A stretch of 64,000 nt of DNA from Bryobacterales bacterium (GTDB lineage: Bacteria; Acidobacteriota; Terriglobia; Bryobacterales; Bryobacteraceae): contig JAFAQY010000112.1 of the NCBI GenBank assembly GCA_019261985.1, positions 62,001 to 126,000 on the forward strand, written 5' to 3'. How positions within the stretch are numbered: position 1 is the stretch's first letter; the number at the start of each line of letters is the position of its first letter. Shown one piece after another: positions 1 to 64,000 of the stretch. Position numbers and translations under genes: made by a program. The notes beneath the pieces were generated by a model that made no database searches, was not told the origin of the DNA, and was given only the letters and a program-made list of their open reading frames with translations.

Positions 1-699
1 CAGGATTTCGACATCGATCCCGAATTCGTCCGGCTTGCCGATGATTTCCACTATCCGGCCTACAGGCCGCTCGCCGTCTTCGCCGAAGTCAAGGATTTCG
101 GCCGTGACAATCATTCCATTCAGGTCTTCAATCGTCTGGACGTCCATGGCACGAGCGCCGACGCGATTCACGTTTTCGCCGTCGACCGGCAACGCGAGGT
201 CTTCCGGTATTTCGATCCATTGCCGGATGCGATCGTCATGTGGAATGACGAACAGGCCCGTTCGCCGGATGCGAAACTCGCCCACGACACTGGGATGCGC
301 CCGCTGAAGCACCCGAACGATCTCGCCATTGGCGCGGCCGTCCTGTTCTATCCTGCCGATCCGGACCACCACTCGATCGCCGTGCATGGCGCGCCCGGCG
401 GCTTCTTTCGGAATATAGATATCGCCTCTTAGTCCCGGGACTGGCGCGCGAGGAGCAACGAATGCGTAACCATCGCGATGGACATTCAGAACACCGGTGG
501 CGAATTCCCGGTTTGTTCCGATCGCGGCATACTGCCCCGACCGCGTTTCCACGACTTCTCCACGCGCCGCCAACGCGTCGAGTTCGGATTCGAGCTCCGC
601 GCGAGTAACACCGCGGCGCGACAGCTCACGCAGAAGTTGCTTGAGCGTCGCGCGGCCGTGCGGCAATTTGCGGATGTGCTCCAGGACCGGATCGGACAT
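1..699 (-). CDS. rnr: Ribonuclease R, N-terminal part (runs off the left edge)
   Basis: Processive 3'-5' exoribonuclease that degrades structured RNA in the cytoplasm. The first 233 residues are visible; the catalytic RNB and S1 domains would lie to the left of the window. Residues 1-55 form a winged-helix-like start (RELSRRGVTRAELESEL). Residues 65-115 look like the first cold-shock domain, with the family phrases GVLNVHRDGYAFV and DIYIPKEAAGRAMHGDRVVV. A second cold-shock domain follows, ending near GRIVEIIGKPDEFGID. The ATG at 697-699 is the first start and faces away from the next gene, 42 bp off. Family assignment rests on these phrases; RNase II is an alternative but usually lacks the N-terminal winged helix. 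Confidence 0.85.
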   Translation of the reverse strand, partial: MSDPVLEHIRKLPHGRATLKQLLRELSRRGVTRAELESELDALAARGEVVETRSGQYAAIGTNREFATGVLNVHRDGYAFVAPRAPVPGLRGDIYIPKEAAGRAMHGDRVVVRIGRIEQDGRANGEIVRVLQRAHPSVVGEFRIRRTGLFVIPHDDRIRQWIEIPEDLALPVDGENVNRVGARAMDVQTIEDLNGMIVTAEILDFGEDGERPVGRIVEIIGKPDEFGIDVEIL

Positions 700-726
700 G
701 TTTCGTCTGTCCGAAAGTAGCACGGC

Positions 727-732
727 TATGAT
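727..732 (+). promoter_or_regulatory. Putative -10 element (TATGAT) for a leaderless start
   Basis: TATGAT lies 9 nt before the ATG at 742 and there is no Shine-Dalgarno sequence between them. With the usual -10 to +1 distance, transcription would start at or next to the start codon. No good -35 box is visible. Inference from spacing only. Confidence 0.45.
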
Positions 733-741
733 TGATAGAAC

Positions 742-1224
742 ATGGAACTTAAGTCAGTGCGGCTGGAAATTCCCGAGAACGGGAATGTGATTGTCGGCCA
801 CAGTCATTTCATCAAGACCGTCGAGGATGTCTATGAAGCGATCGTGAACACCGCGCCCCAAATGAAATTCGGCATTGCTTTCAACGAAGCTTCGGGCGCC
901 TGCCTCACTCGCGTGGACGGCAATGACTCCGATCTCAGAGCGAATGCGACCCGCAATGCGCAAGCAGTGGCGGCCGGGCATACTTTTGTAGTCTCGCTGC
1001 GAGATGGTTTCCCGATCAATATTCTGAGCCGCATTCGGGACATCCCGGAAATGTGCACTATCCATTGCGCTACCGCGAATCCGGTGGAGGTAATCGTCGC
1101 CGAGACTGAACAGGGCCGCGGCATTCTAGGCGTGATCGATGGAAGCTCGCCGAAAGGTGTCGAAGGTCCGGCGGATCTTGAATGGCGGCACGGGCTGCTG
1201 CGAAAAATCGGTTACAAAAAATAG
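742..1224 (+). CDS. Adenosine-specific kinase family protein (PF04008)
   Basis: Small protein of 160 residues matching the archaeal and bacterial family named adenosine-specific kinase, typified by PAE2307 of Pyrobaculum; the cellular role is poorly established. The protein is full length for the family. Typical stretches are NGNVIVGHSHFIKTVEDVYE near the N-terminus, FGIAFNEASGACLTRVDGND around residue 50, and CTIHCATANPVEVIVAETEQ in the C-terminal half, followed by GILGVIDG. No signal peptide or membrane segment is present, so it should be cytoplasmic. It is divergent from rnr and 57 bp upstream of bshC. The start is chosen by the TATGAT element 9 nt upstream. Family membership is fairly sure; the enzymatic name is inherited from the family. 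Confidence 0.8.
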   Translation: MELKSVRLEIPENGNVIVGHSHFIKTVEDVYEAIVNTAPQMKFGIAFNEASGACLTRVDGNDSDLRANATRNAQAVAAGHTFVVSLRDGFPINILSRIRDIPEMCTIHCATANPVEVIVAETEQGRGILGVIDGSSPKGVEGPADLEWRHGLLRKIGYKK

Positions 1225-1280
1225 CCTGCGACTTTCGTTCAAGCGGCTGCATCTGTTAACCTTGCAAAGCGGACTCTCGC

Positions 1281-2840
1281 ATGGAACCAAGTTGTATCCG
1301 ACATACAGAACTGCCCGGAACGTCCCGGCTGTTTGCCGATTTCAGCTACCATTTCGATCGGGTTGCCCGCTTTTACAGGCATAATCCTCACGATGCTGCT
1401 TCGTATGCGGCGGCGGCCGCCGAGATCGAATATCCTAACGATCGCCGGAACGCACTCGTTGAAGCGCTTCGCGCGCAGAACGGTGATAACGAAAATCTCA
1501 GGCGGCTGGGCCGGCCGGGAACGGTGGCCGTCGTTACGGGGCAGCAGGTTGGTTTATTCGGCGGCCCGGCATACACAGTCTATAAAGCCATTACGGCTGC
1601 AAGACTAGCGCAGGATTTGACGGCCCGCGGAATCCCCGCGGCGCCCGTATTCTGGCTCGCTTCCGAAGATCACGATTTTCAGGAAGTAAGCCGGGCATGG
1701 GTTTTCGATTCGACCTATAAGCCGGTATGCTTGCAAACAGAAGCTCCCGACGACGCCCGCGGCCATGCCAGACCCGTCGGCGGAATTCCTCTGCCGGCGC
1801 CGCCAACCGGCGAATTACGGAAAGCTCTTCGCGACTTCCCCAGCGGCGATACGATCACCCGTTTGGTGGAAGAGGCGTACCGGCCCGGCGCTACCATGGC
1901 CGAAGCCTTCCGGGCATTGCTCGAAAAGATTCTCCCGAATGCCGGGTTGGTGTTTCTCGATCCGCTGGACCCGAATATTCGCGCGATCTCCGCTCCGCTG
2001 ATGAGAGATGCGCTTGTGGCGGCTCCGGAGCTAAAAGCGAGCTTACTCGAACGCAATCGAGAACTGGTCTCGGCCGGGTACCATGCGCAGGTGCACTTGG
2101 AGCAGAAGACTTCCTTGTTCTTCCTGCTCGAAGGCTGTGAACGGGTGCCGCTGCGGCTGAAGGATTCCGAATTTGCCACGCTGCGCGATCGTGCGGCCGA
2201 GGTTTCTCCAAATGCTCTGCTGCGGCCCGTGATGCAGGATTACTTGCTGCCGACCGTGGCATACGTCGGAGGTCCGGCCGAATTGGCGTATTTTGCGCAA
2301 TCGCGCGTCCTTTACGACCGGCTGCTGAGGCGAATGCCGGTGGTGCTGTCGCGTTGCGGTTTTACGCTGTTGGATGCTCATGCCGACAAGTTACTCCAGC
2401 GCTACAAGCTTCCGTTAACTCAGGTTCTGGTTCATGAAGAAGCACTTAAGCAGCGGCTGGCCCATGCTTTAGTGCCCGAGAGCCTACAGCAGTGCTTCGA
2501 CGAAACGTCTTCATCTGTTGAGCGCGAGCTAAACGGACTATCGGATCAACTGGAGCGTTTCGACCCAACTCTCGGGGCCGCGCTTCAAAAGAGCCGCTCA
2601 AAGATTTTGTATCAAGTCGCCAAGCTGCGGAAGAAAACCGCCCGCGAAGCGCTGCGGCGCAATGAGCGCGCAACTGCGGATGCGGAGTTTTTGCACAATC
2701 TGATTTATCCTCACCGGCATCTGCAAGAACGCTTCTATTCCATCCTGCCCTTCCTGGCGCAGCATGGCCCGGCCCTAGCCGATACGCTTTTCCAAACCAC
2801 CAGCCAAAACTGTCCGGACCACCGCATCCTGACGCTCTGA
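1281..2840 (+). CDS. bshC: Putative cysteine ligase BshC (bacillithiol biosynthesis)
   Basis: Predicted to add cysteine to GlcN-malate in the last step of bacillithiol synthesis, a low-molecular-weight thiol found in Bacilli and also in Acidobacteria and Bacteroidetes. The length of 519 residues is normal. The N-terminal Rossmann-like half carries the family block VVTGQQVGLFGGPAYTVYKA (about residues 85-104) and PVFWLASEDHDFQEV (about 123-137). The middle has VAYVGGPAELAYFAQ, also conserved. Residues 390-490 are rich in charged helices, matching the coiled-coil dimerisation arm. bshA and bshB are not in this window. The next gene starts one base after the stop, so the two are probably co-transcribed. 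Confidence 0.9.
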   Translation: MEPSCIRHTELPGTSRLFADFSYHFDRVARFYRHNPHDAASYAAAAAEIEYPNDRRNALVEALRAQNGDNENLRRLGRPGTVAVVTGQQVGLFGGPAYTVYKAITAARLAQDLTARGIPAAPVFWLASEDHDFQEVSRAWVFDSTYKPVCLQTEAPDDARGHARPVGGIPLPAPPTGELRKALRDFPSGDTITRLVEEAYRPGATMAEAFRALLEKILPNAGLVFLDPLDPNIRAISAPLMRDALVAAPELKASLLERNRELVSAGYHAQVHLEQKTSLFFLLEGCERVPLRLKDSEFATLRDRAAEVSPNALLRPVMQDYLLPTVAYVGGPAELAYFAQSRVLYDRLLRRMPVVLSRCGFTLLDAHADKLLQRYKLPLTQVLVHEEALKQRLAHALVPESLQQCFDETSSSVERELNGLSDQLERFDPTLGAALQKSRSKILYQVAKLRKKTAREALRRNERATADAEFLHNLIYPHRHLQERFYSILPFLAQHGPALADTLFQTTSQNCPDHRILTL

Positions 2841-2841
2841 A

Positions 2842-3606
2842 ATGCACGTCAACAAAGTGAAATACGCCCTCAAAGACGGGCGGCTCCAAATAGGCTGTTC
2901 CTTTTCACAGCTACGCTCGCCCGAGGTAGCGACGATTTTGGGAAAAGCGGGCTTCGACTGGACGTATCTGGACTCGGAGCACGGTAACTTCGATCTGGAA
3001 ACGCTTCAAGATCTATGCCGTGCATCCGTCGCCGCGGGAATGATGCCGATCGTGCGAGTGGCCGATATCCAGTACGCGTTGATTGCGCGCGCATTGGATT
3101 GCGGCGCCATGGGCGTGTTATTGCCCCGCGTTGAATCGCCGGAGGTCCTGGCTCGCGCGGTGAGCTGGGCATTTTTCCCTCCCCTGGGCGTGCGCGGTTA
3201 TGGACTTTCCGCGCCTCATGTGGAATATGAGCCGGCGACGATTCCGCAGATTATTGAGCATCGGAACGCGAACACGATGGTGGTTCTGCAAATCGAAACC
3301 AAGCTCGCCTTAGAACGGCGCGAGGAGTTACTCGGGGTGAAGGGGATCGATGCTGTGATGGTCGGGCCGGCGGATTTGTCCATTTCGCTCGGCGTCCCCG
3401 GAAATTTCGATAGCCCGGTGCTCATCGAGGCGGTCGAGAAGATCCGGGACAGTTGCGTGAAATTCGGGGTCGCGCCGGGCATTCATATGCGGTCGGTGAT
3501 GCATGCCAAGTTTTGGAAGGACCGCGGAATGAAGTTCCTCAGCACCGGGAGCGAAACGGGGTTTCTCTTCGAAAAAGCAGCGGAATCCGTGAAAGCGCTA
3601 AGCTAA
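2842..3606 (+). CDS. HpcH/HpaI-family class II aldolase
   Basis: Metal-dependent pyruvate aldolase or lyase of the 2,4-dihydroxyhept-2-ene-1,7-dioate / 2-keto-3-deoxy-rhamnonate aldolase type, working in the cytoplasm on 2-keto-acid aldols; the real substrate cannot be read from sequence. It has 254 residues, the normal TIM-barrel length. Visible family signatures are WTYLDSEHGNFD (residues about 34-45), MMPIVRV with the conserved Arg, CGAMGVLLPRVES, the metal-binding Glu in VVLQIETKLALE, and the Asp in DAVMVGPADLSISLG. The start lies one base after the bshC stop, so translation is likely coupled, although no metabolic link to bacillithiol is evident. Confidence 0.85.
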   Translation: MHVNKVKYALKDGRLQIGCSFSQLRSPEVATILGKAGFDWTYLDSEHGNFDLETLQDLCRASVAAGMMPIVRVADIQYALIARALDCGAMGVLLPRVESPEVLARAVSWAFFPPLGVRGYGLSAPHVEYEPATIPQIIEHRNANTMVVLQIETKLALERREELLGVKGIDAVMVGPADLSISLGVPGNFDSPVLIEAVEKIRDSCVKFGVAPGIHMRSVMHAKFWKDRGMKFLSTGSETGFLFEKAAESVKALS

Positions 3607-3648
3607 TTCAAACTGAAACTCTTCCTACAGCGGAGCGGTCTAAGAAAC

Positions 3649-5550
3649 ATGTGGACGCTCCGGGCCGTTGTTCCTGTTATATTTACGTTCAGCTTGGCGT
3701 TTTCAGCCGGCGCAGCCGAAAGCGATGCGCTAGCGATCTCCGCGAATATTCAGGCGCGGCACATGCCGTTCGGGACGATCCTGGATCCTATAAACGCATC
3801 GCCAACCAGCAACCAAATCATCGGGTATACGCGATGCGGCGATTCGGCTCTGTGGACGGGCGGTTATCTCGCGGCGGAATCTTTTCGTTATTCGGCCACA
3901 CATTCGGCCTCGGCACTTAACAATGTCCAGACTGCGCTTGCCGGGCTAAAAAGCCTGGTGGATGTAACGGGGAACGATCTTTTAGCCCGATGTATCGTTA
4001 GCGCGAACTCTTCATTCGCGCAGGGGATCGAAAGCGAAGAGGCGAGCAACGGCATTTATCAGAGCCCGCCAAACATTTGGGTCGGAAAGACATCCCGCGA
4101 TGAGTATATCGGGGTGATGTTCGGTTTGGCGGTCGCGTACGATTACGCGGGCAACGCGGTTCAGACCGATGTAAGCGCGCTAGTTACTCGCCTGGTTGCT
4201 TTTCTAATGAACCACGGCTGGACCATCGTCATGCCCGATGGTACTTCTACCGATACTTTTCTGATCCGCCCGGAAGAGCTTCTAATGCTGCTTCAGGTGG
4301 CGGCGCATGTCAATCCCGCGCAGTTCGCGCCGGCTTACTCGAATCAGCGCAGTACGCTTTCCCCGACGTTGGTGATTCCGGCATCGGTGGATATTTCGAA
4401 TAACAGCTCGTATTTCAAGTTCAACTTGGACTATATGAGCTTCTATAATCTGATGCGACTGGAAAATATGAATTCCGCGTACGCGGCCGCTTACGCGATC
4501 GTCAGGGGCTACACAGCGTCTCACCAGAACGCCTTCTTCGATATCATCGACCGGGCTATCGCCGGTCCGAACTCTGCGCGCGACGCGGAGTTCTCCGGAC
4601 TGCTTCAGCAATGGCTGAGCCGGCCGGCGCGCGACACATATGTAGATTTGTCGAAATCCGTACCGGTCTGCGGTAGCGAGGCTTGCCAGCCCGTGCCCGT
4701 GCCGCAGCGCCCGCCCACCGATTTTCTCTGGCAACGCGATCCATTTCAGTTGACGGGCGGGGGCTCCGGCGTTATCGAAAGCGCAGGGATCGATTACATT
4801 CTGCCGTACTGGATGGGGCGCGCGCTCGGCGTGCTTTCTGCGCCTACCGTGCAGTCCGCGGCTGCGGCGAGCGCCATGGTGGCTCCGGACTCGATTGCAT
4901 CGATGTACGGATCGAACCTGGCGAATACAACAGCGCAGGCTTCGCTACCGCTCACAACGAACCTGGGCGGGATAACTCTGAATGTCACAGATGCGGCCGG
5001 TCAGACACGTGCCGCGCCGCTGATTTACGTTTCGCCAGGACAGATTAATTTCGTGGTGCCGAGCGGAACGGCTGCCGGCGCTGGGTCGGTTACGGTGGGC
5101 GGACGCCTGGGTGCCGGACCGACTGCGACCGCGACGGTCCAAAACGTCGCGCCCACGCTCTTCAGCGCCGATGGGACCGGAACCGGAGTCGCTGCAGCTT
5201 CGGCGATTCAGGTGCAAGCCGCCAACCCGCAGTTGCAAGGTCCGGTGACGGTTTATCAGTGCACAGCTTCCGGTTGCGCTTCCGTGCCCATCCGGCTGGG
5301 CGTCGATACTCCTATTTATTTAAGTCTTTATGGCACGGGCATCCGCAATCGCAGCTCGCTTTCCAATGTCCAGGTGACGATCAATGGCATCGCTGTTCCG
5401 GTCCTGTACGCCGGTCCGCAGCCCGATTTTCCGGGCCTGGATCAGGTCAACGTGGCTCTGACGCTTCAGCTTCGCGGAGCCGGGGAATCGAATGTGGTTC
5501 TAACTGTCGATGGCCAGCCCGCGAACACCGTGACCGTCAACGTACAGTAA
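3649..5550 (+). CDS. Secreted protein with C-terminal TIGR03437 domain
   Basis: A 633-residue exported protein of unknown function. Residues 1-24 form a signal peptide (hydrophobic VPVIFTFSLAF, then AGAAES). Residues 30-390 form an alpha-rich domain with several Trp/Tyr-rich helices (GDSALWTGGYLAAESFRYSA, YIGVMFGLAVAYDYAG); this layout resembles an alpha/alpha-barrel but no catalytic motif is assignable. From about residue 405 the beta-rich TIGR03437 domain begins (MVAPDSIASMYGSNLA, APLIYVSPGQINFVVPSG, LYGTGIRNR, DQVNVAL), a module abundant in Solibacter-type acidobacteria and probably used in extracellular display or adhesion. It stands alone between the aldolase gene and an intergenic hairpin element. 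Confidence 0.75.
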   Translation: MWTLRAVVPVIFTFSLAFSAGAAESDALAISANIQARHMPFGTILDPINASPTSNQIIGYTRCGDSALWTGGYLAAESFRYSATHSASALNNVQTALAGLKSLVDVTGNDLLARCIVSANSSFAQGIESEEASNGIYQSPPNIWVGKTSRDEYIGVMFGLAVAYDYAGNAVQTDVSALVTRLVAFLMNHGWTIVMPDGTSTDTFLIRPEELLMLLQVAAHVNPAQFAPAYSNQRSTLSPTLVIPASVDISNNSSYFKFNLDYMSFYNLMRLENMNSAYAAAYAIVRGYTASHQNAFFDIIDRAIAGPNSARDAEFSGLLQQWLSRPARDTYVDLSKSVPVCGSEACQPVPVPQRPPTDFLWQRDPFQLTGGGSGVIESAGIDYILPYWMGRALGVLSAPTVQSAAAASAMVAPDSIASMYGSNLANTTAQASLPLTTNLGGITLNVTDAAGQTRAAPLIYVSPGQINFVVPSGTAAGAGSVTVGGRLGAGPTATATVQNVAPTLFSADGTGTGVAAASAIQVQAANPQLQGPVTVYQCTASGCASVPIRLGVDTPIYLSLYGTGIRNRSSLSNVQVTINGIAVPVLYAGPQPDFPGLDQVNVALTLQLRGAGESNVVLTVDGQPANTVTVNVQ

Positions 5551-5567
5551 CCCTGCCGTATCAGCAG

Positions 5568-5677
5568 GTGGAGCGGGCTTTAGCGTACGACGGGTGCTTC
5601 AGCACCCGCCGGGCGGGCTTCAGCACCCGCCGGGCGCCGGGGCTGAAGCCCCGGTTGCACGCTAAAGCGTGCTCCAC
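5568..5677. repeat. 110-bp palindromic element with terminal inverted repeats and internal hairpins
   Basis: The outer arms at 5568-5586 and 5659-5677 are inverted copies with 17 of 19 positions complementary. Inside lie a perfect hairpin at 5591-5608 (CGGGTGCTTCAGCACCCG), a partial direct copy of it at 5611-5630, and an 18-bp perfect palindrome at 5637-5654 (CCGGGGCTGAAGCCCCGG). All share a GCTTCAGC core or its complement. There is no coding potential. The layout resembles a non-autonomous REP/BIME-type or MITE-like element, and it could also end transcription of the upstream gene. Confidence 0.8.
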
Positions 5678-5785
5678 GAATACTCGACGATCACGAACAA
5701 TTCCCAAAAGCTGAATGTTACTTGCGCGCGGAGCCGAACGTCAGTTATGATGCTCGGTTACGGTTATTTGGGAGGCAAATTGTCT

Positions 5786-6985
5786 ATGAAAATCTGGTCG
5801 AAGCGACTGATCCTGTCGGCCACTGGAGTAACGGCGGGGTGGCTGATGTCGAATGCGCTCACCGGTCCCGCCGCCGCGCAAACCCCGGCTCCTGCCGCGA
5901 AGGGCGCGCCCACGCAAGCCACTGCCGCGCCCGCCGCTAAAGGGCCGACCGCGGGGGAAGCATTTAAAAACGTCACTACCGCATCGCTTAAGGTGCTCAC
6001 AGTCAGCGATTTCCTGGGCGCGATGGGCGTAATGGCCGCTGCGCTGGGCTATGACTGCGCGGACTGCCACCCTGGCGCCGGCTCGGACAAAGTGGATTGG
6101 GTATTCGATACTCCCAAGAAGAAAACGGCACGCAAGATGGTCGACATGGTCGCCACCATTAATCGAACGAACTTCGGCGGGGCGCAGATGGTGACGTGCT
6201 TCACTTGCCACCATGGCCGCGATCTTCCGGTGACCACGATCGCGCTGGACACGCTGTACGGTCCCCCGAACGAAGAGAAGCGCGACATTATCGTGCGTGG
6301 CGAGGGTCAACCGTCCGCCGATTCGATTATCGATAAGTATGTCGCTGCCGTCGGCGGCGCACAGAAGTGGGCGGGGATTAAGAGCTGGATTGCCACCGGC
6401 ACGAGTCTCGGTTATGAAGGACTGGGCGGCGGCGGCACGTTTACGATTGCCGCCCAAGCTCCGGATAAGCGCGTCACTCAGATTCAATTCAAGGATCACC
6501 CCGAACGCGGAGACAGTACCCGCGCCTACAACGGGACCAGCGGCTGGATCAAGTCGCCTCGCGGCCTAGTGCCCGAATACGAGTTCACCGGCAGCGAACT
6601 GGAGGGCATGCACACGGACGCCCTTACTTCTTTCCCCAATCAGCTCAAGACTGCGTTCCGCAACTGGACCGTCGGACAGAACGACGTTATCGGCGACAAG
6701 GAAGTCTACGTCCTGCAAGGAAGGAATCAGACGGCATCGGGAATGTTTTACGCAACTTTCTATTTCGACACCAAGACGAATCTGCTGGTGCGAGAAGTGC
6801 GTTTTAGCGCCTCGCCCATCGGTCGCATCCCGACGCAGATGGACTTCTCGGATTACCGCGATGTCCAAGGCGTGAAGTTCCCGTTCAAGTACCAGTTCTC
6901 GTGGCTGGACGGCAGGGATCAGTTCCAGATCAGCGACGTCAAGGTCAACGTGTCGATCGATGCGGCCAAGTTCGGAAAACCGTAG
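5786..6985 (+). CDS. Two-haem c-type cytochrome related to reaction-centre cytochrome, fused to a lipoprotein-sorting-like domain
   Basis: Exported electron-transfer protein of 399 residues. After a signal peptide (cleavage near AAAQT, residue 32) comes an Ala/Pro/Lys-rich linker. Residues 58-150 resemble the photosynthetic reaction-centre cytochrome c subunit family (PF02276), which in non-phototrophic acidobacteria is a common periplasmic multihaem protein; two haem sites are visible, CADCH (91-95) and CFTCH (138-142). From about residue 185 a domain starts with IIDKYVAAVGGAQKWAGIKS and resembles LolA/outer-membrane lipoprotein-sorting proteins. The start at 5786 is preferred because GGAGG at 5771-5775 precedes it and the signal peptide follows; upstream in-frame starts lack these. 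TATGAT near 5746 may be its -10. Confidence 0.75.
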   Translation: MKIWSKRLILSATGVTAGWLMSNALTGPAAAQTPAPAAKGAPTQATAAPAAKGPTAGEAFKNVTTASLKVLTVSDFLGAMGVMAAALGYDCADCHPGAGSDKVDWVFDTPKKKTARKMVDMVATINRTNFGGAQMVTCFTCHHGRDLPVTTIALDTLYGPPNEEKRDIIVRGEGQPSADSIIDKYVAAVGGAQKWAGIKSWIATGTSLGYEGLGGGGTFTIAAQAPDKRVTQIQFKDHPERGDSTRAYNGTSGWIKSPRGLVPEYEFTGSELEGMHTDALTSFPNQLKTAFRNWTVGQNDVIGDKEVYVLQGRNQTASGMFYATFYFDTKTNLLVREVRFSASPIGRIPTQMDFSDYRDVQGVKFPFKYQFSWLDGRDQFQISDVKVNVSIDAAKFGKP

Positions 6986-6995
6986 GCGCGGAGTA

Positions 6996-7036
6996 GGACA
7001 AGCTTAAGCTTGTCCCGGTCAAGCCTAGGCCTGTCC
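6996..7036. repeat. Pair of palindromes between convergent genes
   Basis: 6996-7015 is a perfect 20-bp palindrome, GGACAAGCTTAAGCTTGTCC. 7017-7036 is a near-palindrome (GGTCAAGCCTAGGCCTGTCC) that overlaps the stop codon of the minus-strand gene. The pair lies between two convergent genes, so a bidirectional terminator role is plausible, though no long T tract is present. It is related to the repeat at 49841-49884. Confidence 0.7.
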
Positions 7037-7840
7037 GACCGTTTGCCCCTGTTCCGGTTCCTCAACCGGCTTTAGAACGTTGCGGCGGATCTGAATCGAT
7101 AACACTACGCTGGCGGCTAGGGTTAAAGATCCGACCGCGACATGCGCGGCGGTGGTTAGCATTACGGAATTCGGCGTCGTATTATCCGGAGCCATCATTT
7201 CCGCGGTAATCGCGGCAATGCCCAAAAGCACTTGAACCACGACAATGGTCAGCAAAGCGATCGCGGGCAGCCGCAGGGCAGAATGCTTCGGAAACTGCTG
7301 CATAACAAACATTCCCAGCAATAACACCGAGAGCGAAACCACCATAGCTCCGACGATGTGCCACGTCAGCCCGGCAACTTTATGGCGGAACGCCGCGCCC
7401 AGAATCACTTGAGCGAGCACAAGCACGGGCGTAATCACCGCTAATGAGCGCAGCGACGGCCAGCCAGCGTCATACACTAGTTCCGGCCCGCGCCGCCAAT
7501 CTGATGACGTGCAGACGGCGGAAGCAGCGGCCACCGCGAGCACCAGTTGCGCGCAGATCGCGTGACTGACTGGCGCGAGAGTCATGCCGCATACATAGTC
7601 CATGACGGTAAGTATCAATGCCAATCCGCCAAGCGCGCGGAATCCAGCCACCGCCATCCATATGGAAAGACCAAGCATCAGAACGGCGGCTCCTATGCCG
7701 GCCGCAAAGTGAAGCCCATTCACGGTTGTATCCGCGGCGCCAGGAGCGCCGCGCACACTGGTTTCCCAGGCGCCGCAAATAATCGCGACGAAAACACAGA
7801 GGGCCACAAAAACGGCATAGCGGAACAACCAGGACTTCAC
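7025..7840 (-). CDS. ctaA: Haem A synthase-like membrane protein (COX15/CtaA family)
   Basis: Predicted to oxidise haem O to haem A for cytochrome aa3-type terminal oxidases, in the cytoplasmic membrane. The protein has 271 residues and about eight hydrophobic segments. Four conserved His are placed as in CtaA: LHFAAG (first half), VSHAICAQL, TWHIVGAMV and AAHVAVGSLTL (second half). The start is a GTG at 7838-7840. The 3' end overlaps a palindromic repeat that supplies the stop codon. The neighbours give no oxidase subunits, so the functional name comes from the family; distant CtaA-like proteins of unknown role are an alternative. Confidence 0.75.
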   Translation of the reverse strand: MKSWLFRYAVFVALCVFVAIICGAWETSVRGAPGAADTTVNGLHFAAGIGAAVLMLGLSIWMAVAGFRALGGLALILTVMDYVCGMTLAPVSHAICAQLVLAVAAASAVCTSSDWRRGPELVYDAGWPSLRSLAVITPVLVLAQVILGAAFRHKVAGLTWHIVGAMVVSLSVLLLGMFVMQQFPKHSALRLPAIALLTIVVVQVLLGIAAITAEMMAPDNTTPNSVMLTTAAHVAVGSLTLAASVVLSIQIRRNVLKPVEEPEQGQTVGQA

Positions 7841-7981
7841 AGCTAGATTGTCGCACTCCGCGGCCGGATTGGCGTTCTCTCAGCGCGGTATGGGTGTTCC
7901 ATCAATGGCGCTATCCGCGGCAATCCCGAGATCCCTTCGGCCGCCGGGACACGCGGGCGTGTAGGGGCGCTCGCACTGATA

Positions 7982-7987
7982 TAAGAT
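7982..7987 (+). promoter_or_regulatory. Putative -10 element (TAAGAT), leaderless start at 7996
   Basis: TAAGAT within TATAAGAT lies 8 nt before the ATG at 7996. A GAGGG directly abuts the ATG and is too close to serve as a ribosome binding site. No -35 box was recognised. The same octamer precedes the gene at 9068. Confidence 0.45.
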
Positions 7988-7995
7988 AGCGAGGG

Positions 7996-8913
7996 ATGCA
8001 AAAGACACGCCGCCAGATCTTGAAAACTGCGATTGGAGGATTCGTGCTGGGCGCTCCCGCGCTTCGCCTATGTGCAGCGCCTCAGGCGGATACTTCTGGT
8101 AATGAAAAGCTCGCCGACGATCTCTTCATCATCCGCGTGCCGGGCGAAGCGGCCGTCGTCGCGCAGACCAGCAGCAACGGGGTTTTGCTGGTGGATGGCG
8201 GATCGGCGGCCGGCTCCGATGCCATTCTGAAAGCCGTGGCTGCGCTTCCAAATGGAAGCGCTAAGATTCACACTCTCTTCAACACCCACTGGCATCCCGA
8301 GCAGACCGGCTCCAACGAGAAGCTCGGCATGGCCGGGACCACGATTATCGCCCAGGAGAACACGCGCCTTTGGCTAGGCCAAAATATCACTTGGCCCTGG
8401 AACGGCAGAAAATTCAAAAAGCTGCCGAAGATCGCCCAGCCCAACAAAACTTTTTACGATAAAGGAACTCTCGATTCCGGGATCCGCTATGGCTATATCC
8501 CTGATGCGGCCCACACGGACGGCGATCTCTACGTGTTTTTCCCTCAGCAGAACGTCCTGGCGGTGGGCGACGCCGCATACGGGCAAGGCTGGCCCGTGGT
8601 GGATTACTGGACCGGAGGATGGATCGGCGGGATTGCGGGCGGACTTCAACGCATTCTGAGCATCGCGAACAAAGATACGAAAATCGTTCCCGCGGTTGGC
8701 CCTGTACTTGGCTATGCGGACATTACCGCGCAGGCGGACATGTACGGCATGATCTACGATCGTCTGAGCCAGATGCTGAACAAAGGCCGCGGCCCAACGG
8801 AAGCGGTTGAGGCCAAACCGGCGAAGGAATACGAGGCCAAGATGGGCAACCCGGATGAGTTCATTCGGCGGGCGTTTGAGAGCCTGTGGGCCTATCTTTC
8901 ACCGGATGCATAG
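7996..8913 (+). CDS. Metallo-beta-lactamase-fold protein with altered metal motif, exported
   Basis: A 305-residue MBL-fold hydrolase-like protein of unknown substrate. The N-terminus carries a twin-arginine-like export signal (TRRQILKTAIGGFVLGAPAL). The fold is recognisable by GVLLVDGGSA, the motif-2 region at residues 97-105 reading THWHPEQTG, the downstream PDAAHTDGDLYVFF (His173) and VLAVGDAAY (Asp192). The usual HxHxDH is changed: His98 and His100 are kept, but Asp and the third His are replaced by Glu102 and Gln103. The final VPAVGPVLGY also lacks the usual His. One or both metal sites may be lost or changed. A second, canonical MBL lies about 2.7 kb downstream. Confidence 0.8.
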   Translation: MQKTRRQILKTAIGGFVLGAPALRLCAAPQADTSGNEKLADDLFIIRVPGEAAVVAQTSSNGVLLVDGGSAAGSDAILKAVAALPNGSAKIHTLFNTHWHPEQTGSNEKLGMAGTTIIAQENTRLWLGQNITWPWNGRKFKKLPKIAQPNKTFYDKGTLDSGIRYGYIPDAAHTDGDLYVFFPQQNVLAVGDAAYGQGWPVVDYWTGGWIGGIAGGLQRILSIANKDTKIVPAVGPVLGYADITAQADMYGMIYDRLSQMLNKGRGPTEAVEAKPAKEYEAKMGNPDEFIRRAFESLWAYLSPDA

Positions 8914-9053
8914 GAGATCGCCGGCGGCGCATGCGTAGGCGCGGGCGCTCCCACCATTACGCCGGATGAGGTTCTTGCGCGGTATTCCGATGGCGTCCTT
9001 CGGTAGGCCGTCATAACCGGTACTCCATCACACACATCAGCACGTGGATCGTA

Positions 9054-9059
9054 TAAGAT
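9054..9059 (+). promoter_or_regulatory. Putative -10 element (TAAGAT), leaderless start at 9068
   Basis: TAAGAT within TATAAGAT is 8 nt before the ATG at 9068, the same arrangement as at 7982-7996. The only SD-like bases (AAGG) touch the ATG. This spacing is why the start at 9068 is preferred over the in-frame GTG at 9044 or the ATG at 9101. Confidence 0.45.
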
Positions 9060-9067
9060 ACCTAAGG

Positions 9068-11512
9068 ATGCAGCGAAATCTGCCACCATCTAACCCTGCC
9101 ATGCGACATCTTAAATACTCGATACCCCTATTCACGATCGTCTGCGCTATCGGCTTATTTACCGCATCCCATCCCAGCAAAGCGGCGGACTCCGCCGACG
9201 CGCAACTCGCCACCGTTAAGCAGTACTGCGTAAGCTGCCACAGCGACAAGCTAAAGACCGGAGGCGTGAGCTTCGAAGGCGCTACCGCCGCGAGCATCGC
9301 CCAGAATCCCGAGCTATTCGAGAAGGCAGTGCGCAAGCTTCGGGGGCGCGTGATGCCTCCTCCCGGTGCGAAGCAGCCGGACGGAAAAACCGTCGATTCC
9401 CTGGTAGCGTGGCTCGAAGATTCGCTCGACAAAGTTCCAACCCAGGCCTATATCACCGACAAGGAAGTGCTGCACCGGCTGAATCGCAAAGAGTACCAGA
9501 ACGTCGTCCGCGATCTTCTCTTCGTCGATGTCAACGCAGCCGATTTGCTGCCGCCCGACGACATCGCGCAGAATTTCGATAACATCGCGGCCGCCCTCCA
9601 GGTCTCACCGTCGTTTATTGAGCAGTACGTCCATGCGGCGCATAATGTTGCCGTGGAGGCGCTCGGCAGGCGCGATTCCCGCCCGCAGGGTTGGACCTTC
9701 AAGGCCGCTTCGGGAAACCAACTCACTCACGTTCCCGGACTGCCTCTTGGCACGCGAGGCGGCATTCTCGCCAACGTGGATCTACCCGCTGACGGCGAGT
9801 ATCGCATCAACATCGCCGACATGGCCACCCACATTTGGGGCAACGGAATGGAGTACGAGAACCCGCTTGTGGTGACGGTCGACAACAAGGTCGTCTATCA
9901 GACGGTGATCGGCGGCGAAGAAGACATGAAGCTTTACGATCAAGTGCAGAGCGGAGCGCTCGACCGCGTCAACGCCCGGCTGAAGAACATCAAATTCCAG
10001 GCAGCGGCCGGCCCGCACAAGATCGGTGTCACCTTCCGGCGCCAGAGCTTCGCCGAATCCGACGATCAGTTGCAGCAGTTCGCGCCCGGCGGCGGGCAGG
10101 ATCGCTCGTATCGTGTAAGCTCGTTCCAGCTTCTTGGCCCGTTCGATTCGAAGGGCCTAAGCTCGATGCCGAGCCGCGAACGCATCCTCACCTGCAACCC
10201 TGATAGAGACAAAACGAAGACTCCCGAGGCGTGCGCGAAGGAGATTTTCTCTCGCTTGGCCAAGCGAGCCTACCGGCGGCCCGCGACGAACGAAGATATT
10301 GACGAAATCATGCAATACTACGCCGACGGCGTTAAACAAGGCGGCTTCGAATCCGGCATTCGAGAAGGGATTACCGGAATACTCGCGAGCCCCTTCTTTC
10401 TCTATCGCGGCGAGCGCGTGCCGGCGGGGCTGAAGCCCGGCGACAAATACGCGATTACGGATCTGGAACTGGCATCGAAGCTTTCGTTCTTTTTATGGAA
10501 CTCGATTCCCGACGACGAACTGCTGGATCTAGCCGTCAAGAACAGGCTCAGCGATCCCGCGATCCTCAATAAACAGGTCGTGCGCATGCTTGCCGATCCG
10601 CGATCGAAGACGCTGGGCAGCAATTTCGCCTTTCAGTGGCTCGATATGAAGCGCCTCGACGATGTGGTTCCGGATAATGACGTGTTTCCCTATGCCTCCG
10701 GCCGGATGGACCCCCGGCAGGATTTCCGAACCGAACTGGCGCTCTTCGCCGATAGTATTTTCCGGGAGGATCGCAACGTTGTGGATCTCCTGCGCGCGAA
10801 GCATACGTACTTGAATGAGCGCGTTGCTCTGCAATACGGCATTACCGATGTGAAAGGCGATGAATTTAGACGCGTGGAACTGAAGGACTCCGTACGCTGG
10901 GGCTTGCTCGGCAAGGGGGCCATCCTGATGGCGGCCGCCTATCCCAACCGGACGTCCCCTGTCCTGCGCGGTGCATTTATCCTGGAGCACATCGAGGGCG
11001 TTCCGCCCGCAACTCCGCCGAAGGGCGTGCCGACGCTGGACGATAAAGATGTCGGCACCACGAAAGCGCTCACTGTCCGCCAAATGATGGCGAAGCACCG
11101 CGCCAACCCGTCGTGCTCGGCATGCCACACGATCATGGATCCGCTGGGCTTTGCGCTCGAGAACTTCGATGCGACGGGAATGTGGAGAGACAAGGACCGC
11201 TTTGCGAATACCGTGATCGATTCCGCGGGTGAGCTGCCGGACGGCACGAAGATCAATGGGCCCGACGACCTGCGCAACGCTCTACTTCGCCGTCCCGAAC
11301 AGTTCGTGCAGACGTTCACGGAAGCGCTTTTGACTTATGCGATGGGCCGCACGCGCGAGTACTACGACATGCCCACCGTTCGCAGGATCGTGCGCGAGAC
11401 CGCGGCGAACGATTACAAGTTTTCGGCCATCGTTCAGGCGGTCGTCAACACCGACCAGTTCAAGATGCGACGAGTGCCTCAGCCGGGGCCGGTGCAGAGC
11501 GCGAGTAGGTAA
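9068..11512 (+). CDS. DUF1592-type cytochrome-like secreted protein (DUF1587/1595/1592/1588/1585)
   Basis: Large exported protein of 814 residues, function unknown, of the planctomycete/acidobacterial multidomain family. After a signal sequence (LFTIVCAIGLFTASHP) a cytochrome-c-like N-domain carries CVSCH and KLRGRVMPPPGAKQPDG. Next come DUF1587 (HRLNRKEYQNVVRDLL), a carbohydrate-binding-like region, DUF1595 (AKRAYRRPATNEDID), DUF1592 (ASKLSFFLWNSIPDDELLDL), DUF1588 (NRTSPVLRGAFILEHIEGVP, then a second CSACH), and DUF1585 (LRRPEQFVQTFTEALLTYAM to the C-terminus). Such proteins are normally followed by a DUF1552 gene, as at 55979-59724, but here the partner is missing and the neighbours are two MBL-fold genes. 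Haem binding is likely; the enzymatic role is unknown. Confidence 0.85.
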   Translation: MQRNLPPSNPAMRHLKYSIPLFTIVCAIGLFTASHPSKAADSADAQLATVKQYCVSCHSDKLKTGGVSFEGATAASIAQNPELFEKAVRKLRGRVMPPPGAKQPDGKTVDSLVAWLEDSLDKVPTQAYITDKEVLHRLNRKEYQNVVRDLLFVDVNAADLLPPDDIAQNFDNIAAALQVSPSFIEQYVHAAHNVAVEALGRRDSRPQGWTFKAASGNQLTHVPGLPLGTRGGILANVDLPADGEYRINIADMATHIWGNGMEYENPLVVTVDNKVVYQTVIGGEEDMKLYDQVQSGALDRVNARLKNIKFQAAAGPHKIGVTFRRQSFAESDDQLQQFAPGGGQDRSYRVSSFQLLGPFDSKGLSSMPSRERILTCNPDRDKTKTPEACAKEIFSRLAKRAYRRPATNEDIDEIMQYYADGVKQGGFESGIREGITGILASPFFLYRGERVPAGLKPGDKYAITDLELASKLSFFLWNSIPDDELLDLAVKNRLSDPAILNKQVVRMLADPRSKTLGSNFAFQWLDMKRLDDVVPDNDVFPYASGRMDPRQDFRTELALFADSIFREDRNVVDLLRAKHTYLNERVALQYGITDVKGDEFRRVELKDSVRWGLLGKGAILMAAAYPNRTSPVLRGAFILEHIEGVPPATPPKGVPTLDDKDVGTTKALTVRQMMAKHRANPSCSACHTIMDPLGFALENFDATGMWRDKDRFANTVIDSAGELPDGTKINGPDDLRNALLRRPEQFVQTFTEALLTYAMGRTREYYDMPTVRRIVRETAANDYKFSAIVQAVVNTDQFKMRRVPQPGPVQSASR

Positions 11513-11622
11513 AGCAAAATACGTCTTCTCTCCGTCTTGTACGATGAGGCCACGTCTGTGGTGCGCGCCGTACAGCGCTCGAAGGCCAGTTCGGACGGTG
11601 TCGGAAATGTCAACGATCGTGA

Positions 11623-11628
11623 TATGAT
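11623..11628 (+). promoter_or_regulatory. Putative -10 element (TATGAT), leaderless start at 11638
   Basis: TATGAT lies 9 nt before the ATG at 11638 with no ribosome binding site in between. No -35 box was recognised at the usual distance. Confidence 0.45.
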
Positions 11629-11637
11629 TCCTCAGCC

Positions 11638-12477
11638 ATGAAAATCGCCTCGAGTCTGTTTCTGTTCGCCATCGCCGGTCCGGCGCTTTTCGCGCAAGGC
11701 AACCCTGATTGGCATGCCGCGTTCCCTGCTTTCAAGATCGCCGGGAACCTTTATTATGTGGGGACCGCGGACCTCGCTGTGTATTTGATCAACACTCCGC
11801 AAGGCAATATCCTGATCAACACGGATTTCAAGCAAGATGTCCCTACGATCAAGAAGAGCATTGAGCAGCTCGGCTTCAAATATGGCGACACGAAGATCGT
11901 TCTCATCAGCCACGCTCACGGCGACCATGACGAGGGCACGGAAGTAGTCAGGAAGGAAACCGGCGCCAAGTTGATGGTCATGGACGCGGACGTACCCGAG
12001 GAACAAAGCACCGCGAATGGCCGTCCCGGAGCGCACGTCGACCGCGTTCTGCACGACGGAGACACGGTGGAGCTCGGCGGGTCGAAACTGGTCGCGCATC
12101 TTACGCCCGGTCACACGAAGGGCTGCACGACTTGGACTATGCAGGTCCGCGACGGCGGGCGTCTATTGAACGCCGTGATCGTCGGCAGCCCGAATGTGAA
12201 CCCCGGCTACATTCTGGTGGGCAACAAAAATTACCCGCAGATCGCGGACGATTACGTGAAGACCTTCACCGTTCTGAAGAGCCTTCCTTGTGATCTCTTT
12301 CTCGGCGCGCACGGAGCTTATTTCGGCATGAAAGCAAAGTACGAAAAGATGAAGGCCGGCGGGGCAAATCCTTTCATCGATCCCGACGGCTACAAAGCTT
12401 ATGTCGCGGAGCGCGAGGATACATTCCGCAAGGAGTGGGCCCGGCAGCAGCAAAACCCGGGAAGCGCTGCTCGCTAG
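11638..12477 (+). CDS. Subclass B3 metallo-beta-lactamase candidate
   Basis: Predicted periplasmic zinc beta-lactamase of 279 residues. A signal peptide ends near FAQGN (residue 20). All six B3 zinc ligands are present: His92, His94, Asp96 and His97 in SHAHGDHDEG, His159 in TPGHTKGCTTWTM, and His225 in LGAHGAYF. B3-specific context is also present: NLYYVGTADLAVYLINT, ILINTDFKQDVPTIKKSIEQ and NVNPGYILVGNKNYPQIADD. Length and order match L1/CAU-1-like enzymes. Known family fact: B3 enzymes hydrolyse penicillins, cephalosporins and carbapenems, but many environmental homologues are untested. There is no BlaI-type palindrome upstream, so it appears not to be under the regulator at 60.4 kb. Confidence 0.85.
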   Translation: MKIASSLFLFAIAGPALFAQGNPDWHAAFPAFKIAGNLYYVGTADLAVYLINTPQGNILINTDFKQDVPTIKKSIEQLGFKYGDTKIVLISHAHGDHDEGTEVVRKETGAKLMVMDADVPEEQSTANGRPGAHVDRVLHDGDTVELGGSKLVAHLTPGHTKGCTTWTMQVRDGGRLLNAVIVGSPNVNPGYILVGNKNYPQIADDYVKTFTVLKSLPCDLFLGAHGAYFGMKAKYEKMKAGGANPFIDPDGYKAYVAEREDTFRKEWARQQQNPGSAAR

Positions 12478-12499
12478 CCGATCGAAAGTAGTGGCGCGG

Positions 12500-13771
12500 C
12501 TACGGCCGATTCAAATATTTCTGATATAACCGCGTGTGCCGGTTCGTCAGATCCACTTGCTTTCCCTTGATGAACAGCATCCTGACTTCGGTCTGCGTCT
12601 CCAAGGGATCGCCCGTCGTCAGCATCAGGTCCGCGAGTTTGCCCTTTTCAATCGATCCGATTTGATCGCGAACTCCCCAGATTTCGGCGGCATTGATCGT
12701 CACGGCTTTCAGTGCTTCTTCGTAAGGAAGTCCATATGCGACCGCCGTTGCGGCATTGTATGGCAGATTGCGGACGAACTCGTTATCGAATGTGCCAAAC
12801 GCAATCTTCAGGCCGGCGCGAAACGCCTCCGCCGGGAGAGTAAACGACGAGTCATAGGCATCGTCCTCGTTCAACGGTAAATCGAGCGTTGGGCCCAGGA
12901 TCACGGGGATGTTGCGCGCCTTCAGCTCAGGCGCCGTTTTGCCCCACTCGCGGGGATGCAGCAGCACCATCCGGACTTGCTGCCGTCCGGCAAATTGGAT
13001 CGCATCGCGGATGGCCTGCTCCCGCGCAGCCGAGATCGCCACCGGCAATTTGCCCTCGAGCACCGGCAGCATCGCTTCCATTTTGAGATCGGTCTTGAAC
13101 CCAGGCGCTCCCCCAACCTTCGCTATCCTGTATCGCCGCGCCTGGTCGAAAAAATCGTCGATTTGCTGAAGCTCGCGGTCGTAAACTCGCTTCGCTTCCG
13201 CGTATCCGGATGCCTGATTCGCTGGAAGCGAAGGGAATATTAAATGCAGCGCGGCGGAACGGTTCACCGCCAGCTCCTCCCAGGTCCAGCCATCCATATG
13301 AATAAGCGCTGCCTGCCCGGAAATGATCTGCCGCTCGCCTCCGGGCCGCGCATTCCCGTTCGAGGACGGAAAAGTCAGCACACTGGTAATTCCATTCGCG
13401 CGCGCGACCGGAAAATGTTCGCTCTCCGCGTTCACAGCCACCAGCGCTCTAAGCTGCGGCATGAAAACACCAAGCTCCGCGGTATCCACGGTTGCGCGAA
13501 CGTCGGAAACCTCTGCCAACCCAAGCTCGGTGCCCGAATCGATCATTCCCGGGTAGGCCCGCAGTCCTTTGCCATCGATGATTCGAAGGCCCTTCGACGG
13601 CACGATCTTCGATCCGATCTCAGCGATTTTTCCATCGACGACCAAAATGGCGCCGTCCTTGATGGACGCGTTAACCACTGCATACACATCGACGTTGCGC
13701 AGCAGAAACGTATCTGTATCGCCGGCCCAAACAGCGGCAGAGAAAATCGCAAATACCGTGAGCGGCCTCAC
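12500..13771 (-). CDS. Amidohydrolase-family protein lacking the HxH metal motif (third of three)
   Basis: Exported 423-residue member of the imidazolonepropionase-like amidohydrolase group (PF01979). The signal peptide is short (LTVFAIFSAAVWAG). The beta-sandwich and start of the barrel are seen in ILVVDGKIAEIGSKIVPSKG and YPGMIDSGTELGLAEVSD. At the place where active enzymes have HxH, this protein has GTE, and the late Asp region reads LKIAFGTFDNEFV. The C-terminal block LKAVTINAAEIWGVRDQIGS followed by KGKLADLMLTTGDPLE is intact. It overlaps the previous gene by 4 nt. Catalytic loss or a different metal site is inferred; a structural or substrate-binding role beside the second gene is possible. 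Confidence 0.8.
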   Translation of the reverse strand: MRPLTVFAIFSAAVWAGDTDTFLLRNVDVYAVVNASIKDGAILVVDGKIAEIGSKIVPSKGLRIIDGKGLRAYPGMIDSGTELGLAEVSDVRATVDTAELGVFMPQLRALVAVNAESEHFPVARANGITSVLTFPSSNGNARPGGERQIISGQAALIHMDGWTWEELAVNRSAALHLIFPSLPANQASGYAEAKRVYDRELQQIDDFFDQARRYRIAKVGGAPGFKTDLKMEAMLPVLEGKLPVAISAAREQAIRDAIQFAGRQQVRMVLLHPREWGKTAPELKARNIPVILGPTLDLPLNEDDAYDSSFTLPAEAFRAGLKIAFGTFDNEFVRNLPYNAATAVAYGLPYEEALKAVTINAAEIWGVRDQIGSIEKGKLADLMLTTGDPLETQTEVRMLFIKGKQVDLTNRHTRLYQKYLNRP

Positions 13772-15063
13772 TTGGGCGTTTTTTCCTTATCCAAGAGCTT
13801 CTGTTTTTCGGCCGCCCGCAGCGGCTGCGCGTTCACTTCCGTGTCGCGGTCGAAATAAATCGTGCCATCGATCAACACTTTCTGAACCTTGGCGTAATTC
13901 GACAGAGGATGTTTGTCATAGATCACAAGATCGGCATCTTTGCCCGGCTCAATCGACCCCACGCGATTATCGATCCCGAGCTGCTTCGCCGGATTGAGCG
14001 TGATCATCGCGAGGGCGTCCGTCTCGCTTAGGCCGCCGTACTTCATCACCTTCGCCGCCTCGGTATTGAGGTGGCGCATTAGCTCGGCATCATCGCTATG
14101 AAGGCTCACCAGAACCCCCTTGTTCTGTAGAATGGCCGCGTTGAACGGGATGGCATCGAACGCCTCCACCTTGTAGGACCACCAATCGCTGAAGGTCGAA
14201 ACACCCGCGCCGTGAGCGGCGATTTCCTTGGCCACCTTATATCCCTCCAGCGCATGCTGCAGGGTGCGAATCTTGAAACCGTATTCGTCCGCCACGCGCA
14301 GCAGCATCAGGATTTCGTCTGCGCGATAGCTGTGGGCGTGTACGTAGCGTTTGCCTTCGAGAACTTCCTTTAGAGATTCCAACTTGAGGTCCTTGCGCGG
14401 GGGCATGCGATGCTCACCGTTGCTGACCGCCGCGTTGTACGCATCCCATTCGGCCTTATACGCTTTGGCTTCGATGAAGGCGTCGCGAATCGTGTCCTCG
14501 ATGCCCATTCGCGTGGCCGGATATCGCGCGGCGGCGTTGCCTACAGGACTTCCCGATCGCTTTGGATTCTCCCCCAGCGCGAACTTCAGCCCCGGAGTCG
14601 CGCCCGCAAAGATCATCTCCCCGGCGCTGCGGCCCCAGCGTAGCTTCACTACGACTGTCTGCCCACCCACCGCGTTTGAAGACCCGTGCAATACATTCGC
14701 CGTGGTGACGCCTCCGGCTACCGCGCGATATATGTTGATGTCCTCCGGGTCGATGACATCTTTGATGTTCACCATCGATGACACCGAAACGCTGCTTTCG
14801 TTCACGTTGCCATCCACCGCGATATGGGTGTGACAGTCAATAATGCCCGGCATCACGAAGCCGCCGCGGGCATCGATCACGTCGGTTCCGGCGGGCGCTT
14901 GGATTTGCTCGCCGACTTCGGCGATCTTTCCGTCGCGGACCAGCACGGAACCTTTCAGGCTCCCTTTGGATACAGTCAGAACGGTCGCGTTGCGAATCAA
15001 AATCGTTTGCGCGCCCAGGCGGGCAGCCAGACAAAGCGCGGCAATCGACAACAGACGCTTCAT
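13768..15063 (-). CDS. Amidohydrolase (imidazolonepropionase-like), catalytic member of the trio
   Basis: Exported 431-residue amidohydrolase, the one member of the three-gene set that keeps the HxH metal motif (MPGIIDCHTHIAV, about residues 72-84). Other family points are a signal peptide (LLSIAALCLAARLGAQ), ARGGF before the motif, His-containing blocks KRYVHAHSYRADEILML and HALEGYKVAKEIAAHGAG, and the late Asp in VSLHSDDAELMRH. The ending LNPAKQLGIDNRVGSIEPGK then DADLVIYDKHPL is typical. It overlaps its neighbours by 4 nt on both sides, so the three are translationally coupled. Periplasmic hydrolysis of a cyclic amide or dipeptide-like substrate is plausible; the actual substrate is unknown. 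Confidence 0.85.
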   Translation of the reverse strand: MKRLLSIAALCLAARLGAQTILIRNATVLTVSKGSLKGSVLVRDGKIAEVGEQIQAPAGTDVIDARGGFVMPGIIDCHTHIAVDGNVNESSVSVSSMVNIKDVIDPEDINIYRAVAGGVTTANVLHGSSNAVGGQTVVVKLRWGRSAGEMIFAGATPGLKFALGENPKRSGSPVGNAAARYPATRMGIEDTIRDAFIEAKAYKAEWDAYNAAVSNGEHRMPPRKDLKLESLKEVLEGKRYVHAHSYRADEILMLLRVADEYGFKIRTLQHALEGYKVAKEIAAHGAGVSTFSDWWSYKVEAFDAIPFNAAILQNKGVLVSLHSDDAELMRHLNTEAAKVMKYGGLSETDALAMITLNPAKQLGIDNRVGSIEPGKDADLVIYDKHPLSNYAKVQKVLIDGTIYFDRDTEVNAQPLRAAEKQKLLDKEKTPK

Positions 15064-16448
15064 CGCTCATTCCCGCGGTTCGTCACCGGTCCACGCCCGC
15101 CAGGAGCTGTCGTTTCCGGCGCAGTCAGAAACCGCTTGCCGTCGACGAACACCATCTCGATTCGGGTGTTGTCGTCGAACAGTTCGCCACGGGTCACCAC
15201 CAAATTCGCGATCTTGCCCTTGTCAATCGACCCGAGGCGGTCAGCCACGCCGTAAATCTCGGCCGGCGCCAGCGTTAATGCCCTGACAGCTTCGGAGCGC
15301 GGTAAGCCTGCACCGATCGCTTTCTTAATGGCCTTCTGCAGATCGCGAGGCTGATCCAACCCGCCGGAATAAAACGCGAACTTGACTTTGGCCTTCGCGA
15401 GCTCGGCCGCAGTCGAGGGCGCGCGATCCCGCATTTCGAGCACGCGCGCGTTCTCCGGCTGGTCCGGATTCGTGTCCGGCCCCCGCTCCGGCCATCTGAG
15501 ATTCACCAGCACCGGCGCGCCCGCTTTCTTTAAAAGATCAATCGAGCGATATCCCTCCTGCATTCCGTAAAGAATTGCCGGCTGGCCCAGCTCCGCCGCG
15601 AAATTCTGCATGCGGTCGATCTCCACTCTTCGGTTCGCAGGCAACAGAATACGCTTAGATTCAAGAACCCCTTCAAGCGCGCGGTCGTAATCCGGCCGGC
15701 GAATGCCGCGCGGTTCGCGCTGGTAGGCCTCCTTCAAGGCTGCGTAGCGTCCCGCATCCAAGTAGACTTGCCGAATGTAAGCGATTGTCCCCATCAGCGC
15801 GGCAGGAAAACCGCTGGCCGCCTGGGACATGGTCAAAAACTGTCCGATGCGAGGGGCGAGCACCATGTCGCCAGCCCTTTCGCCTGCCAGATTGACAATA
15901 GAGCCCTGGCCGCAAAAAATCCCGCGCATCGGAAATACGGCGGCCGTCGTGAATCCGGCACTGCGTGCGCGCTCCAGGCGTGGATCGCTGGGCTGCAGCT
16001 CATCGGCGGCTTTTACCCAGGTGGTGGCGCCGGGGCGGTCCTCCGGACCGCGTCCTCCGCGCCCCATGCCGCCGGGACTCAGATTCTGGGGCATGCCCCA
16101 GTTACTTGCGCCATCGATCAGGCCGGGGTAGACGTTTAAGCCCTCGCCCTCGATGATCCATGCATCCGCCGGACTCGCTACCTCCGGCCCAACGGCTTCA
16201 ATGAGTCCGCTTCGGAGCACGACGGTTCCCTTCCGCAGCGTGGGACCGCTCACGGTAACGACGGTCGCGTCGCGAATCGCGATGGCTTGCTGCGCGCTTG
16301 CAAAGGCTCCAAAACCTAAAACCCAACATAGGGCTGGCACGGCAATACATCCTGCAAACGGACGTCGAGGGTACTGCGGCCCCGGGCTCTTCAATACTGG
16401 CGCGTTCCGGAGAAGCGCCAAAACCGCCCGGCGGCGATTACGTTCCAT
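15060..16448 (-). CDS. Amidohydrolase-family protein lacking the HxH motif (first of three)
   Basis: First gene of the trio, about 462 residues from the ATG at 16446-16448; the open frame extends up to 16586 but the upstream part looks non-coding. An N-terminal hydrophobic segment (FAGCIAVPALCWVLGFGAFA) directs export. The family beta-sandwich is seen in AIRDATVVTVSGPTLRKGTV. Where HxH is expected the sequence reads VYPGLIDGASNWGMPQNL, so the first metal motif is absent. A Gly/Arg-rich loop, GGMGRGGRGPEDRPG, is unusual for the family. The C-terminus keeps RALTLAPAEIYGVADRLGSI and KGKIANLVVTRGELFDDNTR. Its stop overlaps the next start by 4 nt. Inference: a non-catalytic or altered paralogue. 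Confidence 0.75.
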   Translation of the reverse strand: MERNRRRAVLALLRNAPVLKSPGPQYPRRPFAGCIAVPALCWVLGFGAFASAQQAIAIRDATVVTVSGPTLRKGTVVLRSGLIEAVGPEVASPADAWIIEGEGLNVYPGLIDGASNWGMPQNLSPGGMGRGGRGPEDRPGATTWVKAADELQPSDPRLERARSAGFTTAAVFPMRGIFCGQGSIVNLAGERAGDMVLAPRIGQFLTMSQAASGFPAALMGTIAYIRQVYLDAGRYAALKEAYQREPRGIRRPDYDRALEGVLESKRILLPANRRVEIDRMQNFAAELGQPAILYGMQEGYRSIDLLKKAGAPVLVNLRWPERGPDTNPDQPENARVLEMRDRAPSTAAELAKAKVKFAFYSGGLDQPRDLQKAIKKAIGAGLPRSEAVRALTLAPAEIYGVADRLGSIDKGKIANLVVTRGELFDDNTRIEMVFVDGKRFLTAPETTAPGGRGPVTNRGNER

Positions 16449-16667
16449 TGTTTCAGTATGCCGCAGGTATAAAAGCTGCATCCGGGCTGACGCCTTGGGC
16501 AGGCAGTTGGTAAGCGTCTCGTGAACTCTCGTGAACCGCTCTTTCCAACGCTCCTGCCGGCGCTGCATTGTGGTTTCATGAGTCAAGCCGCACCACGAAT
16601 ATCGCCTGCAAGAGAAGACGGCTTAACGATGGACAGTATTGTTGCGGAGCACAAGAAGTTTCGCGCG

Positions 16668-19633
16668 CTACTGATGTACCGTCAGAAGTGTTCCGGCCTG
16701 CGTGGTGAATCCGTTGTACGTTGCGGTCACCGGCTGATCGCCGTCGGCGAGCGTGGAAGGCACAACCACGTTGAACTGAAATTCACCCGGCGCTACAAGA
16801 CCGGCGAACGCGACCGTCGCGGCGATGCCTCCCATGTCGATGACCGGCGCCGGCGAAAGCGATCCCGATTGCAAGGAAGATCCGCTCACAACCGGCGTCG
16901 ACGTCGGCCCGAATCCGTTGGCGTAAATCACGATCGTTTCGCCAGGCTGGGCGGGAGTGCTGGCCCCGGGATAAAGGGTGGCAGGCCCGATCAGGCTTCC
17001 ATTGGCATGGACGGCGGCGATGTAAGGTCCGCCATTGAAAACAACAAATGAAGGAGATTCGGGTTGCGTCTGTGCCAGGTAGGGCGCGCTCGACACGGCA
17101 TTATTCGTGACCACCACGTTCACAGATCCAGTCAACGCGTCCGGAGGCGTGAGGATATTTACCTGCGATGGGCTGATGTAGTAGACATACGCGGGTTTGC
17201 CGTTTACCGTAACGCTTACTCCGTCGAGTTGAGTGGGCATCTGGCCATTCACGAAATCCGAGCCCTGCCAGATGCGCGAATCGCCTGCCTTGGCGAGATT
17301 CGTGCCTTTGATCGATACCCACGTGTTCGGCGCAATCGTGGGAGCCTCGCCCTCCGCATTGGCGACCTCTGTGATCGTCACTCCCGGGAAACTAATCTTG
17401 CCGATGTAGCCGTCGTAGCTGTTCCCGGTGCCTGGGTTCTTCAAGGCAGTTTGAAACGCTCCAGGTGTCGTAGGGAGTGTAGTGTCCCTGTCGTAGCCCG
17501 CTATATAGATGTTCCCGGGCGCGTCCACCGCCAGGCCCGTCACGGCCAGGCTTCCGGTGCCATCCGTCCCCCCCATCAGTGAAGAGAACAGCAACGCACT
17601 CCCTGCCGGATTGATTTTTGCAACGAACGCTCCGCCCTGGTTTAGGCTGGGCTCCACTGCGTTCACTGCTTGAAAAAAACCGTTGTTGTTGCCGGCCACG
17701 TATACATTCCCTTGCGTGTCGAGTTGAATGGCCGTGAGGAACGAAGCAGGTTCCACAAACGTCGACCAGACCAAGCCTGTTCCGGTGGGATTCAATTTGA
17801 CCACGAATGCACAATTGTATAGGAAAGAATTGGGGTCGCAGACGTTCTGAATGGCGCTCGAAGTTGCGGGGAACGCCGGCGAATGTGTGTAGCCGCCAAT
17901 ATAAGCGTTGCCTTGGCTGTCAGCGGCTACGCCGGTGGCGATGTCGCCGAAGCTTAAGCCTGCGGCTTCCAGGTACGTGAGATAAAGGAGCGATGCCCCC
18001 TTGGCGCTTACCGGCCCGAACTTCGCGGCAAAGCCTACAACCGGAACACCGTTGGACGGCGCAAGGGTCTTCTGGAATGCTCCCGAATTGACCGGTAGGG
18101 TCGCCGCGCCCGTTTGCCCAACCACATAAAAATTCCCATTCGGGTCCACTGTCACGCCAAAGGCTTCCGAACCGTAGCCATTCGACGCGCCGTTCGGATC
18201 GCCAAGGAGCGTGGAATACAAGAGCGTCGACAAGGAGGGATTCAAAACGGATACGAAGCCATTTCCAAAATTTGAGTCACCTGCAACATTGGAGCCCGGA
18301 ATCACGGCTCCCGGTGTTGTCGGGAAGCAGTTCTGCACGGATTGCGGCGTGCAATGGCTGTATGAGGTATAACCTACGATGTAGGCTTGTCCGAGGGAGT
18401 CCGCGGCGACGCCGAGCCCATACTCATAGCCGGCGCCACCAGCGCCCAGGAATGTCGACTTGGTAAGTTGGCCGGTAGCGCTGAATTTGGCTACAAAGGG
18501 GAGATATAGTCCGCTAGGATTTTTGTTTTGGAATGCGCCCGGCGTAGTCGGAAAATCGGAGTTGATGGCAGTACCAACAACATAGACCGCGTTATCCAAG
18601 CTATCCCAGGCAATCGCGGAAGCTATATCCGAACCGGGGTTCCCTCCGCCGCTAACGGACCCTCCCAGATAGGTGCTGTACAATAGCGCGGTGCCGGTTG
18701 AGTTCAGTGCGCTCACAAAGGTCTGTAACCGGTAGTTTTTGTAGTGGATTGATAGGCGTTGACCACAGGAAAATCCGTTGCAAGAGTTTCTCCGGCAACG
18801 TAGACGTTGCCGGCAGAGTCAATCGCCAGAGCCTCGTTGGGACTGAAAACTTGACCCACGGCTATGATGCTACCGATTCGGTCCACGCTCGAGCCGCCCA
18901 AATACGTCAGATAAGTAAACACCGGATCGATCGTCAACGTCTGGCTGCGATCGTATTTGCCTAAGCGGAAACCGACTTTGTTGCCGGCGATTGTATAGCC
19001 GGCGTCGAGCCTCGGCCTGGCGCCGGTCAAACCGAGCGAGATTTGCTTCGGGTCGGCGCCGGGCGCGACAACGAAATCGTACTCCAATTGGCCCGGATTG
19101 CCGTAAAAGACAGCATCGATGCCTGGGTAGATGCCCTGGTACCTCACTTTGCTATAAGTAGTGATTCCGCTCCGCCACTTCTTCGGGTCGTTGCCGATGT
19201 AGGAGTTGGTGATACCTTCCAACCTATCGGCCCCGGTAATCTGGGCCCAGCGATTGGCTCCCTTCAGTTCCATTCGGACAACAGACGGTGGAGCTTTGGC
19301 GCCGGCGGGCGGCCGGAGTGTGAAGACAGCTTCTTGCGATGTCAGAAACAACGAGTAGCCGTCTCCGCGGGATAGGAATTTTACGCGGCTGTCCGTTTGG
19401 CCCTGATTGGCCTCAAAGCTCAGGGGCAAGCCCGACAAGGCTCGCCTGGCCGCTTTCGCTTCGCGCGCCTTTTCTACCGGCTCCGCGAAGATGTTCCCGG
19501 GCGCCAAGCTCCAAAGAACAATTGAAATCAGGGCGCTTCCGGCGGTGCGCGGAGTGGGGCCCGGGAAAAATGATCTTTCAAACCAGGGCAAAGTAGCGTA
19601 GTATGATTTCAGCCGTATTCTTACCACCTTCAA
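16668..19633 (-). pseudogene. SBBP-repeat secreted protein with TIGR03437 C-terminus, split by a frameshift
   Basis: One ancestral gene read as two frames, 19633-18713 and 18716-16668. The upstream part has a hydrophobic export segment (TAGSALISIVLWSLAPG), the domain that precedes SBBP repeats (LPLSFEANQGQTDSRVKFLS, YPGIDAVFYGNPGQLEYDF) and the first SBBP repeat (ALAIDSAGNVYVAGETLATD FPVVNAYQ). The downstream part carries on in the middle of that repeat (SALNSTGTALLYSTYLGGS) with more beta-propeller repeats and a TIGR03437 end (PNTWVSIKGTNLA, YVYYISPSQVNILTPPDA). The junction at about 18716 needs one extra base to restore the frame. The stop and a GTG overlap as GTGA, so coupled translation of two pieces is conceivable but unlikely. 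No clear ATG start exists; the 5' end abuts an integrase relic. Confidence 0.75.
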
Positions 19634-19917
19634 CTACGGCCGGGACACCCTCGTGACAGAAAAACTCGTATGGCACGTCGTTAAGGAGTTTGCCTGCAAA
19701 AAGGAGTTTGCCTGCAAAATCGGCGTCAGCAAGCTCGCGCCGCACGATCTTCGTCGAAGTTGCGCCCGCGTGTGCCGAGCCGCCGGCGGCGAGCTGGAAC
19801 AGATTCAATTCCTGCTCGGCCACTTTTTCTCTGCAGACCACCGAACGCTACCTTGGCTGCACCCAACGGATCTCGTCTGCCGTCAACGACAGCATTGGGA
19901 TTGAGCCGAAAACCTGA
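19629..19917 (+). pseudogene. C-terminal relic of a tyrosine recombinase
   Basis: Only the catalytic C-terminal third of an acidobacterial XerC-like integrase remains. Readable blocks are VTEKLVWHVVKEFA, LAPHDLRRSCARVCRAAGGE (Arg-box HxxR), LEQIQFLLGH, then after a frameshift near 19826 TTERYLGCTQRISSAVND with the nucleophilic Tyr, ending SIGIEPKT. An 18-bp unit encoding KEFACK is duplicated in tandem at 19683-19718. The arrangement is the same family as the relic at 43309-44030. It overlaps the start of the SBBP gene on the other strand. It cannot be functional. Confidence 0.75.
19683..19718 (+). repeat. Tandem 18-bp duplication inside the integrase relic
   Basis: The unit AAGGAGTTTGCCTGCAAA occurs twice back to back (19683-19700 and 19701-19718), adding six codons in frame. 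A slippage-type duplication in a decayed gene. Confidence 0.9.
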
Positions 19918-20169
19918 ACGCCACTCCGGAAGAGTGGCCGACCATCCACCCGAACTGTATTGACCAACATCCGCGGATAGCGCGTTGGACCCTGGGTGAA
20001 TAATACCCGGGTTGCCCGCCGTACGGGAGCTATTCCGGTGGGCACTGGTATGAGTTGCGACGACCCATCGAAACGTGGATTCTTTCCACAATACCCACGT
20101 GAACTTCACTTAGTGCCTGTTCGGTGAGAACGTCCCGTGCAATCGAAACGTTATCGGCCGCCCCGCTCG

Positions 20170-20860
20170 TCAGTGGGGCCCGTTTCTTCTTAGTTCCTCC
20201 TGCACTTCGATCAGAAGCACCCTCGCCTTGGAATATGCTTTGGATGCCGATGCGAGATGCTCGGCAACCTCCGGTGTGACTTTGTCTTGCATTAACATCG
20301 CCAGACCCACCGTATACTGAGCGGCCGTCGATCTCGAATCGATTTGCACCGCGCTCGCCGCGCGGCCGTCCCCGCCTCCCCCAGCGGTTCAGCATCCCTA
20401 ACGCCGCCGCCTTGTTGGTGTGAAGTATAGCGAGATTCGGCTCTAGCACGAGTGCTCGCTCGTCCTGGTCCAGAGCCTGCTCCGGGCGGCCGGTCTTGAC
20501 ATAAATAATTCCGAGATTCATGCGGGCTTCTATCGAGTCCGGATCCAAACGGATCGTTTCGGTAAAGTGGTCCGCCGCCTCTTCGCTGCGGCCCTTCAAC
20601 CAAGCCTGAACTCCCAGGTCAAACTCGGTACGTGCGGCCTTAGATGGTTTGTGCTTCAACCTCCGAGCCGAAATGCCACCGGGAGCAGGACGCGACTCCA
20701 GAGGAGCTAGACACGCTCCAGCGTCAATGTTCCGATTCGGCGCGTCCCGCTTATCCGCGCCGTAAGTAGCGGCATCGCACTCCACGTCCCACTTCTGAGC
20801 CCCCGCCCGTACACACAACAGTCCTGCCGCGATACACACCGGGACTACCCATCGATTCAT
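20170..20860 (-). pseudogene. Secreted TPR-repeat protein, frameshifted
   Basis: A tetratricopeptide protein with an export signal (VPVCIAAGLLCVRAGAQ) starting at the ATG 20858-20860, which has AGGAGG five bases upstream. TPR units follow from about residue 70: FDLGVQAWLKGRSEEAADHF, ARMNLGIIYVKTGRPEQAL and HTNKAAALGMLNRWGEA. Near 20360-20400 the frame is lost; the natural continuation, with VQIDSRSTAAQYTVGLAMLM and ARVLLIEVQEELRRNGPH, is found in another frame and ends at the stop 20170-20172. At least one and probably two small indels are needed. A continuous frame does exist to 20030, but its C-terminal part is out of phase and not TPR-like. Confidence 0.65.
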
Positions 20861-20922
20861 GCGGTCCTCCTGAAAGGTAGAGCGAACCTTGATCAGAAAT
20901 GCGCCAGTCGCCATTTGTGGGG

Positions 20923-20936
20923 CAGGCTTCAGCCTG
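20923..20936. repeat. Short palindrome of the GCTTCAGC family
   Basis: CAGGCTTCAGCCTG is a perfect stem around the GCTTCAGC centre, between two divergent gene relics. It has the same centre as the hairpins at 5591-5608, 5637-5654 and 49843-49884, with a different stem. Confidence 0.6.
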
Positions 20937-20949
20937 ATCGGACAGCGCC

Positions 20950-21566
20950 GCCGAGAGCGAGAGCTTCTTCACCAGGCGGATGAACTGCGCGCGCAGCGGA
21001 GTTTACCCAAGTCCTCTGCCGCGGGGGCCGACGAAGACGCGGTAGCCGGAACTTGCGAAGCCACACGCCGAATGAATACACCAAGTGCGGTGGCTTTGGC
21101 GCTATGCGGCCACGCGCAAATCGAGAATGCCACCAACGCGGCAGAAGACGCCGCCAAGACTCGCCCCTCCGACATGCAACTCACGGCAGTCGATCTCCCC
21201 CTAACGCGGGCTGCATCGAGTCTGGCGCGGAATCGTCCGGAAACGGCGATCGAGCAGCTTCGGTCGATGGACCACATCGAGCGTATTCATCCCGAGGCCA
21301 TTTATTTGCGAGGGGTGGCTTATCTTCGGCTGCGCAAGGGCTCCGAGGCCGCCGCCGAGTTTCAAAAGATCATCGATCACACGGGTGTCTACTGGGGACC
21401 GTTTTATGCGGTTTCGTATGTAGGGCTGGCACGCGGCGCGGCCCTCGCAGGCGACATGCCGCGAAGCAGGAGAGCATACCAGGACTTTCTTGCCCTCTGG
21501 AAAGACGCCGACACTGACATTCCGATCCTAAAGCAGGCTAAGCTGGAATACTCCAAGCTGCCGTGA
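20950..21566 (+). pseudogene. C-terminal TPR tail of a serine/threonine kinase-type protein, N-terminus missing
   Basis: About 200 residues resembling the end of large acidobacterial proteins in which a protein kinase or winged-helix regulator is followed by TPR repeats. Recognisable pieces are AVALALCGHAQIENATNAAE, EAIYLRGVAYLRLRKGSEAA, AEFQKIIDHTGVYWGPFYAV and the end RRAYQDFLALWKDADTDIPI then LKQAKLEYSKLP, a very characteristic tail. No kinase domain or promoter precedes it; upstream lies the REP-like palindrome and then the divergent TPR gene. Probably a truncation left by a deletion or insertion. Family assignment is from memory of the tail motif. Confidence 0.5.
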
Positions 21567-21939
21567 ATATCATGCACCGACTTGGCATGAATTTCTTTCT
21601 GATGACTTCAGCGACCTTGAACAATCGATAACTTCCGAGATCTCGACATTCTATCGGCTCGTGGTTCGAGCCCATGCCGGACCTTTTGTTTCAGCAGATT
21701 ACAAGGATTCTTGGAACCGTTGTACAGATTTTGTACCACTCACGCAAAAACGTAAACCACTGTCAGCACGGCAATTAACACATCGGGCATGGATTCGAAA
21801 ATCGAATCCATAAACAATCAGGATCGTCAGGGAGCCGGGTGCGGGGCCGGGATTTCGATGGACCTTACTTGAAAAATTTTTCCGCATCGAGAGATGTGCT
21901 CTTGAGCTGTCCAATTTGAAAGGACAACGCAGGGAAGAG
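21567..21939. other. Intergenic stretch with a tRNA T-arm-like fragment
   Basis: No convincing gene. 21660-21683 reads as the 3' end of a tRNA: a five-pair T-stem (CGTGG/CCATG) around TTCGAGC, then CCGGACC as an acceptor strand, then T-rich DNA. No 5' half, anticodon arm or CCA was found. A T-arm of this quality is expected about once by chance in 64 kb, so an attachment-site relic is only a possibility. AT-rich DNA follows (21684-21900). Confidence 0.3.
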
Positions 21940-21952
21940 TAGAATATCATTC

Positions 21953-22320
21953 GTGCAGCGCGTGTTGGCGATGCTGTTGGTGGTCTTTCTCAGCGTTTCG
22001 CTGGTCAGCCCCGCCCTGTTCGCTGCCGAGGAAGATTCCAAACTTCCAGCTGCTGTCGCCGTTCTGGAGAACATCGTTGCGCGTTAATGTCATCTCAGCC
22101 GGAATCGTCATCCGGTCCAGCGCTGCGAGCCTCCAAGTGCCCCTTTTTTCCAACGGCGAAGGTTGTTCCGCTAAATCGGGTGGCGGGCGTTTCGGCCTTA
22201 GCTCAAAAACGCATCGCTGCGCCGACCGCCCATTCGACTCTTCGCGCGCAAGCACAATCGCTCTACCGCGTCTCATCTAATCGTGCGCGTCAAAAGCGCG
22301 GTCCTCCCGCTCTCGCATAG
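21953..22320 (+). pseudogene. Small exported Cys/His-containing protein, frameshifted
   Basis: A short acidobacterial protein type, broken by one missing base near 22046. The first frame (GTG at 21953, or ATG at 21971) gives a signal peptide, AMLLVVFLSVSLVSPALFAA, and EEDSKLPA. The next frame continues CCRRSGEHRCALMSSQPESS and GPALRASKCPFFPTAKVVP to the stop at 22318-22320. The Cys-Cys...His-Cys cluster suggests metal binding. TAGAAT at 21940-21945 lies 7 nt before the GTG. It sits 127 bp upstream of a siderophore-type receptor followed by a PepSY gene, a context that fits metal handling. The function is unknown, and the family is recalled rather than searched. Confidence 0.5.
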
Positions 22321-22447
22321 CTAAAAGATCACGAAACAATCGGCCTTCTCGTGAACAGCGTTCCGTCAGGCCAGCTGTTTCGAAATTCTAGGGTAGATTG
22401 CCTGCCCGCGCTCGCACGCTGGCAAGCGGTGGAGGCGAATTGTTTAT

Positions 22448-24880
22448 GTGGGGCTTCACGATCCAGATTTTGACAGTACACGTCCGTACCGTTTTGATAC
22501 TTTCCTTTTGATACTTTCCTTGTTTTGTCTTGCTTCCACCGGCAGCGGTCAGACAACCGGCACAGCGACCATATCGGGCCAAGTCGTAGATCAGAAGGGC
22601 GGAGTCCTACAGGATACCGCCGTAATACTTCTAAATGACGTTGGCGTCCGATTGCTGCAAACCCGGACGGGGCAAAGCGGGGATTTTGCTTTTCAGAGGC
22701 TGACTCCGGGCGAATATGTGGTGGAAGCAGAAAGATCCGGGTTCGCCCATACCCAGCAAAGAATTACCCTTAATGCCGCACCACCCGAAGCGCGGGTCAC
22801 GATTGAGATGAGGATCGCGGGGCCTGGTCAGCAGGTGACGGTGACTGCGGAAGTTGGTTCCTTCAGGACGGAAGAGTCATCGACCGCGACCAAGATGAAC
22901 ATCCCCTTGAACGAAATCCCACAGGGCGTGGGTGTCGTCAATCAGCCCCTGATTGAAAGTCAACAGGTCATCCACTTCGGGGATGCTGCCGAGAATATCA
23001 GCGGCGTAAACCGCGACGTGCTTCTGGCCGGCGAAGGAGGAAGTGCGCTGACCATCCGCGGCCTCTCGCTGGGAATATTCAGCAATTATTACCGCGACGG
23101 TTTTGCCTTCGATGGAATGGTCCCTTCGGATATGACAGACGTGGATCGCGTCGAGGTCCTTAAAGGGCCATCATCCGTGCTTTATGGACGCGCGGCGGCG
23201 AGCGGCATCGTGAACCTGATTACGAAAGAGCCTCTGCCTTTAACCCACGCAACTTTTTCTTTTCAGGCGGACACCTTCGGCGCCGTGCGCCCTACATTTG
23301 ATGTGACCGGCCCCATCGGGAAGAGTGAAAAGCTTCTCTATCGCCTCAATGCCGAATTCGCGGATACCTCTACCTTGAGGGACTTCTTTCATGACCGCCG
23401 GTATTTTTTGGCTCCGGCGCTGACGTGGAAGCCGCTCGCTTCGACTACCATTCGCGTTCTGATCGAATACCTGCACGGTTCGACCACAACCGACCTAGGC
23501 ATTCCATCGGTAGGCGATCGCCCAGCGCCGGTGCCAATCAGCAGGTTTTATGGCGAACCGTGGAACCATTCTCTGCTCCAGAACAAGCTCGGCAACGTGG
23601 ATATTGCCCATAACTTGACTCCGCGCTGGGTGATCCGTAGCCGGTTTCGGGCGACGCTCACAAATTGGGATTACCTCGATGTGACCCCAGGCACGCTCAT
23701 GGCCGACAACCGAACGCTCTCACGGTTCTCGGAAAATGCGGCGTATCCGCTCCGGTTTTACGACTGGCAGACGGACCTGAACGGCATCTTCAAGACCGGA
23801 AGCATCGAACACAACTTCCTGGTCGGATTCGAATACGGGAGGCAACAGGTTGTGCAGGATGCGGTCTACAGCGATGCACCGCCGATCGACATTTATAATC
23901 CGGTCTACTTCAGCATGAGCCGCCCAAGCGCGGCTGCCTTGGCGGCGTATTTCTTCAATCCTGCCGATCCGGATTATTTTCCGCTCAACGGGACAACGAA
24001 GCTGACGACGCATGGTGGATATCTTCAGGATCAAATCGCCCTTTTGCCGCGCCTTAAAATTCTCGCGGGAGTCCGCTTCGAGGGCTTCACGCAAAGGTAC
24101 GACGAGATTGTTTATGACACGCTCAATCGCCAAAGCAATGTTTCCGTCCTGCCACGAATCGGTATCACCTATCAGGTGATGCAGCCGCTCTCCCTTTACG
24201 CGAGTTGGAGCCGGAGTTTCAGTCCCACGCTGGCCGCACAATTCGGACCCTCGGGACAGCCTTTTTCACCGGAAGCCGCCAGGCAGTATGAAGCCGGCGT
24301 TCGAACCTTCAGCCTTCACGGAAGGCTTGCCTCATCTCTGGCTGTCTATCAGATTCGCGCGGGTAATCTGTTGATCACGAATCCGGGCAACCCTCTGGCT
24401 TCGATTCAGACCGGTAAGGTGGAATCAAAAGGGGTCGAATTCGACACGTCTGGTCGTATTCTGCCCGGCTGGAACGTGACTTTTGCGTATTCCTATAACG
24501 AAGCTTTCATCGTATCGGACTCGACCTTCCCGACAGGAAATGTCCTGCAAAATGCACCACGTCACAGCGGCAGTTTGTGGACCGTGTACGATGTGCAGCA
24601 CGGCCGGTTGCGAGGCCTGAGCTTCGGGGGTGGCGTTCAGGCTCGCGGCTACCGCTATGTCGATCCCGGGGACGATGTAATTTTGCCCGGATATGCGCGT
24701 GTAGATGCAATGGCCAGCTACGCTTTCGGGCCGTCGAATAGGGAACTGAAGCGGTACAGAATTGCTGTAAACATACAGAATCTCGGCAACCGGCTGTATT
24801 ATGCTTCCGGCAATACGCCTATCGATATTTTTCCTGGTTCAAAGATCGCAGCTCTGACGCAATTCCAGGTGCGTTTTTGA
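22448..24880 (+). CDS. TonB-dependent siderophore receptor with N-terminal carboxypeptidase-regulatory domain
   Basis: Outer-membrane receptor of 810 residues, probably for a ferric siderophore, energised by TonB-ExbB-ExbD. A hydrophobic signal (FLLILSLFCLASTGSGQ) is followed by a CarboxypepD_reg-like beta domain (TATISGQVVDQKGGVLQDTA, FAFQRLTPGEYVVEAERSGF), the plug (EIPQGVGVVNQPLI, ALTIRGLSLGIFSNYYRDGF, DRVEVLKGPSSVLYGRAAAS, GIVNLITKEPL) and a 22-strand-type barrel ending in Phe (AALTQFQVRF). FhuA/FpvA-like features are the plug phrasing and the C-terminal RLYYASGNTPIDIFPG. It is intact, in contrast to nearly all neighbours. The GTG start is uncertain; TTGACA and a -10-like TTTGAT lie just inside the 5' end, so the true start may be a little downstream. 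A PepSY pseudogene follows 28 bp after. Confidence 0.85.
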   Translation: MGLHDPDFDSTRPYRFDTFLLILSLFCLASTGSGQTTGTATISGQVVDQKGGVLQDTAVILLNDVGVRLLQTRTGQSGDFAFQRLTPGEYVVEAERSGFAHTQQRITLNAAPPEARVTIEMRIAGPGQQVTVTAEVGSFRTEESSTATKMNIPLNEIPQGVGVVNQPLIESQQVIHFGDAAENISGVNRDVLLAGEGGSALTIRGLSLGIFSNYYRDGFAFDGMVPSDMTDVDRVEVLKGPSSVLYGRAAASGIVNLITKEPLPLTHATFSFQADTFGAVRPTFDVTGPIGKSEKLLYRLNAEFADTSTLRDFFHDRRYFLAPALTWKPLASTTIRVLIEYLHGSTTTDLGIPSVGDRPAPVPISRFYGEPWNHSLLQNKLGNVDIAHNLTPRWVIRSRFRATLTNWDYLDVTPGTLMADNRTLSRFSENAAYPLRFYDWQTDLNGIFKTGSIEHNFLVGFEYGRQQVVQDAVYSDAPPIDIYNPVYFSMSRPSAAALAAYFFNPADPDYFPLNGTTKLTTHGGYLQDQIALLPRLKILAGVRFEGFTQRYDEIVYDTLNRQSNVSVLPRIGITYQVMQPLSLYASWSRSFSPTLAAQFGPSGQPFSPEAARQYEAGVRTFSLHGRLASSLAVYQIRAGNLLITNPGNPLASIQTGKVESKGVEFDTSGRILPGWNVTFAYSYNEAFIVSDSTFPTGNVLQNAPRHSGSLWTVYDVQHGRLRGLSFGGGVQARGYRYVDPGDDVILPGYARVDAMASYAFGPSNRELKRYRIAVNIQNLGNRLYYASGNTPIDIFPGSKIAALTQFQVRF
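22494..22522 (+). repeat. Tandem 14-bp duplication at the start of the receptor gene
   Basis: TTTTGATACTTTCC occurs twice in direct succession near 22494-22522, coding the start of the hydrophobic signal segment. Because the unit is not a multiple of three, a change in copy number would shift the frame. Confidence 0.7.
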
Positions 24881-24908
24881 GGAGCAAGCCAGTTTTTTAG
24901 GTGAATTC

Positions 24909-26298
24909 ATGAGTTCCGTCGCGGGAACCGAACAGCGCTCGCAGATATGGCCCAGCTACCGCACCGTGTGGCGCTGGCATTTTTACGCAGGGCTGTTCTG
25001 CATTCCGTTCGTCATATGGCTGAGTATCACTGGCTCAATCTATTTGTTCCGGCCGCAAATTGAGGCTTGGTTCGACCGGCCCTACGACCATCTCGCGATA
25101 GATGGGCCTCGCGCGAGCGCTGACGCGCAAGTACGCGCTGCACTCGCCGCAGTATCGGGATCAAATCTTCACTTTTACGAGTTGCCGCAAAACGCTCAAT
25201 CGGCTAGTCGCGTCATTGTGGGCAGAGGATCTGAAGAGTTCCGCGTGTACGTGCATCCACAGAGTCTAAAGATTCTAAATGTCGTCAACGAAGACAATCG
25301 TCCCATGACCGTCGTGTTTCATTTGCATGGTGAACTGCTCATGGGCGACCGCGGCTCAATGGTGGTGGAACTGGCGGCATCATGGGCGATTGTCATGATC
25401 CTGACCGGTCTGTACCTATGGTGGCCCCGCAATGCCGGGCGATTCGGCGGAATACTCTATCCAAGGATCAATCAGAGCGGGCGCGTATTCTGGCGTGATC
25501 TGCACCCGTATCCGGTCTGTGGGTCTCGTCGTTCGTTCTCTTCCTCCTCTTTACGGGCCTTCCTTGGGCGAGTAGCTGGGGCAAGTATCTCGACAAAGTT
25601 CGCGAGCTGACGAACAGCGTCGGCAACCCCGATTGGACCATCGGGTCTTCTTCAGAAGCAGCCGCTCGCATTGCCCGGAATACAAGCGCCCTTACGGTCA
25701 CATTGGCGGAGCATGCGGCTCACATTCACAAAGCGCCCAGTGAATCCGCCCGGACGTCTCTCGCCAGTCTCGACAGAATCGTGACGACGGTTTCACCTCT
25801 GCATCTGGCCTACCCGGTCCTTATCTCTCCTCCAGCAAATGCAGGAGGCGCTTGGATTGCCAAATCCGACGCGCAGAACCGGACGCTCCCGTGTCAATCT
25901 GGAAATCAATCCAGTTACTGGAGCGATTATCAGACGCGAGGATTTCAATCAACGCCAAATGGATCGACCAGGCCGTGGGCATTGGCGTGGCAGCTCACGA
26001 AGGCCAACTGTTCGGCGTGCCGAACCAGTTGCTGGGCGTGTTCACCGCAGTCGGCCTGATAACTCTCAGTGCCAGTTCCGTGGTGCTCTGGTGGCGGCGT
26101 CGGCCGCCAAACGTTCTCGGAGCGCCTCCCGCGCCCGTGCCCAGGGAAAGGGTTTCTCCTATTTTTGTGGCTCTATTCGTGGGTATGGGAATTTACTTGC
26201 CGCTGCTTGGGCTTTCGATGGTCGCAGTCCGCCTGACTGAACTTTTTCTGTTGCGGCGGATTGGGCCGGCGAAGGATTGGCTGGGGCTGGCAAGTTGA
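24909..26298 (+). pseudogene. PepSY-associated transmembrane protein, three frameshifts
   Basis: Homologous to inner-membrane PepSY proteins often encoded beside siderophore receptors and thought to aid ferric-siderophore reduction. Segment 1 (24909 to about 25505) has YRTVWRWHFYAGLFCIPFVI, ITGSIYLFRPQIEAWFDRPY, MTVVFHLHGELLMGDRGSMV, LTGLYLWWPR and VFWRDLH. The next segment is one frame over, VSGLWVSSFVLFLLFTGLPW and ASSWGKYLDKVRELTNSVGN. Near 25895 the frame shifts again (VNLEINPVTGAIIRREDF), and near 25965 once more (WIDQAVGIGVAAHEGQLFG, QLLGVFTAVGLITLSASSVV). Each junction needs one base. All ancestral membrane segments are still readable, so decay, or sequence error, is recent. Confidence 0.8.
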
Positions 26299-26446
26299 GG
26301 ACTTCCATCCTGACAAGGATGGAAGAGAGCGGAATTATATCGAGCCAAACCCTCACGCCGCCTCCGCTTGTGGAATCAGCTGAGGACCTCCCGATTGAGC
26401 ATCCAACTTTAGACCCGCTGCGTAATACAATTTGAAGGATCATGCT

Positions 26447-27915
26447 ATGCGCTGGCCTATTCAGGCGGTCGAAATTGCCGGTGGCATCGTGCTGAGGGCC
26501 TGCATGCTGCTCCGCGTCTGCGTTCTGCTGGCGGTTGTCGGTGCCAGCACATCTGTGTGGGCGGAAACGGGCCTTTCCGGCGCACTCACCGATCCGCAGG
26601 GTAAAGCCGTTCCAGCGGCAAGCATTCGGTTGCTCCATGTCAGCGGCGCGCTAGTGGCCGAAACCAGTACGGATGATACCGGCCAATTTGCCTTCGCGGA
26701 TGTTGCGCCCGGAACCTACCGGATCAATGCTGCCGCACCCGGGTTCAACACGGTTTCGAAAGACCTTGTTTTACTCGCATATCCGCACGCAACGGCTGAG
26801 CTTCGTTTCGGCTCGGTAGAAGGACAATCTCAAAGCGTGGTGATCACGGCAAAGGCTCTCGAACCTACGCTAGATCTTCGCAACTCGGAAGTGTTCAGCC
26901 GGACTCTTTTCAGCCGTGACGATCAGGTCTTCCAGCAACTAAATGCCGGCATCAACGCAGGTCAACACGAAGGCGGCGGTAAGTCTCTTGAAATCCGGCG
27001 CTTCGGATTTAATCTCGATCACGGCGGCGTGAATGGCGGGCTGAAGGTGCTGCTGGATGACGTTCAGCAAAATCAGGGGACCCAAGGACATGGGCAAGGC
27101 TATCTTGGCGCATTAAAGGCGCTGAGCCCGGAGCTCATCCAGGATGTCACCATCATTAACGGCCCCTTCAGCCCCGAGCACGGCGACTTCAGCGGCCTCG
27201 GCGTGGTGCACATCCGTCAGCGCGAGTCGCTTCCGGATCAGTTTACGGCGCGGCTTCAGGGAGGAAAGTTCGATAACGGCCGCGGATTTCTGGCATTTAG
27301 TCCCGATGCTCAAAAGACCGACGCCTATATCGCCTACGACGGCTCATATACGGACGGTCCATTCCTGAATCCCGGCCGCTACCGCCGCGACAACATCAAT
27401 GGCAACTACACCAAAACTCTCGACGAAAGCCAGAGGCTCGGCTTCCGGCTGATCTTCGGGCGGAATGATTTCTATTCTTCAGGGCAGGTGCCGCTCGATC
27501 TCGTAAATGCGGGTCTCCTCGACCGCTTCGGCTACGTCGATCCGACCGATGGCGGGCGGGTCAAGCTTGGCACGTTCTCAACGTATTACAGCAAATCTTT
27601 CTCAAACGGCGATACGTTGAGGATCGACGGTTTCCTCGGCAGGTCATTATTTGACCTGTATTCCGATATTCACGTTCTTCCTCAATGATCCCGTGCACGG
27701 CGATGCTTCCAGCAGCATGATTCCCGCCTTCAGCAAGGCGCGAATGCGAAATACACGCATATCCATAAACTGGCCGGAATCTCAGCGTCATTTCTCGCCG
27801 GGCTGAACTTTCACGACAACGAGATCAATGTCGGGCTTTATTCCCGCGAGGGTCGCGATCCCACCGGCGTCACCACGCGCGCGAATGCGCACGTCACAAA
27901 TGAAGCTGGATATAT
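26447..27915 (+). pseudogene. TonB-dependent receptor, frameshifted and truncated
   Basis: A second outer-membrane receptor. The start at 26447 has GAAGGA upstream and TACAAT at 26426-26431 as possible -10. Readable are the signal peptide (VCVLLAVVGASTSVWA), a CarboxypepD_reg-like domain (GLSGALTDPQGKAVPAASIR, FADVAPGTYRINAAAPGFNT), the plug (LEIRRFGFNLDHGGVNGGLK, ITIINGPFSPEH-like VTIINGPFSPEHGDFSGLG) and the first barrel strands, to FDLYSDIHVLPQ at 27686. After a one-base shift, the frame with YTHIHKLAGISASFLAGLNF and NEINVGLYSREGRDPTGVTT continues to about 27910. Then homology stops and a DinB-like fragment begins. About half of the barrel is missing, so it is not functional. Confidence 0.8.
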
Positions 27916-28165
27916 GGAGTCCGTACGCGATTATCGGTCATCTGATTCACGGAGAGAAAACGGATTGGTTGCCGCGCGTGATCGTAATCCTGGAGAGCGG
28001 CCCCGATCACCCCTTTGAGTCCTTCGATGGAGACGCCCAGTTCCGCGATAGCAAAGGCAAATCGATCTCTTCATTGCTGGACGAATTTGCCGAGCGGCGC
28101 TCCGACAATCTCGTGCAGCTTAGAGCTTTGAATTTGCAGCCAGCCCAATTGGAGCTGGTGGGTAT
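27911..28165 (+). pseudogene. Internal fragment of a DinB-family protein
   Basis: About 85 residues fused by rearrangement between a receptor relic and a membrane-protein relic. The readable text, IWSPYAIIGHLIHGEKTDWL, PRVIVILESGPDHPFESFDG, KGKSISSLLDEFAERRSDNL and VQLRALNLQPAQLELVGIH, resembles the central helices of DinB_2-type four-helix proteins. The start and the C-terminal metal-binding His helix are missing. Family assignment is by remembered motif and moderately sure. Confidence 0.5.
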
Positions 28166-28611
28166 CCACATCGTTGGCTTGCGCGGCTGCCCTGCTCGTA
28201 CTCCTGCTGGCGCTTATGCGGCTCTTGCCCGGCACCAAAGCGCTTCCCGAAAGAAGTGAAATCGCAGGCGGAGCGCAGGCAGTGGAACAGATCCTCGATC
28301 TTCGGCTACGTGGTGTTTCAAGAGGTGACGACGGGGGCGAACCAAGTCCCGACGTGCCGAGGCTTCGGCGGGCCAAACTAGACCTCTCGATCTATCTGCC
28401 AGTTGGTAGTGAGGACGGGTCTTACGATATCGCGCTTATAGATGCCGCGGGCCACGCCATCACAACATTATCGGGACAAGCACGACTTGAGAACTTCGTG
28501 GAGGTTTTGCTGACTAGGCTTGACCTGAGCAAGGTGAGCCCCGGGACTTACGAACTGAGGTTACGTCGTACGCAAGGACAATGGAATTCCTACTCAATCC
28601 TTGTCGAGTGA
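28166..28611 (+). pseudogene. Truncated anti-sigma-like membrane protein of a CHAT cluster
   Basis: Only the membrane segment (ACAAALLVLLLALMRLL) and the C-terminal beta-sandwich domain remain (KLDLSIYLPVGSEDGSYDIA, LIDAAGHAITTLSGQARLEN, LDLSKVSPGTYELRLRRTQG, WNSYSILVE). In acidobacterial CHAT clusters similar proteins carry an N-terminal zinc-finger (zf-HC2) anti-sigma part; here that part is absent and the frame has only a TTG near 28174 to start from. It ends 8 bp before the CHAT gene. Either a decayed regulator or an unusual short membrane protein. Confidence 0.5.
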
Positions 28612-28619
28612 AGTTCCCA

Positions 28620-31231
28620 ATGGCATTACGGGCGGGCATAGTTCGGTCGTTGGCGGCTGTAGTTCTGATTGTGGCGGTCCCCCGGCGAACTGTCGATCCC
28701 GAGCCATCCCGTACAGATCCCCTTCAAGAAGCCAAGCGCCTTGCGTGGCTGTACAACTGGGCCGAAGCTGCCCAGGTGCTTAGGCGATCTGGTTTCAAGC
28801 CTACCGACGAGGCCGCCGCTGTTTTCTCCGAGGCAGCGGAAATACGCGGCAATATTGAAAGCACATCTCTACCCGAGGCCGCGAAAGAAATCGCCTCGTT
28901 GCTCACATCGCTTCCTGCGAGGCGGGATGTTCAACTTCGCCTTGAACTCCTGGCGATCAAGGGCGATATCGAATACCAGTACAACCTTCCGGCTGCGCAG
29001 AAGACGTGGGAAGAAGCCAAACAACTTGCTGCGACCACTGGTTTATCGCAGTGGGAGGCGCGCTCCGAGGGCGAACTCGGCACCATCGCCTTCTTGAATG
29101 GCGAGGTCTTTACCGCGACCAAGCTGGTTACGGAGGCATTCCTAAAAGCCGAGCTGTCCGGCGATGTTGCTGCCCGAATACGATACTGCACCGATCTGGG
29201 GGAGGGGTTCGCGGAGTATGGCCGGTCAGCGGACGCAATTCGTTTTTTCAACAAAGCTCTTGGGCTCGCTGCCGCCACTCCGGGCGCCTACTTTCCGTTC
29301 ACGGCCTACCTAGGCAAAGCGCGCCTACTCGCTACGAACGGCCACGAAGGGGAAGGCCTTCGAATGCTTCGCAACGCATTGGACGAAGCTCATGTGAAAA
29401 ATCTAAGAGTGCGTGAAGCGAAAACGCTGACGGTCTTGGGGGAGCTTGAATCCGCCAAAGGCAGGCGCGAGGAGGCTATAGCCTCTTTGACGTCAGCGGC
29501 CGATGTTGCCCAGAGCGCAGGGCTTGACCTAATCGAAGCGGATGCCAGTAGCGCGTTGGCGTCGCTATTGCGGGATGTTGGGAGAGCTGACGGGGCGGAA
29601 GACTACGCCCGGCGCAGTGTTGCTGCGGCGGAGCGCGCTGGCGATCTCTATCACCTTCCCCAACTCACCGCGGTCCTCGCCGAAATCGAAGAAAACAACG
29701 GTAACCTCGCCCGAGCCGAGGCTGACTATTCCCGAGCGACAGATCTTGTAGGTGCTCTTCTGAAGGGTTTTCCGCAGCCGCGGAACAAGAATATTCTCGT
29801 CGCCACGATGGGCCGCGTGTACCAGGGTCATTTTGATCTGGCCATTAATCGCTCGAAGGATCTCGCTAGGGCATTCGAGATTTTGGAGTCGGCCAGGGCG
29901 TATGGGTTGGTTGACGTGCTTCGCGAACCCACTGGCGCCCGCCGTCACCTGTCGGTCCTGGACGCGGATTTGGCACCCAAAATCGCTGCTGTGAATCGAG
30001 ATCTTTCTCATGCCCAAGATTTAGGGCTGCGAAACCGACTGCTCGATCACCTTTGGGAACTCGAGATTCAGGCGTTGCATCCGCATGAGCTTAGCGCATC
30101 GTCCTATGCCCGGCCAGTCTCGTTGCATCAGTTCCAGTCGTGCCTGAGCGAAGGTGACTTGGCAATCGAATATACCCTCGAATCATCACATTCCTTCGCG
30201 TTGGCGATTACCCGGAATCGCATTGTCCGCTATGAGCTGAAGGGACGCGCTCAGTTGGAGGCCTCCGCCGATTGTTTTTGGCTGCGATGCGCGAAAGACG
30301 TGAATCACGTGCAGAATCCAAGGCGCTCTATGATCTGGTGCTCCAGCCAATCGCGCTTCTAAACCAAAGCAAGCGTGTGGTGATCATTCCGGACGGCGAG
30401 CTACATTTCGTAGCATTCGAAGCATTGATTGATCTGGCAGACCGATACGTTGTCGACTCGCGTCTGATTTCATACGCGCCCTCGGCGACGGCGTACTATC
30501 TGCTTTCTAGGCCAGCGGCGTCGTCAAAGAACGAAATGGCGTTGTTAGCGGTGGGTGGCGCTCGATACATGTTACCGGGACCCAGTGACCTCGGGTCAGC
30601 ATTGCGAGGGCTCGGGTTCTTCGATCCAGCTCGCCCGCCACGTTGGGTTGCCCTGCCGGAATCTCTAACCGAGGTGAACGATGTAGCGGCCACACAGTTC
30701 GGAAAGACCCTCTTATTGACCGGCGACGAGGCAACCGAGTCCGCAATAAAACGGCTGACGCTTTCAAACTTTCGGATGCTTCACTTCGCAGTTCACTCAA
30801 CGGTCGATGAAGAATTCCCAGACCGCTCTGCGCTAGTACTCTCAACCGACAAAAGTGACGTAGAGGACAATCTGCTTCAAGCCCGTGAAATCGTTGGGCT
30901 GGACCTCAACGCCGAGCTGGTCACGCTATCGGCGTGCGATGCCGGTTCCGGTAGGATCGAAGGCGTCGCGGGGATGAATAGCTTGGTTCAGGCATTCCTA
31001 ATGGCCGGTACCCGCAGCGTTGTCGCCAGCATTTGGCCTGCGGATGACACGTTCACAGCCGCGCTAATGCGCCGGTTTTACGCCAATCTTCGGCAAGGGC
31101 TCGACAAGGCGGAAGCACTTACGCTCGCAAAACGCCAATTACTTCACCTCAACGGCCCAAACGCGCTTCCGTTTTACTGGGCAGGTTTTCGGCTGGTGGG
31201 AGACTCCCACGGCACCATTTCAGGAGAGTAA
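28620..31231 (+). pseudogene. TPR-CHAT protease-like protein, one frameshift
   Basis: Caspase-like CHAT peptidase fused to TPR repeats, about 870 residues in its ancestral form. The start at 28620 is followed by a membrane-anchor-like helix (IVRSLAAVVLIVAV). Residues about 40-440 are TPR helices (AEAAQVLRRSGFKPTDEAAA, VRYCTDLGEGF-like YCTDLGEGFAEYGRSADAIR, EAKTLTVLGELESAKGRREE). The CHAT domain then spans the frameshift near 30270, where one T appears to be missing; it continues with VVIIPDGELHFVAFEAL, the catalytic His in MLHFAVHS and the catalytic Cys in LVTLSACDAGSG, ending PNALPFYWAGFRLVGD. Both catalytic residues are present in the second frame, so one base would restore a full enzyme. 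The S41 peptidase starts 3 nt after the stop. Confidence 0.8.
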
Positions 31232-31234
31232 CCG

Positions 31235-32254
31235 ATGAACAATCTATCCAAAGCCGATCGAGAGGCGATTATTTCAAGCGTCTTGAGGACAGTTGAGACT
31301 AAGCATTTTGACCCCCGCTTTGATAAGGAAAGATGGCGATCGGCGGCCGACGATAAGCGCACGGGTCTGCTCGAAGCAACGCAGGATCAGGATTTCGCGA
31401 CGAAGCTGAGCGACCTCGTGCGCTTGTTCGGAACGCCGGACGCTGGTTTCTTCCACGAGAGCACCCTCAAAAAGGTTCCGAAGGGATTGGCCGCCCGGTT
31501 CCAATATTGCCAGCCGAATGAGTGCGCACCCGGGTTCACGCGGCCTTCTGACGCAGGCGACGTGATGATCTCGAAGTTGGCTCACGGAGCCGGATGGCTG
31601 AAGGTAACCAAATTCCCCGGCGCAGTTGGAATTGACATCGCCAAAGAAATTGATCGCGGCATCCGGGAGTTGCGCGGCTGTGATCGCCTAATCATCGATC
31701 TCCGTGGCAACGCGGGCGGAGGTCTGGCTTTCCTGCGAGTTATGAGCTATTTGACTCCGGAACGCCTCCCGGCTGGCTACAGCGTAACGCGGGCACGCGC
31801 GGAGACCGATTACAACAAGGAATCGCTTGCGGTGTTCGACCGTATCCCGTCACAAAAGGCTGCGCTGATCTGGCTTGTCCTCAAATTTGGATTTCGCGAT
31901 GATTCCGTGAGCGTCGTTACCGAGAGCCTCGGTTCCAAGCCATTTCATCGCAAGACCGTCGTTCTTGTCGATGAGAGCACCACGGGAGCTGGGGAGCGAA
32001 TTGCTGCCTTTGCACAAGAGCGTAAGCTCGCTCCGGTCGTAGGCTCCCGTACGGCCGGCCGACTTATCTGTTGCAGCGTGTACAAGGTCGGCCACGGGTA
32101 CTTTGTGCGGATTCCCGCACGAGCATGGTTCACCTGGAGCGGGGAACTCCTGGAATCAAAGGGCGTCATACCCGATTGCAATGTGTCGAATGGGGAGAAC
32201 CGTCAGGCGGATCTTCAGCTCGACCAAGCCGTCGAAGTGGTCCGCAGTTTATAG
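31235..32254 (+). CDS. S41-family peptidase-like protein
   Basis: Cytoplasmic (no signal peptide) 339-residue protein of the tail-specific protease superfamily. It has an N-terminal helical region (ISSVLRTVETKHFDPRFDK) and the S41 core: GAGWLKVTKFPGAV, LIIDLRGNAGGGLAFLRVMS, TVVLVDESTTGAGERIAAFA, APVVGSRTAGR and GVIPDCNV. The usual catalytic Ser region (SASASE-like) reads STTGAGE, and the Lys of GxKTxGKG is Arg here, so activity is uncertain. No PDZ domain is evident. It follows the CHAT gene by 3 nt, with AGGAGAG near the CHAT stop serving as ribosome binding site, so it is translationally linked to it. Confidence 0.7.
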   Translation: MNNLSKADREAIISSVLRTVETKHFDPRFDKERWRSAADDKRTGLLEATQDQDFATKLSDLVRLFGTPDAGFFHESTLKKVPKGLAARFQYCQPNECAPGFTRPSDAGDVMISKLAHGAGWLKVTKFPGAVGIDIAKEIDRGIRELRGCDRLIIDLRGNAGGGLAFLRVMSYLTPERLPAGYSVTRARAETDYNKESLAVFDRIPSQKAALIWLVLKFGFRDDSVSVVTESLGSKPFHRKTVVLVDESTTGAGERIAAFAQERKLAPVVGSRTAGRLICCSVYKVGHGYFVRIPARAWFTWSGELLESKGVIPDCNVSNGENRQADLQLDQAVEVVRSL

Positions 32255-32280
32255 AGATCACCAATCATAAGGGGTGTTTT

Positions 32281-35210
32281 ATGAAGACCAGTTTTATATG
32301 GGGTATTTCTGTCTTAAGTGTGGCCGGAATTGCGCGTGCGCAGACCGCTGCCATCAACGGGGAGATTGCGGGGACAGTCGTCGATGCAAGTGACGCGGCG
32401 ATCGCCGGCGCGACGGTCAGTGCGACAAACGGAGCAACGGGCTATCGGCAAAGTACTGTCACAACCCTAGAGGGTCTTTATAGGCTGCCAGTTCTGCCAA
32501 TCGGCGAATATTCCGTCAACGTTTCCGCAAACGGGTTCGCCGGGTATGAACGGGATGGGATCAACCTGAACGCCGGGTCCGTTGCGACTGTGAATGTCGA
32601 GCTACAACTCCAAAGCGTCACGACCCAAGTACTCGTGTCATCTGGTGTACCCGTTGTCGACCCGGCAAACACGGATGTGGGCAGCACGCTCTCTGCAAAC
32701 GCCCAAAACCTTCCCCTCGTCTCTCGCAATCCATTCAATTTCATCCTGGAGCAACCGGGTATTAGCGGCCATAGTAATACGGAATTCGGTGTACCACGCC
32801 TAATCGACGCTAACGGGTTCCTCGACCGCGTCAACTATCAGCTCGACGGAAGCAATAACGTCGAAAGCGACCGCGCCGGCATCCGCCTACTTCCGATCTC
32901 GCAAACGTGGATCCAAGAAATTCAGGAAGTGAGTAATGATTTCGCGCCCGAGTTTGGGAATACCGTGGGCACAGTCTCCAATTCAGTCACGCGCTCTGGA
33001 ACCAACTATCTATACGGAGAAGCAGCATACCTGTTCCGCCGCACACCGATGAGCGCTCGGCCAGCTCTGCTTCCCTCTAACCAGCCGACTCCTGAAGTGA
33101 ACGTCGATGCCGGTTTCGCGGACGCCGGCGGGCCACTCATCAAAGATCGCCTGTTCTTCTTTGGCGGTTACGAACACGTGAAACGTGATCTTCCAACGCC
33201 GGTGACCGTGACGCCTGCGACCGTTGCCACGCTTGGACTTCCCGCGAATTTTGCCAATGCAATTCCGTTCAGCCAGAACGTTACCTTCTTCATCGGGAAG
33301 ATGGACTGGCAATTGTCGTCGAAGAATCGGCTCACGCTGCGCTTTAACGGCCATCGAAACGATTCACCATACAACAGTTCCGTGATTGGCGGGCTGTACC
33401 TGGTGGATCGCACCTACGACTTCCTCGACCGTTCCTATGCGGGCGCTGCGCAATTGGTCAGCATCATTTCACCGAACGCCATCAATGAACTTCGATTTCA
33501 GGTGCCGTATCGCAACGAATCACAGGACCGGTTCAGCGCAACTGGCTCTGGACCTGCCATTAGTATCCCTGGCGTGGCGAACTTCGGAAATTCGCTAGAT
33601 GTCGGATTTCGATTCGAAGAGATGACGCCCGAGATCAACGAGAATCTCAGCTATAACCACCGATCACACGCTCTGAAGTTCGGCGGCAGCGTCCGCGCGA
33701 TTCGGGACACGGAAGTCCAAGCTACTGCTGCTCTATACACTTTTCCCAACATCGCCGCATTTTTGGCTGCCGTCGACGGGGTAAATCCTCGCGCATACAT
33801 CAGCTTCATTCAGACACTTGGTAATCCATCGATGCGCTACAACTCACTTTTCAGCGGAGTCTACGCCCAAGATACGTGGAAGCCCCGCCCAAACATCACC
33901 CTCACATACGGGATCCGCTATGACGTGTACAAGCCGCCTACGGCGATCGAAAGCTCCCCATTCCCGTACTCACGGAAATTCCGGACCGATAAGAACAATC
34001 TCGCGCCCCGCCTGGGCATCGCCGTTGGACTAGGCAAATTCGTGGTAAGGGCAAGTAGCGGGATCTTCTACGATCCATTCCAGACCGACATGTATCGCCT
34101 GGCCCTCCTGAATAACGGAACGCCTTCATTCTTTGCGTTCGCCACGACTCCTCAATTGCCCTTCGCGCCAACCTTTCCGAACGTCCTTCCGGGATTCCAC
34201 CGGGCACGGACCTCGGCATCCAGAGCATCAACACGGTCAGTCCGGATTTTTCGATGTTGTATTCAGTGAATGCGAATCTTTCGGTCAGCCGCGAGATCGC
34301 ACACGATACCGCGCTGACAGTCACGTACCTCTTTACGCGGGGCGATCACATCCCGATCGTTCGGAATATCAACCTGGTCCCCTCTGGCCTACAGCTTGCG
34401 GATGGACGGCCGATATTTGGCACCGCTCGCGTATACCCGGGTTTTGGCAATATTCTCACGGCCGAATCGGTTGGCCAGTCCGAATACAACGCTCTGAATG
34501 TCACTCTGAGAAGGCGCTTGTCCCGCGGATTGGAAGTCTTTGCGAGTTATACGTGGTCCCACGCCTTAGATGATGCGCCGGAGCAGAATGTCATCGACAG
34601 CGCCAACTTCTTTTTGTCCGACCCCACCAATTGTCGGCGGGATCGAAGTAATTCGCTAACGGATCGCCCGAATGTTTTCAATGGAAACCTGGTCTACACG
34701 CCTGAATGGAAGGGCCGCAGCCAAACGCTCCGCCGTCTGTTGAACGGCAATCGTATTGCGATACTCGCGGTCATGCAGAGCGGGGACGTGTTCAACATGC
34801 GGAGCAACCTCATTCTGAACGGCGATCCGTCGACTCCCAGCGCCTTCCAGCGACCGCTGTTCATTGGACGCAACACCATCCGTGGTCCTTGGATCTCGGA
34901 GTTCAATGTTCGTTATAGCCGCCTTTTCCCCCTAGGCGAACGTTTTCGACTCGAATTCATCGCCGAATCGACAAATGTTTTCAATCACACGAACGTAGTC
35001 GGCCTCAACAGCACGGCAACTGTAAACTTAGCCGGAAACATCATCGGCCCGCCATCGTTGGCGTGGACAACTGCTCTCGACCAGCGCCTCCTTCAGCTGG
35101 GGTCAAACTTAGTTTTTGAGGCCTACAACAAGGATAAGGAACATTCAATTGCCTTATACCTCGCGTCAGACGTCATGTTGCTCCTTCCTCTCTGCCACTC
35201 TAAATGCTAA
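32281..35210 (+). pseudogene. Oar-like TonB-dependent receptor, frameshifted, stop lost
   Basis: Large outer-membrane protein of the acidobacterial Oar type. The start at 32281 follows AAGGGGTG, and the signal peptide is IWGISVLSVAGIARAQ. The CarboxypepD_reg domain (NGEIAGTVVDASDAAIAGAT, YRLPVLPIGEYSVNVSANGF), plug (LPLVSRNPFNFILEQPGI, YQLDGSNNVESDRAGIRLLP) and barrel (KDRLFFFGGYEHVKRDLPTP, NSLFSGVYAQDTWKPRPNIT) are readable to about 34196. One base is then off; the next frame carries on with PPGTDLGIQSINTVSPDFSM and VFASYTWSHALDDAPEQNVI. The family normally ends in Phe right after LLQLGSNLVF; here a missing T in the T-run turns that stop into a read-through of about 20 residues. Confidence 0.8.
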
Positions 35211-35501
35211 CTGTCGCCCGAACAAAGAAAGCTTATCGGGGTCTCGTCTTTCGGGGTTTGCCATTTCCAAACTCAACGAAAGCTGTACTTTATCTCGTCA
35301 CCGTAATTGGTGAACGCTTTACATCCAACCCGACCAGGGTCACTAGCATCGTTAAAGACAGGACACCGAATAGCACAAACTCACGAACCCTCGATTTGTG
35401 GGATGGAAACTCACTTCTTTCGGCCACGATTCAACCGTATAAGGACTTTAGGCGAGTTACTGCCACCCTCAAGGTGAGTTAGCGCAAAACCGGAGCGAGT
35501 C
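35211..35501. other. Intergenic stretch, nothing recognised
   Basis: Lies between the end of the Oar pseudogene and the small genes before the integrase. It is less GC-rich than its surroundings. A continuous frame of about 90 codons exists but has no family resemblance, signal peptide or ribosome binding site, so no gene is called. Confidence 0.4.
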
Positions 35502-35741
35502 ATGTCCACATTCGCCATTCATCCGGCTCGGGCGCGGTTCGACTCGTCGCGAAATCTGGTGCCTCTGGGCGCACCGATCAACCTTCCGCCCGGAGCAGCC
35601 AGTGGGCGCACAAGATTGGAGTTCTATTTTGCCGCGACGAAGCAGTCCCCTCGGGGCACCGCGGGTCGCGTGATCTGCGTCGAAAATCACGATGCCTTCG
35701 CGAGAACCAGCGCCGATGGTGTTAAATGGACACATCGGTAG
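35502..35741 (+). CDS. Small hypothetical protein upstream of the excisionase
   Basis: A 79-codon frame with ATG at 35502 preceded by GGAGCGAGTC. The product is rich in Arg, Ala and Pro with no recognised motif (VPLGAPINLPPGAA, FYFAATKQSPRGTAGRV). It overlaps the next gene by 26 bp. It could be a short element-borne protein or chance reading; no function is assigned. Confidence 0.3.
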   Translation: MSTFAIHPARARFDSSRNLVPLGAPINLPPGAASGRTRLEFYFAATKQSPRGTAGRVICVENHDAFARTSADGVKWTHR

Positions 35742-35916
35742 GCGGCTCCTGAATGTCAGGGAGACGGCCCAATACCTCGGTCTCGAAGTAGACACGATCT
35801 ACAAGAAAGCCAGGCTGCGGGAACTTCCCTGCGTCAAGGTTGGTCGAGCGTTGCGGTTCGACATAAAAGCGCTAGAGCGCTTCGTTGAGCAGCACACGAT
35901 CGAAACCATTGACTGA
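35716..35916 (+). CDS. Excisionase/AlpA-like helix-turn-helix protein
   Basis: A 66-residue MerR-like winged helix (HTH_17 type), the usual recombination directionality factor beside tyrosine recombinases. The motif is LLNVRETAQYLGLEVDTIYK followed by KARLRELPCVKVGRALRF and DIKALERFVEQH, which covers the whole domain. The start at 35716 is chosen because the domain begins about ten residues later; an ATG at 35692 would add only non-homologous residues. It lies 15 bp upstream of the integrase gene and in the same direction, consistent with a xis-int pair. Confidence 0.75.
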   Translation: MVLNGHIGRRLLNVRETAQYLGLEVDTIYKKARLRELPCVKVGRALRFDIKALERFVEQHTIETID

Positions 35917-35931
35917 AAGGAGAAGCATTGA

Positions 35932-37038
35932 GTGTCCATACACAAGAAATCCGATGGCGTGTTTGAAGTCCGTTGGAGGGAAGGAGGTCGAAACAAAAGC
36001 CTGCGTGTTCACGGCTCCCATGAGCTGGCGAAGAAAGTTTTGCGAAAAAAAATGTCGGTTCGCGATGAGAACCGGCATCTTGATGTCAAAAAGGAGGTCA
36101 ACTTTCGGATGTCGGCGTTGATTGATCGCTACTGGACGCATTATGGCGCCAAGAAGCGCTCGGCAAACCGGGAGAAAAGCGTCCTCGATGGCATCCGGTC
36201 GGATCTGGGACGACGGTTCGTCCGTGAAGTCGACGGCATAGCGGTCTCACGCTGGTACGAGGATTTGACTGTAATTCGCAATCTCTCGCCAGGCACCGCC
36301 GTCCGGCACTTCAACGTCATGCACCACATGATGGCGAAGGCCTCGACGATCTGGTCCAAGGAAACCGGCATCGACCGGAATCCGGCCGATCAGGTGGAGG
36401 TGCGGCGTCCCGACGATCAAAGGGACCGTTATCTGTCCGAAGACGAGCTTCGGCGATTGAAGCAGGCGTTGGATGACAAGGCGTATCGCAAGGGTACGAC
36501 GAAGATCAATAAGACGTTCTACCGTCTCAGGCTGATAGTGCTCATCGCCGTCACCACGGGGATGCGTGCATCGGAAATCTTCGGCCTGCGATGGGGGGAC
36601 GTGATGTATAGCGAGGGGTTGCTGGCGGTAAGGGCGAAGCTGAAGGGCGGCAAGATGCGTTACGTCCCGATGCCGATCGAGCTTGCCGGCGAGCTGGGAC
36701 GGTTTCCCGTCGTGATTGGTGAGGATCGGATTTTCCCGCCGAAGGCAGGTGCATCGGGCGGGCGTCAGCGCGTGGAAGGGAGTTTCGAGGATTTGCTCGA
36801 AAGAGCGAAGATCGAGGGCTTCCGTTTTCACGATCTGCGTCACACCTTTGCGTCCTGGTACATGATGAACGGCGGCGATCTTTACGAGCTCGCGAAAATC
36901 CTGGGCCACTCGAATATCAAAATGACCGAACGCTATGCGAAGCTGGCGCGGCACCACATTGCCAAGACCAGCAGCACAGCGCGGGAAATCTGGAAGCTGA
37001 TGGAGCAACCGATTTGCGGCACGGCGAACGTCGGCTGA
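35932..37038 (+). CDS. Tyrosine recombinase (phage-type integrase)
   Basis: Site-specific DNA recombinase of 368 residues, intact. The N-terminal arm-binding region starts SIHKKSDGVFEVRWREGGRN. A SAM-like core-binding domain spans residues 60-160. The catalytic domain has Arg212 (TTGMRASEIFGLRWGDV), a probable Lys near 238-241 (KLKGGKMRYVPM), His300 and Arg303 (FHDLRHTFASWYMM), His326 (LAKILGHSNIKM-type LGH) and the nucleophile Tyr335 (TERYAKL). It reads toward the 3' end of tRNA-Phe, 69 bp away, the usual arrangement for an element integrated into a tRNA gene. Its family differs from the two decayed integrases at 19.7 and 43.6 kb. The matching att copy was not found in the window. Confidence 0.9.
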   Translation: MSIHKKSDGVFEVRWREGGRNKSLRVHGSHELAKKVLRKKMSVRDENRHLDVKKEVNFRMSALIDRYWTHYGAKKRSANREKSVLDGIRSDLGRRFVREVDGIAVSRWYEDLTVIRNLSPGTAVRHFNVMHHMMAKASTIWSKETGIDRNPADQVEVRRPDDQRDRYLSEDELRRLKQALDDKAYRKGTTKINKTFYRLRLIVLIAVTTGMRASEIFGLRWGDVMYSEGLLAVRAKLKGGKMRYVPMPIELAGELGRFPVVIGEDRIFPPKAGASGGRQRVEGSFEDLLERAKIEGFRFHDLRHTFASWYMMNGGDLYELAKILGHSNIKMTERYAKLARHHIAKTSSTAREIWKLMEQPICGTANVG

Positions 37039-37107
37039 GCGATGTTCGCGTATTGTTCGCGCGACTGAAACCCTCCGTTCTTGGCTGCCGATAAGTGCTT
37101 TATTTTG

Positions 37108-37183
37108 TGGTGGCCAGGGACGGAATCGAACCGCCGACGCCAGCCTTTTCAGGGCTGCGCTCTACCAACTGAGCTACCTGGCC
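37108..37183 (-). tRNA. tRNA-Phe (GAA)
   Basis: Folds as a full cloverleaf with encoded CCA (complement of 37108-37110). Acceptor stem GGCCAGG/CCTGGCC, D-loop AGCTCAGTTGGTAGAGC, anticodon stem CAGCC/GGCTG around CTGAAAA giving anticodon GAA, and T-arm GGCGGTTCGATTCCGTC. Its 3' end faces the integrase gene, so it is the likely attachment target. Confidence 0.97.
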
Positions 37184-37208
37184 AGGGAACCTCGCGCGAA
37201 ACGTTACC

Positions 37209-38531
37209 TCATTTTATCATTTCGAAGTTGCGCGAAGTGCGCCGCCACAGCAACGCCAACACGCTGCCGATGAGAATCAAGCCCGCGCAAAGACCTGTCC
37301 ATAAGCCGGCGGCTCCGAACCCGCGGCCGAAACAGAGCTCGGCTCCAAGGGGCAACCCGATCAGCCAATAACCGGTGAAGTGGCAGAGCATCGGCGTGCG
37401 AGTATCGCCCGCGCCGCGCAGCGCTCCCGTCGCCACCACCTGCAATCCATCGAAGAGCTGGAAAAATGCTGCGATGCGCAACAGCGTTACTGCCGCTGCG
37501 ATCGCTTCTGCTTCCGGCGTGAACAAGCGCGCGATCATGTGCGGAGCGACTAGCAATGTCACGGCGGCCACCGACATAACCCCCACTGCCAATCCCAGTG
37601 CCGTCCAGCCCGAGCGCGCTGCTCCCTCCGGATCCCTGCGCCCGAGTGCATTGCCAACCCGCACCGCGGCGGCAGAACTTATCCCGAGCGGCATCATAAA
37701 TGTTGTGCTCACGGTGGTAAGCGCGATCTGGTTACCGGCTAAGGCCAGCGCGTTCAACCGCCCGATCAGTATCGTGACCACCGCGAACACCGCGATCTCC
37801 ACACCCATCTGGCCAGCTGCGGGAAGGCCCAGTTTCAGCAATTCTGCTATGCGGGCCGCGTCAGGCCGCCAAGAAATCTTTCCTGCGTCAGATTCCCGCC
37901 GCCATAAAACGATGCCGAGCACCACCGCCATGTACACGCGCGAAAGGCATGTGGCCCAACCCGAGCCCTCCGCGCCCATACGCGGCGCGCCCAAATGCCC
38001 GAACACCAGCACCCAATTTGCGGCCAGATTCACAAAATTAGCGGTGAGCAGAGTCCACATGACCGGCTGAACAATGTGCACAGCCTGCAAATAACGCCGG
38101 ATTGCAAAATACAGCAGCAAAGGCGGCGCGCTCCAGTTCAAAGCGTGCACGTACGGCCGCGCCAGGACCAGTATTTCTTTATCGACGCCGAACGCGGCGA
38201 GCAGAGGATCGAAGGCGCGCACCAGCGCCATTACCGGCGGGATCAGCACGATCGAAAGCCAGACGCCGTTCACCAGCGATTTGCGTGAGTCCTCTCGATC
38301 TCCCGCGCCGAAGGATTGCGCCACCAGCGTGTCCATTCCCAACAAGACCCCGCTGGCGCACATGCCGATTCCGTAGAAAACAATCGCGCCGAGCCCCACC
38401 GCCGCAATCGCATCCGCGCTGACGCGGCCCACCACCATCGTGTCCACGATGCCCATCGCCATCCAGCCCAACTCGGCCAGCACAATCGGCGCGGCCAAGC
38501 GCGCCATCGCCTTCAGCTCGCCAGTCAACAT
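37209..38531 (-). CDS. MATE-family efflux transporter
   Basis: Inner-membrane Na+- or H+-driven multidrug exporter of 440 residues with twelve predicted helices. Family blocks: AAPIVLAELGWMAMGIVDTM, VVGRVSADAIAAVGLG, MDTLVAQSFGAGDREDSRKS, the inter-bundle repeat GLPAAGQMGVEIAVFAVVTI, VRVGNALGRRDPEGAARSGW, and QVVATGALRGAGDTRTPMLC. It resembles the NorM-like branch. The ATG at 38529-38531 is chosen because the first helix begins a few residues later; the open frame extends to 38702, but that part is low-complexity and Arg-rich. It stands alone and is convergent with nothing except the tRNA, 25 bp downstream. Confidence 0.9.
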   Translation of the reverse strand: MLTGELKAMARLAAPIVLAELGWMAMGIVDTMVVGRVSADAIAAVGLGAIVFYGIGMCASGVLLGMDTLVAQSFGAGDREDSRKSLVNGVWLSIVLIPPVMALVRAFDPLLAAFGVDKEILVLARPYVHALNWSAPPLLLYFAIRRYLQAVHIVQPVMWTLLTANFVNLAANWVLVFGHLGAPRMGAEGSGWATCLSRVYMAVVLGIVLWRRESDAGKISWRPDAARIAELLKLGLPAAGQMGVEIAVFAVVTILIGRLNALALAGNQIALTTVSTTFMMPLGISSAAAVRVGNALGRRDPEGAARSGWTALGLAVGVMSVAAVTLLVAPHMIARLFTPEAEAIAAAVTLLRIAAFFQLFDGLQVVATGALRGAGDTRTPMLCHFTGYWLIGLPLGAELCFGRGFGAAGLWTGLCAGLILIGSVLALLWRRTSRNFEMIK

Positions 38532-38801
38532 ATTGGGTCTCGTCCGAAGGTGTGTGGGCGTCAAAGTCTGCCCCCACTCTAGCGCACGCTGCATATGATG
38601 CCTCCGGTCCGTGCAGGCGCTCATCCTCGCGCCGGATCTGCTCGAACAACTCCACTTTCCTCTTCCTCCTGTCCGGCCGGCCTCCCTTGCGGGCCAAAGC
38701 ACAATTCGCCATAATTGAAACAGACGCGTCCAGCGTAGACAGGCATTTCCAACAAAAAACTAATTCCGCTTTCGGCAATCGGCCGCGAGGAAAGGATTCT
38801 T

Positions 38802-39448
38802 GTGTCGTTATGCGATAAATTTGCAGGGAACGTAGCGGCGAATGCGATCAAAAATCGACCGCTGGTCCGTACGACGAGAGTATCTTTGAAACGGGCCATC
38901 GGCGTTAGCCTCTTCTTGGGTATTGTCCTGGCGCGGCGCGGGATGGATACCGCGAAACTGCTCGACGGATATGTCGACGATTTGGCCGCGCTCCTTAACG
39001 ACCCCGATGGGGGCCTGAGAAACGGCACTGTCTTCGTGCTTGGAAATCTGTTCCCGACGACTCCACCCAAAGCCTTAACCTATTTCGAAGCCCATCTGAC
39101 CGACAAGGCGAATTCGGACCAAGCCGCCGCAGGGGTGGCAGACGCGCTGCTGAGGTCCGGCAATGCTGCCTTCATCGCAGAGGTCTTGAAGTTTGCCGAA
39201 CAGCGGCCCCAGATCAAGGGCAGTGTCATTCAAAGGCTTGGTGTCAACCACATTACGACAGACGAGGCGCTGAAATTCATCCATTCGGCATTTGTCGATC
39301 CGAAGCTTCGCCAGGCCGCCATTGAAGCAATCGGAGATTTGCCAGGGGACGTGCGGAAAGGCTTCGCGCAGGATTGGCACATGTGATAGAAGACCCGAAC
39401 GAAGACTCCCGGGTCGCGGAGAGAGCGCGGCAGGTACTCACTCAATAG
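38802..39448 (+). pseudogene. HEAT-like repeat protein fragment, frameshifted near the end
   Basis: Helical repeat protein with no enzyme motif. The readable text, VSLCDKFAGNVAANAIKNRP, LLDGYVDDLAALLNDPDGGL, NGTVFVLGNLFPTTPPKALT and TTDEALKFIHSAFVDPKLRQ, has a HEAT-like rhythm. In the present frame it stops after FAQDWHM at 39386. One added T near 39373 would give AHVIEDPNEDSRVAERARQV and LTQ, a natural HEAT ending, with a stop at 39446-39448. Upstream, in-frame text continues only to a TAG about 50 bp earlier and no good start exists (GTG at 38802 is one choice), so the 5' end also looks truncated. Confidence 0.55.
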
Positions 39449-39631
39449 TTTTTCTCCCGACTCGCGAAACCTCAACACCACAGCATTTCTGAGGTCCTGA
39501 AGCCGCGAGACGGACTGTAAAGAACCTGCGGTTCCAGCTCGTCAACATCATTGGAACAACCGTGTGGTGGCGGATGGTTTCTATCGCGATCTGCCCGCTT
39601 CCGCGGTAGTAAAACGGCCAGCGATATGCCC

Positions 39632-42600
39632 TTACACTCCCCTCTTCTTTTCTCGCCCAGCTAGCGCCTTTGCCACCGCTTCGATGAGTTGCTCTGGCGA
39701 AAACGGCTTATTGAGGTATACGGCTCCCGCGCTGCCGGCATGGCCCTCCGGGTTGTATCCGCTGACAAGAATCACCGGAAGTCCAGCACGCAGGCTTTGT
39801 ATACGGACTGCCAGTTCAGTGCCACGCATATTCGGCATGATCACGTCCGATACCAGTAGATCGATCTGGCCGTCAAAACTACGCGCCATCTCTAGCGCTT
39901 GCTCCCCGTTTTCTGCTTCTAATACTTCGTAACCCTTTGAGTGCAGGACTTCGGAGGCAAAGCGCCGAACTTCGGCTTGATCCTCGGCCAGCAGAATCGT
40001 TCCTCCGCCTCGCGCGGCTTCAGAAGTTTTTGCGGAGCGGTGTATCTGCGTCGTCGGAGCTGCTTTTGGAAAGAACACCCGGAAGCGAGTGCCTTCTCCA
40101 ACACGACTCTCCACCTTTATCCATCCTCCCCGCTGCCGAACCAGGCCGTGAACAGTCGCCAGACCCAGTCCGGTCCCGCGTTGACGGCTCTTCGTCGTGA
40201 AAAACGGCTCAAATATCCGTGTTAGATATTCTGGCGCGATACCCTCGCCCGTATCTTCGACCACTAGCAGCCCACCATGCGCGAGCGGTCCGTTCGAAGC
40301 ATCTTCTGGCCTTTGCGCTTCCATACTCCGTGTCCGGATCGTCAGAGTTCCGCCCTTCGCCATCGCGTCCCGCGCATTCGCCGCCAGATTCATCAGAACC
40401 TGTTGGATCTCGCCGATTGTTGACGTCACCAGGCACAGATCCGGCGCCAAATCCACCACGAGAACGATATCTACACCGAGCAGTCGTTCGAGCATTCCCT
40501 CTGAGGCGCGAATCACGGCATTCATATCCAAAGCTTCGGCGGGAATGACCCGCCGTTGGCTGAACGCTAGTAGTTGCTCAGTGAGCGTCGCCGCGCTGTC
40601 CCCAGCCTTGCAAACCTGATCGGCTTTCCGCTGGAGTTCCGGATCTCCGGCAAGCCGTTCGCGCAAGATCCGGCTGTAGCCGTTGATCACGGTAAGCAGG
40701 TTGTTAAAGTCGTGCGCGACCCCGGCTGCCAGACGGCCCAGAGTCTCCATTTTCTGGGCCTGGTAGCGTTCTTCGTTCTCTCGCAGCTCTGCGGTTCGCT
40801 GATCCAAGACCCGCTTCAGGGCCACTTTCTTGCGGCGATAATGCTCCAGCAACCACAGCCCTCCACAAGCGAGCGCCACAAGCGTTGCTCGGATCCAGAG
40901 CGTCTGATACCAGCGGGGGCGAACCTGCAACGCGAACGTGGCCCCGGGCTCGCTCCATGGCTGCGAACGCAAGCGCCCCTGGACCTCCAACCGGTACTGT
41001 CCGGGTGGTGGGTATTCGAGCCGGGCTTCCGGCCGCGCAGTTTCCTGCCAGTGGTCGTCGAATCCCACAAAGCGGTACCGGTATTGCACGTCCGAAGCAT
41101 GCGCTAGTATGAGCGCGCTGAACTTGGCCTCGAAGACTTCCGGGGCATCCTCCACAAACGATGCCGACTCCGGATCAAGCAGCCTGTTGCCGGCCCGAAT
41201 TTCCGAGAATCGTACCCGCAGCGGCGGATCGCGAGGCCCCGCGTTGTCAGCCGGCAAATACTGCGATAAGCCTCTCTCACTCCCCACCCAAATTGATCCG
41301 TCCGCGGCCGACCAGAAAGCCCTGCCGGTGGAACCGCTGGCGATCAGGCCATCGGTCCGGCTGAATTGTACCCAAGTATCGCCGCGGCGGACCTGTGCTC
41401 CGTGATCGTTTAGGATCCATAACCGCCCCAGGCGGTCGAACGCGAGTGAATTGATCCCATCGGAAGTCAATCCTTTGGAGCGGTCAAAGTGTTCCACCTG
41501 CAGCGTGTTGCCCGTCAGGCGAACGCGGTCCGCTCCCTTCGACTCCGTGTAAGCAACCCACAGGTCACCTTCGGGCGATGGCGCGAGATCTCTTATGCGG
41601 TTGGCTCGAAGACCGCTAGTCGTGTCAAATCGAAACCACTTGCCTTGCAGTCGCAGGAATAAGCCGGACATCGATCCCATCCACAGGTTGCCCCGGGCGT
41701 CCTCGACCGTCGTGGTGAACGCCGTCGCGGCAGTCGCGCCGGGAGGGCGGATCCGTTCGAAGTCTTCCAGTCGCGACCCGGTTGCCCCGACAGCCACGCT
41801 ACCCTCATCGGCGATCCAGAGTCGTCCGTCACCGTCGATCCGGAGGTGGTACGGACCCGCCACGAACGGCCCCAGCCGCCGGGAAGTGCGCGAAACGGGA
41901 TCGTATCGAACGACGTAGTGTCCGTCCGTGATCATCCAAATGGCGCCGTCTTTCGCGCGTGTCAGGCTGGAAGCCAAGCTCACTCCGGGAATCGGGACCT
42001 CCGACCAGTTCCACGATCCGTTGGAGTAGAGGCCGTGATTGAGGCCTGCCCCTGTCCCAACCCACATGCCTCGGGGCGGATCCTCCAGCAGGGACACGAT
42101 TGAACTGCTGTCTAGGCCTTCGAGCTCAGTGAAACTCCTCCATTCTTCGTAACCAGCCCAGCGGACCAGCCCTGTTCCATACGTCCCAAGCCACATCGAC
42201 CCTTTGCTGTCGTCAAAGAAAGCGGTCACGTAATTGTCCGGAAGTCCTTGCTTCTCGCTTACGCGACGCCAATTACCGGGTCCGCCTATAACAATCCCGC
42301 GACTCGTGGTCACCAGGATCCGGCCCTTATTGTCCATTGCCAGCTCCGCCGGGATTGGAATCGGGCCTGCCAGATCCGGGCTGATCGTCTGAAAGCGATC
42401 CGCTCCAGCCGGCAGTTCGATGAACGAGTCCCGGTTGCGAGCCCACACATTGCCCGCACGGTCTTTTAGAAAGAACTCCCACCGTCTGCGCGGCACGCCG
42501 GCCTGGTCGTTCCAGACCCGAACATCCCTTCCGTTCCAAAGGCAAATAGCGACGTCGCAATCGAACCACACTTCATTCGGCGACACAGCGTAAACGGCGG

Positions 42601-43177
42601 AGGATCGATGTTCCTGAACGGATGCCGGCCAGGGCAGGAACGCTGCCTGCAACTCTTTTCCCGGGCCCGGAGGAGAAGTCACGGCAATCCCCCGCCGAGT
42701 CGCGATAAACACACGGCCCGTGCGGTCGGACGCGATCCCTTGCAGGTTTATATAACCTTTCAAGGCGTCGTTGGTGGCTTTATGAAACCCCGCGCCCTCC
42801 TTCCACGCGAGCCCATCCAATGTCCCAACCCACAGGGTTCCATCGGGGCTCTCATGAATCGCGGTAATCTTGTTTCCGGGCAGACCCTCGCTTGTAGTAA
42901 ACCGGAGAAAGCGATGGCCATCGTATCGGAACAGCCCGTTCTCCGTGCCGGCCCAGAGGGCGCCCTGGCGATCCTGCGCAAGTCGCGTAACCGTCCCATT
43001 GCTTAACCCGTGCTCCTGATCCAAGACCTGGAAAACGTAGCGTTCCGCGGCACGGCAGGCGGTGGGCTTTTGCACAATGCCCAGAGCCGTCAAGTAGAAT
43101 GCGACTTTCCGAGCGCTTCGTGCCGTAAGGATACTGTGCCCCTGATAATTCGGTTGCTGGCTAAGCAGCCGTTCCAT
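39632..43177 (-). CDS. Hybrid two-component sensor kinase with Reg_prop beta-propellers, Y_Y_Y domain and receiver
   Basis: One-component-like sensor of about 1180 residues that joins periplasmic sensing to phosphotransfer. After a weak export signal (VAFYLTALGIVQKPTACRAA), Reg_prop repeats form two propellers (YVFQVLDQEHGLSNGTVTRL, DRQGALWAGTENGLFRYDG, DSKGSMWLGTYGTGLVRW, LGRLWILNDHGAQVRRGDTW). A Y_Y_Y domain follows (VQYRYRFVGFDDHWQETA, PPGQYRLEVQGR), then one membrane helix (TLWIRATLVALACGGLWLL), HisKA with the phosphoacceptor His (LAAGVAHDFNNLLTVINGYS), HATPase (NLAANARDAM, GTGLGLATVHGLV) and a C-terminal receiver with Asp in DLLVSDVIMPNMRGTE and Lys in LNKPFSPEQL. The start is uncertain: a GTG at 43288 or ATG at 43177 are possible. 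The 5' end sits just after an integrase relic, and no partner regulator gene is adjacent. Confidence 0.9.
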   Translation of the reverse strand: MERLLSQQPNYQGHSILTARSARKVAFYLTALGIVQKPTACRAAERYVFQVLDQEHGLSNGTVTRLAQDRQGALWAGTENGLFRYDGHRFLRFTTSEGLPGNKITAIHESPDGTLWVGTLDGLAWKEGAGFHKATNDALKGYINLQGIASDRTGRVFIATRRGIAVTSPPGPGKELQAAFLPWPASVQEHRSSAVYAVSPNEVWFDCDVAICLWNGRDVRVWNDQAGVPRRRWEFFLKDRAGNVWARNRDSFIELPAGADRFQTISPDLAGPIPIPAELAMDNKGRILVTTSRGIVIGGPGNWRRVSEKQGLPDNYVTAFFDDSKGSMWLGTYGTGLVRWAGYEEWRSFTELEGLDSSSIVSLLEDPPRGMWVGTGAGLNHGLYSNGSWNWSEVPIPGVSLASSLTRAKDGAIWMITDGHYVVRYDPVSRTSRRLGPFVAGPYHLRIDGDGRLWIADEGSVAVGATGSRLEDFERIRPPGATAATAFTTTVEDARGNLWMGSMSGLFLRLQGKWFRFDTTSGLRANRIRDLAPSPEGDLWVAYTESKGADRVRLTGNTLQVEHFDRSKGLTSDGINSLAFDRLGRLWILNDHGAQVRRGDTWVQFSRTDGLIASGSTGRAFWSAADGSIWVGSERGLSQYLPADNAGPRDPPLRVRFSEIRAGNRLLDPESASFVEDAPEVFEAKFSALILAHASDVQYRYRFVGFDDHWQETARPEARLEYPPPGQYRLEVQGRLRSQPWSEPGATFALQVRPRWYQTLWIRATLVALACGGLWLLEHYRRKKVALKRVLDQRTAELRENEERYQAQKMETLGRLAAGVAHDFNNLLTVINGYSRILRERLAGDPELQRKADQVCKAGDSAATLTEQLLAFSQRRVIPAEALDMNAVIRASEGMLERLLGVDIVLVVDLAPDLCLVTSTIGEIQQVLMNLAANARDAMAKGGTLTIRTRSMEAQRPEDASNGPLAHGGLLVVEDTGEGIAPEYLTRIFEPFFTTKSRQRGTGLGLATVHGLVRQRGGWIKVESRVGEGTRFRVFFPKAAPTTQIHRSAKTSEAARGGGTILLAEDQAEVRRFASEVLHSKGYEVLEAENGEQALEMARSFDGQIDLLVSDVIMPNMRGTELAVRIQSLRAGLPVILVSGYNPEGHAGSAGAVYLNKPFSPEQLIEAVAKALAGREKKRGV

Positions 43178-43308
43178 CGGGACTGCCAAGCAGGGTTGCC
43201 GGATTTGTATCGACGAAGGAAGGATACCAGATGGGTTCTGCATGATCGGCAACACGAAGTGATCCACGGAACGTATAGTCGCCGACACGCCCCAGTGGCC
43301 GAATGACG

Positions 43309-44030
43309 CTATGGCTCAATTCCAATTCGGTCGTTGACCGCGCCTCGAATCCGCTGTTTGCAGCCCAGTAGCGCTCAGTCGTCTGCACCGACACATGCCC
43401 GAGCAGGAATTGAATTTGCTCCAATTCTCCCCCTGCGGAGTGGCACAGCTTCGCACATGAGCGCCTCAGATCATGCGGAGCAAGTCCAGCCAGACCGGTT
43501 TTGGTGACACTGCTTCACCACATGCCAGACTACGCGCTCAGTGATGCCGCCACCCCAGCACTTCCCAGCTCGGCGAGCGCAGCGAAATATCCTGCCGCCT
43601 GTAATTCGGCAGCCCGCGTCCACATAATCTATAGTTGATTTACCCAGTCCGGCATCGGCACGGTTCGGATGTGTCCGCTTTTACCGGCCATATCCACTAT
43701 GGCCCAGTGTTCCTCCCGCTGCTGTAGGTTGGCGAAGGTGAGGTCGGCCAGTTCGCGGCGGCGCAGACCACAGCCCAGCAAAATCGCGAGGATCGCACGG
43801 TCCCTTTTGCCCTTGAGCGTGCTGGCGTCCGGTGCCTGCCAAAAACGGCGGGCCTCCTCCGCCGTGAGCCAGTTGCCAAGCCTGACGCCCAATTTCTTGA
43901 CGCCCTTCACATGCCGAATGCCGGCAGCCAGTTCAGGGCTGAGCAAACCTGTTCCAATTGCGACCGTAACCTCGACACACGTGATTGCTTAAGCTCTACG
44001 CTGACGGCTTTCGCCGAGAAATCCTTGATC
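43309..44030 (-). pseudogene. Tyrosine recombinase relic (same family as at 19.7 kb)
   Basis: A decayed XerC-like integrase. The readable parts in order are LLSPELAAGIRHVKGVKKLG, NWLTAEEARRFWQAPDAS, KGKRDRAILAILLGCGLRRR (catalytic Arg), GHIRTVPMPDWVNQL, then a TAG stop at 43632-43634, a mixed-frame stretch with ERVVWHVVKQ, LAPHDLRRSCAKLCHSAGGE, LEQIQFLLGHVSVQTTERYW (nucleophilic Tyr) and, after another shift, CKQRIRGAVNDRIGIEP with a stop at 43309-43311. At least three frameshifts and one stop are present, and the N-terminal DNA-binding domain is mostly gone. The sensor kinase frame begins immediately downstream. Confidence 0.8.
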
Positions 44031-44238
44031 GAAGGGACGCTAGCAGAAGGAGATCATAAAGACCTCTCACGGCGAGGCCAACTGCTAGTGTGACCAGAGC
44101 AGTTTTCATTTTCACCTCAGGTCGAGAATAATACCGCTTCCCATACGTTCCGGCGTCTCGCAATCGGTAAGTTTCGCAGGCATTGAATCCCCTGTCCCCG
44201 CATGGTATTCTCCATTCGCTAAAGTGAAGGGAGAGGCC

Positions 44239-44445
44239 ATGAACTTAAACGCAGTGCAGGAGATCGAACACGCCATTGACGCGCTTACGCCCGACCAGCG
44301 GGAAGAACTGTACGTGTGGCTTGACGAGCATTATTTGCAGACCGGCGACATGCAGCTTAAAGCTGCTATCGACGCGGGCCGCTTTGATGACCGCATTACC
44401 CGCGCTCTTGCCGATCATAAAGCCGGAAGAACGGAACCCCTCTAG
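44239..44445 (+). CDS. Antitoxin of a type II toxin-antitoxin pair
   Basis: A 68-residue helical protein preceding a RelE/ParE-like toxin by 14 bp. The start at 44239 has GGGAGAGG upstream. The text NAVQEIEHAIDALTPDQREE, LYVWLDEHYLQTGDMQLKAA and IDAGRFDDRITRALADHKAG is of the short acidic-helix antitoxin kind with a toxin-binding tail; no DNA-binding domain is clear. Its role is assigned mainly from gene order, size and the toxin next to it: it would bind and neutralise the toxin. Confidence 0.7.
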   Translation: MNLNAVQEIEHAIDALTPDQREELYVWLDEHYLQTGDMQLKAAIDAGRFDDRITRALADHKAGRTEPL

Positions 44446-44459
44446 CGCCGGTCCGCCCG

Positions 44460-44723
44460 ATGCACCGCGCCAACGCGGAATTTTGGAAAGAGTATCGGGC
44501 TTTGCCCACAGATATCCGCGAACGGGCGGATAAGCAATTTGCTTTACTCAGTGCCAACCCCCGCCACCCCTCCGTACAATTCAAGAAGCTCACCGAGCGC
44601 GCCGGGCAGGAACTTTGGTCCGCTCGGGTCACGCTCAAATATCGCGCCCTTGCCGTGAAAGTCGCTAATGACTATGTGTGGTTCTGGATTGGTGAACACG
44701 ACATTTACGACGCGATGATCTAA
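44460..44723 (+). CDS. RelE/ParE-superfamily toxin
   Basis: An 87-residue protein matching the small RelE/HigB-like fold, expected to inhibit translation or replication when free of antitoxin. The order of elements fits: an N-terminal helix pair (FWKEYRALPTDIRERADKQF, ALLSANPRHPSVQFKKL), then strands ELWSARVTLKYRALAVKV and the C-terminal YVWFWIGEHDIYDAMI. Basic residues, including Arg in SARV and KYR, lie at positions typical of the RelE surface. Same strand as the antitoxin, and probably co-transcribed. Confidence 0.8.
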   Translation: MHRANAEFWKEYRALPTDIRERADKQFALLSANPRHPSVQFKKLTERAGQELWSARVTLKYRALAVKVANDYVWFWIGEHDIYDAMI

Positions 44724-44879
44724 GGTTTCGTGGGAGTCGCAAAATCGGTCCTTTATGCAACACGGCAAGCTCTGTTGTGGCACGACGACGGGACCGCCTC
44801 CTATTTGCCCCTCAAGGCATGGATAATCTATCAAACGGCACCGCGTTGTACGATCTAAAGATCGGTCAAGGAGATATGT

Positions 44880-45296
44880 ATGACACACCCACTTGAGACG
44901 ACTATTCGAGAAGCTTACGCAGCATTTGGACGCGGCGATGTAGACGGTTACCTTCAACCCTGCACGCAGGATTTCAGCTTCAACATTCCAGGTCGCGGCG
45001 CGATTGCCGGGTCGTGGCGCGGTAAACAAGGGCTGTACGAGCTTGCCCGCATGGCTATGCAGGTGACAGAAGGCAGTTTCCGGGAAGAGGTTGAAGACGT
45101 GCTGGCCAACGATCACCACGCTGTCGTCCTCGCGCGGCACCAATTCACGCGAGATGGGCAATCAAAAGAGTACAGGACCGCGCACGTCTACGAAATTCAC
45201 GACGGCCAACTGACCCGGTGCTGGGAACAGCCGCAGGATTCGTCAGCGTTCGATGACGCTTGGGGCATCGTCCAGGCCAGCTCTGCGAAGCCGTAG
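44880..45296 (+). CDS. SnoaL/NTF2-like protein
   Basis: A 138-residue cone-fold protein of the ketosteroid isomerase-like group; function unknown. The family sequence flow is LETTIREAYAAFGRGDVDGY, FSFNIPGRGAIAGSWRGKQG, VEDVLANDHHAVVLARHQF and HVYEIHDGQLTRCWEQPQD, with the last block the usual strand-helix ending. AAGGAGATAT precedes the ATG at good spacing, so the start is firm. No signal peptide. It lies between the toxin gene and a non-coding stretch, within a pair of near-identical 17-bp repeats (44162-44178 and 45316-45332). Confidence 0.8.
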   Translation: MTHPLETTIREAYAAFGRGDVDGYLQPCTQDFSFNIPGRGAIAGSWRGKQGLYELARMAMQVTEGSFREEVEDVLANDHHAVVLARHQFTRDGQSKEYRTAHVYEIHDGQLTRCWEQPQDSSAFDDAWGIVQASSAKP

Positions 45297-45729
45297 GGCG
45301 GCTGTTCCGTTTCATAATCGGTAAGTTTTGCAACATCGCCGCGAGGCCGTAATAAAGGACTTGGCACGTTGCACATGTTAGCTGCAAAACTGAACCCCCA
45401 GTGAGCTCGTCGCAGCCATTGCCGCTGCTCACGGTTCCGGTGCAAGACTAGTCGATAAGCTTAGGCAACGTCGTTTCAACTGCGCGCCCTGACTGTTCCG
45501 GCGCGGCGAATCCACTTGAGCTATAGTCGCCTATACGCCGATGTGCTGGCCCCTATCAAGCGGGAGAGCGGTACTTCCCGTGGACCCCGTTCCCGAATTG
45601 GCGCCTATCCGGCCAGTGTTTGCCGCCGCGGCAAGTTTCTGTGGTTTTCTAACCTGATTCGCTCCTTATTTCTCCGTTCGAATCAACCTGTTGTCATCCC
45701 AACCCTCCCGCTTGTCCCCGCTCCGGCGC
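45297..45729. other. Intergenic stretch, no gene recognised
   Basis: About 430 bp between the SnoaL-like gene and the next gene. It contains the 17-bp near-repeat at 45316-45332 (AATCGGTAAGTTTTGCA), also found once at 44162-44178 with one mismatch. No ribosome binding site with a plausible frame was found. Confidence 0.5.
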
Positions 45730-45735
45730 TAAAAT
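45730..45735 (+). promoter_or_regulatory. Putative -10 element (TAAAAT), leaderless start at 45745
   Basis: TAAAAT is 9 nt before the ATG at 45745 with no ribosome binding site between. TTGTCC at 45712 is too close to act as -35. Confidence 0.4.
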
Positions 45736-45744
45736 CCCTGCCGA

Positions 45745-46476
45745 ATGAACTCCCCTTCCAAAATCCAATCCGCCCGCGCAAACGGAGCTCGCTCCCACGG
45801 GCCCGTCACCCCCGAGGGCAAACAAAAATCGTCTCGTAACGCGACCCGGCATGGTCTGCTCAGCAATACCATCGTCCTCGAAGGCGAATCCAAGGAGCGC
45901 TTCGAGGAACTTCTGGCGTCGCTCACCGCCGAATTAAAACCTCGAAACACCACCGAGGCCGCGCTCGTCGAGACCATGGCCGCGGCTCGCTGGCGCCACC
46001 TGCGTGTCCTCTCCATCCAAAAAGCCCAGTTTGATATTGAGATGGCGCGCGAGGCCGCTGTGCCTTCGTCACCCGTTCGTGCCGCGATCGTTTTCAAAAA
46101 ACTGAGCGACAACTCTCGCGTGCTGGATGTTTTGCTCCGGTATGAAGTTGCCTTTGACCGTCAGTTCTGTCGCGCGCTGAACATGCTAATGAAGCTTCGT
46201 TCCTCCGAGCGCATTTTCGATGTCTCCGAAAATGAGCCGCCCGAACCGGACACTATAGAATTTCCAAACGAACCGAACCCACCCGATTCTGAGCAGGTTA
46301 ATATTGACCCGCCACCGAGCGTGGGGCGGACCCCCTGGTCCGCGCGGGTCCCCCTGGACCCGCCGTTCGCGCGCAGAATTGTCGAGGAGCCGGGCAGAGA
46401 GGGTCCGCCCCTCCTCTCGCCCCCGAGTGCCACATTAGTAAGCGGAATCGGCACCCTAGAAACCCCCTCCCATTGA
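45745..46476 (+). CDS. Acidobacterial conserved hypothetical protein, RANGA...GP.TPEGK type
   Basis: A 243-residue protein of unknown function. The N-terminal signature QSARANGARSHGPVTPEGKQ followed by KSSRNATRHGLLSNTIVLEG is a known, frequent acidobacterial pattern; the middle (AALVETMAAARWRHLRVLSI) is helical. The C-terminus is low-complexity and Pro-rich, and part of it (SVGRTPWSARVPLDPP) is encoded by a pair of REP-like hairpins at 46326-46363, so the tail may be a repeat insertion rather than conserved sequence. The TAAAAT at 45730 suggests a leaderless message. No neighbour gives a hint of function. Confidence 0.7.
   Translation: MNSPSKIQSARANGARSHGPVTPEGKQKSSRNATRHGLLSNTIVLEGESKERFEELLASLTAELKPRNTTEAALVETMAAARWRHLRVLSIQKAQFDIEMAREAAVPSSPVRAAIVFKKLSDNSRVLDVLLRYEVAFDRQFCRALNMLMKLRSSERIFDVSENEPPEPDTIEFPNEPNPPDSEQVNIDPPPSVGRTPWSARVPLDPPFARRIVEEPGREGPPLLSPPSATLVSGIGTLETPSH
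46326..46363. repeat. Two REP-like hairpins inside a coding region
   Basis: 46326-46343 is GCGGACC-CCCT-GGTCCGC and 46344-46363 is GCGGGTCC-CCCT-GGACCCGC. Both have a CCCT loop and perfect stems that differ in sequence. They encode part of the Pro-rich tail of the protein above. Related hairpins are known in acidobacterial genomes, but this was not searched. Confidence 0.7.
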
Positions 46477-46603
46477 CCAGTGACCTGCATGAGTCCTCTT
46501 AGTCGCCCGAGCCCAACGCCCAATGTATTGATTGGGAAGCTGAAGGTATGACCCGGCGCGGTGCGCGAGTCACAGTCCGCCCCACTCCCGCGTCCGGGAG
46601 GTA

Positions 46604-46609
46604 TATAAT
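46604..46609 (+). promoter_or_regulatory. -10 box (TATAAT) of the molybdenum oxidoreductase operon
   Basis: A perfect TATAAT followed about 20 bp later by GGGAGGTGAT and the ATG at 46639. No -35 match at 17 bp. GGAGG (46597-46601) and CCTCC (46611-46615) flank the box as a small inverted repeat that could be an operator. Confidence 0.55.
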
Positions 46610-46638
46610 GCCTCCGATCAGTTGCCGGGAGGTGATCT

Positions 46639-47241
46639 ATGCCTGAAATGAGCCATCTATCCAGACGCGACGTCATCAAAGGAGTCATTGCCGCCGGGTC
46701 TGTGTCCTCGGCAGCTTATCTGTTCCGCACCTCGGTCGTGCGCGCGCAACAATCTGCTGCCGGATCAGTCGAGCGGCTCGTCACTCTGAATGTCAACGGC
46801 CAGCAGCGCCGCGTTGACGTGATGAAGCAGGAAACGCTCGCCACCACGCTGCGCTACAAGCTCGGGCTGACTGGGACGAAACTCGGATGCGATCGCTCGG
46901 AATGCGGGGCCTGCACCGTGCTCATCGACGATGTCCCGCATTATTCGTGCTCGGTCTTGACCCACACGGTTCGCGGGAAGAACATCGTCACCATCGAAGG
47001 CCTGGCGAGCGCGGATGGGAAACTCCATCCCGTGCAGCAGGGCGTGATCGACGAACAGGGCTTCCAGTGCGCCTTTTGCATGTCCGGCTTCATCATGGCT
47101 ACCGTGGGCTACTTGAAGGTCAACCCGAGTCCCACTCGCGAAGAGTTGGCGCATGGCATTTCAGGCAACCTGTGCCGGTGCCAGGACTATGACAAGATCC
47201 TCACCGCCATGCTGCGCGGAGCGCAGCTCGCAAAAGGATGA
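46639..47241 (+). CDS. Molybdenum oxidoreductase, [2Fe-2S] subunit with Tat signal
   Basis: Small iron-sulfur subunit of a xanthine dehydrogenase-family enzyme exported to the periplasm (PaoA or isoquinoline 1-oxidoreductase alpha-like). A twin-arginine signal (LSRRDVIKGVIAAGSVSSAA) precedes 160 residues with the plant-type [2Fe-2S] set Cys84, Cys89, Cys92 and Cys104 (CDRSECGACTV...YSC) and the second [2Fe-2S] set Cys144, Cys147, Cys179 and Cys181 (QCAFCMSG, NLCRCQDY). It transfers electrons from the molybdenum site. GGGAGGTGAT sits before the ATG. The larger subunit follows 37 bp on and has no signal, so it would be carried out with this one. Confidence 0.9.
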   Translation: MPEMSHLSRRDVIKGVIAAGSVSSAAYLFRTSVVRAQQSAAGSVERLVTLNVNGQQRRVDVMKQETLATTLRYKLGLTGTKLGCDRSECGACTVLIDDVPHYSCSVLTHTVRGKNIVTIEGLASADGKLHPVQQGVIDEQGFQCAFCMSGFIMATVGYLKVNPSPTREELAHGISGNLCRCQDYDKILTAMLRGAQLAKG

Positions 47242-47278
47242 CGCGTGGGGCGCAGCTATTGAAGAAAGGATAAACGCC

Positions 47279-49840
47279 ATGCCCGATCTACCAAAGCACC
47301 CGAATTACAAGCTGATTGGCAAGAACTACACCACGCCCGACCTTGTAGCCAAGGTCACCGGGCAAGCCAAGTACGCCGAGGATTACCGCGCCAATGGCAT
47401 GCTGTTCGCCAAGCTCCTGCTCAGCCCCATGCCGCACGCGCGCGTGCGCAGGATCGATACCAGCGCGGCATTGGCGATGCCCGGGGTGAAGGCAATTCTC
47501 ACGGCCGATGACATGCCGAAGCCGGCCGACTCGTTGACCGATCTAGGCCAGCGCATTCCGGCGAATCCGCTCGGAGAAAGAGGGCTCACGAATGAGCCGG
47601 TGTATCAGGGCGAGCCGATCCTCGCAGTCTGCGCAGTCGACGAGCTCACCTGCGCCGAGGCGATTGAAAAAATCTACATCGATTTTGAGCGGCTGCCGCA
47701 CGTTGTCGACCCGCTGGTAAGCCTCCGCCCCGGCGGTCCGAACGCCCGAGTGGAAGGTAATATCTGGGTGCGGCCGCCCGTTCCACAAGGGCAGCCCACG
47801 CCCGCGCCGCTCGTGAAAGAACTCAAGTGGACGCAAGCCGACTTCGCCGAATTCGAACAAGGCAAATTGCCTATGGGCAAGCTGCATCCCGATGGAGTTC
47901 AAGTCGCGCCGCAAACCGATGAATGGTCATTCGGCGACGTGGAGGCGGGCTTGAAGAAAGCCGATCTGGTGCTCGACGAGACTTTCACCACTCCGAACAC
48001 CAGCCATCAGACTCTCGAAACGCGCACGGCAATGGCGTACTGGCAGAACGGCAAGGTCTACGTGCACTGCTCCACGCAGAGCACGCAGCCGACGGCGCCG
48101 GCCATTGCCCGCTGGCTCGGGCTAGTTGATGAAAAAGGCCAGCCCGATGTGAGCAAAGTCGTCATCATCAGCGAGTACACCGGCGGCGGCTTTGGCAGCA
48201 AAATCACGAGCGCAATCTCCGCCATCATCCCGGCGATCCTTTCGAAGAAGACCGGTGCTCCTGTCATGATGCGCGTCAGCCGCGAGGAAGAGCACTTTAT
48301 CGGGCGCGCGCGTCCCAGTATCACGGGCCGCCTGAAAGTCGGGTTCACCAAGGACGGCCGGATCACCGCGGTCGACATGTTCGTCATCCTCGATAACGGA
48401 CCCTACGATCCGCAAGGCGATGCGAACAATTCCGGCCGCATGCTTTCCCTGATGTATCAGCCCGAATCCATGCGCTGGCGGGGAGTCACCGTGCTGACCA
48501 ACACCCCTCCGCGGCTTTCGCAAAGCCAGCCGGGCGGGTTCCAGGGCATCGCGTTGATGGAGCCCATCATGGCGAAAGCCTCGCGAAAACTCGGCATCGA
48601 TCAGGTCGCACTCCATCGGCTCAACGCGCCGGAGGGCAAAGCGCCGATAGGTCCGCCTCCGCCATCCGGCGGAAAACGGGCCTACGTGACCAGCGCATAT
48701 ATAAAGGAAGCGCTGGATCGCGGCGCGGAGATGTTCGAGTGGGACAAGCGCAAAGCTCGGCCGAAACGGAGCGGCACGAAGGCGCGCGGAATCGGCGTCG
48801 CCACAAGCTGCTTCGTCGGCGGTTCTGTCGGCTTCGACGGGCTGTTCGTGATTAAGCCCGATGGACGGATCACAATTCAATCCGGCATCGGAAATTTAGG
48901 AACCGAGTCCGTTCATGACTCGCATCGCGTGGTAGCGGAGGTCCTGGACGTCCCCTGGGACAAATGCGAAGTAGTCTGGGGCAACACCTCAAAAAATCTT
49001 CCGAACAGCTCTCCATCGGGCGGCAGCCAGACGACACACGCGATGACTCGCGCGGCGTGGGCCGCTGCGCACGACGCAAAGAAAAAGTTGCAGGAGATCG
49101 CTGCCAAGGAATTCGGCGGCAAGCCTGAAGACTACGACGTTGCGGGCGAGCGCGTTTTTCGCAAAGGCGGGGGCGCGGGTATGACTCTCGCTCAAGCCGC
49201 CAAACAGGCAATCGAACTCGGCGGCCGCTACGATGGCCATGAGCTGCCCGAAGCGCCGAAAGAGATCAGCCCGTACACAGTGTCCGCCGCCAAAGCACTG
49301 GCAGGCCAAGGCCTGCTGGCGATCGGCAAGGACACGATGCCACGCGATGGCGCGACGCATTCCTACGTGGCCGGATTTGCCGAGGTCGAAGTCGATATCG
49401 AAACCGGCGCGTATCGCATCGTAGACTATCTCGCTGTGGCGGATGTTGGAACCATCATTCACCCGCGATCGCTAGGCGGCCAGATCCTCGGGCGCTCTAC
49501 GCTCGGCATCGGTCACGCCATCGGGCAGAAGTGGGTTTACGATCAGCACTACGGAATCGCGCTGGCGAAGCGATTCCATTACAACAAACCCCCGACTATT
49601 CTCGACTTGCCCGTAAAAATGACCTGGGAGGCTTTGGACATTCCCGATCCCGAGACCCCTGTGGGCGCGCGCGGCATCGGCGAGCCGCCCGTAGGCGCCG
49701 GCTGTTGCGCCATTCTGAACGCGCTTTCCGACGCGCTGGGAGATGAAATCTTCCGCCGCGCGCCGGTGAATTTAGATACGATCCTGGCGTCGCTCGAAGC
49801 GGGCCGGCCGATGCAAGAGGGCCTCACGGCTCACATCTAG
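47279..49840 (+). CDS. Molybdenum oxidoreductase, molybdopterin-binding large subunit
   Basis: Catalytic subunit of 853 residues of the xanthine dehydrogenase / aldehyde oxidoreductase family. It carries the N-terminal alpha-beta domain (YTTPDLVAKVTGQAKYAEDY), the cofactor-binding GGGFGSK (EYTGGGFGSKI), VMMRVSREEEHFIGRARPS, GQGT-like IQSGIGNLGTESVHDSHRVV, and the C-terminal active-site Glu in GARGIGEPPVGAGCC. The start at 47279 with GAAGAAAGGA upstream is preferred to an in-frame ATG at 47153 that would overlap the previous gene and add unrelated residues. It should bind molybdopterin (often cytosine dinucleotide) and oxidise aldehydes or N-heterocycles; the substrate is unknown. Confidence 0.9.
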   Translation: MPDLPKHPNYKLIGKNYTTPDLVAKVTGQAKYAEDYRANGMLFAKLLLSPMPHARVRRIDTSAALAMPGVKAILTADDMPKPADSLTDLGQRIPANPLGERGLTNEPVYQGEPILAVCAVDELTCAEAIEKIYIDFERLPHVVDPLVSLRPGGPNARVEGNIWVRPPVPQGQPTPAPLVKELKWTQADFAEFEQGKLPMGKLHPDGVQVAPQTDEWSFGDVEAGLKKADLVLDETFTTPNTSHQTLETRTAMAYWQNGKVYVHCSTQSTQPTAPAIARWLGLVDEKGQPDVSKVVIISEYTGGGFGSKITSAISAIIPAILSKKTGAPVMMRVSREEEHFIGRARPSITGRLKVGFTKDGRITAVDMFVILDNGPYDPQGDANNSGRMLSLMYQPESMRWRGVTVLTNTPPRLSQSQPGGFQGIALMEPIMAKASRKLGIDQVALHRLNAPEGKAPIGPPPPSGGKRAYVTSAYIKEALDRGAEMFEWDKRKARPKRSGTKARGIGVATSCFVGGSVGFDGLFVIKPDGRITIQSGIGNLGTESVHDSHRVVAEVLDVPWDKCEVVWGNTSKNLPNSSPSGGSQTTHAMTRAAWAAAHDAKKKLQEIAAKEFGGKPEDYDVAGERVFRKGGGAGMTLAQAAKQAIELGGRYDGHELPEAPKEISPYTVSAAKALAGQGLLAIGKDTMPRDGATHSYVAGFAEVEVDIETGAYRIVDYLAVADVGTIIHPRSLGGQILGRSTLGIGHAIGQKWVYDQHYGIALAKRFHYNKPPTILDLPVKMTWEALDIPDPETPVGARGIGEPPVGAGCCAILNALSDALGDEIFRRAPVNLDTILASLEAGRPMQEGLTAHI

Positions 49841-49884
49841 TAGGACAAGCTTCAGCTTGTAGTAGGACAAGCTTCAGCTTGTCC
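49841..49884. repeat. Tandem palindromes within the oxidoreductase operon
   Basis: GGACAAGCTTCAGCTTGT occurs twice, at 49843-49860 and, with CC added, at 49865-49884 (GGACAAGCTTCAGCTTGTCC, near-perfect palindrome). They lie between the large-subunit stop and the FAD-subunit start. In RNA they would form strong hairpins and may tune expression or stability of the message. Confidence 0.85.
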
Positions 49885-49901
49885 CAGGGAGGACCGAATT
49901 T

Positions 49902-50915
49902 ATGGCTATCGTACGAGACATCATGCCGGCGTTCGAACTCTTTCAGCCGGCCACTATCGATGACGCCGTTGGGCTGTTGGATCGTCACGGCCGCGAAGCG
50001 TGGGTGCTCGCGGGCGGGCTAGACAGTTTCGATTGGTTGAAGGACCGCATCAAGAAGCCCAAAGTAGTCGTCGATCTGAGCCAGATTAAAGAACTCGCCG
50101 GAGTGCGTGAATCGAACGGCGGCGTTGAGATCGGCTCCATGACCACCCTGACCGAAGTCGTACGCCATCCGCTGGTGAAAGAGAAGTTCAGCATTCTTTC
50201 CACCGGAGCGGAAGCTGCGGCGTCCCCGCAGATCCGCAACCAGGGCACCCTCGGCGGCAATGTATCGCAGGACACGCGCTGCTGGTATTACCGCGGCGGC
50301 TGGAAATGCTATCGCGCCGGCGGCAACGTCTGTTTCGCGGATACGCCGACGGCCGTCAACCGTGAACACGCGATTCTGGGCGCGGACCGATGCGTTGCGG
50401 TGAACCCGTCGGATACAGCGCCCGCGCTGATCGCTCTCGAAGCTCAGATGGTAATCCGCAACACAAAAGGCGAACGCGTGGTAAACGCGGAGGATTACTT
50501 CGTCGGCCCCAACATGGATATCACGCGCATGAACGTGCTGCGGCCTGGCGATCTGCTCACGGCGATCCGCATCCCGTCCACTTGGGCGGGAGCGCAATTC
50601 TACTTCGAAAAGGTCCGCGACCGGCAGGTGTGGGATTTCCCGCTGCTGAACGTCGCTTCGGCGATGGTCGTAAACGGTGGCAATATCGAGCGCATCCGCA
50701 TCGCGGTCAACGCCGCCGCGGCGCGGCCTCTTCGGCTAACGGCTGTAGAGGATGCCGTTCGCGGAAAGCCGCGCACCGCCGCAACCGGCGAGATGGCGGG
50801 GAAGGTCGCGGTGCAGGGAGCCGAGCCTCTCCGTTTCAACAACTACAAAATTCCGTTGATGCGTAACCTGGTGAAACGCGCCATCAGCGGCGTGCCGGAG
50901 GCGACATGGGCGTAA
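49902..50915 (+). CDS. Molybdenum oxidoreductase, FAD-binding subunit with an extra iron-sulfur site
   Basis: FAD subunit of 337 residues (CoxM/PaoB-like). FAD motifs: AWVLAGGLDSFDWLKD near residue 35 and GSMTTLTEVV, PQIRNQGTLGGNVSQDTRCW around residues 109-128, with DLLTAIRIP and EKVRDRQVWDFPLLNVASAM later. A Cys-rich loop, Cys127, Cys136 and Cys144 (CWYYRGGWKCYRAGGNVCF), follows; in PaoB and 4-hydroxybenzoyl-CoA reductase a similar insertion holds a [4Fe-4S] cluster, so this enzyme probably has one too. It ends 10 bp inside the next gene. Confidence 0.9.
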   Translation: MAIVRDIMPAFELFQPATIDDAVGLLDRHGREAWVLAGGLDSFDWLKDRIKKPKVVVDLSQIKELAGVRESNGGVEIGSMTTLTEVVRHPLVKEKFSILSTGAEAAASPQIRNQGTLGGNVSQDTRCWYYRGGWKCYRAGGNVCFADTPTAVNREHAILGADRCVAVNPSDTAPALIALEAQMVIRNTKGERVVNAEDYFVGPNMDITRMNVLRPGDLLTAIRIPSTWAGAQFYFEKVRDRQVWDFPLLNVASAMVVNGGNIERIRIAVNAAAARPLRLTAVEDAVRGKPRTAATGEMAGKVAVQGAEPLRFNNYKIPLMRNLVKRAISGVPEATWA

Positions 50916-51739
50916 TCGAATTTGCAACCAGCCCTTGGGGCCAGACTGTCCCCATTCATATTTCGTTTTTCCTGATCTGGGTTGCGGCCATCGGCGGGCT
51001 GGTATTCCTGATCGTGCATGCGATCTGGTTACGTTACTTCGCTCCCAAGCCGGAGTACGAGTCCGCGCGAGTCTCCGCCGGGCTGCCGTCCAAGATCGCA
51101 CGCCATTCCTTGGCCGCGCGCCTCTTCCACTGGGTTATGGCCGCCGCGATGTTGGCGCTGCTCATCACCGCCTTCCTTCCGAAGGTCGGGGTGCAATTCC
51201 CGTGGGTCACCTATCACTGGATCGCCGGTTTGGTGCTAACGGCATCCATCGTCTTCCATGTGATTCACGCTTCGTTCTGGTTGGACTTCTGGTCGATCTG
51301 GCCGGATTCCATCGACATCGAGGATGCAAAGCGCCGCTGGACGCGCGCGACGGGTGGCTCTGCGCCGCCGCCGCGCCGGTTCGCCAAATACCCGCTCGAA
51401 AACAAGGCCTACCATTTCGCGATTTTGCTGGCCGGACTATCGGTGATGGTCACCGGGCTATTCATGATGAAGCGAGTGCGCACGCCCTTATTCACCCGCA
51501 ATCCCTACCTGTTCGGCGACATGACCTGGGGATTGATGTATGTGCTCCACGGGCTCGCGGGTGTCGGGCTGATCGCCCTGATCATGATGCACATCTACTT
51601 TGCGCTACGGCCTGAGAAGCTGGTGATCACGAAGTCGATGGTATTCGGCACGCTGGATCGCGAGCACTATATGGAGCACCACGATCCCGCGCGCTGGTCT
51701 CCGGAAGCACTTCGGCGCAGTACCGGCGCCGGCCTGTGA
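50906..51739 (+). CDS. Membrane cytochrome b partner of the oxidoreductase
   Basis: A 277-residue inner-membrane protein of the cytochrome b561 / formate dehydrogenase gamma kind. About five helices are seen: SFFLIWVAAIGGLVFLIVHA, RLFHWVMAAAMLALLITAFL, YHWIAGLVLTASIVFHVIHA, YHFAILLAGLSVMVTGLFMM and LHGLAGVGLIALIMMHIYFA. The His residues in these helices (LFHWV, TYHW, VFHVIH, AYHFA, VLHGL, MMHIY) can bind two haems. The gene overlaps the FAD-subunit gene by 10 bp, so electrons from the periplasmic oxidoreductase probably pass through it to the quinone pool. Confidence 0.85.
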   Translation: MGVIEFATSPWGQTVPIHISFFLIWVAAIGGLVFLIVHAIWLRYFAPKPEYESARVSAGLPSKIARHSLAARLFHWVMAAAMLALLITAFLPKVGVQFPWVTYHWIAGLVLTASIVFHVIHASFWLDFWSIWPDSIDIEDAKRRWTRATGGSAPPPRRFAKYPLENKAYHFAILLAGLSVMVTGLFMMKRVRTPLFTRNPYLFGDMTWGLMYVLHGLAGVGLIALIMMHIYFALRPEKLVITKSMVFGTLDREHYMEHHDPARWSPEALRRSTGAGL

Positions 51740-52113
51740 ACCTCGCCGAACGCTGTAACGCCATCGAAGAGTGCTACGAATTCATGCTCGCCTACGCGGC
51801 GCAGGGTGTTGCGGACGGCACGGAGGTTCGCGAGTATCTCGGCCGCGCGATTCACGCGCTCACCGGCCTCGGCGCCGTCGCGCGCCAGGAGCTGGACTCG
51901 CCCTTTGTCACCGTTCTGGATCGCGATGCGGGCGACGCGCTGGCCGCGGCCGAGCTGGTTCTGGCGCAACCGGCCATCAGCTCACAGCTAATCGATAATC
52001 TGAACGCCTCGATTCATTTGCGCGCGTTGCTAACGGACTTGTTTCTCATTGACGAAGTGTTGAAAGCGAGCCGCGCCGCCGGAACGCCTGCGGTGGCTCG
52101 TGAGCATAGCTGA
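51736..52113 (+). CDS. Small hypothetical protein ending the oxidoreductase operon
   Basis: A 125-residue helical protein that begins with a GTG overlapping the previous stop by 4 nt (GTGA), so it is translationally coupled. Sequence such as AERCNAIEECYEFMLAYAAQ, EYLGRAIHALTGLGAVARQE and LNASIHLRALLTDLFLIDEV suggests a four-helix bundle without metal motifs. No family is recognised. Its fixed place suggests an accessory role for the cytochrome or the enzyme, for example in assembly. Confidence 0.65.
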   Translation: MNLAERCNAIEECYEFMLAYAAQGVADGTEVREYLGRAIHALTGLGAVARQELDSPFVTVLDRDAGDALAAAELVLAQPAISSQLIDNLNASIHLRALLTDLFLIDEVLKASRAAGTPAVAREHS

Positions 52114-52159
52114 CTGTTCGCCTGGAACAAACTGTCCGCTTCCTCCGTCCAAAGCTAAA

Positions 52160-54421
52160 ATGCGCCGCGCTGCGCTTGCGCTCCTAACCATCTCATCCGT
52201 GGCCGCGGCTTGGGCCCAGGTTTCCGCTCAAAAGCCGCCGACCATCGTCATTAAAGAACTCGCTATCCCCAAGATCGCTTCGCCGCCGCGATTGGAGGAG
52301 TTTCTCGATGGACAAGGGCGCGGCGACATGAAGCGCGTCGACGATTTCCGGCAGCGCCAGCCGGGCGATGGCGTTCCGGTCAGCCGTCCAACGTCCGCCT
52401 GGATCGGCTACGACGAAAAGAATTTCTATACGGTATTCGTTTGTAAGTCTCCGCCGGAGCAGACTCGCGCGCGCATGTCCAAACGCGAGGACATCATGAG
52501 CGACGATATCGTGGGACTTTTCCTCGATACCTACTTCGACCACCAGCGCTCCTATGAATTTTTCGTAAATGCCTATGGGATTCAAGCGGACGCGATCGAG
52601 AGCGAAGGCCAGAACGACGATTTCAGCTTCGACACGCTCTGGTATTCGGAAGGCCGACTTACGCCGGACGGGTTTATCGCGATCCTTGCAATTCCTTTTA
52701 AGAGCCTCCGCTTTTCGCCGAAGGAGATGCAAGAATGGGGCCTCGGACTGGGCCGGTTCATCCCTACCAACAATGAAAATTCGTTTTGGCCTTACATCAC
52801 CCAGCGAGTCAGCGGATTCAGCCCTCAGCTCGGCGATCTCACGGGTCTAAACTCAATTTCTCCCGGCCGCAATCTTCAAATCATCCCATACGGCGCGTTC
52901 GGCCACACGCACTATCTCGATAACCCCACCGACGGGACGCCGTCTTTTCGAGTGTCCAATGATCCGCATGCCGGCCTGGATGCCAAGGCCGTCCTCCACG
53001 ACACGCTGACTCTCGACATCACGCTGAACCCGGATTTCAGCCAGGTGGAATCAGACGATCCTCAGGTTACCGTAAATCAGCGCTATGAGGTTATTTTTCC
53101 GGAAAAGCGCCCCTTTTTCATCGAAAATAATACGTATTTCATCACGCCGGAGAACTTATTCTTTTCGCGCCGTATCGTGGACCCCGAGTTCGGGGCGCGG
53201 CTCACCGGGAAGGCGGGGCGGTGGAGCATGGGCCTGCTTACGATAGACGATCGCGCTCCGGGATCGGATGCCGCGCCGGCGGATCCGGGGTATGGCGAAC
53301 GGGCGCTCATCGGAGTGGCCCGCGTGCAGCGCGAAATCGGCCAGGCATCGAGCATCGGCATGCTCTTTACCGACCGCGAATTTGGCGTTGGATACAACCG
53401 GGTGGGCGCCCTGGATGCCCGGCTCAAGCTCAACAGCAACTGGACCTTTACGCCGCAGGTCATCGCCAGCCAGACTCGCGACTATGTGACCGGCGCTTTG
53501 TCCGGAGGCGATGCGTATAACATCGGGATCAACTATAACAGCCGCGCCACTTACTGGAACCTCAACTACATCGATCGCGCCGAAGGCTTCCGTGCCGATT
53601 TGGGCTATGTGCCGCGAGTCAACATTCGCCAGGCAAATCAGTTCTGGAATCGCCATTTTCATCCCGATAGTAAGAAGCTCCTGTCTTTCGGTCCGCAGCT
53701 TTACGCCATGCTCGATTTCGACCATCGCAACGTACAGCAGGATTGGGTCGTTCAGCCTGGCTTTAATTTCGAATTCTCGCACTCTACATATATTGGGGTG
53801 AACCGCGGTGAAATATTCGAGCGCTTTAATAATCTGAATTTCCGCCGTCACAACGCATATCTCGGACTGCATTCAGAATATTTCAAGCGCGCCACCATAG
53901 ATATAAACTACAACCAAGGCAGCCGCATCAACTACGACGTTCCTTCGAGCATCCCCGCCTTTTTGGGCAATGGCCAGGACTTCCAGGCCACGCTGACGTT
54001 CCGCCCCACGAATCGAATTAAAATCGATGAAATCTATTTCTATACACACCTGAAAACGCGTCCCGATTCTTTCGCCGGCGCGGCGCCGGATCTGTCAACG
54101 GTGTTCGTGAATCACCTGATCCGTTCCCGGTTGAATTATCAGTTCACACGCGAGCTTTCTCTGCGCGTGATCCTGGACTATAACGCCGTCTTGCAAAATC
54201 CGGCGTTAATCAGCCTCGACCGCCAGAAACAAATTACCGGCGACATCTTGCTTACGTATCTCCTCCATCCCGGGACAGCCTTCTACATCGGCTACACCGA
54301 TACGCTTGAAAACCTCGCACTGATTCCCGGCGATCCCGCGACGACGGTCCGCACCGGCTTTCCATCCGTTACGACATCGCGTCAGTTTTTCGCGAAGATC
54401 AGCTACCTGTTTCGATTCTGA
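52160..54421 (+). CDS. DUF5916 outer-membrane-like protein
   Basis: Exported 753-residue protein. A signal peptide (ALALLTISSVAAAWAQ) is followed by a carbohydrate-binding family 9-like N-domain (PTSAWIGYDEKNFYTVFVCK, DIVGLFLDTYFDHQRSYEFF, DAIESEGQNDDFSFDTLWYS), then the DUF5916 hallmark LNPDFSQVESDDPQVTVNQR with YEVIFPEKRPFFIENNTYF, and a long beta-barrel-like C-terminus ending in aromatic Phe (FFAKISYLFRF). An outer-membrane place is inferred; the function is unknown. The ATG at 52160 is chosen for the signal peptide; an ATG at 52100 would give a poor signal. Confidence 0.8.
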   Translation: MRRAALALLTISSVAAAWAQVSAQKPPTIVIKELAIPKIASPPRLEEFLDGQGRGDMKRVDDFRQRQPGDGVPVSRPTSAWIGYDEKNFYTVFVCKSPPEQTRARMSKREDIMSDDIVGLFLDTYFDHQRSYEFFVNAYGIQADAIESEGQNDDFSFDTLWYSEGRLTPDGFIAILAIPFKSLRFSPKEMQEWGLGLGRFIPTNNENSFWPYITQRVSGFSPQLGDLTGLNSISPGRNLQIIPYGAFGHTHYLDNPTDGTPSFRVSNDPHAGLDAKAVLHDTLTLDITLNPDFSQVESDDPQVTVNQRYEVIFPEKRPFFIENNTYFITPENLFFSRRIVDPEFGARLTGKAGRWSMGLLTIDDRAPGSDAAPADPGYGERALIGVARVQREIGQASSIGMLFTDREFGVGYNRVGALDARLKLNSNWTFTPQVIASQTRDYVTGALSGGDAYNIGINYNSRATYWNLNYIDRAEGFRADLGYVPRVNIRQANQFWNRHFHPDSKKLLSFGPQLYAMLDFDHRNVQQDWVVQPGFNFEFSHSTYIGVNRGEIFERFNNLNFRRHNAYLGLHSEYFKRATIDINYNQGSRINYDVPSSIPAFLGNGQDFQATLTFRPTNRIKIDEIYFYTHLKTRPDSFAGAAPDLSTVFVNHLIRSRLNYQFTRELSLRVILDYNAVLQNPALISLDRQKQITGDILLTYLLHPGTAFYIGYTDTLENLALIPGDPATTVRTGFPSVTTSRQFFAKISYLFRF

Positions 54422-54485
54422 TAATCCGTTGACGCCACCTTGCCGATCCTTGACACCCACCAGCCACGATGATGAAATACCCACA

Positions 54486-55979
54486 ATGACCCGAGTGTCT
54501 TTACTCCTCTTCTTTCTTGCGGCGCTTGCGGGCTTTTCGGCATCGGCCGATTCACGGCTTGCCGATGCCGTGATGCGCGGCGACCCCGACGCCGTCCATT
54601 CTTTGCTTGCCGAACGGTCAAGTGTGAATGGCGCGCAACCGGACGGCACCACTGCGCTCCATTGGGCGGTCCGCCACGATGACGTCGCCACGGCGGAGTT
54701 GCTGATCAAAGCGGGCGGGGATGTTCGCGCGGCCAACCGCTACGGCATCACCCCGATTACTTTGGCCGCAACGAACGGAAATGCGGCGATGATGGAAAAG
54801 CTCTTGAACGCCGGCGCGGACGTGAATACGGCGACGCCGGGCGGGGAAACCCTCCTGATGACGGCTGCGCGCACCGGCAAAACCGATGTCGCCAAGCTGC
54901 TTTTGGATCGCGGCGCGAACGTAAACGCGGGCGATTCCGTCCACGCCCAAACGGCGCTGATGTGGGCTGTGACCGAGAATCACACCGAAATGGTGAAACT
55001 GCTGCTGGCTCGCGGAGCTAACATCAATGCGCACACAAACGTCACGGTACCCAAAGGCGAGTACGTTCCCGCAAAAGCAGGAGGGGCTTCCGGAGCGGGC
55101 ATAATCCGCCAGCGCGCCCTGCCGTCAGCGGACGGAGGCATGACGCCGCTACTATTTGCAGTCCGCGACGGCAATTTCGAGATGATGCGTCTGCTGCTCG
55201 ACAACGGCGCCGACATTTCCTGGTCGTCGGGCAACCGCACCTCGCCTCTGCTGATCGCAATTATTAACGGACAGGTCGGATTAGCAAGTTACCTGCTCGA
55301 ACGCGGCGCCGATCCCAATATCGCCGATGCATATGGCCGCGCGGCGTTATTCGCAGCGATTGACTTGCGCAATTTCAATCACGACAAGTACGGCGATCTG
55401 CCAACCGATGGCAAAGATCCGATGGATTTGATCAAAGCGCTCCTGAAGAAAGGCGCAAATCCGAATGCCAGAACCGATACCGTTCCAGTCCACGGGCTGA
55501 TGCAGTTCGATGCTTCGTGGGTGAACTTCGATGGTCAATCGCCATTTGTCCGGGCGGCGCTTTCGGGCGATATCGAAGTGATGCGCCTACTGATCGAATT
55601 CGGCGCGAACCCGAATATCGCGACCACTCAGGGCACGACCGCATTGATGGCCGCCTCCGGAATCAACTGGATTCCAGGCCAAACCTTCAGCCACAGCGAG
55701 GACGATTATGTACAAGCCCTGAAGCTTTGTCTGGACAGGGGCGCCGACGTAAATGCAAGCAATTCGCTCGGCCTCACGGCGATGCATGGCGCCGCCAATC
55801 GAGGTTGGGAGTCCATCATCAAGATTCTGGCGGAACACGGCGCGAAGCTGGACCCAAAAGACAATGCGGGTAGGACGCCCATGACTTACGCTCAGGGCAT
55901 CTTTCTGGCTGTCCGGCCGCCGGAGGCAAAACCAAAAGCGATGGCGCTGTTGACGCAATTAATGGCCGAGAAACCGTGA
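54486..55979 (+). CDS. Secreted ankyrin-repeat protein
   Basis: A 497-residue periplasmic or extracellular repeat protein. A signal peptide (VSLLLFFLAALAGFSASA) comes first. About ten ankyrin repeats follow, e.g. DGTTALHWAVRHDDVATAEL, GGETLLMTAARTGKTDVAKL, AQTALMWAVTENHTEMVKLL, TSPLLIAIINGQVGLASYLL and QGTTALMAASGINWIPGQTF, with a short insertion (HTNVTVPKGEYVPAKAGGAS) between repeats. It is a protein-binding scaffold by family. The stop overlaps the start of the next gene (TGATG), and the pattern ankyrin-DUF1592-DUF1552 suggests a scaffold for that system. Confidence 0.85.
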   Translation: MTRVSLLLFFLAALAGFSASADSRLADAVMRGDPDAVHSLLAERSSVNGAQPDGTTALHWAVRHDDVATAELLIKAGGDVRAANRYGITPITLAATNGNAAMMEKLLNAGADVNTATPGGETLLMTAARTGKTDVAKLLLDRGANVNAGDSVHAQTALMWAVTENHTEMVKLLLARGANINAHTNVTVPKGEYVPAKAGGASGAGIIRQRALPSADGGMTPLLFAVRDGNFEMMRLLLDNGADISWSSGNRTSPLLIAIINGQVGLASYLLERGADPNIADAYGRAALFAAIDLRNFNHDKYGDLPTDGKDPMDLIKALLKKGANPNARTDTVPVHGLMQFDASWVNFDGQSPFVRAALSGDIEVMRLLIEFGANPNIATTQGTTALMAASGINWIPGQTFSHSEDDYVQALKLCLDRGADVNASNSLGLTAMHGAANRGWESIIKILAEHGAKLDPKDNAGRTPMTYAQGIFLAVRPPEAKPKAMALLTQLMAEKP

Positions 55980-58399
55980 TGAAACTGGCGATCCTGAGTA
56001 GTGCGGCTTTGTGCGCCGCTATCGCGGTGGCACAGCCGGGCGAGGAGCAACGCGCATTACTCGCGCGCTACTGCTTCACCTGCCACAACGAAAAACTCAA
56101 AACGGGCGGATTGGAGCTGGACAAACTCGATCTCCAGCAAATCGGGGCGAGTGCTGAAACCTGGGAGAAGGTGGTGCGCAAGGTACGCGCCGGAATGATG
56201 CCGCCGGCGGGCGCGAGCCGGCCGGACCGGTCTAGTCTGGATGGGCTTGCGGCGGCACTTGAAACAGTGCTTGACCGCGCGGCGAACGTGAACCCTAACC
56301 CAGGGCGCGCTCCTCTGCACCGGATGAATCGCGCGGAATATGCGAACGCAATCCGAGATCTGCTAGCGATTGACGTGGACCCCGCGACGCTGCTCCCGGC
56401 CGACGATTCTAGCAACGGATTCGACAACATCGCCGATGTGCTCGGCGTGTCACCGGCTTTGTTGGAGCGCTATGTTTCAGCCGCCGCAAAGATCAGCCGC
56501 CTGGCAGCGGGCGATACGGGGATCGGTCCTCTGGCCACTACCTACACGGTCAAAGGCGACCTGTCGCAAACCAGCACGCTCGACGGTCTTCCTCCTGGAA
56601 CGCGAGGCGGCACTGTCATTCGCCACAACTTCCCGCTGGATGGCGAGTATCTCATCAAGCTGTCCCTTACCAAGCTCAGCTTCGGGCAGGTTTTCGGGCA
56701 ATCGGCGCAGGGCCAAGAACTGGAAGTAACGCTGAACGGCGAGCGCGTGAAGCTGTATGAGCTCGAGGATGTCCCCTACTTCTTCATGCGTGACTCCCCG
56801 GGCGTTCCGGCCCCGAAACCGCCGCCGTCGGATCCGCTCGCCGAGCGCGTGAAGATGACCCCGAATATTAAGCTCGAATTTCGTATGCCGGTGAAGGCGG
56901 GTCCGCAAACGATTACAGTGGCATTCCTCGAAAAGAGCTACGCGGCGGTCGAGGATCTGGTCCATCGGCCGGTGAACAGCACCAACGATCCGAATATCGG
57001 CATGCAATACGGATACACCGCCGCGCCGCATCTGGCGAGGATCGACATTACCGGCCCGTACAATGTCAAAGGCCCTGGCGAGACCCCCAGCCGCCGGAAG
57101 ATTTTCATTTGCCATCCGGTCTCGTCAAGCGATGAGATTCCGTGCGCGAAGCAGATTATCGCCAACCTGGTTAAGCACGCGTTCCGGCGCGCGCCGGACG
57201 ATGCCGATATAGAAAATCTCCTGAGCTTTTATCAGCAGGAGCGCAGCAAGTCGAATTTCGATTCGGGCATCGAAATGGCTTTGCGCCGAATTCTGGCCGA
57301 CCCGGAGTTCGTCTTTCGTTTTGAGATGCCGCCGGCTTCCGTCGCAGCGGGCAAGGCGTATCGAATTAGCGATACAGAACTCGCATCGCGCCTGTCTTTT
57401 TTCTTATGGTCCAGCATCCCGGATGACGAACTTTTGGAACTAGCCATCCGGGGCAAGCTTCATCAGCCTGCTGTTCTCGAACAGCAAACGCGCCGCATGC
57501 TTCAGGACCCGCGGTCGCGGGCGCTGGTGGCCAACTTCGCCGGCCAATGGCTATATTTGCGGGAACTGAAAAACTCCGTCCCCGACTCGCGTGAGTTCCC
57601 CGATTTCGACGACAACCTGCGCCAGGCGTTCCAGCGCGAAACAGAGATGCTGTTCGAGAGTGTTCTACGCGAGGATCGGAGCGTTCTCGATCTGTTGAAC
57701 GCCGATTACACCTTCGTAAATGAGCGTCTGGCGAAGCACTACGGCATCCCGGGCATCTACGGCCCGGATTTCCGGCGCGTGCCCGTTCCCATAGATGCCC
57801 GGCGGGGGCTGCTGGGGCAAGGCAGCATTCTTCTTGTAACGTCCAATGCGAACCGCACTTCGCCCGTGCAGCGCGGTAAATGGATTCTCGAAAACATTCT
57901 GGGCAGTCCGCCGCCGCTGCCTCCACCAAACGTTCCGCCGCTGAAGGAAAACGCGAGTGGCGTCGTCCCGACTTCGGTGCGCGAGCGGATGGAGGAGCAC
58001 CGCTCGAATCCGGTATGCGCGGGCTGCCACAAGATTATGGATCCGATCGGTCTGTCTCTTGAGAATTTCGACGCGGTAGGGCACTGGCGAACGGAGGACT
58101 CCGGATTCAGGATCGATGCCGCCGGCCAGCTTGTGGACGGAACGCCGCTGGACGGACCGGCGAGCCTGCGGAAAGCTTTGATGAGCCGTCCGGAAGCATT
58201 CATTGGAACCCTCACCGAGAAGCTGCTGATGTACGGCGTGGGCCGTGAGATGAAATATTACGATATGCCGGTAGTTCGCGGCATCATGCGGGACGCCGCG
58301 CGCGATCAGTATCGATTTTCCGCGCTGGTGTTGGGAATCGTGAGCAGCGCGCCTTTTCAGATGAGCGTGAAATCGCCACAAGGCGCCGGAGGAGAGTAA
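55979..58399 (+). CDS. DUF1592-type cytochrome-like secreted protein (second copy)
   Basis: Paralogue of the protein at 9068-11512, about 806 residues. Signal peptide LSSAALCAAIAVAQ. Domains in order: cytochrome-like start with CFTCH (residues about 32-36) and KVRAGMMPPAGASRPDR, DUF1587 (HRMNRAEYANAIRDLLAIDV), DUF1595 (VKHAFRRAPDDADIENLLS), DUF1592 (LASRLSFFLWSSIPDDELLE), DUF1588 (NRTSPVQRGKWILENILG, with a second haem-like CAGCH) and DUF1585 (RPEAFIGTLTEKLLMYGVGR). It could start at a GTG at 55976 or the ATG at 55979. It is followed by a DUF1552 gene that overlaps its end by one base, the classic arrangement. Confidence 0.85.
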   Translation: MKLAILSSAALCAAIAVAQPGEEQRALLARYCFTCHNEKLKTGGLELDKLDLQQIGASAETWEKVVRKVRAGMMPPAGASRPDRSSLDGLAAALETVLDRAANVNPNPGRAPLHRMNRAEYANAIRDLLAIDVDPATLLPADDSSNGFDNIADVLGVSPALLERYVSAAAKISRLAAGDTGIGPLATTYTVKGDLSQTSTLDGLPPGTRGGTVIRHNFPLDGEYLIKLSLTKLSFGQVFGQSAQGQELEVTLNGERVKLYELEDVPYFFMRDSPGVPAPKPPPSDPLAERVKMTPNIKLEFRMPVKAGPQTITVAFLEKSYAAVEDLVHRPVNSTNDPNIGMQYGYTAAPHLARIDITGPYNVKGPGETPSRRKIFICHPVSSSDEIPCAKQIIANLVKHAFRRAPDDADIENLLSFYQQERSKSNFDSGIEMALRRILADPEFVFRFEMPPASVAAGKAYRISDTELASRLSFFLWSSIPDDELLELAIRGKLHQPAVLEQQTRRMLQDPRSRALVANFAGQWLYLRELKNSVPDSREFPDFDDNLRQAFQRETEMLFESVLREDRSVLDLLNADYTFVNERLAKHYGIPGIYGPDFRRVPVPIDARRGLLGQGSILLVTSNANRTSPVQRGKWILENILGSPPPLPPPNVPPLKENASGVVPTSVRERMEEHRSNPVCAGCHKIMDPIGLSLENFDAVGHWRTEDSGFRIDAAGQLVDGTPLDGPASLRKALMSRPEAFIGTLTEKLLMYGVGREMKYYDMPVVRGIMRDAARDQYRFSALVLGIVSSAPFQMSVKSPQGAGGE

Positions 58400-59724
58400 T
58401 GACATTCATCGCCAAAAGGCATTTACCGCGGCGGACGTTTTTGCGGGGCTTGGGAGTATCGCTCGCCTTGCCGTTGCTGGATTCGATGGTCCCGGCGCAA
58501 ACTCCATTGGCCAAGACCGCGGCGAATCCGAAGAGCCGTTTCTGCGGGATCTACATCCCTCATGGCGCAACGATGGACAAATGGATGCCGGCGAAGGAAG
58601 GCTCCGGCTTCGACTTTAGCGAAAGCCTGAAGCCTCTGGAGAAATTGAGGGATCGCGTATGCGTCGTCAGCAATCTGGCGCACCCGCTGGCGGGCGGAGT
58701 GGGATCGGATGCCGGCGCGGACCACGCCCGTTCGGCGGCAGTTTTCTTGAGCGGCGCGCATCCGGAGAAGGGGTCGGTACACGCGGGCGTGACTATCGAC
58801 CAAATTCTGGCGCAGCACATGGGCCAGGACACGCCATTGCCTTCCATTGAGCTGGCGATTGAAGAAGTCGGCTTGAATTGCGGGTCCGGGTATGGCTGCG
58901 CGTATTACAACACCATCTCCTGGCGGACTCCGTCCATGCCCCTGCCGATGGAGAATAGCCCGCAGGTGGTGTTCGAGCGGCTTTTCGGCGATGGCAGCAA
59001 CTCCGCGCAGCGGCTGACGCGCAAAAAGCAAGACGGCAGCATCTTGGACTCGGTCACAGAAAAGGTTGCGCGATTGCAGACGAAGCTGGATCCAAGCGAC
59101 CGCGCGCGCGTAACTGAATATCTGGATGACATCCGAGAAATCGAGCGGCGAATTCAGAAAGCCGAGCAGCAATCCGCCGCGCAGGCGGACGTGCCGGAAG
59201 CGCCGGTCGGCATTCCCGAAGCGTTCGAGGATCACATTAAACTGATGTTCGACCTGCAGGCGCTCGCGTACCGCGCGGATATTACGCGTATTTCGACAAT
59301 GATGTACGCGCGCGATACCAGCGGCGCGACCTATCCTGGCAGCGGCGTTCGCGATGGCTTCCACACGGCGTCCCACCATTCGAATGTTCGCGCCAAGATG
59401 GACACGTTCGCGCAGATCAACCGTTATCACGTGCAGATGCTCGCCTACTTCCTGGAGAAGCTGCGCGCGACTCCGGATGGCGATGGAAACCTGCTGGACC
59501 ACTCCGTCGTCGTCTATGGCAGCAGCATGAGCAACGGCAACCAGCACGATCACGATCCGCTTCCCGTGGTGGTCGCGGGCGGAGCCTCCGGCCAACTGAA
59601 GGGTGGCCGGCACTTGGCCTTCCCGGCGCACACGCCCATGTCGAATCTATTGCTGGCCGTGCTGGATAAGCTCGGGGTTCATCAGGATAGCTTCGGGGAT
59701 AGCACGGCGAAGCTCGAAATTTAG
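58399..59724 (+). CDS. DUF1552 secreted protein
   Basis: A 441-residue protein of unknown function that accompanies DUF1592 proteins in planctomycetes and acidobacteria. A twin-arginine-like signal, LPRRTFLRGLGVSLALPLLD, leads. The family text is FCGIYIPHGATMDKWMPAKE, VVSNLAHPLAGGVGSDAGAD, HARSAAVFLSGAHPEK, GVTIDQILAQHMGQDTPLPS, GCAYYNTISWRTPSMPLPME and VVYGSSMSNGNQHDHDPLPV. The His/Asp/Asn spacing resembles the alkaline-phosphatase-like DUF1501 fold, but a metal site is not proven. GGAGGAGAG is the ribosome binding site. Confidence 0.85.
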   Translation: MTFIAKRHLPRRTFLRGLGVSLALPLLDSMVPAQTPLAKTAANPKSRFCGIYIPHGATMDKWMPAKEGSGFDFSESLKPLEKLRDRVCVVSNLAHPLAGGVGSDAGADHARSAAVFLSGAHPEKGSVHAGVTIDQILAQHMGQDTPLPSIELAIEEVGLNCGSGYGCAYYNTISWRTPSMPLPMENSPQVVFERLFGDGSNSAQRLTRKKQDGSILDSVTEKVARLQTKLDPSDRARVTEYLDDIREIERRIQKAEQQSAAQADVPEAPVGIPEAFEDHIKLMFDLQALAYRADITRISTMMYARDTSGATYPGSGVRDGFHTASHHSNVRAKMDTFAQINRYHVQMLAYFLEKLRATPDGDGNLLDHSVVVYGSSMSNGNQHDHDPLPVVVAGGASGQLKGGRHLAFPAHTPMSNLLLAVLDKLGVHQDSFGDSTAKLEI

Positions 59725-59736
59725 CAACAGAAACAG

Positions 59737-60237
59737 CTACTGCCGGAAGATCTCCTCGCGCGTCAGCTCCAGGCGCGGATCGCCGGTCGCGATCACATTA
59801 CTGTGAATCTGCGTCAGAACGCCACCGGCGTACGTCGAGATCTTGTGACGCCGCGGATCGACGACCCAGATATGTGGAACGCCCTTCTGATCATATTCTT
59901 CGAGCTTTTCGAGCGTATCGCCCATATGATCATCCGGGGAAAGGATTTCGATCGCGACAAAAGCGGCATCGAGCAGATAACGGGTCGCAGGTGGTTTGAG
60001 CAGGACGCTGACATCCGGAAGCCGGTAACGCGTCTCCCGTGTCCTGGAGCGCAGTTCCGGAACCACGTAAATGTGCGGGTACTTCGCGCGCAATGCAAAG
60101 ATGCAATTGCTTTGCACCAGGCTGTGTAACCAATCTCCCACGTTCCTCTCCACGAGCACACCGTCCACGTATTCCATGTCGGGATCGTAAGCGGTGTTCA
60201 AGTATTCTTCAACCGGCACGAGCGTTTCAACTGCCAT
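59737..60237 (-). CDS. Uma2-family (DUF820) endonuclease-like protein
   Basis: A 166-residue PD-(D/E)XK-fold protein of the Uma2 group that is multiplied in cyanobacteria and acidobacteria; the biological role is open. Core motif: YRLPDVSVLLKPPATRYLLD, then AFVAIEILSPDDHMGDTLEK (Asp and Glu of the catalytic core), LEEYDQKGVPHIWVVDPRRH. The start at 60235-60237 has TATGGT 6 nt upstream and no ribosome binding site. Convergent with the DUF1552 gene, 12 bp apart. Confidence 0.8.
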   Translation of the reverse strand: MAVETLVPVEEYLNTAYDPDMEYVDGVLVERNVGDWLHSLVQSNCIFALRAKYPHIYVVPELRSRTRETRYRLPDVSVLLKPPATRYLLDAAFVAIEILSPDDHMGDTLEKLEEYDQKGVPHIWVVDPRRHKISTYAGGVLTQIHSNVIATGDPRLELTREEIFRQ

Positions 60238-60321
60238 GTTTTAACCATACATTAGGCTGCACAAAGGGTGCCTGCGCGAGAGACGCTGCCGAGGCGCACA
60301 AAAATTTCCTCCACAACCCTC

Positions 60322-60327
60322 TTGACA
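60322..60327 (+). promoter_or_regulatory. -35 box (TTGACA) of the blaI promoter
   Basis: A perfect TTGACA. With 17 bp spacing the -10 is TAAATA at 60345-60350, within the operator. The predicted +1 is at the A of the ATG, 60357, so the message would be leaderless. Confidence 0.6.
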
Positions 60328-60341
60328 TTCCCAAGATTTAG

Positions 60342-60357
60342 TACTAAATATTTAGTA
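60342..60357. promoter_or_regulatory. BlaI/MecI-type operator
   Basis: TACTAAATATTTAGTA is a perfect 16-bp palindrome of the TAC...GTA kind bound by BlaI/MecI repressors. It covers the -10 region and the first base of the start codon, so a bound dimer would block transcription of the operon: autorepression. Confidence 0.8.
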
Positions 60358-60758
60358 TGCCCTCCGCGAAGCCCGCCCTCACCGGCCAGGAACTCGAAAT
60401 TATGAAAGTCGTCTGGAGCCTCGAATCCGCGACGGTTCGCCAGGTCTATGAAACACTGCTGAAGCGGCGGCACATCGCGTACACGACCGTGATGACGATG
60501 ATGAACATCCTGGAGCAGAAGGGTTTCCTGAAAAAGCGGCAGGAAGACCGGGCTTACGTCTATAGCCCGGCGCAGCCGCAGAAGCAGGTGGTGGGGTCGA
60601 TGGTGCGCGACTTCGTGAACCGCGTATTTAACGGCGCGGCCGAGCCGCTGCTGCTGCATCTTGTTGAAGACCGCAAGCTCACCGAAAAAGACCTGGACGA
60701 AATCCGCAAAATGCTACGCAGCTCATCGCGTGACAACCGCAAAGGGAGCGAGAAATGA
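60357..60758 (+). CDS. blaI: BlaI/MecI/CopY-family transcriptional repressor
   Basis: A 133-residue winged-helix dimeric repressor. The DNA-binding N-domain reads LTGQELEIMKVVWSLESATV, RQVYETLLKRRHIAYTTVMT (recognition helix) and MMNILEQKGFLKKRQEDRAY; the C-domain is the dimerisation helix with the loop normally cut by BlaR1 (VNRVFNGAAEPLLLHLVEDR). It would repress its own operon through the palindrome at its start codon. It overlaps blaR1 by 4 nt. Confidence 0.9.
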   Translation: MPSAKPALTGQELEIMKVVWSLESATVRQVYETLLKRRHIAYTTVMTMMNILEQKGFLKKRQEDRAYVYSPAQPQKQVVGSMVRDFVNRVFNGAAEPLLLHLVEDRKLTEKDLDEIRKMLRSSSRDNRKGSEK

Positions 60759-62635
60759 GCGACTTTCTTACCTTCTTGACTGCGTGGAGCGCGCAGATCC
60801 TGATCCTGGTTTCAGTCGCGGCCCTGGCGGGGATAGCGCTCAAGCATCCCAAAGCGCGGCTCTATTTTTGGCAAGCCGTCCTGTTACTGATCCTTCTACT
60901 GCCGGTCGTCCAGCCGTGGAAAGAATCGCCGGTGGAGGCGATCACTGCGTCAGCATCGGTGATCGTGCATGTAACGCAACTTCCGAAAGCCGCCGCGCCG
61001 TGGTATTCGCGCATTCGATGGAAGCCCGAGTACCTGCTTGCTATCCTCGCCGCCGGCACGGCTCTACGCCTGGCATGGATCGGAGTCGGGTTCGCGCGGC
61101 TTCGGACTTACCGGCGCCATGCGCGGACGATCGCCGATCCGCCGCTCAGTTTTGTTCCCCAGAGCGTGCGGTGGTATGTCAGCGATGCGATCTCCGGCCC
61201 GGTCACTTACGGTTGGCTTCGCCCTTCTATTCTGCTGCCCCGCCGTGTGCTGGCTCTCCCGGCGGAGATGCGCGAGGCGATCGCCTGCCACGAACTGGTG
61301 CACGTGCGCCGCGGCGATTGGATCTATGTGCTGGCCGAGGAGACCATGCGCGGTCTGCTGTGGTTTCACCCGGCCGTGTGGTACGCGTTAAGCCGGATTC
61401 AACTGGCTCGCGAGCAGGTGGTGGATCGCGAAGCAATTCACCTGACGAAAGACCGCGCCGGTTACCTGGACGCGCTGGTTGCCGTGGCCGAGCACAGATT
61501 GCAGCCCGACCTCGTGCCCGCGACGTTGTTTTTGAAAAAACGCCATCTCACGGTGCGAGTGGCGGAAATGATGAAGGAGGTTTCCATGTCTCGATCCCGC
61601 GTTACGGCCAGTTTGACGGCCGTATTTTCCGCCGCGCTGGTAGGTGCGCGCGTAGCCGTTTGGTTTTTTCCTATGGTCAGCCCCGCTCAGACTGTGGTTG
61701 ACGATCCCGGCATAATCGTGGATGCGGGCGGCAAGCTGCTCCATCGCGGAGCCGTGCACTATGCCGGTGGGCCGCGCTCCGCCGGTACGGTAGTGATCGA
61801 CGCTACCCTGAATGCGAAGGGGGAAGTCAGCGACGCCCGCGTCCTGAGCGGGCCCGAGGAGTTGCGAAAGGCCGCGTTATCCGGCGTGCTCGATTGGCAT
61901 TACTCGACCGAGGGCGGCGTGACGCCGCACGCCCAGATCACCATTCGCTTCGATCCGCCGGGCGGCGCCTCCCCGGCCACAACCGGCGCAATCATACCAC
62001 CGCCACCGCCACCGGCCCCCAGTGGAAGTCCCAGCCGGATCAAGAGCATTGAATTCGTGGGCGTCAGCCCGGAAGCCGAGCAGGAACTGCGGAATCGGCT
62101 ACAAGTTCACGAAGGCGATGAAGTGAACACGGCCGACATGCAGAGAATTTCCCGCACGGTCCAGGAGTTCGATAGCCATTTGCGGGCAGGCTTTGCCCTG
62201 CGCGCGAACGATCCGAATCACGAGGCGGTTCTGCGCATTACCGTGATGCCGCAAGCGAATGGCTCCGCACCGCTGCCGGCGGTTGCGGGCGGCCGCGGCG
62301 GGCCGGACGCTGTATCGCCGGTCCAGAGCATCTCCGTTCCTCCAGGAACTATTCGCGTCGGCGGAAACGTCCAGGCCCAAAAAATCGTTAGCAAGCCCGT
62401 CCCCATCTATCCGCCGCTTGCCAAACAAGCGCGCATTCAGGGCACCGTCAGTCTAGCCGTGCATATTGCGGCCGACGGAACAGTCAAGGACCTTCAGGTG
62501 ATCTCGGGGCACCCGCTTCTAGTCGAAGCCGCGATCGATGCCGTGAAGCAGTGGGTTTACCAGCCCACGCTGCTCAACGGCAATCCAGTGGATGTGCTCA
62601 CCCAAGTGGACGTGAACTTTACGCTTTCCCAGTAG
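60755..62635 (+). CDS. BlaR1-like M56 metallopeptidase fused to a TonB C-terminal domain
   Basis: Membrane zinc protease of 626 residues that probably cleaves BlaI. Helices span the first 200 residues (ILILVSVAALAGIAL, YFWQAVLLLILLLPVVQPW, YLLAILAAGTALRLAWIGVG). The zinc motif is His179-Glu180-x-x-His183 (ACHELVHVRRGD), with a third ligand in LAREQVVDREAI. A helix near 290-310 and a Pro-rich linker (TTGAIIPPPPPPAPSG) precede two exported domains: a POTRA-like part (SIEFVGVSPEAEQELRNRLQ) and a TonB C-terminal domain at about 545-626 (KPVPIYPPLAKQARIQGTVS). The penicillin-binding sensor of classical BlaR1 is absent, so the signal is unlikely to be a beta-lactam. Confidence 0.85.
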   Translation: MSDFLTFLTAWSAQILILVSVAALAGIALKHPKARLYFWQAVLLLILLLPVVQPWKESPVEAITASASVIVHVTQLPKAAAPWYSRIRWKPEYLLAILAAGTALRLAWIGVGFARLRTYRRHARTIADPPLSFVPQSVRWYVSDAISGPVTYGWLRPSILLPRRVLALPAEMREAIACHELVHVRRGDWIYVLAEETMRGLLWFHPAVWYALSRIQLAREQVVDREAIHLTKDRAGYLDALVAVAEHRLQPDLVPATLFLKKRHLTVRVAEMMKEVSMSRSRVTASLTAVFSAALVGARVAVWFFPMVSPAQTVVDDPGIIVDAGGKLLHRGAVHYAGGPRSAGTVVIDATLNAKGEVSDARVLSGPEELRKAALSGVLDWHYSTEGGVTPHAQITIRFDPPGGASPATTGAIIPPPPPPAPSGSPSRIKSIEFVGVSPEAEQELRNRLQVHEGDEVNTADMQRISRTVQEFDSHLRAGFALRANDPNHEAVLRITVMPQANGSAPLPAVAGGRGGPDAVSPVQSISVPPGTIRVGGNVQAQKIVSKPVPIYPPLAKQARIQGTVSLAVHIAADGTVKDLQVISGHPLLVEAAIDAVKQWVYQPTLLNGNPVDVLTQVDVNFTLSQ

Positions 62636-62667
62636 ATTCAGCGACTGGGCGGCATTTTCGCGATTTG

Positions 62668-62701
62668 ACCGGCGGGTGATGAGTCCAAATCACCCGCCGG
62701 T
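62668..62701. terminator. Hairpin terminator between convergent genes
   Basis: A perfect 13-bp stem (ACCGGCGGGTGAT / ATCACCCGCCGGT) with an 8-base loop, followed by TTTCG on the plus strand. It lies 33 bp after blaR1 and contains the stop codon of the minus-strand gene. The T tract is short, so termination may be imperfect or bidirectional. Confidence 0.7.
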
Positions 62702-62953
62702 TTCGTATGGCTGCACGCCCGTGCGCCTCAAAAGCTGCCTCGCCGCGTGCGCATCGGCGGGTTGAACGTAAAAGAATGCTCCCACGCGTTCGGACTGAAA
62801 AATCACCCCCCCGTGGTACGTGTCTGTCTCAACCAGATAATCGAAGCCCGCTTCCGTAAGCAGATTCTCAAGCCGCAGCGCGTCTTTCAGCCGTTTTGCG
62901 ACGTATAAAAGATCCAGCTCAGCTTCGCCGAAATAGTCGGATTCGCGACGCAC
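62690..62953 (-). CDS. Small DUF2007-like putative signal-transducing protein
   Basis: An 87-residue cytoplasmic protein. The alpha-beta text, LLYVAKRLKDALRLENLLTE, AGFDYLVETDTYHGG and FYVQPADAHAARQLLRRTG, matches the DUF2007 group (PF09413) in the way the two strands pair with one helix. No enzymatic motif. The start is the GTG at 62951-62953, with TATATA close upstream. The function is unknown; the family assignment is moderate. Confidence 0.55.
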   Translation of the reverse strand: MRRESDYFGEAELDLLYVAKRLKDALRLENLLTEAGFDYLVETDTYHGGVIFQSERVGAFFYVQPADAHAARQLLRRTGVQPYETGG

Positions 62954-63050
62954 TCGTTATATATCGCGCACAACGCACACGAACAGGCTGTGCGCTTCCT
63001 CATATCGCACACAATGCTGCTTGCAGGCCGCGCGCTCCTATAAAACCGCG

Positions 63051-63482
63051 TCAGCCACCCACGCGCGCCTTGAATGCAGCGGCTGTCTCGGGGTTGGCAC
63101 GGTTTAAATATTCAATATAATTCTTTGCCACCGTTTCCATATTCTTCATGTAGGTCGGGTCCTTGAACGCCGAGCGAACCTCTTCGATGACCGGTTCAAG
63201 CCGGACCCATACTAACAGCAGTTCGCGGCTGTTTTGAAAAACCAAGTCCTGATTCAAGACTCCATTCGTAACGAAGGACGCCACCATATCCCAATAACTG
63301 GTGACCTGACGGGCGAACGCGTTCGGTTCCGAACCGGCGGGGCAGAGCTGGTTGAACTCCGCCATCGACTTCGGCTTGAAGTTGGTGACGAACCACGTGC
63401 GCGCGGCGCGCATCTTGTCTTCCCGCCGGAGCTCATACAATTTCAAGATCAGATTCACATCGTCATAAGTTGCTAGAGACAT
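63051..63482 (-). CDS. Acidobacterial conserved hypothetical protein (DUF4760-like)
   Basis: A 143-residue helical protein of unknown function. Text such as YDDVNLILKLYELRREDKMR, AARTWFVTNFKPKSMAEFNQ, YWDMVASFVTNGVLNQDLVF and LEPVIEEVRSAFKDPTYMKN follows a pattern common in acidobacteria, where a pair of buried helices has the motif YELRRE...AR.W. No signal peptide. It is divergent from the phosphoesterase gene by 61 bp. Confidence 0.55.
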   Translation of the reverse strand: MSLATYDDVNLILKLYELRREDKMRAARTWFVTNFKPKSMAEFNQLCPAGSEPNAFARQVTSYWDMVASFVTNGVLNQDLVFQNSRELLLVWVRLEPVIEEVRSAFKDPTYMKNMETVAKNYIEYLNRANPETAAAFKARVGG

Positions 63483-63529
63483 GCTTTTTCAGGTTAGCAT
63501 CCGGGTCCATTCCTCCAAGGTGCGAAAAT

Positions 63530-63535
63530 TGTGAT
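63530..63535 (+). promoter_or_regulatory. Putative -10 element (TGTGAT), leaderless start at 63544
   Basis: TGTGAT lies 8 nt before the ATG at 63544 with no ribosome binding site between. Weaker match than the others. Confidence 0.3.
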
Positions 63536-63543
63536 AGAAGTAC

Positions 63544-64000
63544 ATGCAGTCCAATACCCGGCGTACTCCACGCCGCCGCTCCCTCTACCTCTTATCAGCC
63601 GCCGCCATCGCCGCTGTCATACTGTGCCCATTCGCCAACGCCCAAACGGACCTCGGCCGCGTTATTCCCGCCGGCCAAGGTCTTCATATCGTCGCCTTTG
63701 GAGACTACGGGAGCGGAAGCTCGCATCAGCACGATGTCGCGGCCGCGATCGCCAAACGTCACGCCCAGTCGCCGTTCAATATGGGCATAACGATGGGCGA
63801 CAATTTCTACCGGTGCGGCGTCCGCAATGTCGAAGACCCGCTGTGGCAAAGCCGCTGGGAAGATCTGTACACCCCGCTCGGAATTCCTTTTTTCGTGAGC
63901 CTCGGCAACCACGACTACGGACACCCGCCCATCATTTGCCCGCTCCAACAAGCCTCGGCCGATGCAGAGGTGCAATACACGATGCGCAGCCGGAGCTGGC
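63544..64000 (+). CDS. Secreted metallophosphoesterase (purple acid phosphatase-like), 5' part
   Basis: The right end of the window cuts this gene; 152 codons are visible. A signal peptide, LYLLSAAAIAAVILCPFANA, precedes the calcineurin-like phosphoesterase motifs FGDYGSGSS (metal-binding Asp), TMGDNFYRCG (GDNFY) and SLGNHDYGHP (GNHD). This order and GDYG are typical of the tartrate-resistant/purple acid phosphatase branch, which cleaves phosphomonoesters at low pH. The rest of the catalytic His motifs lies beyond the window. Start chosen at the ATG 63544. Confidence 0.8.
   Translation, partial: MQSNTRRTPRRRSLYLLSAAAIAAVILCPFANAQTDLGRVIPAGQGLHIVAFGDYGSGSSHQHDVAAAIAKRHAQSPFNMGITMGDNFYRCGVRNVEDPLWQSRWEDLYTPLGIPFFVSLGNHDYGHPPIICPLQQASADAEVQYTMRSRSW

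Follow-up and report, generated by a model that had tools for sequence, protein, structure and literature searches.

A decayed copy of a conserved sigma/anti-sigma, TPR-CHAT and S41-fold module in a Bryobacterales genome

Introduction

In the genome of a soil Bryobacterales bacterium, a CHAT-domain gene is closely followed by a gene of the S41 peptidase fold, and the end of a membrane protein of the kind found next to sigma factors lies upstream. Do these genes belong together, and if so, what could two protease-fold proteins and a regulator do at a locus where several parts are broken? The original prediction was a proteolytic signalling or defense module. Here, we analyzed the window (the whole stretch of 64,000 nucleotides, part of contig C125; the genome measures 6.5 Mb) together with related loci, which are numbered with the prefix L.

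Organization and decay of the locus

All parts of the locus are encoded on the forward strand. A fragment of a DinB_2-like gene (27828–28173, Pfam DinB_2, 2.9e-05) is joined at about 28166–28174 to a truncated anti-sigma gene (28174–28611), which was recognized by alignment with L036, L041, L042, L038 and L037. The TPR half of a TPR-CHAT protein follows (28620–30362, within an ORF at 28581–30362; Pfam TPR_12, 4.7e-09), bearing a hydrophobic signal or anchor at its N-terminus, and the CHAT domain lies in another frame (30272–31231, Pfam CHAT PF12770, 2e-65, 221 bits vs. a cut-off of 24). The TPR-CHAT gene (28581–31231) is thus spread over two reading frames, and the predicted frameshift was located at about 30265–30285, where the aligned intact relatives read through. 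The codons of the catalytic His (30794–30796) and Cys (30935–30937) share one frame, as had been described. The CHAT stop codon (31229–31231) and the ATG of the S41-fold gene (31235–32254, 339 aa, Pfam Peptidase_S41, 1.1e-23, 84 bits vs. a cut-off of 24) are 3 nt apart, again as stated originally, and the S41 frame is still open. Downstream lies a CarboxypepD_reg/TonB-type outer-membrane barrel gene (32281–35210), identified by Pfam, phmmer and DNA match and broken near 34260 into two pieces (phmmer, 1073 and 466 bits); it is the counterpart of the same-strand gene found after S41 in L036, L041 and L042. A tyrosine integrase gene (35932–37038, Pfam Phage_integrase, 1.9e-31) flanks the decayed region and is given as context only.

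The membrane protein predicted upstream proved to be the C-terminal half of an anti-sigma from its transmembrane (TM) helix on, but its start at about 28166 is the breakpoint at which the DinB_2 fragment is fused directly to the TM helix. Homology of the remnant to intact anti-sigmas starts only at this helix; the C-terminal domain is kept, while the cytoplasmic zinc-finger (HxxxCxxC) half is lost. No sigma gene is present at the module in the window. Another copy, on contig C114 of this genome, shows 89% DNA identity over 31097–32682 of the window and is reduced to the last part of CHAT, S41 and the first part of the barrel gene. Because neither the sigma gene nor the half of the anti-sigma that binds sigma survives and the C114 copy is partial, the module looks dead in this genome. 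The window locus is almost certainly a decayed remnant of a conserved Acidobacteriota module, and no close copy of the module was found in plasmid collections.

Two further broken genes were observed beside the module, a PepSY_TM gene in two pieces (24909–26298) and a truncated TonB receptor gene (26432–27688). A sequencing error was considered as the only reason for the frameshift and was rejected, since the anti-sigma truncation, the DinB fusion and the broken neighbors point to real decay; at the frameshift spot itself there may be a sequencing error.

A conserved module in Acidobacteriota

The S41 family was detected in 19 of 396 genomes in a sample of the phylum Acidobacteriota, and in 41 of 250 genomes from the family of G134 (Terriglobia by taxonomy reading). 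Neighborhoods were counted over 49 S41 loci read with their flanks. A CHAT gene lies within 3.5 kb of S41 at 45 of these loci, within 100 bp and on the same strand at 39 of them, and at 40 of the 41 loci where S41 has 3 kb or more on either side, so the suggestion that CHAT-S41 pairs recur as neighbors holds well beyond this genome. The regulator belongs with them too, as had been supposed, since 37 of the 49 stretches have an anti-sigma gene and 37 a sigma gene. Among 14 loci of the next-best CHAT proteins, none had S41, nor was a sigma gene found in their flanks.

In L036 (from the same genus), L041 and L042, the genes for sigma, anti-sigma, TPR-CHAT, S41 and barrel run in one direction, with one opposite-strand gene between S41 and the barrel gene in L042. 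The first four are also present in L038 and L037, the latter with a convergent sigma/anti-sigma pair. In L067–L071 and L153, S41 is found in the sigma/anti-sigma operon instead, having moved away from CHAT, which ties S41 to both halves of the module. With a neighborhood conserved across dozens of genomes and several families, the module almost certainly consists of an ECF-like sigma factor, a zinc-finger transmembrane anti-sigma, a TPR-CHAT protein predicted to be membrane-anchored and an S41-fold protein, and in the clade of the window it is followed by the outer-membrane barrel gene.

Three loci with the same CHAT subfamily (L108–L110) had neither S41 nor a detected sigma or anti-sigma gene; in each of them a barrel gene precedes CHAT, and a protein with the motif RIAFGSCNKQ comes after it.

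Sigma factor, anti-sigma and TPR-CHAT protein

The zinc-finger anti-sigma (ZAS) arrangement, with HxxxCxxC ahead of a single TM helix and a sigma gene next to it, was found in 15 of 16 intact relatives, and the TM helix in all 16; curated anti-sigma profiles match these proteins weakly. The sigma factors score close to or below curated limits as well: the ECF model TIGR02937 gave 42.5 bits for the L042 sigma (cut-off 42.9) and less at the other loci, and sigma region 4 (PF08281) was above cut-off in L042 only and weak elsewhere. A search of the regions upstream of sigma and CHAT for a common two-part promoter motif yielded nothing convincing.

In the TPR-CHAT proteins, the catalytic His is conserved in 44 of 44 and the Cys in 43 of 43 aligned relatives. 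A hydrophobic N-terminal signal or anchor was detected in 18 of 18 CHAT proteins and in no S41 protein of the family; if this simple hydrophobicity scan, which is not a trained predictor, is right, CHAT is predicted to be periplasmic and S41 cytoplasmic. Cleavage of S41 by CHAT, which had been proposed with S41 as a possible substrate, is therefore doubtful.

The top two Foldseek hits of the CHAT structure model (pLDDT 84) were both DdvA (8rw5, 1.1e-15, and 8rot, 1.0e-14), followed by Csx29 and separase. The match to DdvA is at the level of the fold, with TM-scores of only 0.26–0.27 and a large rmsd over the whole chain, and sequence similarity between DdvA and CHAT is marginal (E 0.0029). In VIA-align, the leading match was Csx29 (Z 27.4, rmsd 9.0, 572 residues); DdvA was absent among the matches listed. 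Against the Csx29 profile NF041237 the best score was 34.2 bits (cut-off 300), which leaves these proteins outside that family.

The S41-fold protein

By both profile and structure, the window protein belongs to Peptidase S41 as a fold; its model (pLDDT 81.7) aligns with solved S41 structures and with IRBP at Z about 22. The altered active site described for it was seen in the alignment: the motif reads STTGAGE, with Gly at the nucleophile position (codon 31985–31987) and Arg at the Lys position (codon 32060–32062), and the change is clade-wide rather than local decay. Across the 51 rows of the family alignment, the nucleophile position is Ser in 43 and Gly in 8, and the Gly rows fall in two separate clades, one of which comprises the window, C114, L036, L041 and L042. 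The other was observed to consist of L065, L144 and L168. The Lys of the GKG motif is replaced by Arg, Gln or Glu in all 51 rows, so that even the members with Ser may not work like CtpA. In the window clade, where both the Ser and the Lys of an active CtpA-type enzyme are missing, the PDZ region has been lost as well, while most S41 relatives keep it.

The dN/dS of S41 is about 0.09 between the window and the C114 copy (dN 0.038, dS 0.411) and again about 0.09 between the window and L036 (dN 0.137, dS 1.588), the latter value being approximate because dS is near saturation. The S41 protein of the window clade is thus likely to be a pseudo-protease under selection. An S41 peptidase fold within one signalling module appears to have lost its nucleophile on at least two occasions while under selection.

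Cargo, defense genes and mobile surroundings

Where the sigma/anti-sigma and CHAT/S41 pairs are convergent, at least one further ORF lies in the gap at 21 of 26 loci, the loci without cargo being L037, L062, L065, L151 and L168. The cargo genes, which occur in both orientations, range from metal efflux (RND-type in L142 and L145, by visual inspection of the sequence) to kinases, helicases and unrelated functions. In L166 it consists of CBASS genes (cyclase, 1.4e-144; bacHORMA_1; AAA; DUF6602), and in L165 of SIR2_2 with an NTPase. Among proteins chosen by eye, matches were obtained to TmtA in the cargo of L064, a PD-T4-6-like kinase in that of L074, AbiU in the flank of L038 (which also has a CBASS-type cyclase), a DrmD-like helicase in the flank of L042 and type I restriction in that of L066. 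ParA-type and/or VirB4/TrbI-type genes lie near L065, L067, L069 and L070; the module genes of L068 and L071 are close relatives, and L068 has neighboring ORFs in common with L067. Elsewhere, the module is found on conjugative elements or bracketing variable cargo.

Two side observations concern the gap. In L166 (3891–8970), which lacks CHAT, the CBASS genes with HORMA and AAA separate sigma/anti-sigma from S41. A gene of 456–502 aa recurs beside S41 in L072, L159, L160, L162, L163 and L167, and two members gave a weak match to APH (phosphotransferase).

Hits to 79 defense families were obtained in 63 cargo ORFs and to 9 in 63 control ORFs, a comparison that is not a significance test because redundant families, and not proteins, were counted. 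The module proteins themselves match PADLOC-DB weakly (E 0.002 or worse; CHAT 0.004) and S41 matches none of its families, in a 2023 library in which absence excludes nothing. The link between module and defense is a suggestive association. The conserved grouping bears out the predicted module, while its defense side draws on neighborhood and on analogy with DdvA and Csx29; control of defense cargo by the sigma factor is a tentative possibility.

Discussion

The reading we favor, with a probability of about 0.5, is a split, mobile, DdvA-like sigma switch that senses the envelope. The anti-sigma would hold the sigma factor at the membrane, and, from the periplasm, the TPR-CHAT protein would sense an envelope signal and cut or pull the outer domain of the anti-sigma, a domain that a CHAT with the predicted periplasmic location could reach. 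The freed sigma factor would then switch on the module and perhaps neighboring cargo. Such a switch would be a split version of DdvS-DdvA, with TPR-CHAT and anti-sigma as separate chains, and S41 might be its cytoplasmic partner, turned into a non-catalytic scaffold or gate in the window clade. The analysis itself establishes which genes the module contains and that they are conserved, the predicted topology, the fold and catalytic pair of CHAT, the residue losses of S41 under selection and the decay of the window copy; the action of CHAT on the anti-sigma, the signal, the role of S41 and the control of cargo are what we infer. Several observations count against the switch: a cytoplasmic S41 would have no obvious way to meet a periplasmic CHAT, L108–L110 have CHAT without S41 or detected regulators, and L166 has no CHAT. 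The sigma scores below the ECF cut-off, the likeness to DdvA at fold level and the negative promoter search count against it as well. A wider proposal is a mobile 'bookend': one gene pair would stand on each side of interchangeable cargo (CBASS, SIR2-NTPase, TmtA, kinases, metal efflux), and genes in the gap or close to it would answer to a single sigma switch of caspase-like type, triggered at the envelope and gated by the S41 pseudo-protease; this we regard as doubtful.

Could the genes be chance neighbors in a decayed region, with no functional link? The window copy is indeed broken, as are other genes near it, but the conserved neighborhood, with CHAT at 45 of 49 S41 loci, refutes this explanation and leaves it a negligible chance. 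CHAT and S41 might instead be an effector pair of an abortive-infection or toxin-antitoxin-like kind, in which S41 restrains CHAT or is cut by it and the sigma pair sets expression only. The tight same-strand placement of the two genes (39 of 49 within 100 bp), the repeated loss of the S41 nucleophile, which fits an inhibitor, and the defense or mobile surroundings speak for such a pair. We consider it unlikely, since the predicted compartments of the two proteins differ, PADLOC families match S41 nowhere and CHAT at 0.004 only, and S41 sits with sigma/anti-sigma rather than CHAT in L067–L071 and L153.

Ordinary cell-surface signalling of the FecI-FecR type, controlling an outer-membrane transporter with the defense genes as bystanders, would account for the barrel gene located about 26–60 bp after S41, and on its strand, in L036, L041 and the window, and for the one adjoining CHAT in L108–L110. 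Its chances are also low: an orthologous barrel was not found in the Terriglobia loci, such barrels are common, occurring in 7 of 16 control stretches, and the cargo is highly variable. For the cargo alone, it is quite possible, somewhat short of even odds, that the gap is only an insertion hotspot where insertions are harmless and regulation by sigma is not needed. The mixed content of the cargo, from metal efflux to kinases, helicases and unrelated genes, fits this, as do its varying orientation and the convergent loci without cargo; the precedent of DdvS, an ECF factor running a defense island, argues against it. This explanation is compatible with the sigma switch as a reading of the module itself.

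Among known structures, the S41 model aligns with CtpA, CtpB, D1 protease and Prc (Z about 21–22, rmsd 3–4, about 236–266 residues), and the DLRGNxGG motif, and in most relatives the PDZ region, are common to the module S41 and these C-terminal processing peptidases. In contrast to CtpA-type enzymes, the module S41 is without Ser and PDZ in the window clade and without Lys and signal peptide in the whole family. IRBP (retinol-binding protein 3), a non-catalytic binder, has the fold without PDZ (Z 21.8, rmsd 3.8, 262 residues); it is a eukaryotic secreted carrier, and the likeness shows only that an S41 fold can lose catalysis. Two Bacteroidota families match weakly, far below their curated cut-offs: NF058625 (sigma_PG0214) with the L042 sigma (3.8e-08, 33 bits vs. 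130) and NF058627 (S41_Gfo1087) with the L038 S41 (1.2e-11, 44 bits vs. 455).

In two known systems with a defense setting, a CHAT-type chain is linked to ECF factor control. In Type III-E Craspase, a TPR-CHAT protease adjoins an ECF factor and its inhibitor, much as it adjoins an ECF-like sigma factor and its anti-sigma in the module, and Csx29 cleaves Csx30, which inhibits the ECF factor CASP-sigma (PMC10028731); however, Csx29 partners an RNA-guided effector, whereas the CHAT protein of the module has an N-terminal signal or anchor. In Myxococcus xanthus, DdvS is an ECF sigma factor and DdvA its anti-sigma (PMC4374960), and DdvS controls a defense island comprising two CBASS systems and one III-B CRISPR system (PMC12288465). 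Like the module with its ECF-like sigma, DdvS-DdvA combines a sigma factor, a transmembrane anti-sigma and a CHAT-containing chain, but PDB titles and reviews describe DdvA as a single chain with both anti-sigma and CHAT, whereas they are separate genes in all intact loci of the module, which also adds an S41-fold partner. If the sigma-switch reading is true, the DdvS-type case of an ECF factor running a defense island would reach a second phylum, and the trigger would become testable there because the putative protease has a gene of its own.
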